From NCBI RefSeq assembly GCF_963678975.1, contig NC_089281.1, positions 26,950,765 to 27,014,764 on the forward strand: DNA of 64,000 nt, written 5' to 3'. The stretch comes from Dysidea avara (taxonomy: Eukaryota; Porifera; Demospongiae; Dictyoceratida; Dysideidae). Both the position numbers and the translations under genes were made by a program. Under the pieces are notes generated by a model. It worked only from the letters and a program-made list of their open reading frames with translations. It was not told where the DNA came from and did not search any database. Positions 1 through 64,000 of the stretch are shown piece by piece (the first letter of the stretch is position 1; each line of letters starts with the position of its first letter).

Positions 1-1158
<1,158 letters not shown>

Positions 1159-1270
1159 TGATGATTAGTATAGGTAATCACACACATTTGAGTGCAATTT
1201 TGGCTGTTACGAGTACAATTATTCCATAATTGCACGAAAATGCGTGTGATTGCCTACTAATCACATAGTG
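1159..1270. repeat. Imperfect inverted repeat
   Basis: The stretch TAATCACACACATTTGAGTG near 1175-1194 is mirrored near 1229-1250 by the complement of a near-identical sequence (about 25 of 30 bases match across the arms). The loop is about 28 bp. It could fold into a hairpin and adjoins the terminal repeat of the element at 1255-1644, so it may be part of the same MITE or of a second copy. Confidence 0.6.
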
Positions 1271-1644
1271 ACCACCCTTCGTGGTTTGTAGTACACATCT
1301 ATCCAGTTCTATGTGGCCATTAACTTCTACCAGGTGACTGCATCATCCTTCTTTGTATTACATCATTTGTTGTTGCACTTAAAAGGCTTCACGTGTCAGC
1401 AATTCTGATTGGCTACTCAAATGTCTACATATGTTGCACTTAAAAGGCTTCTATTGTCAGCTTATTTGATTGGCTATTCATTATATCACTTTCTTGTTGC
1501 ACTTAAAAGGCTTCTGTTATTCTGCTATTTTATTGGCTACTTTACAGTGCAATTACAGAAACAAGGCGGTGTGATTTGGGATTAATTGCACTCCTACTAT
1601 TGGGACTAACGTATGGCAAATTAAACCACTATGTGATTAATACT
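1255..1644. mobile_element. Putative MITE with TACTAATCACATAGTG ends
   Basis: The left end TACTAATCACATAGTG (1255-1270) is matched in inverted orientation by CACTATGTGATTAATACT (1627-1644). The 370 bp between them encode no protein and contain three copies of a 62-bp tandem unit. This fits a non-autonomous terminal-inverted-repeat element. No clear target-site duplication was found, so the exact boundaries are uncertain. Confidence 0.5.
1371..1548. repeat. 62-bp tandem repeat, 3 copies
   Basis: Three units begin at 1371, 1432 and 1495 with TGTTGCACTTAAAAGGCTTC, spaced 61 and 63 bp. Each unit also holds a conserved ATTGGCTA box, a CCAAT box on the reverse strand, at about the same place. The units lie inside the putative MITE and differ by scattered substitutions, so the array is not new. 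Confidence 0.9.
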
Positions 1645-3232
1645 AATAACACTGCATGTTGTGATGCATGCATGTGACGGCTAGGAGCAACACTTAAACA
1701 CAATGTCAATGACAGGAAATGAAACAGATCAAAGCATTCATCATATAATCCACCTCACTTGACTGTTAATTATTCATGCGTACCAAGAACAATGTTGTCA
1801 ACCTCTCCACATCATGCATCTCACCAATGACAATTAATCCTTTGTTTTAACTTCTGTACTGATTTCTTCAAACAATAATAAAAACTGACCTGTTATGACC
1901 TTGACAAGTTTATATAACTGCTGCATACTTTCATAATATTAAGTTGTAAAAATATAATATCTGAGGGGACCATGATTGACAAGCATTATGTGGATGAGCC
2001 ACTATCCACCACCAATATAACTATAGCCCTTTGGACCAAGGTGTACCTAGTTTGGCAATCTCATGAACAATTTCAACATTACAGATGCTTGGAAATGAAG
2101 AAGATGAGTAGCTATGCACAGAGAAAATTGCATTGGGAAAAAGTCAGTGAATGACATCATATCCCCAAGTATTATACTAATGAATTTGACAAAGAAAGGA
2201 TACCTGGATTGAAAAGAATACATTTGTCGGTTTTGTTTTATTTAGATTTCGTTTATCAGCATGTTGGTATGGCAAAACGTCAATGAGTACTTGCTGATAG
2301 GATTGTAAAAAGTGTCTCTTCCTCTAGAAGGATATTTATGGCGAAGGACTGTCAGGAATGGTGTGTGGAGACTTGAACGTTGTATTTGTATAATATAATT
2401 AATTTGTCTTTTTAATTGAGTGTATATGTAATGCTGTTTTTGTTGTTTTTTGTTACCCTTGCCATGCCCACTTGTGGAGCTTATATTGCCCTATTTGTGG
2501 TAGCATGTGTCCGAGGATATAATTATACTGTTACTGTGTTTTCATCAATAAAACTAATGGTTTTCTCTCTCTTTACATAAAATTAATTATTGTCAACCTT
2601 AATAAATTTTCTCAGGTAAGATGTTTCAACGTGTTAGTTACACTACCTGTAATGAGAGAATTAATAACAAAACAAGCAACATTGCATTGAACCTTTTTGA
2701 TCTTTCTGGTGTTATAGGTGTGGGGACCAAAACAACCAAAATGTAACCTACAAAAGCTGGGTGAAAAAGATGAGGTGGCAGCCAACGAATAGCTGTAATG
2801 ATGTCAATGTCATTCAATTGTAATAATACATGGCTGTGTAGAATCCATACTACAATACAGACATTCAACAACTAGAAAAGGAAGAACATCATGTGGCTTG
2901 CATAATTATATATAAATCAGTCTCGGTGTGCAATGTTGGGTCAACAATCTTGGCATGACAAGGCATGCACTATGTGATCAACTTGCAATTTCTGGTTTAT
3001 TAGAAATTTTGTTACTTACACTTAACTAGCTAGATCATATATCACCCTGTAGCTTGTTAGTTGCTACATTCATCCATAAGGTTATTATCAAATCAGCTAG
3101 CTATAGTTTTCCAGGAATGGTACACCCTGCTATTTAACATCCTGCATGCAGGACAGGCTGCTCATATAAATAAATGGCTGATTTCACACCTTAGGCTATA
3201 TTACATGTAAACCAAATAAAAAATAAAATAAA
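1645..3232. other. Non-coding stretch with no supported gene
   Basis: The longest frame (1972-2154, + strand) has no recognisable domain, no convincing start context and no splice structure. The stretch 2210-2560, ending in an AATAAAACTAATGG-like tail, resembles the 3' end of a retroelement, but this is weak. Nothing else was recognised. Confidence 0.4.
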
Positions 3233-3260
3233 AACGCCGAGTGCTCGCTTGGCGTTTTTT
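3233..3260. repeat. GC hairpin followed by a T tract
   Basis: ACGCCGAG-TGCTCG-CTTGGCGT is flanked by A-rich DNA on the left and a run of T on the right. It looks like an intrinsic bacterial terminator, but the surroundings are eukaryotic and no gene ends here. It is recorded as a hairpin only, probably the end of a repeat. Confidence 0.5.
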
Positions 3261-4015
3261 TTTTGTTTTTTTTTTAATTGGGACTCCATATCAAACAATT
3301 AAGCGACTTTTAATAAAAAATTTTTATTGACAAGATACACGCGTCTACACTGGAAGCAGGTTTTCAAGGCTCTGTTATGGAGCGCCAGATAACTTTTTAA
3401 CCTTTTCCAGGTTCTAGCAGGAATGGCCAGCATGACATCTACTTTCACGTAAAATGTAACAGCTTAATACGGCCTTCTTCATGGTACAAAGTAGGGGGTT
3501 TAACATTACACATAGAACCATTGGCAATGAAAATATTTGCTCACCCCAACAATCCAGGCGCGAACTTTTTAACGATTCCAGGTTATACCAGGCTAGAGCT
3601 ATCCTTTCTTGAATACTTCAGCTAGCTATACCGTTCGTGATGAACGTTTTACAAGGTACAAATAATTTTATAAAAATCACCATCTCAATCCAATAGTCGC
3701 ATACCCCGGCTGAGCACTGATTATTAGTGACGCGCGCGCTATATTGCGTGGGCGAGTTGCAATGGAGAAGCATTCCGTTCTTGAATGTTTAATTCATCAA
3801 CTTTTCAATGGTCAATAGTCCTTGTACATCATGCTAATAACTGTTTTGATCACGTGATACATCTTTGTATTTTGTACATGTAATCAAATAAATATTTTTT
3901 AAAAATGGTCATTATAAAAATTTCAAGTTAGTTGTTTGCATGCAGTTCTCCAACATATAAACCTGTGGAAAAAACAGTCACATTTAAATTAGTGAATTTA
4001 AAAAATCTTTATCAC
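3261..4015. other. Non-coding stretch
   Basis: No gene is supported. A short GC-rich patch with GACGCGCGCGC lies near 3731. The sequence has the character of old repeat DNA, but no boundaries could be placed. Confidence 0.35.
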
Positions 4016-4178
4016 GCACACACTACACACACACACACTACACACACACACACACTCACACACTACACACACACACACTACTCACACACTACACACACAC
4101 ACACTACACACACACTACACACTACACACACTACACACAAACACACACACACACAAACACACACTACACACACACTTC
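4016..4178. repeat. Degenerate ACACACTAC minisatellite
   Basis: Runs of CA are interrupted at irregular spacing by CTA, giving units such as CACTACACACACACA. The tract is an old or complex satellite distinct from the pure CA array at 614-764. The Thr-His-rich frame over it is an artefact. Confidence 0.9.
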
Positions 4179-6504
4179 AATGCATATTCACATAAAAATA
4201 AAACACTACAAGGTATGGTAATGGTTGTTTACATTGGTTAATTTTGTGGTGCGCCACATATAGCAACAAGGGAAATGTGTATCTGTGATCAAGAATTTAA
4301 TTTAGATTGAAATAATATCATAATTAGATGGTCTCACTATCTTTGTCAACTAGAGATGAACTGGCTTTTGGTAAAAAGCGAGGGGTAGCCAATGCCTTGG
4401 GACTCTTGTATGCTATGTGAGAAATCCAATCAGAAATACACAAATATATTAGAAACCAAATCCTAAATCCAAAATCATGTAAAAATAATGGAGAAAGTAG
4501 ACAATGATCGATCATGAATAACTAGAACAAGATGTAGATCAACAACTGTACAGGTAGTTACTAGTTAGCAATCTCACTAAATGCTTTTAAAAATACATAA
4601 AGATTGGGAGTCTCGTACACACCATTTGGGTGCTTTGCGTGGGCATTGGCAATCCCTCTGGTACACCATTTCTGTGTTTTGCGTGGGAGTTGGCTACCCC
4701 TCGGGAAAAATAAAATAATGAAAGACTATACAGAAGCTGATCTGTACAGAAGATGAGCTGTACAGAAGATGAGCCCTGCACAGCTACGTGGGCTTCTTTT
4801 TACAAAGCATACACTCACCTTATTTGCACATTGCCCAATCGTCATCATGGACGCTTCCACCTCCCACCGTGCACTAAAGTAATAGTAGCGATTCCGGGAG
4901 AGTTTTAAAATTAATGGAAATAATTTTTATTTAGCATAGCCTTGAGTAGTACTCCCTGAGGATCTCATAAACACTTAGATTTTAAAAATCCATTATAGAA
5001 TGGTAGAGTTATAAGCAATTTTGTCCTTTAAAATAGGCAAAATTTTCTCCATATCTTTCCATTGAAAAAAGGCCCAAAAATGGCACAATTGAACAAATGC
5101 TTATAACCGAGCTTTGCAATAACATTTTGAAATTCTGTTTTCTGTTATAAACACCTTATTACATGGACCACAGTGTAACCTTACTTGTAAGACCCTCTGA
5201 ATAAAGGTCACCTCCATAGAAAGCCACTAAATAGTTGCATGCATTTAGCATCTTGCGGATGGCAAAACAACATACACATGGTGAAGTGCAACCACTCTGT
5301 TCCAGTCATCTCCACTCAAAAATACAATGTGCATGCAAAGCAAAGAGTTGTACTGTTGATTTATAGCTGTTTATATGATTGTTTTGTCTCTTAATGTACA
5401 GCTCCTTGACAGCTACCAAAATGGTGCATCAAAGAGATGAGCCATTTGTGGTGCAAATTTGCTGACTTTTAACATGGTAATATTGAAAACTACATGGACA
5501 AAAATGCTCACCTTGGTGCAACTAACATGTGCTGGGTCGTTTCTTGCAAAAAGAACATAACATTGTGGTGGCTATATTGCAAAATAATCTTATAATTAGC
5601 ATAAAACTCCACACAAACATATTTGTAGCGGGAAACTAACTGCACCATCGTATTCCTTGCCCCCAGAAACCCTAGAAACGATCCAATTGTTTGATCAATT
5701 GCTCGTATGGCAGCGAAATGATTGTGCCAACTCTCCAATGGAAGATTCACGGAGAAACTTTTATGCAAAATTTACGGAATTCCGGAATCGCTAGTAATAG
5801 AAACAAACATCATTAAATAATATAAGCATTAATATTATTATAGCATAACACAGCAGCACAATATTACAGCATGATAAACAAACCAAAGTATTTATACAGA
5901 AAACTGTCATAGACATTTAATCGTCTTTGAGCAAGGCCATTTTAACGAAGGCGTAAATTGGGCGTGGGCGGACAATTCATTACATTCTTTTCGCCGTTTA
6001 TACCTATCACTGGCAAACTAATGCATATACAATATCAAAGAACGTATATATTTAAACAGTTGTATGATACTTATAGACTGTTTTTTCACTGTCAACCACC
6101 CCTCCCCTCCGCACCCACCCACCCACCCACCCCTATATGATGTATGTGCTATACAGGTGAGCATATAAAAGTTGCTAAAATTAACAGGTTTTTTTAGAAT
6201 CAGTTTTATTTTTAAAATTCTAATTGAACAAACAGTACATTTTCATACTGCAGCTGAATGACATTAAAATACACTGAATTGTCTGATATGCACACTTTTT
6301 TTCACCTGATAGCTATTTCAATAGCTTAGTATAGATGTTATAGCTAATGACATAGCTATTTGATAATTTTGTAGCTAAATAGCTACCAATCCTTCCTCAC
6401 TAGAACCACTCTCGAAGTTTTAATGATATCACGTACGTCTACTTTCATGATATAATACATGATGTAATGAAGGTCATAACTAGTACCCTGACCTACAGGA
6501 CAAA
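4179..6504. other. Intergenic region upstream of the kinase gene
   Basis: No coding exon is supported. The stretch 4604-4700 contains GGGAGTCTCGTACACACCAT and a pair of GCGTGGG(C/A)(A/G)TTGGC units. These resemble a piece of the duplicated repeat at 18390-18450 and 28920-28985, so a dispersed repeat fragment is likely. The last 150 bp before 6505 should contain the kinase promoter, but no clear core element is seen. Confidence 0.45.
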
Positions 6505-8052
6505 ATGGCAACTTTTGACGAGCAACTTCGCAGCTTAGAGTTACCAGGAGTTACGAAGACAAGTAGAAAAGAGCCGATAGGAACCGGTTCTTATGCTAAC
6601 GTGTACGAAGTGATGGTACACGAAACAGTTTGTGCTGCTAAAGAGATGCACCCGATATTGATGAATGAAACGAAGAAGCGTGCCTTTCTCGCCGAGTGTG
6701 TTCAGTGTAGTAGAATACTCCACCCCAATGTGGTACAGTTCCTAGGAATACACTACCCTAGTCCTGATGCCCAGTTACCATGGTTAGTGATGGAGTTGAT
6801 GTATATCAGTCTAACTGGCTTGATTGAGAAATATGAAAAAGAAGATTTTCCATTTCATTTCAAGTCGTCCATTCTCATGGACACCTGTCAGGGTATCCAG
6901 TTTCTTCACAGCCGAAATATCGTTCATCGAGATCTGTCTTCCAATAACATCCTTCTTACGAAACATCTTGTAGCAAAAGTGTCAGATCTCGGAGTAGCTA
7001 AAGCAATACCACCTGGTCTTCACAGACATACAATGGTTCCAGGAACTACAGCATTTATGCCTCCAGAAGCTTTAATAGATGAGCCAGTGTATGGTCTGCC
7101 AATTGATGTGTTCTCAGTGGGATGTGTGTGTGTACACTTGGTGAGTATGGAATGGCCTGTACCAAAGAATCAGGTTACTGCAAGTAGGACTGTCTTGTCC
7201 GAGATTGAAAGAAGAGAACATTACTTGATAAAAATGGGACGGTGTCCATCACTAAAGTTATTGGCTGAACAGTGCTTACAAGATACGCCAGAAGAGAGGC
7301 CAGTTATTGAAGAGGTGATCAAGAGGTTGAAGGATGTCAATTATGATCATCACCCACATGAAGATGATAGTGTCATTGAACTGTTCAAGTGTGTTGTCAA
7401 CATGAAGTCTGTTGATGAACGAATAGTTCAGAAAGATCAACAGTTGATGGAAAAAGATAATCAGTTAATTTTGAAGGATCAACAGTTATGTCAAAAAGAT
7501 GAAATGCTTAATCAGAAAGATCAACAACTACGACAAAAAGATCAACAAATAGTTGAAAAGGATAGACAACTCAGTCAGAAGGATAATCAACTAAGACTGA
7601 AAGATCAAGAAATGACTCAGAAAGATCAACAACTTGGTCAGAAGGATCAACAACTAAGTCAGAAAGATCAACAACTTAGTCAGAAGGATCAACAACTAAG
7701 TCAGAAAGATCAACAACTTAGCTGGAAGGATCAACAACTAAATCAAAAGGATGAACAACTAAAGCATAAAGATCATGAAATTGCCCAAAAAGATCAAATT
7801 GTAAGTCAGAAAGACCAACATCTAAGGCAAAGAGATCTACAAATAGCACAGAAGGATCAACAGCTAGAAATTGCTGGAAAAGATCAATACCTTGATCAGA
7901 AAGATCAGCAACTGAAACATCATGACCAAGAAATATCAGATCCATATCTTGATCTATACCTGAATCAGAAAGACCAAGAAATGGCTTTAAAGGATCAACA
8001 GCTTAGTCAAGATTATGAAAGAAATGAAGAAATAATACCAGAAGATCAATTT
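6505..8052 (+). CDS. TKL-like protein kinase with long heptad coiled coil (exon)
   Basis: The kinase domain spans about residues 20-275. It has the glycine loop GTGSYANVY, the ATP lysine in CAAKEM (K46), the alpha-C glutamate (E64), HRDLSSNNILL (D143, N148), DLG in place of DFG (D161) and MPPEA. All catalytic residues are present, so it should be active; HRDLSSNN is typical of TKL kinases. From about residue 300 a coiled coil of seven-residue KDQQLxQ units runs for over 200 residues and probably mediates oligomerisation. The start ATG has a good context (CAAAATGG). The frame stays open to 8247, but a strong phase-0 donor (TTT/GTAAGT) lies at 8052/8053 and the residues beyond it look like repeat DNA, so the exon probably ends here. 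It may join the macro-RING-DTC exons downstream, or be a stand-alone gene ending at 8247. Confidence 0.88.
7420..8010 (+). repeat. 21-bp coding repeat of the coiled coil
   Basis: The coiled-coil part of the kinase is built from a 21-bp DNA unit of the form CAGAAAGATCAACAACTAAGT, nearly identical in consecutive copies between about 7620 and 7740 and decayed toward both ends. Each unit encodes one heptad. The near-identity in the middle points to recent expansion by slippage or unequal exchange, so copy number is likely to vary between alleles. Confidence 0.9.
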
Positions 8053-9567
8053 GTAAGTTTTTCTTATAGTGAAATGACAGCTCAAATAATACAAATGCAT
8101 GTAGGATTCAGTATCATGCAATTTCTCTTAACAAACCAAAGCGTAAATCAGGAAAAATTTGGTGTAGAAAAATTTTGTGCGTTAAAAATTTCAATGAAAA
8201 ATATTTTCTTCACTATAACAATTGATGAAAAAATTTTGATGGAATAACTATATGTTAATGTCTGTATGCGCAAATTTTTAATTTTCGTTGGTACAGCCAG
8301 TGACAAAAAATTTTTGACAATGAATTTTTCCTGGTTTACGGTAGATATCAGAAGTACTGTATAGGGAGCACCTTTTCACAAAAAGACCTCACAATTGTTT
8401 CATGGCACCTTGGCAGTATTGGTTAGGTAGAATCAAGCCAAAAGTGTCTCAGAATAGCCAAAAATGCTTCAGATAGGTCGCTATGAAATTTTTTAAAAAG
8501 TATTCAGTGGAATTTTCTGCTAACTGACTGACTAACTAATGCCTTCAGAGAAGTGTAACTCTATAACAGCTAAATTCTACAGGCTTAATTTTTCATTGTT
8601 CAATGTCGCTTCAGCCCGACAGGTGCCTTTTGGCATACCACAGGCTGACCTTGTGTCCCATTTCTTTTGCTAACAGCCCAAGGTGTTGATTCGCAGTAGC
8701 GCAATGGCTTCCCTACTTTTATAAACAGGAATCATCCATATTTTCAGGAATCATCCATATTTTCAGATGTTTAGCCCAGCACACAGTGCTACAAACGAAG
8801 AACAGTAGGAAAATCATCTCTGCAATCAGTCCAGCCACCACAAAAATATGGATATTTTGCATGCCCCAATGATTATATTATGCTTCGCTTTCAGCTATGT
8901 TCAGCCCATTACACAGCATTACAAATGAAGAACAATAGAAGAAGCACCTCTGCAATCACTGCAACTGAAAGCGAAGCATAATGGCCACTTCACTTTATAG
9001 TTGAGGCATGCATTCAGATGAACATTAACTGTGGTTCGATTAGGGATTATAGAAAAAAAAGTAGGGAAAGAAGGGAGGTCACCTACACCTGCAGATATAT
9101 TAGTGGACATTTAATCCTATGGGTATACTGAAGTAGGGATTAATATTTGTAGGTCATCTTCCTTGTTCCCTACATCCCTAATTGAACTTAATACTTGTGA
9201 GATATATAGCTATGGTGGAATCTCATAATCATCTTATTTGGACATGGTACCGTCATGCTGAAGTGCTAGCTTATTATACAATTGTGCTCATACAATATCA
9301 GTTCCCATGCATGTTCGCTTATAAACTTCCACTATCTTAATAGATTATAGCAACCTTTGTAACTTACTGTTTAAATATACTTGTTTCCTATCAATTTGGC
9401 TACTTTGTAAATTAATAAAACTCATATGTCAAGATTGACTGTTCCATTTAAGTATGCTGATTATTCTGACATTTTCACAGACAAAAATTTATGCCTAATA
9501 TACCAGCATTATACTTAATGTTTCAGACATATAGTTTGCTCTGAATTATGCCAACCTATTAGATGGG
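8053..9567. repeat. Intron or intergenic DNA made of dispersed repeats
   Basis: No coding exon was found. The stretch 8480-8690 is related to 10810-11130: both have a TTTTTTAAA start, GACTGACTGACT units, a conserved AACTCTATAACAGC-like patch and CAGGCTTAATTTTTCA. AGGAATCATCCATATTTTC is doubled at 8728-8765. Two diverged copies of TTCAGCCCA...CACAG...GAAGAACA lie at about 8771-8830 and 8899-8960. TTATGCTTCGCTTTCAG near 8877 recurs inverted as CTGAAAGCGAAGCATAA near 8965. Confidence 0.6.
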
Positions 9568-9569
9568 TA

Positions 9570-9786
9570 CAGTGGAACCTCAATTATCCGAACACCGATT
9601 AACCGAACTCGATTATCCAAACACCAAATTGACTGCTCAATTAGGGTATTTTGTCAAAAAGTGTATGCTTTATTAGAGTAGTTGAGCAAAGCTCAGTATA
9701 TAAATGTATGGATGCTCGATCTTATGTACTTTTGATTATCCGAGCACCCTTCCCCCCAATTAGTTCGGATAATTGAGGTTTCACTG
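9570..9786. mobile_element. Pogo/Tigger-like MITE
   Basis: The 217-bp element is bounded by CAGTGGAACCTCAATTATCC and its inverted counterpart (CAGTGAAACCTCAATTATCC read from the right end); 24-bp arms differ at one base. TA dinucleotides flank both ends, the usual Tc1/mariner-pogo target duplication. It encodes nothing. It carries one copy of the dispersed motif TATTAGAGTA at 9671. Related ends occur at 50428, 57850 and, as fragments, at 34083, 39050 and 60997. Confidence 0.85.
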
Positions 9787-11570
9787 TACCTACTTATTTG
9801 GCTCAGTTATGTAGACAGTAGAAATAAAAGGAGTTCAAAGATAGTTGTAGTATTATATATTGGTACCTTGGTATAGTAATATTGAGAGACATGGGAATTA
9901 GATTTTATAAAGGAAACATACTCCAGCTGCAATATTAGTTTGGTTACCTATTCGTTTGACAGGCTGTGTTACTTTATTGTGTCAAAAAATTCATGAAATG
10001 AGATGAGATACATGCATATTTAGGCTCTTCAGATAAAGTTCTGCCCCATCATGTATGAAATTACTTCCTAAACTCTTACTTAACTATAAGTGACAGTAAC
10101 AGTTTGTGTTAATTGGCTCTTTGTTCCAGCATGTTGATGGGTGACCATATAAGCAACACTGTCTAAGCAAGATAACTACACTGTACTTACAACTTGAATT
10201 GCCTCTGATGTGAAGGACACCAACAACACTTGCAGTAGCACCTGCATTGTGAGATGCGTATGCTTTTATTGTATATCTAATGTAACTTATACAGTGTACC
10301 CAATGAGACTTTTAGGAATTTTATTTTATGTGCCAGTCAAGGTATCTAGCTTCCCAAATACTCCTTGTTGAATGGGACATGTTTGAATGATTACCTTGTC
10401 AAGCAGTTTATCACTGCATCAGTTTCTGTTTTTGTATGCTATGCAATAATGGAAGCTAGGCAATTAAACAGTTCAATATAGCTAGCAGTCAGTTATTCCT
10501 TTAATAGAACAGTCACTCAAATTGAGACCCCAAAACATAGCAATTGTTTGACATCAACTAAACAGCAAAGCATTAATTTAAAAAAAATCTTTTATACTTC
10601 TACCTTTTTACACAATAGTTTCTCACAAAACGTATATACACAGTACATGTATAGTAGAGATTTGAAGGTGCACACCTGGCTTTGCACAACAACAAAAAAT
10701 GATATTGACCAGAAATCAGCCTTACAATACATTCACAGGCCTTGGCAGTATTAGTTATAATCAAGTGCATGCTTTTCAGGATGACCAAAATTCTTCCAAG
10801 GAGTTGCTACAAAATTTAATTTTTTAAAGAAATGACTGACTGACTGACTGACTGACTGACTGACTTACTAATTACCTAGTTCATGCCACCTTCAGACAAG
10901 CACAACTCAATAACACAGGCTTAATTTTTCACTGTTAGATGTTGAATGGTGCCTATGCAGTACGTGCAATGTACCCATCTTGGACAATGTATTCATCAGT
11001 ATAATTTGTTCGCCATAATTGTGAAACTTTGCTCTGCGAAGGTTATGCACAGCAAGATTATAATCATGGACTTACTTACCTTTGTCTTTGTGTCTCACTC
11101 ATTTGCTAACAGTGTAAAGTGTTGATTTGCAGTAGTGCATCCGAATGGCTTTGTGTTGCCTATCACATTAGCTTCATGTATTGTTCTCTATGTACAGGAC
11201 TGTGTAACAGGCAGAATATATTTGAAAACTATGCAAAATGGCTACACTGCTTATTAGCATGTAATTAACACCATGTAGCAGGTAATTTTTGAAGGGTTTT
11301 CAAAAGTTTTTTTTATTTTCGGGTATTTTGAAGAGGCTCTTCTCTTCGAAAAAAAATTCTCAAGACCTGCTGTTCTTCGAAAATAAATTCCCACAATTAA
11401 AAGTAACTTGCCTTCACGTGATCAAACACATTGGCATAGACACATCGCATTAATGACTGCAATGGTTAAAACAGTATCATTACTGCGTTAAACAGTTGAT
11501 TGAGATATGCCATAGGGCTGTCTGCTATGATTCTAGCAAGGCATGATCAAGTCAGTGGCTGGTTAGGATT
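9787..11570. other. Repeat-rich non-coding stretch
   Basis: Contains a second copy of the repeat seen at 8480-8690 (about 10810-11130), carrying a (TGAC)8 microsatellite. No exon with coding character is supported except possibly the last 40 bp, which are in frame with the open reading at 12033-12104. Confidence 0.45.
10833..10864. repeat. (TGAC)8 microsatellite
   Basis: Eight perfect TGAC units sit inside a dispersed repeat copy. The related copy at about 8520 has only two or three units, so the microsatellite expanded within the repeat. Confidence 0.95.
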
Positions 11571-12032
11571 TAGGGACCCACCAATTATGCTCATTATTTT
11601 ACCTATTATGCTATGCTGCACTGCTCAAAATTTTTCCTATTATGCTTAAATTAATGCTCAATATTTACCTATTATGCTCAAATTATGCTCAATATTAATT
11701 TTATACCTCAGTTCCCATGTTTTTCTAATAACTTTGCACTTTATGGGAAAACAGTAAGTGGTTGAAGCACAGACTGTAAGTCCTTGCTTGTGAAAATGCA
11801 TGTCACAGAAAAGATCGATATACTCTAATAGAACAGTTAGTTACCTGATAATGTTTATTAGTTACTGACTGTTCTATTAGAGTATATCGATCTTTTTGTG
11901 GGGATATGTATTTCGATAAGCAAGAATTTATAGTGTTGCACAAGTTTTCTACCTATTATGCTAGCATTATGCGCACTGCTTTCAGGCACCTATTATGCTC
12001 ATTATTATGCCAGCATAATCGGCAGGTCCCTA
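11571..12032. mobile_element. hAT-like MITE, 462 bp, 8-bp TSD
   Basis: Terminal inverted repeats begin TAGGGACCCACCAATTATGC on the left and TAGGGACCTGCCGATTATGC on the right, read inward. The perfect 8-bp duplication TTAGGATT flanks both sides (11563-11570 and 12033-12040), as expected for hAT transposition. The interior is made of many CCTATTATGCT units and encodes nothing. A separate palindromic element sits inside it at 11809-11896. Confidence 0.92.
11809..11896. mobile_element. Palindromic CTCTAATAGAG element
   Basis: The arms AAAAGATCGATATACTCTAA... and its exact complement face each other over about 30 bp each, with a loop of about 25 bp. This is the most complete copy in the window of a motif that recurs more than 20 times. 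It lies nested in the hAT-like MITE, so it inserted after that element or was carried by it. Confidence 0.85.
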
Positions 12033-12272
12033 TTAGGATTTGCTCCACTTGGGATTCCCCCAATCTTTTCTCCAGTGAATAGGAATGGGGATTTTGTTCC
12101 ATCAGTAAGTCAGTTGTTGGCAAGCAAGCATGTACATCTTTTGTAATTTTGTGATACGAATTTCCATTTATCCACCCAGACTTTAAAATAATACAAATTT
12201 ACTACCTTTATTTTACCTCTTCTGCAAAGTTTTCTGCTTTGAAAATAACCTGCTTTCATCGTATTATTACAG

Positions 12273-13914
12273 CCTCATACATCTTGTACCATTCTTTCCT
12301 TTGACACCAAAGAGGTACTTGAGATCATCACCTGAAGTTCAGGATTATTTCGAGGTTTATGGTATAAAAATCATTTTTGTTTTGCATGATATTGTGCTAG
12401 AAGAACACGTGCCACATATCATCTTTTTGTTACCAGATTTCTTCACTCTCATCCTCACCAAATGTAACAGTTGGTGATGTAGCTACCATTACAGCAGGAA
12501 GAACAGAGGCTGATTCGCCCACCAACATGTCACTGTCTCTACCAGGAGGTAGAAGGATTACACTCAAACAAGCTGATATCACAGAGGAAACAGTGGATGC
12601 AATAGTTAATTCAGCCAATGAGAAGTTGCTACATGGTGTTGGATTGGCAGCTGCTATCAACAAAGCCAGCAATGGAGTGGTAGAACAACAGTCCACAGCA
12701 TTAATCCAACAACATGGTCTTATTAAAGTCAGTCAGGCAGTACACACTGAAGCTGGAGGAGCTCTCAAGTGCAAGTATGTCATCCACACAGTAGGACCAG
12801 AACAGTACAAACACAAAAACAAGTCTCAACAGCTACTCTGGATGGCTTGTATGAACACTCTACAACTAGCAGAAAAGCTTGGAGTCACTTCCATTGCCAT
12901 ACCTCCCATCAGCTGTGGATTATTTGGAGTACCAAAAGATGTGGTAGCCAAAACAATCATTAATGTAGTCTGCCATTACCCCTACCATCCTGCTGGACTC
13001 CTTACAGATGTGCGCATTGTGATGATTAATGCTCCTACCTTTAAAGCTTTTAAACCATTCTTTATCGATGCTAGAAAGGTAGTGCAGCCTCACAGTAGCC
13101 CTAGTACTCAAAGTGGTATCCCACTCCATGCTATATCGACTAAATCACTTCAACCAATTCACACTGCAAATTGTAAGTGTTTATAAGTACAACAGTCTAA
13201 TCATTTTATGCTGTTTAGCTCCAAGCGACCACCAGTCATCCAAACCCACCCAGACTAATCCAACAACAGGTATGATTTTTTTTTAAATTATTGTGTTGTA
13301 AAATATTATTTATTGTTCTTCACAGAGGAATGTCCTATATGTCAAAATAACATCACTGACCTGGTGACCACAAAATGCCAACACAAATATTGTAGAGAAT
13401 GTCTCAAGAGGTCTCTACAGACCAATTCCTACTGTCCAGTATGTAAGGTACAAATACGTCCAGTAACTGGGGATCAGCCAGCTGGGGGTAGAATGACATG
13501 TCAGGTATTAAAACTACAAAGCCTTCCTGGATATGAGAATTATGGTGCATTGAAAATTAGCTATATTATTCCCAATGGTATACAAGGTCCTAACCAGCCT
13601 CGTCCTGGTAGACCATTTAATGGCGGTATACATCAAGCTTATCTCCCTGACTCACCAGAAGGCAGAGAAGTGTATGGGCTACTGAGGAAAGCATTTGATG
13701 CTAAACTAACATTTACCATTCAACCAGATACTGGCAGAATAGTATGGAGTGATATCCACCACAAGACCAACAAACATGGAGGACCCCAATGGTATTATAG
13801 CTATACATGCATTTTAACATACAAATTACTTGTGTTTCCTGTAGTCATGGTTATCCTGATCCAACATACTTAAAAAGAGTAAATCAAGAACTTCAACAAA
13901 AAGGAATTTTTTAA
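12273..13914 (+). CDS. Macro-RING-Deltex-C E3 ubiquitin ligase (3' exons)
   Basis: Exons 12273-12314, 12437-13172, 13219-13269, 13326-13791 and 13845-13914 join in phase (0, 0, 1, 1, 2) and end at TAA. The second exon holds a macro domain (about 12560-13070) with the ADP-ribose signatures VDAIVNSANEKLLHG and SCGLFGVPKD. The fourth has a C3HC4 RING (CPICQNNITD...CPVC) followed by a Deltex C-terminal domain (GYENYGALKI, WSDIHHKTN), finished by HGYPDPTYLKRV in the last exon. In vertebrates DTX3L has the RING-DTC part and its partner PARP9 the macro domains; here both are on one chain. It probably couples ADP-ribose recognition to ubiquitin transfer. The 5' end is unresolved; the kinase exon may belong to it. 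Confidence 0.88.
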
Positions 13915-14804
13915 ACTTGTCACTGTATATATATACATGCTCAATTTTATGTAAACATTTATATGCTGGTATAGCATATAAAGGGTGTATTATATGACTT
14001 TATCATTTAAACAAACGGACAGTTTCTTAAAGAATTAGTTCATAGTTACATCACAAAACAGTTTGGAGTCACATCTGGCCCTGTTTAGTTATAAAGAAAG
14101 ACCATGTATCTTATACATTTCCATCATACAATAATTCACCCACCCATAATATTAATGCCAAGGAACTTTGGCCCATGGCATGGCCTGTTAAATATTAGGC
14201 AAGTTCCCTTATTAGTCATGTCTACATTAATCACCAGGTAGGTGATACCAGCAGGCCACGTATTGTGTATAATGTTATTATTTGTTGGCTGGCCTGGTAT
14301 ATATATTTTTCTTACCTGATATTAAGTATTCTGTTATGGAACTCTATTGAATGTTCTATTATAGTGTTTTGTAGTATACACACATTTGGCTGTTGTATTA
14401 GAGTATACAAATTTCTTCCTTGTAGTTACATGTATATATGTTCTTGTTTTTCCTTTATTCTATCAGTGTTAGCTTTCTGTTAGCTACTGCAGTATATGCA
14501 CTAATCTTGTCATATTTTATACACTGGTTTGTGTTTCTAAACTGACATTGATAGTAAGCCTATACAGGTTTAAATCCAAGAGTGTAAGGGTTTTTGGGCC
14601 CCAGGAAACCCTCTTCAACAACTACGAGGAGACTCAGTCTGTTCAGTTTCTGCAGATAACAAGCCCTTCTGGTATAGCTACAGCTGACATTCATCAGTGT
14701 TAATGGTCTCAATTATAATACACATAGCTACTATGCAATACAAGTTATATTCAAATGTCAAGCAGGCTACAATAGCAGTGATTATAAATTAAGGTGAGCT
14801 TATA
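13915..14804. other. Convergent 3' intergenic region
   Basis: Lies between the 3' ends of the macro-RING-DTC gene (+) and the F-box gene (-). It holds AT-rich sequence only, including TATATATATAC at about 13926. The Cys- and Tyr-rich open frame at 14265-14483 has no domain and is taken as chance. Confidence 0.5.
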
Positions 14805-16667
14805 TTAATCCCAAAGTGGTAACAAATCTGTCCCATGTTCCCATAACACATCTGTTGAATCTCCATATACATTATAGTTTACCATGTAGTAACCAGCTGT
14901 AAATAGTCTTCGTTTGCAAAACATTTTCTTTAGCTTGGCACTAAAAAAGTCTACATCCACATCTCCATGATGTATACTTCCAGCATGCAAATATAATGTT
15001 ATCAGTTTCGGTGAGCTCCTCACAAGAGATGTTATACCTTCAGCTGTCAAAGATCCTACCATCATAACTACATGTACCAGTCCACCATGAGCTGAAAATG
15101 AGGCCATAAAGTCATTAGGAACAATAGTTTTTAGTGAATTAATGTATAACTGTTGTAGAGTGTGGCTGTGGGTTAATACGAGTGACAGGGGTTGGGATAG
15201 TACTAGATAAAAACGTACACATTCTAGTTCATTACAGTTATTAACCACATCCTGTACAATAGTGGGTACTGCAGTAACTACACCAGAAGATTGTAAATAA
15301 CAACAGTTTAGTGATGGAAAATAGGATAACATTAAAGTGTCTTCATCAGTAAAAATCCCACAATACCTGCAATATTCACATTGTATTCCTCTTATGTAAC
15401 ACTTCTGATACAGACAAATCAACTTTTCTTTCTTTGTAGCTCTCAAAACACAAAACTCCACTGCCAAGTGGGTCAACTTCATATCACTCAATATTTCCCA
15501 CAATAGGATATGATCCTCTACTTTTGAAACATGTGTACCAAGTAAGTTTAGTCCTTGTAGGTTGTGACAGTGAGTGGCAATAGCTCTCAGACCTTGTAGA
15601 CTTTGCAAACAGCAATGACTATACCCTAAGTTAAGTTCCTGAAGATTAGGACAGTTAATAGCTAGTTGTTCCAAGTGACCAGAATGAAGTGAGGAACAGT
15701 AAGAAAGATCAAAATGAGTAGCACAACTAATGCCACTAAATCTTACAATATGTATAAAGTTCTGCTGGCTCACAATGCTTTGACCAATTTGATACTTCAC
15801 CATATACACAGTCTTTCCACCATATTGACAATCAGTCATCACTGCTACATCATTGTCCAATCCCAATATACCAAAGTCACTGAGTTTAACACATGGAATG
15901 GTCACTTGACCAGATTCTTCTAATTGTAGCTGAAAATGTGGCAGTGTAGGGGAAAAGTTTATTGGTACTTTAGTAGATTTATTGTACACTCTAAAGATAG
16001 CAGTGGTACCAGTAGGAATAGTGTTCAATTCAGAAACATAGAAAGCCAGTCTTTCAAAGTTGTTATAATTTACTATAGCAATAAAATTTAATCTTGATGG
16101 CCTAAATTTTAATATTTTCCAATAAGTAAACAACTCTCTAGGTTTTAAATAATAATAAGTATCTGAAATGATTGTGAGTTCTCTCAACTGACCAGTGTTG
16201 TTGAGAAGTAGTTGTTTAATTTCACTACCATCACCCACCTTGAGCACCTTAAACTCTAGTGCTTGCAGACATCCCATATGATGTATTATGTTTCTTAGTT
16301 GTTCAGGATCTAACGTGGTTGATGGTAGACTAAGATGTTGTACATTATTACAATACTGCAGCATCTCTACCAGTGTTGATGGTACTCTACAGTTAAGAAA
16401 AGATAATAGTTTGATATCTTGTCCACACACCATTAAGACTTCTTTCAGACTGTATTCATCATGATTGTCATAATAAGTCCATACAAACTCCTTCCACAGT
16501 GATGGTGTTCCATCAATCACACTCTTCAACCGCTTTGAAACGTATCTAAGGTTTACCCTGTCATGTACTGAAGATAAAAATAAGATGATAATAACCAACA
16601 ACTCTGTAGGAAGTATTAACAGGTTGACAAGAGATTCCTCATGTGAACTATCTTGATCGTGATCCAT
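14805..16667 (-). CDS. F-box / leucine-rich repeat protein, intronless
   Basis: The 620-residue frame opens with an acidic leader, then an F-box at about residues 14-62 (ILPTELLVIIILFL, VSKRLKSVIDG, LWKEFVW). About ten to twelve diverged FBXL-type leucine-rich repeats follow (for example LEQLAINCPNLQELNLGYSH, LRAIATHCHNLQGLNLLG). The F-box should bind SKP1 and the repeats a substrate, making this a putative receptor of an SCF ubiquitin ligase. It has no introns. ATG at 16667-16665 is taken as the start; a TTG codon just upstream is in frame but unlikely. No specific FBXL orthologue could be assigned. It is convergent with the Deltex-type gene. Confidence 0.85.
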   Translation of the reverse strand: MDHDQDSSHEESLVNLLILPTELLVIIILFLSSVHDRVNLRYVSKRLKSVIDGTPSLWKEFVWTYYDNHDEYSLKEVLMVCGQDIKLLSFLNCRVPSTLVEMLQYCNNVQHLSLPSTTLDPEQLRNIIHHMGCLQALEFKVLKVGDGSEIKQLLLNNTGQLRELTIISDTYYYLKPRELFTYWKILKFRPSRLNFIAIVNYNNFERLAFYVSELNTIPTGTTAIFRVYNKSTKVPINFSPTLPHFQLQLEESGQVTIPCVKLSDFGILGLDNDVAVMTDCQYGGKTVYMVKYQIGQSIVSQQNFIHIVRFSGISCATHFDLSYCSSLHSGHLEQLAINCPNLQELNLGYSHCCLQSLQGLRAIATHCHNLQGLNLLGTHVSKVEDHILLWEILSDMKLTHLAVEFCVLRATKKEKLICLYQKCYIRGIQCEYCRYCGIFTDEDTLMLSYFPSLNCCYLQSSGVVTAVPTIVQDVVNNCNELECVRFYLVLSQPLSLVLTHSHTLQQLYINSLKTIVPNDFMASFSAHGGLVHVVMMVGSLTAEGITSLVRSSPKLITLYLHAGSIHHGDVDVDFFSAKLKKMFCKRRLFTAGYYMVNYNVYGDSTDVLWEHGTDLLPLWD

Positions 16668-17208
16668 CAATTTGATGACAATATAGTTAGTCCTAATACT
16701 TATGAAATAGTTTCACTCTCCTGTACAATATAAGACCAACTGAATCATATGCATACACTACATCAGTATAATCATCTATTTGAGTAGGGATCATAGCAAT
16801 GAAACAAGGGAGTCACCTATACATGCCAGATTTAATTCCTATATACTTAAGGTTATGATCTTCCTTGCATGTTCAAGGCTATAATGGTCTCTACTATAGT
16901 TTGTAAAATTCTTAACAATTGTAGTATCATCTATAAACAGCAGTGTTTAGTTTTCAGTTAGTTATATGCACACATGTTACAATTACTCTTGTGTCTATGA
17001 GGGGCTATAGTGGTCAACGAAAACTACTTAGAGCATATACTGTTTGCTGATACTTGTGTCAGTGTAACTGCAGATGGAAGGCCACATCTCGGAGCAACTC
17101 AGTATTGTTCTGCTGCATACGTTACTTAATTATGCTTCTATATAATTGTAAACTTTATTGGATTTAGGAATTACAACTGCTATCTTCATTTGCTGTCACT
17201 GTGACCCA
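16668..17208. other. Upstream region of the F-box gene
   Basis: No exon recognised. It should contain the F-box gene promoter next to 16668. The boundary at 17208 is where similarity to the second repeat copy (27725 onward) begins. Confidence 0.45.
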
Positions 17209-17289
17209 GCCCCTCACAGTTTACTCTGCCATTGCACATGACCTCATCAGTAAATGGTTATTCATTGCTAGAACTATCCTGATGTTGAT

Positions 17290-17990
17290 CATCTTTTTCA
17301 ACCATTTGAGAGTGTACTAAGCATATCAGCTTTTATTCCTGCTGTGTGTGACAGGCCATTCGCCATCTGGAAATTTGAGTGAGAGCTGTTGGCTTTGCCT
17401 ACCTGAATTGGTGGCATGGGTATTGTCAATCCTACCAAAATGTGCTCTTTTGAATTTTCTGCTTGAGAAAAAGGTATATTACAGTCACTTTGTTGTCTCA
17501 GGAAAAAGGTAGCTGTGGTATTGTTCAAGATGCACAGTTTGCCATTTAACGTGCCAAGCTTTCTATAATTTCTTGTACAATTTCTCCTTGCACAAAATTG
17601 CTTTTCATGAAGCCGTAGCCCTTAGATATGGATGGGATCCTGCTAGGCTTCCTTAACAATGGAACCAAGTTCTCTGTCAAACATTCATTCTCAAGGTGGG
17701 TTCCATCCAATCATCATAACGAGATTCGTGACTTGACTGTCAGCTTGCTAAATTGAGCCTCTTTAGCAACCAATAACAGGCCAGTGAGCAGTTCATCCTT
17801 GCTTCACTGAATACTGAAGATGGCATGGCACTCAATCATCTCAATATTGCTGTAAATGGATTTGAGGAGGTATGCCGCTGTGTGAAAAATAACTATGTTG
17901 ATGTAAAAGCTTTTAACCTACATTTACCAACTAACCATTCAACCACGCAGTTTAAAAATACTCAAATGACATGAACTTGCAATTGCTCCA
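17290..17990 (+). pseudogene. Decayed retroelement ORF fragment (copy A)
   Basis: In broken + frames one reads ELLALPT, then a stop, then IGGMGIVNPTK, and further on VCRCVKNNYVDVKAFNLHLP. This pattern (a LPTRxGGLGIxNP block followed by DVRVFNP) resembles the C-terminal part of reverse-transcriptase proteins common in cnidarian and sponge genomes. Several stops and frameshifts show it is dead. The same stops recur in copy B, so the decay predates the duplication. Family assignment is from recalled motifs and is uncertain. Confidence 0.5.
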
Positions 17991-18715
17991 ATACACATGG
18001 GTTCATTTACTCCAATAATTCTCTGGAGGAAATAGGGGGTCACCAACTACTTGGGAAATCTAATTTAAAAGCCATTAAATATTTAGAAATCCTGAAATCT
18101 GAAATTATCTACAAAATTGGATATTTTCGTTCCTGTCCACTCTCAACAAGTGCAAGTGGATATAGCAGTTTGAATATTATACTTTCTGGATTATAGTCTT
18201 ATAGACTACTAAATTCATGATGAAAATGGTTTTGATGGTGATTAGGGAGCTATGATGACTGTTTGGAGTAATTGACTGCCCTTGTCGGCTCTGCTGAGGC
18301 TCCTCTAGTCTCCAGTCTACTGATACACAAGTACAACTTGGTAAATAAAAATTAATATTGTATTAATGAAATATATTTGAAATAGTAAATATTGGGACTC
18401 TTATACACAATTTTGGAGTTTGCAGGGAAGTTGGCAATCTCTCCGGGGGAATGCCAGGCTGATAAAGTAACAGTGGGCACCTTGCATCCCCACATGTTAT
18501 GCATAATGGGATGGGTGAAGTGTTGTTTATCTTTCTCCTTGTACTTTCTGTCATCAGATGCTCACTGGTAAGGATTGATTGGACAATCCGTCAATACCAA
18601 GGCACCTGAATTGATCTAAAGTAATCCAGGCTGAGACCAGACTGTCATCATTTAGGCCAGGCAAACTTGATTACTTGTTTCTCATCCCCGCATGCATCCT
18701 ATATCGCCTCAAATC

Positions 18716-19249
18716 CAGAGTTGGAGGTAACAAGTTACAATTGTAACGTGTTACATAATAATATTACTTAATATGTTGTAACGAAGTAATATAACGCATT
18801 ACATGACAAAGTAACGAGTAATATACCATGGATATTACATCCAGAAATTCTAACGCATTACTTCTTTTTAATGCGCATTGCATCTAGGACGTGATTTGGG
18901 GTTCTGACAGCACTGAATACGACTGTACAGGGAAGGACTGTACAAGTAAGAATAGTGTATGGGAGTGCCCTTTAAGACCAAGATACTGCAATAAACTATG
19001 TTTTTAGGCTGAACTACAGCAGAAAAACGCAGGTCTCACGTAGTTGTAAGGTGGGGGCATGTATTTAGAAGGTTCAATGGACTTATTTATAACTTGTAAC
19101 AAACAAATGCAATATGTAATAATATTACTAGTTACAGCCCTCAAAGTAACGTGTAATAAATATGTAGGGAGTAATATGTAACTGTAATGCATAACATTGT
19201 ATAGAAGTAAATAGTAATTTGTAGCAGTCACAATAGCGACCCAACTCTG
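18716..19249. mobile_element. GTAAC-rich TIR element in copy A
   Basis: It begins CAGAGTTGGAGGTAACAAGT and ends with the complement of CAGAGTTGGGTCGCTATTGT. The interior is dense in GTAAC, GTTAC and TAATAT words (for example near 18725-18850 and 19080-19220) that can pair across the centre. No protein is encoded. Copy B has the matching element at 29250-29791. Confidence 0.65.
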
Positions 19250-19423
19250 ATTGTTGCTGTTATTGATCACATCCACACGTATTTAGAAAACGTTGTCTTG
19301 CAGCTCAGCAAAGGCAGTAAAATGTAAGTATTAACTTTTAGAAGGTTTTAGTTAACCTTTACAGATAGTCTACTGTTCCAGTGGTTTGAAGCATTTCCTG
19401 TAATAATTCTTAACTATATGTCA

Positions 19424-19928
19424 GGGACTACCTCATTCGCAAAGTTACCTCAGCAAAATATTTAGGAGTTACAATAAGTCAAAGTATCTCTTGGTCTAAA
19501 CATATTGACATTATCACTTGTAATTCCATTCTAGCTTTTTTACAAAGAAACCTTAGTCAGTGTTCACTTCGTGTCAAATCTTTAGCTTATTTTACATATG
19601 TTAGACTGGTATTGGAGTATGCCTCTGTTGTTTGGTCACCATTCACACAATCTAACATAGATAAGATTGAAAAGGTACAACGTAAGGCTGTTAGATTTGT
19701 TTTTAATGATTATTATAGATATTCTAGCGTAACTAACATGCTCAACTGCTTAAAATGGGAATCCCTTGAACACAGAAGAACTAAGTCTACCATTATCATG
19801 TTCTACAAAATCATCAACAATATTGTTTCAGCTGACTTTTCCAATTATCTTCATAGAAGCTTTACCAGGACAAGAGGTCATCAAATGAGATTTATGACTA
19901 TTCCTGCTAAAAGAAACACCTACTATCA
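19424..19928 (+). pseudogene. LINE reverse-transcriptase 3' end, left part
   Basis: An open frame encodes the end of a non-LTR reverse transcriptase: AKYLGVTISQSISWSKHID, then LEYASVVWSPFTQSNIDKIE, VQRKAVRFVFNDYY and FYKIINN, the usual thumb/3' region of Jockey/CR1/RTE-type LINEs. The frame is interrupted at 19928 inside a Tyr-His-Ser stretch by the Gypsy element and resumes at 24286. In copy A this region has stayed almost unbroken apart from the insertion. Confidence 0.8.
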
Positions 19929-20132
19929 TGTAGTATCTGGACACGTGCACGCACTATGATGTAATACATTATGCTGTAATTGTATGCGTGCATGTACATA
20001 TGTAGTTGTAGAGCCTCTCTGTGTGTGCTTTAGTTGTTATAACCTTAGTTGTTATTGTAGTTGCTAGATTGTAGTTGTGTGTTGTAGTGCTATTATTATT
20101 GATTCTAATGATCTAATAATCCCGACACTACA
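19929..20132 (+). repeat. 5' LTR of the Gypsy element
   Basis: Starts TGTAGTATCTGGACACGTGC and ends ATCCCGACACTACA. It differs from the 3' LTR only at a G/A (near 19951) and a T/A (near 20110). It should hold the promoter; no clear TATA box was picked out. The sequence directly after it, TTGGCAACGAGAATGG, is the position of the tRNA primer-binding site. Confidence 0.97.
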
Positions 20133-20144
20133 TTGGCAACGAGA

Positions 20145-20933
20145 ATGGCTACAGCTCCACCGATTAATACTTTTGATTCACGTACGGATGATTGGAATTC
20201 GTGGAGCAGACGCTTCGAACAGTGGCTCACACTTAGTCCCTACGTTACGGGTGAAGGCTCTGAGGCCAAGCAACGTGCAGCCCTCTGCACATATATTGAC
20301 TCCTCTACTTTCAAACTACTCTGCAGTTTGTGTGCCCCTAAGAAGCCAGAAGAACTCACATTTGCTCAGTTGAAGGCTAAGCTCGACGGACAATACGGCA
20401 CCAAAAAGTTAGTCTTGGCTGAACGCTATCGGTTCTACAACTACAAGCAACAAGAAGGGGCAGTCGCTGGTAAATTACATTGCTGAACTACGGCCACTTG
20501 TGATTGGACAGAAGTCCAATTGGCCGACAACATCCACGATAAGTTCGTGATGGGCCTGCGAAATGAACGCTTACTCCAGCAATTGTTGGCTCAAGATCAC
20601 AAGAAGCCACTAGAAGAGTTGTTAGAGCTAACTCGCACCTTCGAAGCGGCCGAGCATGAATCGCTCAAACGTGCCGACAACGACAAGGAGACGGACGCCG
20701 GCACAGTGGCAGCAACCAGGAAGTAACCACGGTCCGTTAAACCCCAGAACTCTCTTCGTACTAAGAGCCAGCGAACTGCTAATACTAAGGGTCCAAGCTT
20801 TCAGCCGCCAACCTCCAAGCCATGTGCCAGCTGTGGAGGAGCACACTTAAGAAGCACCTGCCGTTTTCGCAATGTTACATGTAGACATTGTGGTAAGATT
20901 GGCCATATTGCCAAAGTGTGCCGCTCCACAGCA
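20145..20933 (+). pseudogene. Gypsy gag, frameshifted
   Basis: The ATG at 20145 opens a capsid-like frame (FDSRTDDWNSWSRRFEQWL; later KLVLAERYRFY). The frame is lost near 20455-20490 and resumes in another frame at about 20520 (HDKFVMGLRNERLLQQLL), ending at a stop at 20724. Downstream at 20822-20926 are two zinc knuckles, CX2CX3HX4C (CASCGGAHLRSTC) and CX2CX4HX4C (CRHCGKIGHIAKVC), which bind the RNA genome. At least two breaks make this gag non-functional as it stands. Confidence 0.85.
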
Positions 20934-20949
20934 GCAGTACAAGAAATAA

Positions 20950-23900
20950 TACCAGAACAGTCACTGGACTCAGCAGTCATTACCATTAACAAAACAGCCG
21001 ATAGTGATGACAAACATATTCCCCCAGTGTTTCAAACTGTTTACTTACCGGAACTGGATAAACGTCTTCGTCTAGTAATAGACACTGCTTCTCCACTCAC
21101 GTTCATTAACACAAAAACCTGGGCAGACCTTCATCAACCCAAACTGGAGGCTACATCAAAAGTGCTTGGAGCTTTTGAGGGTCAACCTATCCACCCTATT
21201 GGATATTTTCAGACAACAGTTCAACGCCAAGATGACCCTACCATATCCTCACTGCTGAAAATCTATGTCACTCAATGTGGCATTAATCTAATTGGCAGGG
21301 ATGGACAAGTTAAACTTAACATCACTATTCACCCTGAGCAATTTGTCACAGCAGTTACCACACCCAGTACCACTTTACAGGAAATTATCACAATGAATGA
21401 AGCCCTGTTCAAACCACAACTTGGATGCTGCACCACATTTAATGCTACTTTAACTCTCTGTGAAGGCACTCAGCCTAAATATTGCAAAGTGAGAAAACTA
21501 TCTTTTGCTCTAAAACCAGTTGTAGGAGCAGAGTTGGACAAACTAGAAAAACAACAAGTGTTAGAGAAAGTCTCTCACTCAGACTGGGCTACCCCCCTTG
21601 TGGTTGTCAGGAAGCCAGGTGGCAAAGTTAGATTATGTGGTGACTTCAAAGTCACCCTAAATCCAGCCCTGAAGAATGATGTCTACCCATTCCCACTTCC
21701 AGAGGAACTCTTTAAAAACTGAATGGTGGGCACAAGTTTTCTAAATTATACCTGGCTGAAGCTTATCTGCAAGTACCATTGGAGGAGGCATCATCAAAAC
21801 TGACAGTTATCAATACTCACCAAGGCTTATACAGATACAAACGCCTTCCCTTTGGTTTCAGTTGTGCACCTGCCCTGTTCCAGAAACTAATTGAGCAACT
21901 TGTGGGTGACATACCAGGTGTGGCTTGCTATTTGGATGACATAGTAGTGACAGGATGCTCTGAACAGGATCATCTGAGCCACCTTAGGCTAGTAATGGAG
22001 AAGCTGAACACTGCTGGTCTCCGCCTGAAACTAGAGAAGTGTCATTTCTTTCAAGAGAGTGTAACTTACTTGGGCCATGTCTTAGACAAAGCAGGCATTC
22101 AACCACACCCAGATCAAAGCAATTACTGCCATGCCATGTCCACAGAACCAAGGAGAACTCCGATCTTTTCTAGGCATGGTGAACTACTATGATCGATTCA
22201 TACCAGGGTTAGCAACCAATTGTGCTTGTCTTAATGATCTTTTACAGAAACACAAAAAGTGGCAGTGGTCCAGTGAGCATACCAAGGCAATGGAATCAAT
22301 TAAGAAATTGTTGACATCAGCTGATGCACTGGCACATTACGACCCATCACTACCTCTCAGTCTTGCATGTGATGCCAGCCCAGTGGGCATAGGAGCAGTG
22401 ATTTTTCATACTTAGCCTGATGGTAAAGAGAAGCCTGTGGCATATGCGTCACGTAAACTGACATCGGCTGAATAAAACTATGCACAAATCCAAAAGGAAG
22501 CCTTGGGAATAGTATTTGGAGTCCAGAAGTTCAGACAGTACTTGCTCGGTCGTAAGTTCCAATTGATTACCGATCATAAACCACTTGTCACTATTTTTCA
22601 TCCTCAGAAAGGTATCCCAGAGATGACAGCCAGCCGTTTACAGAGATGGGCCATTATCCTCTCAGCCTATGACTACGAAGTTAGGTACCAACCATCTGCC
22701 CAGCATGGCAATGCTGATGGGTTGTCTCGCCTGCCATTACAAGAGGTACAGCCTCCACAAGATGACGAAGCAGAAATTGTTTGTGCTCTGGAAGAACAAC
22801 AGTTTCAGGCACTTCCAATTCGTGAGACTGACGTTAAGGCAGCCACAGCGAGGGACCCAGTGCTATCACAAGTCTACAGTTTTTGTGCTAGAGGATGGCC
22901 AACCACTTCACACTCTTTGGACAAGAAGCTATTTCCATTTTTCAACAAACGTTTACAGCTCACAACTCACAATGGTAGTCTACTTTAGGGCCTTCAAGTG
23001 GTAATTCCTTCACGATATCAGAGGTCAATCCTAGAATTGTTACATGAGGGCCATCCAGGGATGTCTAGAATGAAATCACTTGCTCGACTACATGTTTGGT
23101 GGCCATCCTTGGACACTGATATTGAGTCCCATGTCAAGTCTTGTGTGAATTGTGCTGAGACAGCTAAAGATCCCACAAAGGTACCATTACATCAATGGGA
23201 TTTTCCAGCCAAACCATGGCAACGTCTACACATTGATTTTGCGGGGCCATATAGAAACAAGATGTGGATGTTACTGATTGACGCTTACAGTAAGTGGCCA
23301 GAAGTACATGTGATGGAATCCACTACGACAGAAACTGTTACCAAACACTTACAGCAGATCTTTGCCACACATGGAATTCCTCACCAGATTGTGTCAGATA
23401 ATGGTCCCCAGTTCACGGCAGAAAAATTTAAGCAGTTTTGTTTGTCTCGTGGAATTCACCACACAACGACAGCTCCATATCACCCCCGCTCGAATGGCGA
23501 GGCTGAAAGACTGATACAGACTTTTAAACAGAGTGTAGATAAGGCAAATCCGCAAACCTCTTTGGAACTGCTGGATTGTGTGACCAACTTCTTAGCTTAC
23601 TACAGAGCCACCCCACATTTTGTGACAGATCAAACTCCTTCTGAAATGTTAAATAACAGACGGATACGTACAAGGTTGGATTTGTTACACCCATGCCAGT
23701 TGAAGGTTCAGAAATCTCTAGAACTTCAGAAGCAGTCATATGATGCCCATACTCATCCTAGACACTTCCTGATTGGTGATCCAGTGTGGGTTCGTAATTT
23801 TAGACCTGGCAAACGGTGGCTCCCAGGTACTGTCAAAGATAGGAGGGGAAAGTAATGTATAAAGTTTTGATTGATGGCCAAACAGCAGTTCACTGCCGTC

Positions 23901-24070
23901 ATGCAAATCAACTTCGTACACGACTTGTTTCTTTACCTACAAATGACAGTTCCATATCATCTGACATTCCTAATCATACCTCCCCGACACAGAACAGTGA
24001 TAATCCTCCTGTGTTGAGACGCTCTTCAAGAATTCGAAAGATCAGAAGACCATGGAGTCCTTCGAACTAA
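20950..24070 (+). pseudogene. Gypsy pol: protease, RT, RNase H, integrase, broken
   Basis: In order: an aspartic protease with VIDTAS (catalytic D at 21081); reverse transcriptase from about 21500, with the YLDD catalytic box at 21929-21940; RNase H from about 22360 (ACDASPVGIGAV, TDHKPL); integrase with an HHCC zinc finger and a DDE core (HIDFAGP, VSDNGPQF, NGEAERL); and a basic C-terminal tail. Breaks: a stop at 21720, a frameshift near 22130, stops at 22413, about 22472 and 22986, and a frameshift near 23850. Every catalytic motif is still visible, so decay is recent. Confidence 0.92.
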
Positions 24071-24081
24071 GAGGGAGGAAC
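24069..24081 (+). other. Polypurine tract
   Basis: AAGAGGGAGGAAC lies directly before the 3' LTR, where plus-strand DNA synthesis is primed in LTR retrotransposons. Confidence 0.85.
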
Positions 24082-24285
24082 TGTAGTATCTGGACACGTG
24101 CACACACTATGATGTAATACATTATGCTGTAATTGTATGCGTGCATGTACATATGTAGTTGTAGAGCCTCTCTGTGTGTGCTTTAGTTGTTATAACCTTA
24201 GTTGTTATTGTAGTTGCTAGATTGTAGTTGTGTGTTGTAGTGCTATTATTATTGATTCTAAAGATCTAATAATCCCGACACTACA
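24082..24285 (+). repeat. 3' LTR of the Gypsy element
   Basis: 204 bp, about 99 percent identical to the 5' LTR, ending CGACACTACA and followed by the target duplicate TATCA. Confidence 0.97.
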
Positions 24286-24372
24286 TATCACTCCTTCTTA
24301 CCCACAGCTACTCGACTATGGAACTCTCTGTCTGAAGAAACAGTTAATTCTACTAACTTACATACTTATTAA
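24286..24372 (+). pseudogene. LINE reverse-transcriptase 3' end, right part
   Basis: Continues the frame interrupted at 19928: it encodes the conserved LINE ending LPTATRLWNSLSEE and stops at TAA 24370-24372. The homologous uninterrupted stretch in copy B is at about 30481-30542. Confidence 0.8.
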
Positions 24373-24607
24373 GTGTACGTTAACTTGATATGCACTACAC
24401 TCATATTTGAGTCTTGCATAACAAAATTAAAAAATTAATGAATAGCTAATGACCTTCCGCCCGCACAAGTCAAGAATCCTAAACTTTGTGGATGAGACAA
24501 GTTTGGCTGGCCTTACGTAAATATTTGTTTTTGCATATTGTGTGTTTGTATATTAAATTATAAGTAGGTCTAGACTAAATATAAGCGGTTTAGTTATACG
24601 GACGGTA

Positions 24608-25749
24608 GCATAAGTGACCTATTATCGAACGGTACCTATTATCGAACGTAAAAATCACGTAACGTATTCGGAAGTTTACAATTTTATTCTGCATACTCGT
24701 AAGGTGTTTATATGGAGAATTCCAATAGTGTAGCCTATTCTTAATGAGCTTTCCATCCTTTAGAGTTTATGTGTGGACATCACAGCAGTCTTGATACTCA
24801 TCACCACTGACGAAGAAATGAAGAAAAAGAACACAGGAATCGCTGTGAAAGAAGTACAACTCGAGTGTGACTTTGGTGGCGGAATTGGGCTTACTGTTTG
24901 TCATTTACCTGAGTAAAAGATGTATCCACAAAGACTGTACAGAAGGGGTTGTTGTAAACAAGGATAATAAGACTGTGTTATTGGTCGTAATGTGCTGATT
25001 TTTCACTGTACGCATTTTACACTAAACGATTCGCTGTTGTAACTCACAAGTGCATGCTTGTATCAAAACTATACTTCAGTTACAGTATCATGGTACTTAA
25101 GAGTGTGTAGGGTGCACTGAAGTCACCACAGTAGAAAAGGTGCAAAACGTTCGATAATTGATTAACGCAAATTAATGGGCATTCGATAATAGGTATCGGT
25201 GTTCGATAATTCATATTTTACGGAATGCAGAAATCCACTCATAACACGGACACTAATCGGATACTATTACTCAAACTTACGTGAGGTATTCTCAGGGCCG
25301 CCCACAGGGGGGCAACTGGGGCAATTTGCCCCGGGCCCCAGCCTGAAAGGGGCCCCAGGAGGCCTCATGAAGGGCCCCTTAATACCTGTTACAAGATCGA
25401 TATACTCTAATAGAGCAGTCAGATCTAAATACTCTAATAGAGCAGTCACAGTATCCTTCAGAGGAGCAGTGTAGCAAGCTTATAGATAAGGAGATATGGT
25501 TGGTGATGGGTAGTTATTGTCATTGCCAGCAGGTTGTGACCTTTTTTTTTTTTTTGGTCTTCACCTTACAACTTGGGTCAAGGGCCCCACTTTAACTCTT
25601 TGCCCTGGGCCCCTTAATTTCTCTGGGCGGCCCTGGGTATTCTACAAAAAAGGCGCTACCTCCTGGTTAAAAGTCGAGGTTGATACTACTTTCCTGGAGA
25701 TATTTATGAAGTAAAGTATAAACTTTGTTCGATAATCGGTCACTTACGC
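24608..25749. mobile_element. TIR DNA transposon, 1,142 bp, TA target
   Basis: The left end GCATAAGTGACCTATTATCG and the right end (read inward) GCGTAAGTGACCGATTATCG match at all but two positions and continue as AAC. TA flanks both sides (24606-24607 and 25750-25751), and copy B shows the empty site (GACGGTACACTTCGAC near 30842). A TA duplication suggests the Tc1/mariner-pogo group. The interior repeats TTCGATAAT several times near both ends, has no transposase frame and contains a nested hAT-like MITE, so it is non-autonomous. Confidence 0.9.
25293..25635. mobile_element. Nested hAT-like MITE, 343 bp
   Basis: Ends CAGGGCCGCCCACAG and, read inward from the right, CAGGGCCGCCCAGAG. The perfect 8-bp duplication GGTATTCT flanks it (25285-25292 and 25636-25643). 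It is unusually GC-rich for this window (GGGGCCCC blocks). Inside, at 25403-25448, are two direct copies of the dispersed motif TACTCTAATAGAGCAGTCA. It lies within the TIR transposon 24608-25749. Confidence 0.92.
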
Positions 25750-25950
25750 TACACTTCGACACGACAGAGCAATAGTACATAAGACTTTAATACACGTAGA
25801 GAAACTCACCAAGTATTAGGAGAAGTATATGTATCTAACCCTGGACGAGCCACCCTGGAGCAGTCTTGCTTGGCCAGACCGCCCGGCTTTCCCCGTGCAA
25901 AAATGGTCTCACGTGGCCTGTCACGCTGCAGGTTGCCCCCCGCCGCAAGT

Positions 25951-25998
25951 GGTCCGGCCGGACCAACTACCGCGCCTCAAGTAGTCCGGCCGGACCAT
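25951..25998. repeat. Two GGTCCGGCCGGACC palindromes
   Basis: A perfect 14-bp palindrome at 25951-25964 and a one-base variant near 25984-25997 are each preceded by CAAGT. They lie just after the end of repeat copy A in an unusually GC-rich patch (25860-26050) and could be end structures of another element. Confidence 0.6.
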
Positions 25999-26049
25999 GT
26001 AAAGTTGCTGCAGATGGTCCGCCCTGCTGAAACTGGTCCCCCCAATGAA

Positions 26050-27065
26050 ATCTCCACTATCAGCTTCCTCAGTCCGTACTAGCTTAAAATCTTGATCAAA
26101 GCGTACCTGCCCTCCACGAAATACGAGTCCTGAAGCGAAATTTGAGTAGCTAATGCATGACCTAGCTATAGTCCGCTAATCACTGCCGCATTGTTTTGCA
26201 CGTGGTTCCCCGTGTAGGCATGTTGTGGGCACGTGTCCCTTTCGATCCCCCCTTTCAAGTACAAACAAAACATAGTCTAATAGAGCAGTCAGTCATTAAA
26301 CAGAACAGTCACCACTATGACATGTCTTAGTGTCATGTACTCATCCACATGCAGTTACCAGCAGTATGCAGGATAATATCACTAAGATGCATCTCTGGAA
26401 GAGGCTACAAATAAAGTTTCTGGGAACCTCCATCACTTCAGTGTAACTTGCAATACTCAATTTACCATCTCCACTTACCAGAGGCCATGACACACCAACT
26501 GAACAGTTGACTAGCTTTCTCAGTTCTTGAATTACTATGCTCTGGCATGATTTAGACTGGAGTAGCTACACTGTAAAAAATGAAGTGTACCAGACACACA
26601 TTTGAAGTATGTCGAAGTGTGTCTGACACATCAAAAAATGTTGCAATATACACACTTCTGCACATGGTGTGTATGTTGGTGTATCAGACACACTTTATTT
26701 TTTACTATGGGTTAGACAGCTGTTCTACCTGGACTGGTGACAACCATTAATTCACTTCGGATATAGGCTTGGACAGTGATTGGGAACTAGTTACTAAATG
26801 TCTTTCTGGCAATGAGCCTAAGCAGTATGCGAGTAAATATAAACACAACTTAGCTAGTTGAGAATAAGAAATCATTTGTACAGTTAGCTATTATACATTC
26901 TCCATTCTAGAATCTGTTATTCACTTTAATTTAACTTGATGTGCTTTTTAGTCACTTGGAACAACTGATTATGACAACCAGCAAGGATTAACATTTTAGG
27001 ACTTATTTATGTAGGAAATCAGGTACAAATACAGCAGATACTATTAACTCAGTCATGTTACTTAG
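26050..27065. other. Intergenic or intronic stretch upstream of the exons at 27066
   Basis: Contains the motif CTAATAGAGCAGTCAGTC at 26277 and the MITE at 26569-26708. A short open stretch from ATG at about 26359 (QDNITKMHLWKRLQIKFLG) to a GT at about 26441 could be an upstream exon of the gene ending at 27550, but its phase does not match the next exon directly. Confidence 0.35.
26569..26708. mobile_element. Small MITE with CACTGTAAAAAA ends
   Basis: The left end CACTGTAAAAAATGAAGTGT is mirrored at the right by the complement of CATAGTAAAAAATAAAGTGT (about 16 of 20 match). The interior repeats GTGT(C/A)TGACACA and CAGACACAC words. About 140 bp, non-coding. Confidence 0.7.
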
Positions 27066-27550
27066 CAGCTGTCAGCAGACTTGAGTGTGTGGAGCCAGTA
27101 GAGGTCACTGATAAAGACAAGCTGATTGAGTTGTACAAGAAAGTTTTTGGGACGAAAAGGTGACATTGGAATTATATTTCATTTCTATTTCATCAAACTA
27201 TTGTGATAATGAGTCAGTGTTACGTACTTTCATGCTTTCCATTTCTTGAATCCTGCATGTAGTTGAGATTCATACCAGTATTGGCAAAATTTAGTGGATT
27301 CTCTATAATATCCACTGTTTTACCCAAGAATGTGTGGAAGCATCATTGTTATGACCAGACCACCCTCAATGTTGGCCAGTGTTGCGGTAGGTTAGGATGA
27401 TTACCAATCAAGTTAGATATAATTGCCAAATGTGATAGCTCCACTTGATGTCCATACAGCTATTAAAATTACTGTATATTTTCATCATTTTGCACAGGGT
27501 CGTGGGTGTCATGTGGTTATATAGGAAATGTTCACAACAACACTTCATAA
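27066..27550 (+). CDS. 3' exons of an unrecognised spliced gene
   Basis: Three stretches flanked by AG and GT join in phase: 27066-27159, 27268-27386 and 27498-27550 (TAA). The join gives RLECVEPVEVTDKDKLIELY, KKVFGTKR, then FIPVLAKFSGFSIISTV and a short Trp/Cys tail ending HNNTS. Consistent phases over two introns and the lack of internal stops argue for a real gene or a recent pseudogene. No family was recognised and the 5' part was not found upstream. Repeat copy B begins only 175 bp after the stop, so an older, longer gene may have been cut. Confidence 0.4.
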
Positions 27551-27724
27551 AGCACTGGCACACAATTCATCACAAAAATTGTTATGGCCACTCAAAGTTG
27601 TAGGACTCTAAAAGAGTATGTGCAATGTAAGTAATTATTGAGTACTAATTGATCACATATAACAGAGTTTTGAAATCTTAATGCTTCCTAATTTAATAGT
27701 TTCATAATCTAGTGGTGGCTGCAT

Positions 27725-30700
27725 GCCCCTCACAGTTTACTCTGCCATTGCACATGACCTCATCAGTAAATGATTATTCATTGCTAGAACTATCCTGATG
27801 TTGATCATCTTTTTCAACCATTCGAGGGTGTACTAAGCATACCGGCTTTTATTCCTGCTGTGTGTGACAGGCCATTCACCACCTGGAAATTTGAGTGAGA
27901 GCTGTTGGCTTTGCCTACCTGAATTGGTAGCATGGGTATTGTCAATCCTACCAAAATGTGCTCTTTTGAATGTTCTGCTTGAGAAAAAGGTATATTACAG
28001 TCACTTTGTTGTCTCAGGCAAAAGGTAGCTATGGTATTGTTCAAGATGCACAGTTTGCCATTCAATGTGCCAAGCTTTCTATAATTTCTTGTACAATTTC
28101 TCCTTGCACAAAATTGCTTTTCATGATGCCATAGCCCTTAGATATGGATGGGATCCTGCTAGGCTCCCTAACAATGGAACCAAGTTCTCTGTCAAACATT
28201 CATTCTCAAGGTGGGTTCCCACCCAATCGTCATAACGAGATTCGTGACTTGACTGTCAGCTTGCTAAATTGAGCCTCTTTAGCAACCAATAACAGGCCGG
28301 TGAGCAGTTCATCCTTGCTTCACTGAATACCGAAGATGGCATGGCACTCAATCATCTCAATATTGCTGCAAATGGATTTGAGGAGGTATGTCGCTGTATG
28401 AAATAATAATTATGCTGATGTAAAAGTATTTAACCTACATTTACCAACTAACCATTCAACCACGCAGTTTAAAAATACTCAAATGACATGAACTTGCAAT
28501 TGCTCCAATACACATGGGTTCATTTGCTCCAATAATTCTCTGGAGGAAATAGGGGGTCACCAACTACTTGGGACTATCTGAGAAATCTAATTTAAAAGCC
28601 ATTAAACATTTAGAAATCCCGAAATCTGAAATTATCTACAAAATTGGATATTTTTGTTTCTATCCACTCTCAACAAGTGCAAGTGGATATAGCAGTCTGA
28701 ATATTATACTTTCTGGATTATAGTTTTATAGACTACTAAATTCATGATGAAAATGGTTTTGATGGTGATTAGGGAGCTATGAACTGTTTGGAGTAATTGA
28801 CTGCCCTTGTTGGCTCTGCTGAGGCTCCTCTAGTCTCCAGTCTACTGAAACACAAGTACAACTTGCCCAGTGGTAAATAAAAATTAATATTGTATTAATG
28901 AAATATATTTGAAATAGTAAATATTGGGACTCTCATACACAATTTTGGGGTTTGCAGGGGAGTTGGAAATCTTTCCGGGGGAATGCTATGCTGATAAAGT
29001 AACAGTGAGCACCTTGCGTCACATGCATAATGGGATGGGTGAAGTGTTGTTTATCTTTCTCCTTGTACTTTCTGTCATCAGATGCTCACTGGTAAGGATT
29101 GATTGGACAATCCGTCAATACCAAGGCACCTGAATTGATCTAAAGCAATCCAGGCTGAGACCAGACTGTCATCATTTAGGCTAGGCAAACTTGATTACTT
29201 GTTTCTCATCCCCGCATGCATCCTATATCACCTCAAATTTCATTGTTGCCAGAGTTGGAGGTAACAAGTTACATTTGTAACGTGTTACATAATAATATTA
29301 CTTATGTTGTAACAAAGTAATATAATATAACGCATTACATGACAAAGTAATGAGTACTATACCATGGATATTACATCCAGAAATTGTAACGTGTTACTTC
29401 TTTTTAATGCGCATTGCATCTAGGACGTGATTTGGGGTTCTGACAGCACTGAATATGACTGTACAGGCAAGGACTGTACAAGTAGGAATAGTGTATGGGA
29501 GTACCCTTTAAGACCAAGATACTGCAATAAACTATGTTTTTAGGCTGAACTACAGCAGAAAAACGCGTGTCTCACGTAGTTGTAAGGTGGGGGCATGTAT
29601 TTAGAAGGTTCAATGGGCTTATTTATAACTTGTAACAAACAAATGTAATATGTAATAATATTACTAGTTACAGCCCTCAAAGTAACGTACGTGTAATAAA
29701 TATGTAGGGAGTAATATGTAACTGTAATGCATAACATTGTATAGAAGTAACTAGTAATATGTAGCGAGTCACAATAGCAACCCCAACTCTGATTGCTGCT
29801 GTTATTGATCACATCCACACGTATTTAGAAAACGTTGTCTTGCAGCTCAGCAAAGCTTATTAAGGCAGTAAAATGTAAGTATTAGCTTTTAGAAGGTTTT
29901 AGCTAACCTTTACAGATAGTCTACTGTTCCAGTGGTTTGAAGCATTTCCTGTAATAACCCTTATCAACTACATACAATATCAGGGACTACCTCATTTGCG
30001 AAGTTACCTCAGCAAAATATTTAGGAGTTACAAAATATCTCTTGGTCTAAACATATTGACATTATCACTTGTAATTCCATTCTAGCTTTTTTACAAAGAA
30101 ACCTTAGTCAGTGTTCACTTCGTGTCAAATCTTTAGCTTATTTTACATAATATTATGTTAGACCAGTGTTGGAGTATGCCTCTGTTGCTTGGTCACCATT
30201 CACACAATCTAACATAGATAAGATTGAAAAGGTACAACTTAAGGCTGCTAGATTTGTTTTTAATGATTATTATATAGATATTCTAGCGTAACCAACATAC
30301 TCAACTGCTTAAAATGGGAATCCCTTGAACACAGAAGAACTAAGTCTACCATTATCATGTTCTACAAAATCATCAACAAAATTGTTTCAGCTGACTTTTC
30401 CAATTATCTTCATAGAAGCTTTACCAGGACAAGAGGTCATCAAATGAGATTTATGGCTATTCCTGCTAAAAGAAACACCTACTATCACTCCTTGTTACCC
30501 ACAGCTATTCGACTATGGAACTCTCTGTCTGAAGAAAGTTAATTCTACTAATTTACATTCATTTATTAACTTATTAAGTGTACGTTAACTTTAAGTGTGC
30601 GTTAACTTGATATGCACTACACACATATTTGACTCTTGCACTAACAACTGAATAGCTAATGACCTCCCGCCCGCACTACGTGACAAGTCAAGAATCCTAA

Positions 30701-31014
30701 ACTTTGTGGATGAGACAAGTTTGGCTGGCCTTACATATAGCTAAATATTTGTTTCTGCATATTATGTGTTTGTCATATTAAATTATAAGTAGACTAAATA
30801 GCTAGTCTATAAGCGGTTTAACTATAGTGGTTGGTTATACGGACGGTACACTTCGACACGACAGAGCAATAGTACATAAGATTTTAATACACGTAGAGAA
30901 ACTCACCAATTATTAGGATATAATAGTATATGTATCTAACCCTGGACGAGCCACCCTGGAGCAGTCTTGCTTGGCCAGACCGCCCGCTTTTCCCGTGCAA
31001 AAATGGTCTCACGC
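27725..31014. mobile_element. Repeat copy B, without the large insertions
   Basis: Direct-oriented counterpart of copy A, 3.3 kb, carrying the same succession of decayed retroelement frame, GTAAC-rich TIR element (29250-29791), LINE 3' end (29975-30542) and tail. It lacks the Gypsy element and the 24608-25749 transposon and therefore shows both empty target sites. Similarity ends at about 31014, where another inverted-repeat element begins. Confidence 0.85.
29975..30542 (+). pseudogene. LINE reverse-transcriptase 3' end in copy B
   Basis: Homologous to 19424-19928 plus 24286-24372. It keeps the blocks around VWSPFTQSNIDKIE-like sequence and FYKIINKIVSADFSNYLHRS, and the ending LLPTAIRLWNSLSEES. 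Small indels near 30035, 30145 and 30273 break the frame, so it is dead. It differs from copy A in having the uninterrupted YYHSLLP junction. Confidence 0.75.
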
Positions 31015-31052
31015 GCTTTTTTTTCTCCGTGTATTGGGTAGGGTTTATTAAT

Positions 31053-31527
31053 CAGTGGCGGATCTAGGATTTTTAAAAGGGGGTTTCTGAAAGTTAGTAG
31101 CTATAGCTGAATATGATATCTGATAACATTTCTACAGAAAATTTTAGGATTTTTGAAATTGGATTTTAGGCTATATTTGTAGTTAGCAATTGCAATAAAT
31201 TCATTGCTTTAAATTGCAAATACTATGGCTAACTAGGCAAAGATGGTAACTATAATTGATTGCTCTATTAGAGTAGTTACTTGACTGCTCTATTAGAGTA
31301 TTTCGATCGTTTTCAATGTAGTGGGGGATGAAAGTGAAGTGTTGTTGAGGGTGTAATAGCTATGAATGGTGTTAGTTAAGTGCAACTGCATGCATGCTAC
31401 TGGTATATAGTTGTTTGCTATGACAAATTGTCAGTATAACAATGTTTATGTATGTAGACTGTCACTGAGCTAAATTTAAAAGGGGGTTTCTGTCGAAACC
31501 CCAGAAACCCATCTGGATCCGCCACTG
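31053..31527. mobile_element. hAT-like MITE with CAGTGGCGGATC ends
   Basis: The left end CAGTGGCGGATCTAGGAT and the right end, read inward, CAGTGGCGGATCCAGATG enclose 475 bp. GGGGTTTCTG repeats near both ends. CAGTGGCGGATC is a terminal sequence shared by many animal hAT-type elements. The flanks TTATTAAT and TTAATCAT match only partly, so the 8-bp duplication is not clean. Two copies of the CTCTATTAGAGTA motif lie inside at 31264 and 31287. Confidence 0.75.
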
Positions 31528-31573
31528 TTAATCATATAATCCCTACCCATGTATGCTATTTTTGTGTTTCCTC

Positions 31574-31640
31574 CTCAGTCAGGGAAGAACGGCGTTGCCG
31601 ACTGCTAATTTAAAAATCAAATCAATCAATCAAATCAAAC
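31574..31640. repeat. Retroelement 3' tail (GGCGTTGCCGACTG + AATCAATCA)
   Basis: CAGTCAGGGAAGAACGGCGTTGCCGACTG is followed by an A-rich tail with AATC repeats. Related units occur, on the other strand, at 42480-42525, 45543-45590 and 47212-47262, always adjoining a (TTTA)n tract. This is the pattern of a SINE or LINE 3' end. Confidence 0.6.
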
Positions 31641-31779
31641 CCGGGAAAAAAACCGAACCACCCAATACACGGGAAAAAACGGTTTGGCCAAGTGAGACTG
31701 ATCCTGTAGGCATCTAGTCATTAAGTGTCCGACAGGTCAGATCTGTCAAGCTCTGCAATAAAATAGTAGGCGTGGCTCA

Positions 31780-33261
31780 ATGATCTTACTTTGTTCCTTC
31801 GTTGCGTTATTTGTGGGTAGCATTAACGCGCAAAGTAAAACTAATCCCCTGGATAGGAAAGTACTAGATTATATCTACAACGCTAACGATGACAGAACTC
31901 ATAAACTCTACAACTGGACGAACTGGAGAAACAGCAGTGGCACTAGTGATCCATGTACAGACAACTGGCATGGAATAACCTGTGTAAAGAACCAATCCGT
32001 TTACTACGTATCCGGAATAAATTTACCTTCACATGGGCTATGGAGCCTGCCAGATGAGATCACCGAAATGAAACATCTTCGGACGCTGGTGATAGCGGCA
32101 AACTACATCGGTTCAAGTGACTTCCCAGAAGGTATTTTTGCAATCCAGACACTAGAGTACTTTGATGCTAGTTATATGCACTCATTTAACATCAGTTTAC
32201 CAAGAGAATTAAGTCTGCCAAACCTACAACAACTGCATGCTTCCAAAAGCAAGATTACTGGATTATTGCCGATCACTTGGAACACCCCAAAACTGGAGAA
32301 TATATTGTTAGATGGAAATAATTTGGAAGGTTACCTACCTGATGGTATCGGGAAGATTGCCGGTCTGAAAGAATTAAAATTACAAGAGAATCGACTAACT
32401 GGGAATTTCCCTCAAAGTTATGGGAACCTTCATCAATTGGTTAACTTGTCTCTTGTTCAATCATCACATACTCTGTGTCCTGGTATTCCAGATACTTGGC
32501 AGGCTATGTTCTCACTTGAATATGCATCTATATGTGTGTTTGGACACCTTCCTGATTTCATTGGTGAGAATTGGCAACAATTAAAGACGTTTAGAATAAC
32601 AGGTAGTTCTTATGAGGGTAACATAACTGCTTCTCTTTGTAAGCTTACCCAACTTCAACACCTTGATTTATCTAATAATCACTTTACTGGCATTATTCCT
32701 GAATGCCTCTTTTCAATGTCCAGTCTTGTTTATCTGGATCTGTCCTATAATCAGCTGAGTGGAGCAATACCGGAGGCAATTGGAACAACGGCAAACATTA
32801 TTGAAAGGCTCTTGCTATCTCATAATCGGCTTAATAGCACGCTTCCTCGAAGTATAGGAAAACTGACTAGCATTGTTTACCTTGAATTGGAAAACAATTT
32901 GCTGACTGGTGCTATACCTACCGAGTTTGATGAACTACGAAACATTGGCCATCCTGTTATAATGGTCCTCCGATACAACATGTTGTCATCATTTGAAGAT
33001 GGATTGGAATACTTCTTCAGAGACATTCAGGGCAATTATTATGAAAATCCATTTGAGTGTCCTCTCCCAACATACATCCGTGAGGCAACCTGCTCACTCT
33101 GCAATAGTGGAACTAAACATAATAGTTGTGAAGAATGTGTTAGTGCCTCTGGTTGTGGTTGGTGTTCTTATGGTCCAAATTGTGTGGAAGGTACACACCA
33201 AGGTCCAGTGAATCAGTACAGTTGTCCTGAGGACTGGAGCTTTGGAACTTGTCATCGTTAA
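31780..33261 (+). CDS. Secreted LRR protein of plant-like type with C-terminal PSI-like module
   Basis: 493 residues, one exon. A signal peptide (MILLCSFVALFVGSINAQ) is followed by an LRRNT_2-like cap (LYNWTNWRNSSGTSDPC, WHGITC) and about a dozen leucine-rich repeats of the plant-specific form LxxLxLxxNxLxGxIP (LQHLDLSNNHFTGIIPE, LVYLDLSYNQLSGAIPE, YLELENNLLTGAIPTE). A cysteine-rich end (CEECVSASGCGWCSYGPNC, about residues 448-466) matches the PSI fold of plexins and integrins. No transmembrane segment or kinase follows, so it should be secreted. Plant-type repeats are rare in animals. The PSI-like end and surrounding animal genes argue against contamination. The ligand is unknown. Confidence 0.9.
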   Translation: MILLCSFVALFVGSINAQSKTNPLDRKVLDYIYNANDDRTHKLYNWTNWRNSSGTSDPCTDNWHGITCVKNQSVYYVSGINLPSHGLWSLPDEITEMKHLRTLVIAANYIGSSDFPEGIFAIQTLEYFDASYMHSFNISLPRELSLPNLQQLHASKSKITGLLPITWNTPKLENILLDGNNLEGYLPDGIGKIAGLKELKLQENRLTGNFPQSYGNLHQLVNLSLVQSSHTLCPGIPDTWQAMFSLEYASICVFGHLPDFIGENWQQLKTFRITGSSYEGNITASLCKLTQLQHLDLSNNHFTGIIPECLFSMSSLVYLDLSYNQLSGAIPEAIGTTANIIERLLLSHNRLNSTLPRSIGKLTSIVYLELENNLLTGAIPTEFDELRNIGHPVIMVLRYNMLSSFEDGLEYFFRDIQGNYYENPFECPLPTYIREATCSLCNSGTKHNSCEECVSASGCGWCSYGPNCVEGTHQGPVNQYSCPEDWSFGTCHR

Positions 33262-34278
33262 GAAGGATAATTGAAAAGTATAATGCTGGATTGCAATGTT
33301 GTTTTACTTGTCACTAAATTTTGTCTTGACTGTTTGTGCAGCAGTGACAGTGATAAATTATTTTTGTACATGCTTATATTATACGCTCACAATTGTGAAT
33401 AGGAATTGTCTATAATATGGACTTGCATTACTGCATATCTACACCAAGATGAACTACGGTTCTACTTCACAAAGTAAATGTGTGCCCAGGACTATTTCTA
33501 AAATGCTTATACTGTGATGTATTCCAACTAACCTTCATTGTGTAGCTGAAAAGTTTGGCAGGAAGAAACTGGCAAATTTGCCACAATTATAGAATTTGGT
33601 GAGAAAAAGTATAGCAAATTTATTAGCTAGTAGCTTATACAGACAAATGATTTGGCAGATTACGTTTGGTGAATCACCACTCACACACCAAACTTTATTT
33701 TCCTGATCAGATCAATGACATTCATAGAATGTACAATATAAATTGTGTGTATATAGCCATGTGAATATTATATCATAGATACTAGACTATTATTCCTATT
33801 ATAAGTCTAGTATCTATGATTATTATACACACTGTCTAACCAGAAAAGCTATTCGCTATATCTTTGGACATTGAATTGTGCTTGTACAGCAGTAGCACCT
33901 GTGGTGAGGAAATGAAAGGCTTATGGTCTTAATAATGAGATGGCCTTTCAATTGCAATTGCATCTATAGCTAAAACACTTCATCAATGTTTGAAACCTAC
34001 CACCGTAGCCACTATTAAGAGTTGGTCTACTCTTTACAGTACTATACATGAAGTGTTATTAATGTACATGTGTACATCAAATTACAGTGGAACCCCACTT
34101 ATATGGATTATTGGTTAACCGAACTATGCAACTGACTGCTCTATTAGAGTAGTGACTATTCTATTAGGATAGTTGAAATAATATTAAAATTTTTCTTTAT
34201 ACTATTTCAAGGTTATTTATACACATGCAGCTTCAGAGATACGGACTTCTCTAAAGATGCAATTAACTGTCAAATCAA
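33262..34278. other. 3' intergenic region
   Basis: Holds the palindrome at 33772-33820, a fragment of a pogo-like end (ACAGTGGAACCCCACTTAT at 34085) and two adjacent copies of the CTCTATTAGAGTA motif at 34138 and 34160. No gene seen. Confidence 0.5.
33772..33820. repeat. 17-bp perfect palindrome arms
   Basis: ATCATAGATACTAGACT (33772-33788) and its exact complement (33804-33820) are separated by 15 bp. It could form a cruciform. It has no known function and may be a small fold-back element. Confidence 0.85.
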
Positions 34279-34989
34279 CAAGGAATTTTGGGTCACCTCT
34301 CAGATTTTGACAAAACTTGGCATGTTTGTAGTACCAAGAGTTTATAACATATTATGAGCTCTTGGTAGTACCTAATAGTGTTTATCACCCATACAAATAT
34401 TTAACACATATAGTTTCTGATTTATGACCACAAATATTTTGAATAATTCATGAAAAGTTGTCTTGAGTTATAATTATATATATTTATTATTATTATTACA
34501 AATTGACTGTATCTTTACACATGATATTTTAAAGCAAAATTTTCACCAATTGAAGACCTTTCAAGATATTCATGAATTATGGGATATCAGTTAATTAAGG
34601 TTCAAAAACACTCTATTGAAAACTTTGATCATTATATTTTTAAAAAGTTTCTTTAGTGAATGGTTGGGTCATGGCCCGTATTTGAGTAGTGGAATCACAA
34701 TGGGTTCAAGAGATATTATACATGTTGTGCATGTGGCATTTATGAACCTTAATTAAGTTGATAGAATCAACAGTCTTCAGTTGGTGAAATTTTTGTTTTA
34801 AAATGTAAACACAATGTAAAAGTTACAGTCAATTTTGTAATTCAAGACAAACCAATTTTTTATGAAACACTTATTCTGGTTATAAATCAGAAACTATGTG
34901 GTGTAGGGGGAAAATATTTGTATAAGTGACGAACACCATATGGGTAGTACAAATACAACAAGATCTGAGAGGTGACCCTAAATTCCTTG
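34279..34989. mobile_element. Fold-back element, 0.7 kb
   Basis: The ends CAAGGAATTTTGGGTCACCT and, read inward from the right, CAAGGAATTTAGGGTCACCT are followed by long imperfect arms that pair almost to the centre, for example GTGAAA(T/A)TTTTG(T/C)TTTAAAAT and CAGTCAATTT. No coding frame. Each arm is about 300 bp with many small indels, so this is an old palindromic (fold-back/MITE) insertion. Confidence 0.8.
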
Positions 34990-35249
34990 ACATGGAATAA
35001 CCGTAATTTATTATTACTATTTTCCATTACTGTTCAACTTCAATTTGAAGGATATGTACAGATCAAAAAGCAATTACAAAAAATTGATAAATTACATAAC
35101 AATAGATGATGTTTACAATGTGGTCTGGTATTTGTGTATGGTGTAGGAGCTCTGAAATGTGTTTTTGTGGCAATGAAATGGAATGAATTTGTAACTGACA
35201 TTAGAATATTGGAGATAAGAATTATATGGCATTACAATTTGTTGATTTA

Positions 35250-36310
35250 TCATTTTATAGAACATTGACAGTCTAGCATTGATACGATGGGATTCTAAGG
35301 TTTCTCAGCCAAGTGATTGGAGGTATGAGACACTGATACATGGACCATAATATTATTTGTTACATATCTGGCTGGACTTTCTCAATATTTTGTATCAAAT
35401 AGGACTGTCATGGTGACCAGACCATTACTGCATATTCAAGTTGTGATCTAACTAATGACTGGTATGCAAGGGTCTTGGTCTCAGTTGAAGCTATCTTGGT
35501 GTTCCGTTGTAACATACAGGGAATTATTGGCTTTTTGTGTAATTTGTTAAACATGTTTGTTCCATTTAAGATTGGACTGAATTGTAACACCTATAAGTAT
35601 TTACAGTGTGAAACAGTGGACAGTGTTGGACATATGATAAACATGATGGTAATTGTGTGGTGATATACTCATAGAACATTTATCAATATTTAATTTCATT
35701 TGCCAGGCAGTGCACCATTCCATTAGCGAGTCAATGTCCTTCTGTAGCAGTACAGAATCTAGTTCAGATTGAATTAGTTGGTATAACATACAGTCATCAG
35801 AAAGTAATCTTATAGTAGCACAATGTGGTAGGCAGTCAGGCAAGTCATTGATACATGTTAAGAACAAAAGGGGGCCCCAAAACAGTACCTTGTGGCACAC
35901 CTGAGGTAACTACCATAGAAGCTAGTTGAAAATCAACCTTCAACTGTGACTTTATGCAATCAGTTACTTAAAAATGAGTCAATCCACTGATGAATTTCCC
36001 CACTAATTCCCATGTTTGTACAAACTCGAACAGATTTTGCAAAATCTGTCTAGATAATATCAGATTGGATGTTGTTGTCATGATTGTGTATATAAATTGG
36101 ACTAACAACAGTAACTGATTCTCATGAACGATTATGTCTGAAACCATGCTGAGAGTTGTGTAAGATGTTGTTAGATTCAAGATGTTTCATAATATGAGAT
36201 GATAATATGTGTTCTGGCGCTTTGCTTACAATGAAGGTAAGTGAAATTGGTCAATAGTTTGATGGCTTTGAACGATCTCCTTTTTTTCAGAGAGTTTCCC
36301 TATTTGATAT
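35250..36310 (-). pseudogene. Dead non-LTR (LINE) reverse transcriptase
   Basis: Reading leftward: a decayed KPSNYRPISLT-like block near 36270, then GPLLFLTCINDLPDCL, the catalytic region in the degraded form RLLSDDCMLY (normally FADD), WQMKLNIDKC, and KTLAYQSLVRSQLEYAVMVWSP near 35410. The continuation IEKVQ lies further left in another frame. Several frameshifts and the altered FADD box show it is inactive. The order of blocks is that of Jockey/CR1-like LINEs. It is unrelated at close range to the LINE ends in repeats A and B. Confidence 0.85.
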
Positions 36311-37566
36311 ACATGATGAGTGCAACATATACCATTAACATTGGCTTTGTAATGATGATTGGAGGAATTGATGAAAGATCATGAATTGATTCCATGGCAA
36401 CAGAGGTAGGGATGAAGATGACGTCATAACAAGAGAGACTACTCACCAAGAACAGGGGCATAATCCAAGGTGGTTTTCCAGATTTCAGTGGTAGGCAAAC
36501 TATATGCATAGACATGGGGTCTGCTGCTGACAAATTTTGAGCATTAAAATCATAGGTGGATCTGAGGGGGGGCCCCAAGAGGTGCCCCCCCCTCCCCCAG
36601 CCCTTCTCTTGCCCTCCTTGGACTCACAGTATTACACTGATACCAGAAACTGGAATCATGCATTCAGAAGTATACTATAGAAAGCCAATGGGCAAATAGA
36701 GTTATAAATGTACTTTACAGTTATACTGTACATTGTAAAGAAAGTGAGGCAAATAAATTTGAATTTTTGTGCCAAGATCGAGATACTCTAATAGAGCAGT
36801 CACTACTCTAATAGAACGGTCACAATTCTAATGTCAGAACAATACTATTATATTTTGATTTCGTGCACCTTACCATCAAACAGGTTTTATCTCAGATAGG
36901 CTAACTAATCTTTATATGCATTGCAAGCATACATTTTGTTAGCCAAAATGCTCCCATATTCAAACCTATAGGAGGTCTATTTAATTTTTAGAAATTTTCT
37001 CAAACTCTTACAACTGTATGTCTATCATTGTACTGAAGGTTATGCAACTGAATATAATTATAACTTGTGTACTAGAATTCCTCTTAGTGTAATAAACACT
37101 GTTGTACACTAAAACTTCTTGCCCTCCCTTGGACCCCCCTAACAGTGCCACCTAGATCCACTTATGATTAAAAGGTTTAAAATCTTATATTAGTAGATTG
37201 ACATTTTCATGAATTTTATAAAATATACTTCCCTTCAGGTCCTAAATTTCAGTTATATGACTTATCAGGTATCTAAGAACATATCCAAATTTTCGATGAA
37301 TAATTTAAGTTAAATCTTTAATTCAAGTTAGTCTCCTATTTAAAGTCATTGTGTGCCAAACTAAGATGGGCCGCTGTTTTGGCTGCAAGCCCACAAGTTG
37401 AAATTTCAAAGGGGTTTCTGGAACCCAAGGAAAAGTAGTTGGAACAAATTCTTTGTTGTGCATGCACACAGTTTTAGACCTACTAAAACTCATTAGGTGC
37501 CTCCATGCAATATTTAAAACAGTAATTCAATTATAAAATTTTATTGTATGTATCTAGTAGGATATA
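36311..37566. other. 3' flank of FANCI
   Basis: Contains a tandem pair of the dispersed motif (ACTCTAATAGAGCAGTCACT at 36785, then ACTCTAATAGAACGGTCAC) and two CCCCCC-rich patches near 36567 and 37130 with similar words (CTTGCCCTCC, TTGGACCC), probably ends of another MITE (about 36550-37170). No gene seen. Confidence 0.45.
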
Positions 37567-40500
37567 TTAATCAGTTGGTGAATCAGATGCTATACTTAGT
37601 TTTAACCTCTTAGCCTTAGGGTTGTCCCCTCCACTGCCACTATCTCCTTCCTAAATACAATTCATGAGGTAACATGATGTACACAGTTCACACACACCTC
37701 ATCATCAGCTTGGCCCTGCAGGATGGCATTGACTGTAGTACCATCTATCCTGAAGTCACGTGCAGTGCTTCTCTTGAAATGGCTTAACAGATTCTCCTGT
37801 AGGTAATGTATGAGAGTGGGTTGAGTGGGTGAGACAACTTACCTTTATCTTCTTTCCCAACTTGATTAGTTCCTTCTCAAACTGCTCAATGGCATAGATT
37901 AGCTCTGGAATACACCGCAGGTCTCGCTTTACACTAGACTGAAACATGGCTTGAACTAATGTAGTAAGAAGAATCTATGATGTACCTTTCCAGGGCCACT
38001 TTTTGATGTTCCTTTTCCTTTCTTCTTTCCCCTGGTTTCTTGTGGTTCTGCTTGTACTTCCATGCTCTGTAGTAACCAGTAGGGAACACACACAGCACAT
38101 GTCACAGTATATACACACATACATACATACTAACAATAAACACTCTGCATACACACATACAGACATTCACCTCCTTATAAGTGATATAGGCGTACACTTG
38201 TTGAGACAGTTTACTGCCAACTTGTTCAATCTAGTGAAGGAACAAGATAATGATGAAGGTTGCTATTTGCCACCTAACCAGTTGTCTGAAGTTGTCCCCT
38301 ATTTCCAGATGGCTCTGACAGTACAAAGTGTAATGCTATAGAGACAAGCAAACACAAAGTGAGAGTACATTCAGTATTGCCAGAGCTAGTGCTAAAATGA
38401 ATAGCAATTTTTACTATTTGAATAGTTGTGAACCACCATACAACAGGAAACATTGACAAAAAGAAAATTCACAATTAATCAGTTTTGACAAATTAAAATT
38501 TGACAAATAGCAAGAAATCACAGATCTAAACTTTTGAGGTGTTTGACGAATTTAAAATTTGATGAATGTAACCTGATTTGACTAAGTTTTCTTTTGTCAA
38601 AATTTCCTGTCATATGGTAAGCAACCAACTATTCAATTATTCTGAATAAGCATCAACATCTTTGTTGGGCAGTAAGGTAAAGCCTGAGCACTATTTCTAA
38701 CAATTTTCAGTATGAACTGCTTTGTCCACAGTCTTAAGTTTCAAGGTTGCCTTCATCCATCTGATCACAACTTACTAAAGTGCTTGAATGGTGTGTTAAT
38801 GAACCAAATAACATCATGCCATGTTTGAGCGATGTCATGCTGACCGAATAGTCAAAATATCAGAATAATCATTTCAGCACTAAAATGAAACCTATGTATT
38901 AAGGATGCCTTGGGACAAACCAAAAGTGTCCGGATTATGAAGGTGTCCTGATTTTTCAGGCTAGTTTACATGTTAATGGATACCTTGGGACCGCTTCCAA
39001 GTGTCCAGATTATGCAGGTGTCCTCATTTTCGAGTGTCCTGATTTACAGGTTCCACTGTAACATTAGTTAGAACAGTGAAACTCCTCAAAACGGACACCA
39101 TGATGATCAAGACACTCATCCATGGTTACTTAGATCCCTGAAGTTGGGACACCTCACTAATAAGGCCACCTCACTAATAAAGGACACGTTCACATGGTCA
39201 AGGTGTCCAGAATATGATGGGGTCATAATATATTCCTCACATGCTTTGTTAGCTGTTCAACAATGCCGTAGAATTTCTGAAGACACTTGAACAATTCTTG
39301 TGATCTGCTCTTACTGGGGACATCAGCAGATCTCACCATGTTGTGTAGGACACTGACTATCTGACTTAGACGATCACATATCATTCCTATGGGTTCCTCC
39401 CCTTCCACCTCTCGTAGAGATGTCAAGTCTGTGGACACCATAAATAGTGACATTCTATTGGTCAAATTGTTACACACCCACTACTGCGAGACTACGTAGT
39501 GAATTCTCTGCCTTGAGGTGAGAAATAAACCAATCGACAACCTCCAATGCTTGCTCAGTTTGTTGGTAAATAATTGCCTGTATTGTTATGGTAACCACAT
39601 TACCATGACAACAACCAACTAACCAGAACACACCCCTCTGATGTCCGAGGTGTCACAATACTGAAGTTTTTATTCTCATCAACCACAACATCCTGATGAT
39701 GTTAAACATGATAACAAATTACATTACCCATCTTATACCTCTTCAATGTCTCCCAGTTGATAGTGGACATCTTGTGATAGTTGATGTAGCTGAGAAGTGA
39801 ACATTAATAAGAGTATGAAGTACTACGGAACATACTATAGGGAGATCAGGTGATAATCGTGATGAAGTAACAAACATGAGGTGAAGTAGTGATTTGGTAA
39901 GGTGGATGTCATTCTCTGGTGGTATATAGATTATAAATTAAAGAAATGTACAGTCTCCATACCCAGATTCCATTCTGTGCAGACACTCTTCACCCAGCTA
40001 TGCACCTGTTCAAGCTAACAAAACACACAATAGTGAGTGTTCTATTAGAGTATAATAAGCAAGACCATTACGGTCGTGGGACCTAAATGGTTGATTACAG
40101 AAAGAAACATCTGTTAGTGTGGCTAAGTAGCAACCCCGTAACAGCTCAGACATAGCTGTGACAAATGTCTCACAAATCAAAACCTACCAACTTTTCAAGT
40201 TCCCAATGAAGAAGCATAATAGCTAATCTAACAAACCGATGATAGTTGATTATCTAACAGTTCTACTTGATATCACTGAGACCTTGTAAGGGAACATTAT
40301 TATTACTGTCATGCACTAATCAAAGAGACAAAAATGCTATATATCTTTGTGCACTTCATCTTAACCCATCCCAAAAAATTTGGTTGTGGTTTTCATTCTT
40401 GAAACATACACAGGAGGTGTATACACAATCCACTCACTCTTTGGGAAGAGTCCAGTTTAGTAGACAGTGTTCCTATCAGAGTAACCAGTGACTGTGCCTC

Positions 40501-43500
40501 TTTACTGCTCAGTACTGTAGCCTCCCCTGCCACTGAACTGTTGATGTAGTGCTGCAATAAGATGTTGAAACTGATACTAGGAATGTATTTTAAAATTATA
40601 AATGAAGTAGGGATCCAAGTGGTACTGTAACGATCTTTCCACAGGGCTATGTTGCAATATCATCGTTCATATTTCTTGTTTCAACAGCTTGGATCCTACT
40701 TCCAATACACTTTGTTTAGCTACTTTGTTATGTCAAACAGCTGTTGTATTAGGGTGACTGCTTTATTAAGTGGGCCAATGACCTATACAATATTTTTAAG
40801 GGGCATGGTTGCTCCATACTTATTTTTCACCATGCTACCAGTGAGAGGCGTGGTCAATATGATTAATCACAAAAAGTATGACTAGTTGGTAAGGGACATG
40901 ATGCAGTGCCCAATCATTATTGGTGCTGCTAAATCATAAAAGATATGGAGTATGGTGTCTACTAACTGGCAATACCTGTGAGCAATTTTGTGGTGTTTTA
41001 ATACAGAAAGTGCCAATACGGAAAATTAACTCCATGATGTGGTTTTGTTGCAAAAGATGATGACCAACATGATTGAAGATAACTGGAAAGGCAAGACACA
41101 GAGGGCATTAATTGTGGCACTATGTGGTTGCCATACAATGTGGTTACCATACAATGCATTGTTTAGCCTCCAGCTTTGCAACTGTGGTCAGGCAGGCTGG
41201 CAGCTACCCTATAATGAAGTCTTGTACAAAATTGTATTACCAGCTACAACAATAGGAAATTTTACAATTTTACTACTACCTACTCTAAACTATCATCATC
41301 AAATTGTCACTTTATGGATAGAATTTTGGGTAAGCTTTCTTCACTGATTCAGTGTGGTTGTGCCTGCCCTCCCAAAAAACAACAACATTTTTTTCCAAAA
41401 GTGTAGTACTTAAATGCAGTCGTGCCTACAATTTTTGCATGTAAATTAGTAATTACTGATACTGATATTATCCCTGATTCATCCACCAAACAACACACCT
41501 GGAAGTGCCTAATATAGTGATGTATGATAGCCTGTTGGTCACTATCTCTCATGACATCATCAAGGGAAGACAGGAAGTGACATAACTGGTCCACACCCTT
41601 AGAGCACATAACCGTCAACAGCTGGGACAGTCCCTCCAGGCTCATTACAACCAGAGGCTTTCCCTACATCACCATATAAGGATTTAAACTATCAATAAAT
41701 ATTGTAAAGATTGGTTACTCACCTTGTCCTTCTTACTCTGACCAGATTGGGGGCCTAACACACGACCTCCTATCAGCTTGTAGAAACATCTATGGTAAAA
41801 ATATCAATGGAGAGGAACAATACAGCATGTAGTCAGCTCTGACAGTTCTCAGAGATTATTGAATTGGTTCACTATAGACGGGTGACCTTATTTTATTACA
41901 TAACTTGACTTTACTAGTTGGCTACATTAAGCAGATAATGTCTTACACAAAATGACACATCTGAGTTTGACAGGTGACCTTATTAGAAGGTGTATCAGGT
42001 ACACAGATGTGTCCATATTTAGAAACAGTAGTGACTACAGGAGACAGGAATAGAGTCCAGATAATGTAGATTACAATAGTGTATAGGTGGGGCCTTAACT
42101 TGTGTAAGTCAGAGGGCTACTTTATTTCAGTGCTGTCTGTGCCAACCTCTGAGGGCTCATCCTTTTAGGTGTATTACTCACCTCCCAATGGTTGCTATAG
42201 CATCACTGGTTGATGAAGCCTGATTAATGGTTGTCCCACTGGCCGCAAACTACAAGTACATTAATATCAGTATGTTGTAAGCAAATGACAGGAGCAGCAA
42301 TGTACATGTACTGTTAGTCGTTAAGTTCACTGAACTGTAATAATAGTAACAAATCTGTCAAAATTGAGGGACAAAAGTTAGGTATTATGGGGAAAAAAAC
42401 TATTAACCCATACTAAATCACTTGCATACTTTCAACAACAAAGTATCAGAATACAGTGGTTCCTCCATTTTTTGCTATTTATTTATTTATTTATTTATTG
42501 TACTGGACAGCCAGTAATTACTGATGTATCCGTTATCCGAACACATTGGGCCCTAGGTGAGTTTGGATAATGAAAAGGTTTGGATAAACAAAACCCATAC
42601 ATACATTCATATACAGAGTGTTAAAATACTCTAATAGAACATACACATTAGGCGAAATACTCCAGGAAAAATATTCAATTTTTTGCTCAACTTTTATTGC
42701 ACAAAATGTTATATTTTTTCTTGAAAATGTATAATGGCAGGGAAGACAACTCACTGTCTGGACAGCCTGTAGTGCTGTAGTCAGTAAGTAGGTACGAAGT
42801 GCATTACTCTCTCTTAACAACCCCAGTCCTGGTTGGTGGGCTGGTAACTCATCACTAGTAGCAACAAACAGAACCGATCATTGCTGGAGAACTAGTGGGA
42901 GGGGCTCAGTTACCTTAGTAATGCTGTTAACATGGTAGCTAATCCTTTGAGTGACAACATTGAGTGAGGAGCCTTGTGTGCTTTAGATGATGCACCTTTC
43001 TTTGAACCTGTATGTGTTAGCCGCGCCCACTAAAATACAGCAGCTTCTGCTCTCACCTCCAGGAATGACTCCCTTTTCCTTAAGTATATTTGTCACAATC
43101 TGGTAGCCTCTAAACATCTTCAAAACATGTTGCGATGATTCCATACTAGAATTCCACTAATGAGCTGCAGGTAATGGTGGATGGAGCTGCTAACCTTTTC
43201 TCTCCTGTGATGAAAGCATACTCCAGCAGAGTTTCATACACTCCAGCTACAATACTACACCTCATCACATTCTTCATTCCAACACTGTGACTAATAGAAT
43301 AATCAGCGGACTGGTCCTGTTGATAGAGAGACAACAGTACAGGTAGTGCTGAGTGAAATGTAGCTGATAACGTTAACAACGAAAGTTTGGCAAGACTTAA
43401 GTTTGGCGAATCAGCATGCGAAGCAGCTTGGCAAACAAACGTTGGGCAAAGTTACCATGTAGCTGATATATAGCTGATTGGTAAATAAAGTTTAGCGAAT

Positions 43501-44434
43501 TTCTTCAATTTGTCAAATTCACCACAAACTTTAATCACTCTAAATTTTAGTCATTTACAGTATTAAGAAAAAACATGATACTGATATGCACATATCTAAA
43601 TGGCAAATAGCACCATGACACCACACTATGATATAGTACAGTCTACTTGGGTGGTACTTGGTGTATAGAGGTTTTGCAGGAGGTGTTCCAGAGTCCCATG
43701 TATGTATTGAAATATGGTGTTACAAGAGGATAAAAGGGTGGAGGTTCTACAGCAATTTTTAAAGCAAAGTTTTGTCATAAAGACATACAAAATTGCCACT
43801 ATAGCAAAAGGCCTTCTGTAGCAGAGGCTTGAAAAAATCTAATTGTAGGTTTTCTAATGTATTGTTGGTATCAGAATTTTACCATATTCAATCCACTTAT
43901 AATGTCTACACATGTAGTTCATGAATGTCTCCTGCAAAACCTCTATTGTTAGGACATCTTACTGCTCCCTTTCAGTAATGAAGTAAAACAGAGCCGTAGG
44001 CAGTAATTTAGCAGCAGTATTTTCTATCACAACAGGTAGAGACCAACCACCATAGGATAGTTACAATATCATGATAAATTAATATTGTCTTATAGTAAAG
44101 GGACTCATCAATTTGTATTCCACACAATGAATGGGAATTCTCTAATCAACATAATATTATATTTGATGCATGATCTTGTGGTGTGACATATGAGGTAGGT
44201 GTACATGATGTCACTATAGACTAACAATTTCAAAGTCATCTACTTCACACCTGACCATCCTGTCCAACAGATCATTAAGGACTCGTTTGGCATGTGCCAC
44301 AAAATCTGACACTAGAAGTATTTTGTTATGACACATAACCAAACACCTTGAGGTGTACACTTACTTTCATCCTCCGGCGAGCTCTGATGTAAAGAACAGG
44401 CCACACACGATTGGATACTTTGCAGCAGATAATC
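37567..44434 (-). CDS. FANCI: FANCI exons 26-47 (C-terminal solenoid and tail)
   Basis: Exons: 44434-44365, 44311-44226, 43316-43195, 43145-43057, 43007-42914, 42854-42755, 42249-42182, 41789-41723, 41663-41499, 40551-40438, 40005-39963, 39915-39836, 39789-39739, 39692-39624, 39577-39478, 39428-39241, 38314-38279, 38230-38171, 38066-37986, 37938-37843, 37796-37698, 37650-37567. Donor choices at 44226, 39624 and 39478 were set by both phase and the human alignment (DFEI then DQSADYSISHSVG; EGCVLAIIYQQTEQALEVVDW). The 36-bp exon 38314-38279 is the least certain. The stop TAA is at 37569-37567. Confidence 0.9.
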
Positions 44435-47400
44435 CTGCAGAACACATTGCAATTAAGCCATACCCCCTACCTAACAAGCCCCACCTACCAGGGGCTCCAC
44501 CCTGGTAGCTTCTCCATGTGACACAGTGACACACGAGCCCAACTCCACTGGGGGTAGTGTGTCCTTGTCTGGCTGATAGTAGTGGTTGAACTGGATGTGA
44601 TGTTATCAAGAGGTCATATGACATCGAGGGGTGGAGCAGGCTCACCTGACCCATCAACAAGGTCAATATGGGTTCCTGCAGGTTATCACTATTCTGGTAG
44701 ATATCAGCGAGTCCCTGAATGGGGAACACAATTGAAATATTGAAAAACAAGATGTCACAGTGCATGAAATAGACAATTTTGTTCTATACATTAATAAATT
44801 GACTTAAACTGTAGGCCATACTAACCAGAATACACCCTCAGTATGGTGAACCTATAGCACTGGCTAAGTAGAGTAGGGCCCACAGCCCAAGTCCTGGTAC
44901 CTGGAACTCAACCTGGACAATAAGATAAGATCTTAAAGTGGTACATAAACTGACCTAAGGTATAAGGACGCATTGATAATCAGGTGGGCCCAACTTGTCA
45001 CCACATATACACAGGTTCCATTTCTTACCTCATAGAGAGCCACCCTGACAGTGTCTTGTTGAGACAAACACCTCCTCAGCACCCCTAGTATCTCATAACA
45101 AAGTGCCTCACTGGTTGATGATGATGACGATGATGGCATCTGCAACAACATTGGTGGGCATGGCTGCCGGGTGGGTGGGGCTCACCTGACTGCTGCACAA
45201 TTGCCAGTTAGGTTGCACAGAGCTAGCCACACCCTCTGAGCTCAACAACTGCATGTAACCAGTCAGGGCTGACTTCCTAGCCTCAGGCTGTCTGTAACCA
45301 AGGGATCATGCGGTCAAATGGCTTTTTTACCACATGGCTAGAAAGTTCACCAAATTTTGTACATATTTTCAAGGTTACCAAATCATTGAGTGTTCTACTT
45401 TTGAGCTACACAGTCTCATGAGGCCAGACCACTTTATCTGCCCCTAAAGGGAAAACAGTCTAGCCACTACCATGGAAAAATCTTACCCTTTAAAATTTCT
45501 ACTCATATGGCATTACAAACTATGTAACTGATGTACAAGTGTTATTTATTTATTGTTACTGGGCAGACGGCAATTGCCGATGCACCCAGGGGGACAACTT
45601 TGGCAAAGTAGTAGTTTGGACTAGCTAAAAAAATTACAGTCTACAAGTTTATTAAATACTCATGCACAAATTGTTAAGCCAATCATATGAGGGTACCGAT
45701 GACCTGTTGTTTGGTGAAACCTGCTAATTCTGGTCACCTTTGGGTCAGACTTATGAAGCAGGCAGACATGATTTAAACACAAATGACACATTTGAGGATT
45801 TTCATGGCCTAAGTACACAGTGCCCTCATCATAGCAGCTCACTGTAGTTAGTTAACAGTAACACACACCTTGAGAATAATGACTTCCTCAACACCAGTAG
45901 TAGAGAATCCCTGAATGATGGGCTAATCTTCACCAGTGGCTGTGTATGGAGCATATAATATTTAAAAAAAATTATACCAAGACCCTGAAATCAAAAATGA
46001 TGCGGTATTTAAAGCCGTGCTTTAATTAAGTATATGTTTTATTAGAGTATTTCTATTTGAATTAGCTTAGGTACATACATACTTTTCATTATAGTTTGAG
46101 GCCATTGTGGTTAACTGAGGGTTTACTGTACTGTACAGTACATCACTGACCTGCAATGTTTGTAGTAGTCCACTGGCAGCTGGTGGGGGTAGTAACGACA
46201 GGTAACTAACAGCCTCCTTTACCTGCACAGTGAGTCATGTGACTTGCCTCAGGATAACTATGAGATCACCTGATGTAGAGAGTCCAGCACAACTTGTAAC
46301 TCTGATGACAGTATGGAGTGGAACAAACCTGAACCATGAAATACTCTAATTGAACATACATTGTTTTGTATAGTGAAACCTGCAGCACTCTATTAAACCA
46401 GCCAATTGGAAAATCCTCAAATTGACTTGCCAAGTGTAACCATCAACCCTCAATACTAACAAGCAACAGTGACCAGTTAGAACAAGTTTCACTGTATTTA
46501 TGCTTTAAATCAAAGTACGTGTATAACAGTAATTTGAAAAAAGTTTTTACCAATCAATCATTATATAGAACAATCATGAAAAAAAAACTCAGTTTATGGC
46601 TGCCAGGTGTCATTACAACAGTACTATACACACAGTAGCCACACCCTACTGCAGCAGCCACGCCCACTCACTGAAGTAGTATTGTACAGCAGGTGTGGTT
46701 CCTCCTGTGATGATCTTGTTGAGTAGTCTACTGAGGATCTCCTGCTGGGCCACTCTGTGTAGCTTGAACACCATCTGCAGCATGCTGGAACCCAGCCCAC
46801 ACACCTGATCAGCCACACCCCCATCTGCAGCAGTGAATAATGGTGAATGACATCCGCAATAGTCTGGCACCACCCACCCCTATGCAAAAATAAGGGTCTG
46901 GTGAAACAGATAACATATCATTTTCAAAAGGAATTCAACTAGACAGTGTACGCTGCTGGTTACGTCAGATGATTGCCCTCCAATTCGAGAAAAGCATTGT
47001 GTTACCACTTGAGGCGATTTCTCTCTACAAGGTGACTTCTTCTAGCTGACCTTTCTACAGGGTAATTTGTTTGTAGCTGAATTCTCTACATGATGGTTTA
47101 TTTGTAGCTGAACTCTCTACAAGGTGACTTCTTCTAGCTGATTCCTCTACAGGGCGATTTGTTTGTAGCTGAACTCTCTACATGGTGGTTTCTTTGTAGC
47201 TGAACTCTCTATTTATTTATTTATTTATTTATGATTACTGGGCAGTCAGCACAGCTGGTGTGCTCAGGAAAAAAAAAAGGGAATCACAGTATTAGGTACA
47301 ATTATATACTAACTCTACAAGGTGAGTTCTTCTAGCTGAACTACGTAGTTGAACTCCCCTACAAGGTAGCTTCTTCTAGATGATCTCTCTACAGGGTGAA

Positions 47401-50400
47401 TTGTCTGTAGCTTATCTCTATACAGGTTACTAGTTTCTAGCTGATCTGTTGAATTCTTTTCAGGGTGACTGCTCTATTAGGGTGACTGCTCTATTAGAGT
47501 ATCTTGATCTTGCACTTGCTACACCAAGTTTGATTTCGTGTTATAACTCCGTGGCTTCAAGTGTGATTCTTCTACACCATTGAAGATCCTTTCTAAGATG
47601 ATTACTCCATCTGTACAACGAATTTCAAAGCATTACCCCAAGCGGTTTTTCTGGTGGGCATGGAAAGTAGTTGTTTCTTTTATTAGTTAATCTCGATTGC
47701 ATAATTGTTACACACTGTTGGTTTTTTCGTTCTATCTTCCTGGTTTTTAGCTTGATTTCTTTCAAACCACAAAAGGTTTGAGGTTCAATAGTTAACCTAT
47801 TCACCAACCGATTTTCAGTTTCTTCCCATACGCGGTTTATCCTGTAGACATGACAACATATTGGTGTTATTTTTCGTGAATAATCGCTAATAACTCTTTG
47901 CCTGTTTATCGTATTCCTTGGTACAGAGATGCACCTTTATACCCCCCTTCTGTGTGCCAAATTTCAAGGCAATCGGATATTGCGTTTGCGTTTGATAGCG
48001 GTTTTTGTAAGTGTGCGAAAAGAGGAAGAAAAATAAGAAGAAAAAAACGAAGAAACTAAGCCAATTTTTGAAGTCACATATCTCGGGAACGCTTGAAGCG
48101 ATTTCGCTCAAATTTGGAATGTGGAGTACTGAAGTTAGAGGGAGTGTCCACAGTAAAAATCGTCTTGTTTCATCAAGGCAGCACAGAGCTACGGAGGTGC
48201 GAAAATTGCATTTTCTTTCTTCCTGTCAATATACTCACGGGTGTTGTGCGCCGGCTTCTTGGGCCGCACGACACACTACCGTGTGTCTTGATTTCATAAA
48301 ATAAGCCCAGTGCTTGGTAAACAGAGACGATGAAAGTACAAATGAGTGACTGAATGTACTAACATAACAATTCTATTAATCTCTTCAGTAACAGTTGATC
48401 AGATGATCACCACAAACAGACCACAAATATCACACACACACACACATACACACAGCTCACCTGATGTGCCACCCTTTACAGTGGCCTCCATGAGATAGAA
48501 ACCAAGTTGTACTAGACCTGGAGTGGCCATGTCCCATCCATGAGAACTACAACAGTTGTAGGGATGGTTTGCAAATTCAATTAATGCTCACCTGTGTCGT
48601 ACAGTATCTAGCAACACTTCTTTGATGTCCTGCACCTCAGAGATGACTTCTGCATGGGAGTGGACACCATTTGTAACATGTTAACTCCAGGCAATTAACA
48701 TTGAGGGAAGAGTCAAATTATTGAATTCTTGGTTAGATATATTTTTGAGGGGGCAAAGATCTACTTATTAGTAAAACTGGTAACCTTGATGTCCCTCACT
48801 ACAGGACCACTTTCCACAAGAGTTTAAAATCATGAAGGTGACTATACAGTGGAACCATAAACAGACACTCTGAAGTGTGAACAACCTTTATAAAAGTGCT
48901 CCCTTGATTATCCAACCCCCTTGGGACTAAGACATGTTCAGATAATTAAAGCCCATTCATTTTATATACAAAGCCCTGTTCAAATACTCTTAATACATAC
49001 ATCTTAGACAAAATACTTTAATAGAGCAGTCATTTCTACTGTTCCGGTAACCAAGTGTTAGGATAATAGAGGTTCAGATAATCGAGGGAGCACTGTAATC
49101 AAGATGCTTGTTTATAGTTCTAAAACCAGGACACCTTGATAATCAGGACACTAGTCCATGGTCCCATTCACATCAGTGTACACACATTTAGACCGGATAC
49201 CTTTCCAAATAAGGATGGTCACAGTAGGTTCGGAATACAAGGTGGTTCAATTGTATTAACACACGAAATAATACTTACTTTGTATTCTACATAATTTCAC
49301 CTTGTATCCATTTGGAGCTTTTCCACTTTTCGTGATCCTTCAGCCTACGAGTGACAATTGACTTCATGAGATCAAGAATCTGAAAGATCAAGTGTCACAA
49401 CATACACTACTATTCATTCTGTGTATTCTATTAGAGTAGCTTATTCATACAACACGAACCAGACTTCTGAAGCACTGATAGCCTAATAACTACTTATACT
49501 ATACGGAAATTAGGAAAAAAATGTCCCAACTTTGGAAATGAAACTGCACACCACTGGTTAGGACCACATTTAGTTAATAGCTCTAGCCACATGAGCTACA
49601 GTACACCATTGTATTACAAAACAAAGAACAGAAATAAACTAGTACACACAGCAGGCAACATACCTGGTCCTCAAATCGCTGCATGCGGGCCATAGACATG
49701 GCCAGAGCAATGGAGAATGGAGACATAATTATAGCACTGACACAGTTCACACCAGCCTGTAATGTAGATTGGCAGTATGATGGACAGACAGACACACTCC
49801 ACACAAACAGCAAAAGATGTTACACTGCCATATACATGGTCACGCCTACCCAGAAACACTGGGACACCTGTGCACTACTCAGATGCAGGCAACTCCTCCT
49901 GGAGCAAGAATAGGACCCCACAGGAGGCAGTACCATATCTCACAAGTGAAGGTGTAGGCACTCAAATTCCCATCACCCATTTTGTGAGACACGGACAGTT
50001 AACATTGCTTATCCAGTTAACAACGGGTCCTCAGAACAGAAAAACAGCTGGCACAAAGAAAGCAGAGTTTCTTACCCAACACGAAATAATCACAACATAC
50101 ACACATCTCACCTTCAGACACTTTACAAACTCCTTGCCTAATTCCTGCCATGATATGATATAATATCACCAATCACACGTAACACACACAATATGGCCAC
50201 CTGGTTCTGTTTAATAGCCTGACTGATGTGTAGTAGCACTGTCCCCTCTGTGGGAAATAAGTCCGGCATCGACCTGAGGTGTATCAAATAGCACGTGATC
50301 TACACAGCAACACTTGATACATACCTTAAGCAAACACATTTAACAACCACATTGAACACATTGAGGGGTAAGCATATGCAGAAATGCTGTAAAACAGCTA

Positions 50401-53400
50401 ATGGTCATCCTGAATACCTTAGAGATACAGTGGAACCTCTTTATTACGGACATTTGGGACCAAGAGTTTTTGGCCACTTTCTGCTGCAATACTAGTATTT
50501 AAAAAAAAGTTAATTTAAAAATGAAGTATATAGGGATCTATGCAATAAAAAGTAGTGAAACAAGAGATGAATGATGGTTTTACAGCATAACTCAGTTAAG
50601 TGGGAAGTCTCTACTTTTGCATTGAACAAATAGTTAATGTGCCAAAGTAGGGACTTTCCCACTGAGCTACGCTGTAACATCATCATTCATCTCTTGTTTC
50701 ACTACTTTTTATTGTATAGATCCCTACTTCATTTTTAAATTAACAATTTAAAAAAATACTAGTTTGTTTAGTTTTTGTTGTGGCACAGCACTGTATGTTG
50801 TATTATAGTGACTGTTGTGTTAGAATATATCTCGAGTCAACCAAGGGGTGTGCAGCTAGCTAGACCAATAAGGAGTAAGGAGATCTTGTTTACTGTTAAG
50901 TAAACAGCTAGATTGTTAAGAGGTGGGATCCGTACTCTTCCACTATTAGTCCACCTAGGTCTTTATTTGGTGGGCGTGGTTGAAAACCTATCACGAACCG
51001 GATCCCAATCATGAAGTACGTTGCAGATATCTAGCAAGTGTACCACTTATAGTAGTGCCAGGATTGAAGCGTTTCTTAAATCCAACTCTGAAATAATTCT
51101 GTGGCGTCTAAATATGCTGCTGAAAGAAAGCATTAGTATGGAAAATTAACGCCTCGATATGGTTTTGTTGGATGAAAAGACAAGCAGCCTGATTGAAGAT
51201 AAAAGGAAAGACAAGGCGCAGAGGGCCACACTCGTCGGAATCCCAAAAGGCACATCCCACTAGTGAGTTGGTTATTGTGGCGTAAATGGTGACTGTGTGC
51301 TGCTTCGTTTGGCCTCTAGCCTTGCAACTGTGGTCAGGCAGGCAGTGAGACTAAAATTCCGAGTTTTGGCGATTTAAAAAAAAATTCTATATCCGGCCAC
51401 CTGTAAGCGTTTTGTTATATAATATGTATTATATGGACTAGTACTATTCTGTAAAGGTGATTTTCGTCATGTAAAATGTCTCTAGGATGACTTTTTGAAG
51501 GCAGCCGGCTGTGGGCGTGCGCCTGGTTTACTGAAATTGTTTTTGTAAAAGTGTGTGTGTGTGTGCCTATCTACCTATGTTTATCCGTATGTATACCCAC
51601 GTGAGCAAAATCGTTAATGGTAAAAGCAGTTTTTACATAAGAAGTAAAAGCGAAATGAAGTCTGTATAAACTTCTGCACAGGTAAACTTTGCTGAGAGGT
51701 GGTTTCTTTTCGGCAGTCTGAAATACAGGTGTGGCGACTCTCCACAGACGTTGCGAATTATCCTCCCTTTGGGGTTTTACAGGCATTCAACAACTGAAAA
51801 ACAATGGTGCAGCCCCCATAGACTACTAGGAATAGCCTATCCCTTCGAGTTAGTTGAAAGGGGGCGTATCCCTTACGTAAGCAAACAAAAATGAAGAGCA
51901 GCTTTGAGGCTTTGTCGAGAGAGTTTGTGGGAAAATACATGATAGTCAAACTATAAAACAGTTTAGAAGATACTTCTGTGCGTAATATGTTGGTAAAAGC
52001 GGCTTGTTAAACAAGCGTTTCCTTAGCAGTGCATAGCAACGTAATTAAAAGAATTACAATTTTTTTATGAATTACGAAATACGAGAATTACACACTAATT
52101 ATAATGTATTATTGCACAACCAAAAACCCTATTGGTTATAGCAATAAAAATAGTAATACATAGTTGGAAAATTCCAGATAAGTTAGCTAGCTGCATGGCA
52201 CCTGGTTTTTAGAAGTAGCACATCAACTTGCTTTCTAGTTTTTTAAAGGAGAGGTTCCACTGTATAGTACATCAACTCAACTGTACATGTAATTCTACAT
52301 GCAAACAACTTTAATGGTTATCACAAAACAAAAGATTAAAATTACAACGCTGTAGCTAATACATCCACATACCCTTCTTGTTGACTCATGGTGAGAGGTT
52401 CCTGGTGTTTGTTATTGAAGAATGAGGTCACTCCAGTCAGGACTAGCACCTTGTGTCCCTGTAACACATTACTGGGTGTAGCTGTAGCAAAGTAGGAGGG
52501 GCTCACCTTGGTTGCTAAGAGTAGCAGCTGGTAAACCAAAGGAGCAATGTCTGACACTTCCACTATCTCAAGAGTCCTGCAACAAAGACAGCAGGTAGTA
52601 CACAAAATAATTATAAGTGCAAACTATACTAGCGGTACAGCATTACTAAGGCCACTTTATAGTTGTTTGAGATCAGGAAAATCAAGGTGGCTCACTATTC
52701 ATTACAATCATACATGCACCTGACTGCTTTATTAGAATAAGCTGAATGCTCTATTAGAGTATTTCGATCTTTCATTAATCACTATTCCACTGATCTTAAC
52801 ATTTGAGTAATTAAATCGCCCCCTCCCAGTTGGGGTTGGTCTTCAGCCCATCTATTGCCTATTACCTCTAATGTAAACAAGTTAGTTTATTACTTCCATA
52901 AAACCATTAAACATTAAGATGATGGAATAATGGTGAAAGCTTGCATGATGTCAAAATAATAACCAAATTTAGACAGTGAAACATAGTAATGTGGGCGAGG
53001 AAACTGAAACATACAATTAGCAATAAGTGGCCTAATCAAAGCTGTGATAACCACGTTTACATGGATAAACATGCAAGTATATACTAGCCGGGTCCAATAG
53101 CTGTATCTTCTTTACTCACCTCAAAATCTTCTCAATCACAAACCTCAGCTCTTTATCAGACAACACAATCTCCCTGTGATTAGTGTGGTGCATTTTTAGA
53201 GAGCAAAATGGGACACACTCACCTGAAGGCAGCAGCCAAATGAATCACGCTGCTGTCCGGCCACCTGTAATGGATCATGTGATCAACCATGCTAATCAAA
53301 ACGAAGCAGTGCAGGGTTAGAAGGATGTGGCTACACAGGGTCTGGCCTATTGCCCACGTATGAGACTATGGGGTCCCCACTGTGATTCCCAGTATGCATT

Positions 53401-54829
53401 GCCACAGCTGCAGCTGGACCAACAGACCCCATTTGGGACCCCCTACCCCCTTTAATGGCCTGCCAGACATACCACAGTTCCTTTTCATTACCACATCAGG
53501 TGATTGTTAACAAACCAACTCAGCTTTGGGGCCAGTTTGTATCAAAGTTCACCACTACAGTTGTCTTGGCATCAATCTTGATATGGTACAAGAATTCAAA
53601 CTGACCCACAGTGAATGAAGATTTGTATAAAGGTTATGTTTTATCAACTACTAGACGCGTAACCAAGATAAGTCATGCCCAAAATAAAGATATAGTGACG
53701 TTACTATATACAAATCCCAGCATGTAACTATAGCACTGACCTCACACTACACAAAGAGTCCAACAAGTGACTCTTGCACTCTGGACCCTCCATCTGATCA
53801 TCTATTTAAAGTATAATTAACAAGATTGATAATTACTTAGCGTGTTTCACATTACCTCTAACAGGCACAGTGGTTGCCATGGAGATCAGTGATAGTATTT
53901 TAGGAAGAAACTCAATTGACCTGTAAATGTAGTGCATCATGTGACATCATGTGATCTATAAGGTACCTCCCATTCGATGCCTTTCCCCACTTCACACAAT
54001 CAGTGATCAGCTCAGCTAACTCAACAAGGAGTCTGATTGGTACACTAGCCAACTAATGATACACACAACATGTACATCATAGTCAATGTATTTATGAGTG
54101 GTCACTAAAATAGGGATAGTTTTATGTTGTACAACTTTGCACGAACACAGTCCTCTAGTATTAAGTACACAAGTGAGTGATGCTGTCAGGTGTGTAGTAT
54201 TTACACAAGAAATTTCTACAAGTGGCACTTTTCTGAAGCAAAATCTTCCAAAGCTACCTTAGTGCCATGGATATTTAGGACTCAACTACTCACAAATTTT
54301 AACCAACACTATGTGTACCAACACACCATTGTGACACCACCAACTCACACATACACTAAGTAATACACAAATGCTGCATTTCACACTCACTTCAATACAC
54401 AATTTCCCAGTAATATCCCTGACACACTACAAGAATACACTAACATAATCAGAACAACTCGTATGCTCTAAATTACCTGGTTGGTGAGTTTATGCATGTT
54501 CAGCACCTCAATACAGTGAGTGTACAGTGTCTTAATGGTCTGGTATGACTCCAGCTTATCTGCTGGGTTACCTGTTGTGGAGGGTAACACATACAACCAC
54601 CACCACAACACTTCCACACCTTGTAGAATATCCTCAATTACTTGAAGGAAGTCACCATTGGCCTTCCTGCATGACTCTAATTTATTAACAACCTAGATGA
54701 CACCTGTACATAAAGGGTAGATATGTGTACACGTTTAACCTGATCAGGAGATAATACAGGGGTGTTCTTCACTGGGGTGTTTTTCTTCTTCATTGGACTT
54801 AGCCCGGTCCTTTTTGATGTTACCGCCAT
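37567..54829 (-). CDS. FANCI: Fanconi anaemia group I protein (FANCI), 47 exons
   Basis: FANCI pairs with FANCD2 to form the DNA clamp that is monoubiquitinated during interstrand crosslink repair in the nucleus. Forty-seven exons with GT-AG borders and consistent phases give 1,294 codons, against 1,328 residues in human. Collinear matches to the recalled human protein run from end to end: DIAPLVYQLLLLATK, MSPFSIALAMSMARMQRFED, ALCYEILGVLRRCLSQQDTV, LIYAIEQFEKELIKLGKK. The monoubiquitination lysine (human K523) is kept in LVLRKSLF as K507. The C-terminus is a basic PKAKRLKLS stretch like the human nuclear localisation tail. Introns are mostly 40-400 bp; three of 1-2 kb carry transposons. No in-frame break was found. 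Divergent from eIF3a. Confidence 0.96.
38885..39225. repeat. Repeat fragment in FANCI exon/intron region (TGTCC words)
   Basis: Units such as CCTTGGGAC...AAGTGTCC(A/G)GATTATG(A/C)AGGTGTCCTGA are doubled between 38905 and 39040, followed by TTCCACTGTA and ACAGTGAAACTCCTCAAAAC. This looks like two facing ends of the pogo-like MITE family, in intron 41 of FANCI. Confidence 0.6.
40980..41345. repeat. Dispersed repeat shared with 51125-51345
   Basis: GGAAAATTAACTCCATGATG...GGTTTTGTTG...GATTGAAGATAA(C/A)..GGAAAG(G/A)CAAG(A/G)C(A/G)CAGAGGGC and TGTGGTCAGGCAGGC occur in both places, both in FANCI introns. The open frame at 41039-41347 lies within this repeat and is not supported as a gene. Confidence 0.75.
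42465..42530. repeat. (TTTA)n with retroelement 3' tail
   Basis: TTTATTTATTTATTTATTTATTG is followed by TACTGGACAGCCAGTAATTA. It reads as the 3' end and tail of a minus-strand SINE or LINE. Sister copies lie at 45543-45590 and 47212-47262. A pogo-like end (TTATCCGAACACATTGGGCCC) follows at 42531. Confidence 0.65.
44489..49756 (-). CDS. FANCI: FANCI exons 14-25 (ubiquitination and S/TQ region)
   Basis: Exons: 49756-49664, 49379-49301, 48649-48592, 48546-48461, 46824-46672, 46328-46270, 46222-46151, 45939-45869, 45291-45186, 45139-45029, 44714-44646, 44590-44489. The lysine codon equivalent to human K523 is at 45885-45883 in exon 21, four codons before the donor. Exon 22 keeps EARKSALTGYMQLL, and its end CSSQ retains one SQ dipeptide in the region where human FANCI has its ATR-phosphorylated SQ cluster. 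The other human SQ sites are replaced by Ser-rich sequence (MPSSSSSSTSEAL). The 1.6-kb intron 17 contains a minisatellite and repeat DNA. Confidence 0.93.
45543..45590. repeat. (TTTA)n retroelement tail
   Basis: TTATTTATTTATTGTTACTGGGCAGACGGCAATTGCCGATGCACCC: the same 3' unit as at 42465 and 47212. It lies in FANCI intron 21, minus orientation. Confidence 0.65.
47012..47460. repeat. CTCTACA...TAGCTGA minisatellite
   Basis: About ten degenerate units of 30-37 bp of the form CTCTACA(A/G)GGTGA(C/T)TT(C/G)TT(C/T)(G/T)TAGCTGAA lie in FANCI intron 17. The array is split near 47212-47262 by a (TTTA)n retroelement tail. Each unit ends in TAGCTGA, so a reading frame could not persist. Confidence 0.8.
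47470..48460. repeat. Intron DNA with repeat ending in TCACGGGTGTTGTGCG
   Basis: Begins after a tandem pair of GACTGCTCTATTAG motifs (47467, 47484). The stretch 47600-48300 contains phrases typical of a dispersed repeat, ending GCGCCGGCTTCTTGGGCCGC near 48249, much more GC-rich than its surroundings. No exon of FANCI is required here: exons 17 and 18 join in phase across it. Confidence 0.5.
48895..49094. mobile_element. Pogo-like MITE, second subtype
   Basis: AGTGCTCCCTTGATTATCCA on the left and, read inward from the right, AGTGCTCCCTCGATTATCTG enclose about 200 bp in FANCI intron 15. GTGCTCCCTCGATTATC ends differ from the CAGTGGAACCTC ends of 9570-9786 but share the GATTATC(C/T)GAAC core. 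A motif copy (TAATAGAGCAGTCAT) is inside at 49019. Confidence 0.65.
50112..54829 (-). CDS. FANCI: FANCI exons 1-13 (N-terminal helical repeats)
   Basis: Exons in order: 54829-54740, 54692-54620, 54571-54477, 54426-54391, 54052-53967, 53920-53856, 53801-53741, 53264-53223, 53173-53120, 52576-52507, 52458-52373, 50273-50201, 50144-50112. The first encodes a Lys-rich start (AVTSKRTGLSPMKKKNTPV). The block corresponds to human residues 1 to about 295: ECKSHLLDSLCSVRWPDSS, SDKELRFVIEKIL, EGTVLLHISQAIKQNQELGK. The 2.1-kb intron 11 (50274-52372) holds a 1.8-kb pogo-like repeat. Confidence 0.92.
50428..52262. mobile_element. Composite pogo-like element, 1.8 kb, in FANCI intron 11
   Basis: CAGTGGAACCTCTTTATTAC at 50428 and, in inverted orientation at the far end, the complement of CAGTGGAACCTCTCCTTTAA (ending 52262) are both flanked by TA. 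Between them lie a fold-back element (50492-50763) and a copy of the 40980-41345 repeat. The 1.8-kb length therefore results from later insertions into an originally short MITE. No transposase is visible. Confidence 0.65.
50492..50763. mobile_element. Fold-back element, near-perfect 100-bp arms
   Basis: ATGAAGTATATAGGGATCTA...AGTAGTGAAACAAGAGATGA (50511-50575) is matched by its complement at 50683-50745, with only a few differences, and the arms continue outward through AATTTAAA to ACTAGTATTT. The loop is about 100 bp and is itself partly paired (GGGAAGTC...GACTTTCCC). A related but incomplete copy lies at 40595-40700. Confidence 0.85.
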
Positions 54830-55073
54830 GGCGCGCACGTGGCTGCACGCGCATGCTCAGACTGTTGGTGAACCACACGTGTTCCTTGTGATTCGCGGAG
54901 GGCACCAGAGCAGGTAGCGAAGTGAAATGTTTGTCTGATTGTTTGTTATCATGCTATTATCATGTTTGTAATGCTTAATGTGTATTGTAACAACAAATGC
55001 GTTAATACTTGTACAATATATTCTGATTAAATGCCACCATCGATGTAATTACTTTCCATGTCTTTAGCACAAC
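54830..55073. promoter_or_regulatory. Bidirectional promoter region of FANCI and eIF3a
   Basis: Only 244 bp separate the two start codons, which point away from each other. The FANCI side is GC-rich for this genome (GCGCGCACGTGGCTGCACGC at 54831-54850) and contains the CACGTG E-box core (54836-54841) and a second CACACGTG near 54874. A plausible 5'-UTR intron of eIF3a runs from AGAGCAG/GTAGCG near 54912 to TTTAG/CACAACATG near 55067. The shared-promoter role is inferred from spacing. Confidence 0.7.
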
Positions 55074-58000
55074 ATGCCCACCTACTTCCATAAACCCGAG
55101 AACGCGTTAAAACGTGCAAAAGGTGAAGTAAAACTTATTAAATAGTTTACCAATTGTGTTCTTTAGAATTCATTGAAGTAGACAAGAAGGAGTCAGCACT
55201 AGAAGTTCTCAATGATGTGATAAAGAGTAAGAAACACCGCACCAGTGGGAACAAAGTCCATGAGGAAATAGCCAACTTGTTCCTGGTCATCTGTACGGAC
55301 CTACAGAAGAGCAGTACAGCAAAGAATGGACTCTACCAATATAGGAACATCAGTGGGAACGTTGACCCAGCATCATTTGATAAAGTGGTGAAGACGTTTT
55401 TGGAGAATGCCAACCAGAGAGCTAAGACTGCTCGTGAACAGTCTCAACAAGCTGTATTGGATATTGATGACCTTGATCAACTGCAGACTCCAGAAAGGTA
55501 ATGTGTTTAGTGTAACATCTACTGACTAGGTTTAGTGTTGGGGTAGTAGTGATGTGACCTTTTCAGTTTAGAACCTGTGACATGGATAAAGCCATTATAG
55601 TGTAATGAAATCTGTAAGATTCCAACAAATGTATAACATTTATTGCTGTTTTTAAAGGCCTTTTTCACACTACAGTAAAATACGCTTTGAAGCCGGATAA
55701 AATGATTTCACACCTGAGCCGGATTGACTGCAATGCGCATTCAATCTGGTTTCATGTCAATCCACCTCGAGAGATGACTTGATGCCATTAGCAAGGGGGC
55801 GCCGTACAGTCTCCAGATATCTTGCGCAAAGTATGGCTATTGCGCCAAGACTAAATTAAGTGACGGCATACCTAGTGTTATACTCAGCTTGTGGAAGCAA
55901 TACAGTGACCATAAGTGAGTGTGGAAAGAATAGCATATCCTTCTGAAATCATTGTTCCCGGTACAGGTTTCCTCCTAAGAATTAACCAGCTTCTTGGCAC
56001 CCAACGTTTTGTAAGTGTACTAACATTAACAACATTCCTCGCTGCAAATACTTTTCTTACTCTAATGGAATACGAAGAAAGTAGTACAATGACCGACGCC
56101 ATTCAATTTTTCATTACATAATCAGGTAATTAATCACGTGCTATGAAAGCAAATTGAATTCAGTTGCTGCACACATAGTGTGAAATGGACTGATGCGCAT
56201 TCGATCCACTTTCAGTCTGACCACAGCTGGATCCGCATTCCATGTGCATTAGTGTGAAAAGGCCTTAAATGTATATGTAATATGATCACTATATTCAATG
56301 GATTGTTTTGTGGAGTCCCCATGAGGTGGTCATATAGTGGCATGACACGTGGTCATACCTTAATGTGTACACATATCTTACTAGTCTGCTACTGATCACA
56401 GTCAGTGATGAGGACACACAAGCCAGGACAGACCGTGTCATGCTCACCCCCTGGGTCAAGTTCCTCTGGGAGTCATATCGTAACATCTTGGAGTTGACCA
56501 AGAATAATCAAACGTTTGAGAAACTTTATGCTGATGTGGCTAAGGAAGGTATGTATATGTAGGACATAGTTGTTGTGTGTATACTGTAGAACACATGCAT
56601 GTGGTAATTTTCAAAGTTCCAAGTGTGTAAACACTCTTCATTTTCTGTTAGCATTCCACTTTTGCATCGAGTACAAAAGGAGGACAGAGTTTCGCAAGTT
56701 GTGTGACATAGTAAGACATTATTGTGTAGCCAATATCTATTAATATTGCTTTTCTTTAGTTACGTAATCACCTGTTGCTGATCCAGAAACATCAGCCACC
56801 TACTCAGTCATATGCCATCAACCTTAGTGCACCAGACTCCAAGAGTATTCAGTATCAAGTAGAAGTGAGATTTGAGCAGCTGGAGTGTTCTATTACCATT
56901 GATTTGTGGCAGGTATGTATTCCAGTTATTTCATGCAGTTGTGAAATACTGGGACTTACATATTGTTAGGAAGCATTCAAGGCCATTGAGGAGATACACA
57001 ACCTTCTGACTACCACAAAGACACAGGGCAAACCATCTACCTACTTTAACTTCTACTCCAGACAAGCTCGTGTCTACTGGATGGCTAAGAACAGGCTGTT
57101 TCATGCAGCTGCCATGCACTGTCAGTTTGTTCTAATTAAAGAGCAGAAGAAGAGCTCTAGTCAGGATGAACTGCAGAGGTAAGCAATACCATCTATTATT
57201 TATAGAAACAGTAACTGGACTAGATACATCTACTGGAACCATCTATTCTACGCACACCTTTGAACCATGCTGAAATGTTCCAATTTCAGTATGTACACTG
57301 ATATCAAGAGTATATAATAGAAACCAAGAGTGTCGAACGGTATATTAGCTTGTGATTAATGATTACGTAAAGTAACACGGGTATTTCAGTAATTGTTTGT
57401 TTATGCGAAATGGTAATTTGAAATGTGTACATGGCAACGGTTCTTTGTTCGCCAGTTTTCCGTGTTATTTAACCAAGTATTCAACAGTTATTGTACAAAG
57501 AAAGTGTAGTAAGGACCCAAGATAACTCCAGCTCGCTAAAACAATGGTTGTGCAAACGAGCATGTTGCCACGCCCTCAGGGATCCACTTGACAGTGCCAG
57601 AACTTTAACATTAGCCAATTCCCTTTGATGCTATCATGTTTTCACTTGGTTTAGTGGCCAAATTGGGCAAATGCAGCAACCCTTAATGGCAATGAAAACG
57701 AAAAATTACTGAAATATCCATGTTACTTTATGCAATCATTAATCACGGGGTAATACACCCGTTTGATACTCATGGTTACTATTCAAATATGACCACAGAC
57801 AAGTCTTAATTGTCATGGCGTCCAACATTTCAGGTGTTCTTAGAACCTACAGTGGAACCTCTCTATTGTGGACATTTTGGGACCTAGCATTTTTTGGCCA
57901 CTTTTTCTGTAATACAGAAGTTTTCCTCACAGAGGTAAAAAATCTATTAACCCAGACCTATTGGGACCAAAATTTTTGTCCTTATTATGGAGGTTTTTCT

Positions 58001-61000
58001 ATTGTGTGCTTAATTCGGTGAGTGTGTTAAGAGAGGTTCCACTGTATTAGTAGCTAGCCATCTAGACTGAAGTAAACAGATTGATATAGGGAAGGGGCTA
58101 GACCTAGTTTTGTTGACTGAAAAGTTGGGACAGATGATGTTATTGTATCTCGTTAACCTTGAGGGTCTTATCATGGCCTGTGCTGAGAAAGCTAACTGAT
58201 GTCCCGACATTCTTTTCTCAATAAGTACTTTGTGAATTAACTAAAGGAAGTCAATGCTTGATTTCCCCTTAAAATATTTACTTGTAAGACATTACGATAT
58301 TCCTTAGGATTTCCCTGGCTCACAGTACAAGGCCAGGTGTTTAGTTGCTTGAGAGATTAAGCGTGTTGTGTAAAAAGGAATGTTCTGTCTCTTTTCCATC
58401 AGACTAGCATCTCAAGTTCTACTGGCGACATTAGCTATTCCAATCATACCAGTAACTTCAGAGTCTACTCGATTTCTTCAACACGACAGCTTTGTACACG
58501 AGAAGGACCGTCGACTAGCCAACCTCCTGAGACTATCTGTCACTCCAACTAGACACTCTCTTCATAAGGACTTGGTAAGTGTACAAGTGATTGTGGCAGT
58601 GAGTTAGTATTGTTATATTGTTACAGGTGAGATTGGGAGTGTTACAATTTGCTCTTGAAGAGTTACAACAGCTCTACCAGTTACTGGAACAAGAATATGA
58701 CCCACTGTCCCTGTGTTCCCGTGTTACTCCCATCCTTACTTCATTGGAGGATAATGAGTCATTAAAGCAATATGTGGACCCATTGAAAGAAATCATGATC
58801 ATTCGTCTGATCAAGGAGGTAACTTAGTGTGACTATAAATTAAGCAGTGTGACTAAATCAGGTAGTGTGACTATTAATAAGGTGGTAGGACAAGTGATGG
58901 TAGTCTCGTTCGGCTGAGGCCCCCACCACGGCCTATGCTGACAAGTTTAGTTCATCACCCATAAACTGATGTCCTTACCATCCTTTTCCACTCAGTCATA
59001 GTTGTGTGTATATGTTGTGTTGCACATGTGATGATATGCTGTATGTTAATGCTATAGGTATCACAGCTCTATCAGTCGATCAGTTTCAGTCGCTTACAAG
59101 AACTTGTGCCATTTGTGTCCCGCTGGCAATTGGAGAAGGTTGTTGTGGAGACAGCAATGAAAAACAAGATACAGGTAAGGTGGTAGTGGTTTTCCTTAGA
59201 CCTACAATGGTATTTTTGTCTTGTGGCAGGTGTGTATCGACCATCGTACACAGTCTCTACAGTTTGGTGCTGACCTGACCACACTTAGTCACGAGGAGAG
59301 CATACCAGAAGGACCATTTGTACAAGTGTGTGAAGTTGTCTGTCTGTGAGTCTGTCTGTCCAATGTGGTGCCTGTAGGGGATGCCTTCAGATCAGCTACG
59401 TAGTCACTTAGTGTTGATGTCTCAAGCCCTCAATCAAGTTGTACAACTGATCAGTAAAGAAAAGATCACTGTAAGTGTTGTCTCTTATAGTCACTACGTT
59501 AATTGTGTTGTTATGTCATTGCTGTCTTACCTTGTTGCTGTACAGTACGAATTATTTAGTATTGTTTTATAACATCACTCCTTCACAGTACTACTTAATA
59601 AGGATAGTTGATATCAACAGTCTTTTATTTTTTTAACAAGTACATTTTCCAGTTCGTTCCACGTTTTAGTCTTTAGACAAATGAGAGTATGTACATATGT
59701 GACTGGATTTGACAAAACAAGGCTTCGACGCACAAAGCTTTGTTAGGAGATATGGCGATTTTAAGGAATCATTGTGTAATAACTTCCCAGTGCCTACAGC
59801 TGTGCAAACAAAATTTGTACCAATTGTTCATCTGTTCACTAGCTATCACTGAGTGGGTGTATACATTTCTGATGCCCAAAATTTGCCCTGTTTTGAGCAG
59901 CTTTTTTCGAGCGGGTAATAATATCACAGATGGTAGTACTAAGGGTGGGAGGGTGGTCTTAATATACGGGTATAAAATGGAGTAAGAAGACGATTGGAGT
60001 CCAGAGGCCAAGTTTGGGCTCTCCATGGCCCTCAAATTACTCCAAATTGACTGAGAACACTATTGGCGAGCTCTCTGTGAAGTCCCAGCTCACTACACAC
60101 CATTATCACAAAGCCATGGCCATTTAATGGTGCCAATCTCACACTCGTGGCTTTGACAGGGTCGGAAGAAAGCTGCTACAGAAACCAGACTTGCCAGTGC
60201 TGAAGGAAGTACAGTGTGAAATATGATAGTGTATTAGACCAGCAATCCATTTCTGGTAAAATCGTAAGTTTGATTTTGTGTGTGTGGAAGCCTTGTTATA
60301 TGAAATCCGGTCACATATGTTTATTGTGAAAGAATAATGAAAGTATTTGATGAACCTTTAAAGTCTCCTCACACAAGAAGTGCAGAACAACATAATTCAC
60401 CGGCAAAATGATGCATATAGATTGTCAATATTTCTCTTTGTACCACTTTGCATTTTAACTGGACTCCATGTATATGGCAGACCAGTGTTATTTTAGTCAG
60501 CAGAAATGTTGATAGCTTACAGTGGTCTGTTTCTTCTTCTTGTCCTTACTGTTAGTAAGGCAGAGGCAGTAGCTCGGCAATGCTCTACTCTAGAACCAGG
60601 AGGCAGTAGCTCGGCAATGCTCTACTCTAGAACCAGGAGGCAGTAGCTCGGCAATACACTATTGTGTCATTGATGGCACACCATCATGAAGACTGACACT
60701 GGACACCAGCTAGACATCTACTCTACTGACAGTCTACTGGTACATGGTCATTCACAAACACAAAGAAAAGATAATTTTTGTTGATACTTATAACTTCTGA
60801 CCGTTATGATAACTATGGCACAGTAGTTTCATCCTTTCAACGTGCATCCTGGTTGAAAGGTTGTACACTTTCTTTGAGTTCTACTTGTACTTAGCAATGA
60901 TGCCATTATCTTTGATCTGCAAGAATTTGCTTTACTACTAAAAAATTTGTAATTTGAGTTATTTACAGTCAACATGTCATGCCGTATCCTGAGTACAGTA

Positions 61001-63878
61001 GTACCTTGATTATCTGACCCAACCCTCGATTATTTGAACAGTATATGTCAACAGGTGTATGCTCTACTAGAGTACTTATAGAACTGAAACAGGCTTCATT
61101 ATTCAAACAAATCCACTTGTCAAGCTGCCATACAGGTGGTTGGCAAATGTCGTGTTTGTAATTGGTTTGGAACTAAAACTTGGCTATGATTTTGCAAAAT
61201 TTGTTGACTCATCTCACGTATGTAGTTGCTCAGTAGACACTTCAAGTATTAGTAACTGTGTTATTGTTTTAAGTAGTCGTTGTACTGTTAATCTGAGTCG
61301 CATTTTGAGTAACTAGCTACAGTAGTGTAAACAATGGAATTTCCCGACTGGGTTGATTAACTAAGGATAGTGTGAATAGATGTTGTGTTGCTTTGTATTA
61401 TCACTGTATCTTACTGTCATGTAATCAACTCACCTTATAGGCCGCTCATCTGAAAGAACAGTCAAGACTGGTGACTACCTATCGCCAACATGAGGTGGTG
61501 GATCGTAAGAGTTTGTTGAGAAGACAAGCAGCAATTGAGGATCGTAAGGAATACATTGAAAATGTTCAGAAACAAAAGGAGAGAGAGGAAGATAAAGAGA
61601 AGAGAGAAAAGGAGAAGAAAGAGCGTCAAGCTGAGGAATTGAGGTTGATGAAGGAACGAGAGGAAAGGGAGAAGGAACGACAACGTCAAGAAGAAGAGCA
61701 CATGAAGAAGCAGTTGCAACTTGAGAAATTGGAGCAGTTAAAGAAGACAGCTGTGGGGAACAAAATACTAATAAAATACAGTGCTGATGTGAGGAGAAAT
61801 GGTGTGTATTGTTTGGATAATACTTTTACAGGACATACAAGACATTGATCCAGATGAGATTATGATGAAGCAACTTAAGCAGATGGAGAAACAACGAAAA
61901 GATTTGGTGGTGAAATTGAAACAACAAGAAAAGAAGGTATGTGACATTGGGATCACTTAGTTGCCACAAGGCACAACATCATTTCATGTTTTTAGATTGA
62001 CTATTTTGAGCGTGCTAAAAGACTTGAAGAGATTGCACTATTGCAGAAACATTGTCAGGAACAATCAGAGAATGACAGGAAGTTTCATGAGGAACAGGAA
62101 GAGGAAAGAGTAAGTGACATATCATTACACCGAGCTAATCACGTGTGTTTCTTGTAGATAGCTAATGCCATCACTAGTAGACAGGAAGATGTTACCAAGA
62201 AGAATGCTTTAGTGAAAATGACTGGAGGCAAGGAGGGCTTTATGAAGTTCTTAAAGTCACAACGTCATCAAGTGTATATGGTATGCCAGTAGGGCAATTC
62301 CAACAAGTGTCATGTTTGCTATTGTAGGAGAAGCTAGATTTCTATCAGAAGACATTTGATGAAGCAAAGGCACAAAGATTAGAAGAACGTAGAAACCAGC
62401 GGAGAATAAAACGTAAACAAGACTATTTGGTCGAACAGAAAGTCAAAAGAGAAGAAGAGGACAGACTACAAAAGGAAAAGGCTGAACAAGAAGAGAGGGA
62501 AAGATTTGAACGACAGGTGAAAATGCAACAAGAAAAAGAGAAAGAGATCGAGGAAAGGCAACAACAGAAGGAAGAAGAAATACGACAGATGAGACAAGTA
62601 GATGAAAAGCCAGTAGACGGGTGGAGGAGAGGAGACCGAGATGATGGTGGTTGGCGCAATGAAGATGTTAGACCAGAAGAGAAGAGGTCACCTCGTATGG
62701 AACGATCATATGGTCCACCACGAGGTCGTGATGATGGTTATGATGATCGTCGTGGTGACGATAGTGCATGGAGGAGTAGAGATGAAGGAGCGAGGAGTAG
62801 AGATGAAGGAGGGAGGAGTAGAGATGAAGGAGGGAGGAGTAGAGATGAAGGAGGGAGGTGGCCAGGGAGAGAAGATCGTCGTGGATACAGAGATGAGCGC
62901 AGAGATCGAGATGATGACAACTGGCGCCGTGATGACCGTTCTCGTGACCTGTCCCCATCATTCAAGAGGGGTAGTGAGGCCAGACCTGATGCTGTGAGTT
63001 ACCAGTAAATTTGTACACATAGTGAGTTATGGGTATACTAGCCCCCACAGGAGAGAAGGAGATATGTACCCCCATCTGAGAGATACAAGGATGGACACGA
63101 TGATCAACCAGGTAGAGATGAGGGAGGATGGAGGAGTGATGACAAGTGGCGTAGAGATGACAATAGGCCAAATAGAGATGATGACAGACCACGTTACAGG
63201 GATGACGACAGACCGCGTTACAGAGATGACGACAGACCGCGTTACAGAGATGACGACAGACCGCGTTACAGAGATGATGACAGATCACGCTACAGAGATG
63301 ACGACAGGCCACGTTACAGGGATGATGATAGACCTCGTTACAGGGATGATGATAGACGCTTCAAAGATGATGATAGACCACCTCGTGATTCTGGCAGACC
63401 ACGTTATGATGACAGGCCACGTCGTGACCAAGACAGACCTCGATACAGAGATGATGATAGACCACCTCGTGACTTGGATGGACCACCCCGTGATGGAGAC
63501 AGACCACGATATAGAAGTGATGACAGACGAGGAAGAGATGACCAAACTGAAGGGGTAAGTGCTAAATATATAACAGAGTGACAACATTGTTACTATTCCT
63601 AGTCATCAAAGAGATATGTTCCACCATCTGGTAGAAGATATGAAGGTCGTCGTGATGATGACAGGAGGGATGGTCGTTCCCAAGATGATCGTCGTCGTGA
63701 TGATGGTGGATGGAGGGGTAGAGATGACAGATCAAGGGACGATCATCGTGGGTTCCGAGGGAAAGATGAAGATAGTGGATGGCGTCGTGATGACAAAAGG
63801 GAATCCTCCCCAAGAAGAAATAAACCTGAGAAAGAAGTGGATGATGAAGGATTTGAAATCGTCCGTACTAGACGTTGA
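55074..63878 (+). CDS. EIF3A: Eukaryotic translation initiation factor 3 subunit A (eIF3a)
   Basis: eIF3a is the largest scaffold subunit of eIF3, which binds the 40S ribosome in the cytoplasm. Eighteen coding exons: 55074-55122, 55167-55497, 56385-56548, 56652-56710, 56760-56912, 56970-57178, 58403-58574, 58627-58818, 59058-59174, 59230-59325, 59378-59470, 61441-61788, 61832-61936, 61996-62109, 62158-62280, 62328-62993, 63051-63554, 63603-63878. All phases join, giving 1,256 residues (human 1,382). The start [28 protein letters not shown] and the PCI-region blocks (exons 7-11) match eIF3a. They are followed by a long charged Glu/Arg/Lys helix (spectrin-like region) and a C-terminal DDDRPRYR repeat domain ending [12 protein letters not shown]. 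No break was seen. Confidence 0.97.
55656..56265. mobile_element. PIF/Harbinger-like MITE, TAA target
   Basis: AGGCCTTTTTCACACTA on the left and, read inward, AGGCCTTTTCACACTAATGC on the right enclose 610 bp in eIF3a intron 2. TAA flanks both ends (55653-55655 and 56266-56268). A 3-bp TAA/TTA duplication with GGCCTTTTCACACT ends is the pattern of PIF/Harbinger elements. The interior has AATGCGCATTC(A/G)ATC inverted near both ends. The open frame at 55915-56121 lies inside and is not an exon. Confidence 0.85.
57850..58044. mobile_element. Pogo-like MITE in eIF3a intron 6
   Basis: CAGTGGAACCTCTCTATTGT and, read inward from the right, CAGTGGAACCTCTCTTAACA enclose 195 bp, and TA flanks both ends. 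Same family as 9570-9786 and 50428. The phrases GGGACCTAGCATTTTTTGGCC and GGGACCAAAATTTTTGTCC are partly inverted inside. Confidence 0.85.
59694..60319. mobile_element. TIR element with CATATGTGACYGGATTT ends
   Basis: CATATGTGACTGGATTTGAC...AACAAGGCTTC on the left is matched in inverted orientation by CATATGTGACCGGATTTCAT...AACAAGGCTTC on the right, over about 45 bp. 626 bp in eIF3a intron 11. No coding frame. The flanks do not show an obvious target duplication beyond AT-rich sequence. Confidence 0.8.
60564..60657. repeat. 37-bp tandem repeat, 2.5 copies
   Basis: AGGCAGTAGCTCGGCAATGC plus CTACTCTAGAACCAGG starts at 60564, 60601 and 60638. The first two units are identical. It lies in eIF3a intron 11; near-identity suggests recent duplication. 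Confidence 0.95.
60997..61120. repeat. Fragment of a pogo-like element
   Basis: CAGTAGTACCTTGATTATCT followed by CCCTCGATTATTTGAACAG resembles the left half of 9570-9786. It includes the motif variant TGCTCTACTAGAGTAC at 61058. No matching right end was found, so it is truncated. Confidence 0.55.
63130..63545 (+). repeat. Coding 24-bp repeat of the eIF3a C-terminus
   Basis: About ten consecutive units of 24 bp, consensus GATGACGACAGACCGCGTTA plus CAGA, encode RDDDRPRY. Units at 63193-63290 are nearly identical. Human eIF3a has a similar DDDRGPRRG decapeptide region, so the repeat domain is ancestral but the copies have been refreshed here. A separate GGRSRDE array (24 bp, four copies) lies at 62770-62860. 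Confidence 0.92.
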
Positions 63879-64000
63879 ACAACTATTTTCCTATTGTAAT
63901 TGTTTAGTGTGTTGAACATACCATAGAATGTGGAACATGTTTAATAGATTACTGCCATGTACACAATGCAAAGTTTGCCATTTTATGTATGAAATTGGAT

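Follow-up and report, generated by a model that had tools for sequence, protein, structure and literature searches.

Reading of ADP-ribose and its ubiquitylation belong to separate partners in human, PARP9 and PARP14 on one side and DTX3L on the other, and their interplay is called not yet well understood in a source that draws DTX3L with N-terminal RRM and KH domains (PMC13224862). In DTX2, His582 and Glu608 are reported as catalytic residues of the Deltex-C (DTC) domain (PMC7615817). The locus described here lies on the forward strand of NC_089281.1 of the sponge Dysidea avara, in a window of 64,000 nucleotides, the numbering of which is used throughout. It resembles DTX3L/PARP9/PARP14 in that its RING-DTC part is nearest to DTX3L and its macro domain to PARP14 and PARP9 among the PDB structures, and ligase and PARP genes are linked on one chromosome in this genome as they are at human 3q21.1 (PMC13224862). 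The nearest PARP match was located just upstream of the window (C10:26949535-26949822), and the linkage suggests that the vertebrate PARP14-DTX3L neighbourhood may be old. Unlike DTX3L/PARP9, the sponge locus would put the macro domain and RING-DTC on one chain with a kinase and heptads in front, and, unlike in the human proteins, the Pfam scan of its exons gave no match to RRM and KH, the N-terminal domains of the DTX3L subfamily, or to an ART (PARP) domain on the chain of the macro domain.

Plant immune receptors of the kinase fusion and tandem kinase types, such as Lr9 and Sr43 (PMC10260399), offer an analogy, since kinases also front unrelated domains in the sponge family and one member (L038) contains three kinase stretches; unlike the plant proteins, this family is animal and is known here by its architecture only. 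Within the titles and abstract beginnings of the open-licence literature, no description of kinase-macro-RING-DTC, kinase-HSP70, or kinase-RRM proteins was found, in agreement with the original prediction, to which no described protein with the domain order of the window locus was known.

Exons and domains of the window locus

Exon 1 (6505..8052) was delimited by Pfam and by its donor sequence, and contains a protein kinase domain (Pfam match at 6565-7323), behind which 21-bp units encoding heptads form an array (7432-7866). It ends in CAATTT/GTAAGT, which confirms the strong phase-0 donor predicted after 8052, and the same donor recurs in the sibling loci. The splice sites define a putative intron 1 of 4384 bp (8053..12436) with several dispersed repeats inside. 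Exon 2 (12437..13172), supported by Pfam, PDB matches, and phases, begins after TTACCAG/ATTTCT in phase 0, encodes a linker and the macro domain, and is left in phase 1. Exon 3 (13219..13269), a 51-nt linker with phase 1 on both sides, was placed by phase agreement, exon 4 (13326..13791), entered in phase 1 and left in phase 2, carries the RING finger and most of DTC according to Pfam, and exon 5 (13845..13914), again placed by phase agreement, supplies the end of DTC and the stop codon at 13912-13914, exactly where coding had been predicted to end. When the five exons are joined, the phases agree at every junction and give an uninterrupted reading frame of 956 codons.

The frame running past the donor at 8052 enters a MITE-like dispersed repeat (about 8142..8344), which has 35-nt terminal inverted repeats with 80% complementarity and holds the read-through stop at 8245-8247. 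The residues after 8052 had been suspected to be non-coding; position 8247 was rejected as the natural C-terminus of the kinase because the stop lies in the repeat. A second dispersed repeat (about 12040..12268) ends beside a micro-exon proposed at 12273(-12314), which was not supported. Thus, of the two exon starts previously placed in phase 0 before the macro domain, that at 12437 held, while that at 12273 is doubtful. The statement that no convincing own start precedes the macro domain was too strong, since an in-frame ATG lies at 12527-12529 in exon 2, before the Pfam macro match, which begins at residue 57 of the exon.

The Pfam E-values were 4.9e-40 for Pkinase, 1.4e-28 for Macro, 3.3e-32 for DTC (111.9 bits, cut-off 25), and 3.6e-11 for zf-C3HC4_2 (43.1 bits, cut-off 27), each of these domains scoring over its Pfam cut-off, and the C-terminal RING followed by DTC is the arrangement of Deltex (DTX) E3 ligases. 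The kinase domain is complete, covering positions 3-259 of the 263 in the Pkinase profile, and motifs that we take to be the glycine loop, the lysine, HRD, and DLG were recognised by eye. Like TAO2, CTR1, B-Raf, and IRAK4, which were among its best PDB matches, it is a full kinase domain; these different families matched at similar E-values (4.7e-24 to about 5e-20), so no single nearest family could be named. The macro domain was closest to PARP14 (3vfq, E 8.6e-33) and then to PARP9 (9qyd, 6.8e-21), and the RING-DTC part to DTX3L (3pg6, E 3.5e-35). Both reported DTC catalytic residues are kept, namely the leading His of HHKT and the Glu of QEL, which would correspond to His582 and Glu608 of DTX2 judging from their 26-residue spacing and the alignment with 6y22. 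Pairwise dN/dS, a figure that also includes the past of the compared copy, was 0.12-0.16 when the kinase was compared with L010-L013 and 0.18 with L015, while comparison with the ligase copy L049 gave 0.34 for the macro domain and 0.30 for RING-DTC. The RING-DTC branch of the window locus is long (0.41, vs 0.07 for L049 and 0.13 for C, a broken copy described below).

Ligase and kinase paralogues in the same genome

The locus L041 has the same domain order as the window locus: a kinase-heptad exon is closed by a phase-0 GTAAGT and followed by a 791-bp intron, a phase-0 acceptor, and a macro exon, in which residues common with L046-L048 stand before the first ATG. One flaw of L041 is the phase-1 GTGAGT donor after its macro domain, common to L048, which mismatches the RING-exon acceptor, for which phase 2 is needed; GTTAAG, a weak site four bases farther on, would fit. 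The last DTC exon of L041 was not found within 3.7 kb downstream. The phase-0 GTAAGT closing the heptads was also present in two broken loci, C (L043+L042) and D (L044), which are near-copies and have frameshifted kinases.

Among the matches listed, a family kinase was found within 20 kb at 5 of the 11 DTC loci, a count that took in 24 of the 139 kinase matches and includes both C and D despite their being near-copies, and all five paired kinases lie upstream of the ligase on the same strand. Ligase copies with no kinase among these matches also exist (L046-L049). Together with the broken L050, they make five kinase-free copies that retain an N-terminal segment, about 240-280 residues long and present in part in L050, while the ligases with an upstream kinase have lost all or half of it: L041 retains its second half only, the window locus only the linker before the macro domain (E 0.001), and none of it was detected at E 0.01 in L039/L040, C, and D (D searched minus 2.5 kb). 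For this segment of the sister ligases, Pfam gave no RRM or KH match, only matches below the cut-off, and PDB no match below E 1, therefore we do not call it KH-like. First exons of L046-L049 were not recognised in the 1.7 to 7.3 kb upstream, thus different 5′ exons may exist among the ligase copies.

Related kinase exons also run in phase into other proteins. In L010 the kinase exon joins an HSP70 exon across 273 bp, in L027 an RRM exon across 382 bp, and in L024 with L057 another RRM exon, and in all three the second exon begins without an ATG. In contrast, reading by eye the downstream flank of four more kinases revealed no effector: nothing recognisable as an exon was seen within about 4 kb of L012, L020, and L021, and L016 runs into a transposon-like frame.

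Evidence for a single gene and the alternatives

We infer that the kinase, macro, and RING-DTC exons belong to one gene giving one transcript, with a probability of roughly 0.8. The paralogues favour this over two genes, because the short intron of L041 leaves no start before the conserved exon-2 residues, the phase-0 donor is inherited among the siblings, the order and strand of kinase and ligase are constant, the N-terminal segment of the ligase is wholly or half lost behind a kinase, and related kinase exons are continued in phase by those of other effectors.

Alternative promoters or splicing could yield kinase-only, ligase-only, and fused proteins from the locus, a possibility of limited weight that overlaps with the single-gene reading. 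The ATG at 12527 within exon 2 would suit such products, and so would the HSP70 exon of L053, which keeps its ATG although the family kinase L013 lies 5.2 kb upstream and its terminal donor, a weak one in phase 1, would be compatible. Rather unlikely is that there are two neighbouring genes here, namely a kinase gene with an unseen 3′ exon and a ligase that starts either at ATG 12527, giving a separate macro-RING-DTC protein of 410 residues and about 45 kDa, or in an unseen 5′ exon. The existence of the kinase-free ligase copies, the long (4.4 kb) and repeat-rich intron 1, and three related kinases (L012, L020, and L021) for which no recognisable exon was seen by eye within about 4 kb downstream are consistent with two genes; against them stand the in-phase junctions of L041, L010, and L027 to exons whose heads have no ATG, the constant order and strand of the pairs, and the shortened N-terminus that accompanies the kinase. 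A decaying locus of kinase and ligase relics like C and D, making no working protein, is very improbable: the frameshifted kinases of those copies, the missing N-terminal segment, and the long RING-DTC branch would fit it, but all five exons are open, the DTC catalytic residues are retained, and dN/dS is 0.12-0.34 across the three parts, though these values include the history of the other copy.

Proposed action and origin

Going back to the single-gene reading, it is likely, as far as can be judged from the sequence, that the five exons form a kinase-fronted, ADP-ribose-directed E3 ligase with the action and exon-capture origin proposed below. The product would have 956 residues and a mass of about 108 kDa, comprising the kinase, a polar heptad array, a PARP14/PARP9-like macro domain, and a DTX3L-like RING-DTC. 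The heptad array may gather copies of the protein and thereby switch on the kinase, which would phosphorylate itself or its partners. Family knowledge and linkage suggest that the macro domain could hold ADP-ribosylated targets, for example, those made by the nearby PARP genes. The RING would recruit E2~ubiquitin, and DTC, given its His and Glu, may hand ubiquitin either to ADP-ribose or to the target that carries it, as printed for DTX ligases. The whole would unite the reader and the ligase of the PARP9/DTX3L pair in a single chain, placed under a kinase. If true, this arrangement would suggest that reader and ligase share a substrate and can be driven by phosphorylation.

The kinase exon probably arrived by exon capture, replacing the N-terminal part of a ligase gene. 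More tentatively, the kinase-heptad exon may be a reusable first exon that was repeatedly captured by stress or antiviral effectors (the ADP-ribose-directed ubiquitin ligase perhaps twice, HSP70, and RRM), giving animal “kinase fusion” receptors in which varying effectors sit behind a shared kinase front, a plan comparable to that of the plant kinase fusion proteins. Such recurrent uptake of a single kinase exon by several effectors would clearly exemplify, in an animal, how exon shuffling builds proteins from modules.

Exon structure and the one-gene question

Pfam matches and an in-phase frame of 956 open codons confirmed the predicted order of kinase, macro, RING and Deltex C-terminal (DTC) domains. 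Exon 1 (6505-8052) encodes a full protein kinase (Pkinase, E 4.9e-40) followed by an array of 21-bp units, and a small exon (13219-13269) joins the macro exon (12437-13172; macro domain, E 1.4e-28) in phase to the RING-DTC exon (13326-13791), which carries the RING and most of the DTC domain (E 3.3e-32); the DTC ends in the last exon (13845-13914). The phases of the five joined exons are 0/0, 1/1, 1/1 and 2/2. The closest PDB match of the RING-DTC part is human DTX3L (3pg6, E 3.5e-35), while PARP14 and PARP9 are closest to the macro domain. The array translates to heptads such as KDQQLSQ, and its regular part has one hydrophobic residue per heptad; the predicted coiled coil is likely, though its core is unusually polar.

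The original prediction of a strong phase-0 donor at 8052 was borne out (GTAAGT), and the acceptor before 12437 is also in phase 0. The residues behind the donor had been taken as non-coding; the frame there enters a dispersed repeat at 8142-8344, whose inverted termini are 35 nt long, and the stop at 8247 falls within it (40 of 931 candidates were scored in the genome search with this element, the window copy among them). Intron 1 carries further repeats, and since one occupies approximately 12040-12268, directly before the proposed micro-exon at 12273, this micro-exon is doubtful. The two repeats represent two dispersed short families, one with the 35-nt terminal inverted repeats. The macro exon had been thought to lack a convincing start of its own, which was too strong: an in-frame ATG at 12527 precedes the macro match, and an independent 410-codon ligase gene starting there is therefore a possible alternative. 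We nevertheless favour a single gene, with a probability of about 0.8, and on this question the paralogues decide more than the window itself.

Kinases in front of other Deltex-type ligases

The genome compared comprised 550.8 Mb in 108 contigs (the window is C10:26950765-27014764). By our grouping, the 16 matches of the DTC search make up 11 loci, of which one lies on C13 and the other 10 on C10; the kinase search, where only the best candidates were scored, gave at least 139 matches. Among the matches listed, a family kinase lay within 20 kb at 5 of the 11 DTC loci, in all five upstream and on the same strand; this count took 24 of the 139 kinase matches.

Among the paralogues, L041, a kinase-bearing locus, is the best witness for the joining. 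Its kinase exon adjoins the macro exon in the right phase: exon 1 ends AAA/GTAAGT, and an acceptor 791 bp on opens a 538-codon frame, which begins KYLAAANISPSPKK and extends through the macro domain. The residues SNLNPDILAL, which match the kinase-free ligase copies L046-L048, precede the first ATG of this frame, thus an upstream coding exon is required. L041 is imperfect: the GTGAGT donor after its macro exon is in phase 1 (as in L048), the RING-exon acceptor needs phase 2 (those of L046, L047, L048 and L040 are in phase 1), and a weak GTTAAG four bases past the donor would fit; the last DTC exon was not found in the 3.7 kb downstream. In the L039/L040 locus the kinase and heptads, with a weaker GTAGGT donor, are followed by a 48-codon exon and the RING-DTC, with no macro match, and by our reading the phases fit. 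Two of the five kinase-bearing loci, the broken C (L043+L042) and D (L044/L045), are 98-99% copies of each other with both kinases frameshifted; their heptads end ACT/GTAAGT in phase 0, and the donor is therefore inherited rather than a chance hexamer. These copies are stretches of about 20 kb, in which the RING-DTC is also frameshifted and a macro fragment lies on the opposite strand.

In the kinase-free copies L046-L049 (no nearby match among the 139 kinase matches listed), a single exon whose phase-0 acceptor precedes VTE encodes approximately 240-280 residues ahead of the macro domain. With the L048 and L049 segments as tblastn queries (E 0.01), this segment was present in L046, L047, L048 and L049 and partly in the broken copy L050, only its second half was found in L041, and no match was obtained in L039/L040, C or D (D less 2.5 kb). 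At the window locus, the linker before the macro domain alone matched (E 0.001), and an L050-derived query matched L050 and L049 only. Thus, at least the first half is absent in four kinase-bearing lineages (the window locus, L041, L039/L040, and C with D) and the segment is kept in the four intact kinase-free copies; so clean a split of eight is one arrangement in 70 by counting, with the grouping chosen after the data were seen. For the segment itself, all Pfam matches stayed under the cut-off, and no PDB entry matched with an E-value lower than 1.

In a tree of 26 kinases, the window kinase fell among the C11 kinases, with L041 and L039 together and apart; its identity is 81-83% to five C11 kinases versus 67 and 69% to L041 and L039. 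Support inside the C11 group is partly below star level. A single clade of the three DTC-linked kinases was rejected (AU p 0.0055, 14 rows; the group was chosen after the first tree was seen, and the frameshifted kinases of C and D did not enter the test). Consequently, the kinase-DTC pairing probably has two origins, or else a DTC-linked kinase was the ancestor of those on C11.

The kinase exon before other effectors

Compared with the architecture in the window, the repeated use of this kinase exon may be the more important result. In L010 (C11, kinase 18761956-18762792), the heptad exon is followed by a 273-bp intron and an HSP70 exon (L052, E 7.1e-112) in matching phase 1. This HSP70 exon begins EEDYLAIGIDLGT, without Met, while all four other HSP70 exons examined in the cluster (L053-L056) have an ATG at the corresponding place, 1-2 bases after the acceptor; such a Met-less exon is what gene capture via a 5'-UTR intron would leave. 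At C3:22376332-22407500 (L024, L027, L057, L058), three family kinases have RRM matches 0.66-1.4 kb on, on the same strand, and at the two of three junctions read (L027 and L024+L057) the kinase exon ends CAG/GTATTT (phase 0) and is followed by an RRM exon that starts GINLYIKNL, without Met. The L011 kinase runs in phase 1 into another exon, with a weak kinase match farther on (E 0.031, below cut-off). The L016 kinase runs into a transposon-like frame (by eye); nothing recognisable was seen by eye within about 4 kb of the L012, L020 and L021 kinases. A single frame of L038 holds three kinase matches. L030, L031 and L038 (C8) are open frames of approximately 970-1030 codons with three matches each.

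Constraint, PARP neighbours and proposed function

Pairwise dN/dS of the window kinase was 0.12-0.16 against L010-L013 and 0.18 against L015, with silent sites saturated against L041; against L049, the macro domain gave 0.34 and the RING-DTC, whose branch is long, 0.30. By these values, every part has been under constraint, provided that the window locus is not newly released.

PARP catalytic matches, 14 in all, are interspersed among the C10 DTC loci. The median distance from the 10 loci to the closest such match is 70 kb, a value reached in 101 of 20,000 rotations; upstream of the window DTC, one match is found at 14.7 kb. This mix of PARP, macro and DTX3L-like RING-DTC matches resembles the human PARP9-DTX3L-PARP14 locus, whose products, according to PMC13224862, form a partnership. 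At C10:23.65-24.15 Mb and 26.13-26.96 Mb, PARP with macro matches upstream on the same strand stand among DTX3L-like RING-DTC loci.

PMC7615817 describes ubiquitylation of ADP-ribose by DTX ligases, with His582 and Glu608 of DTX2 important in it. The window DTC keeps their counterparts, the first H of HHKT and the E of QEL (placed by the 26-residue spacing). Beyond these observed domains, residues, frames and phases, the protein may be a ubiquitin ligase that is directed to ADP-ribose and switched by its kinase: the heptads would drive oligomerisation, the kinase would be activated and the ligase would use ADP-ribose made by neighbours. The single gene together with this mechanism is somewhat less probable than the single gene by itself, and still likely. 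The architecture is new, although a Deltex ligase, a macro reader and a kinase are each of a known kind; no such protein was described in the titles and abstract openings searched, mostly of open-licence literature.

Tail to tail with the ligase, one long frame on the minus strand (14808-16712) encodes an F-box protein that also matches leucine-rich repeats weakly, and a frame at 19414-19959 resembles, by eye, a fragment of a LINE-type reverse transcriptase. The minus strand of C5:35789863-35837665, on a contig with no DTC match, carries four macro matches that are 45-47% identical to the window macro domain.
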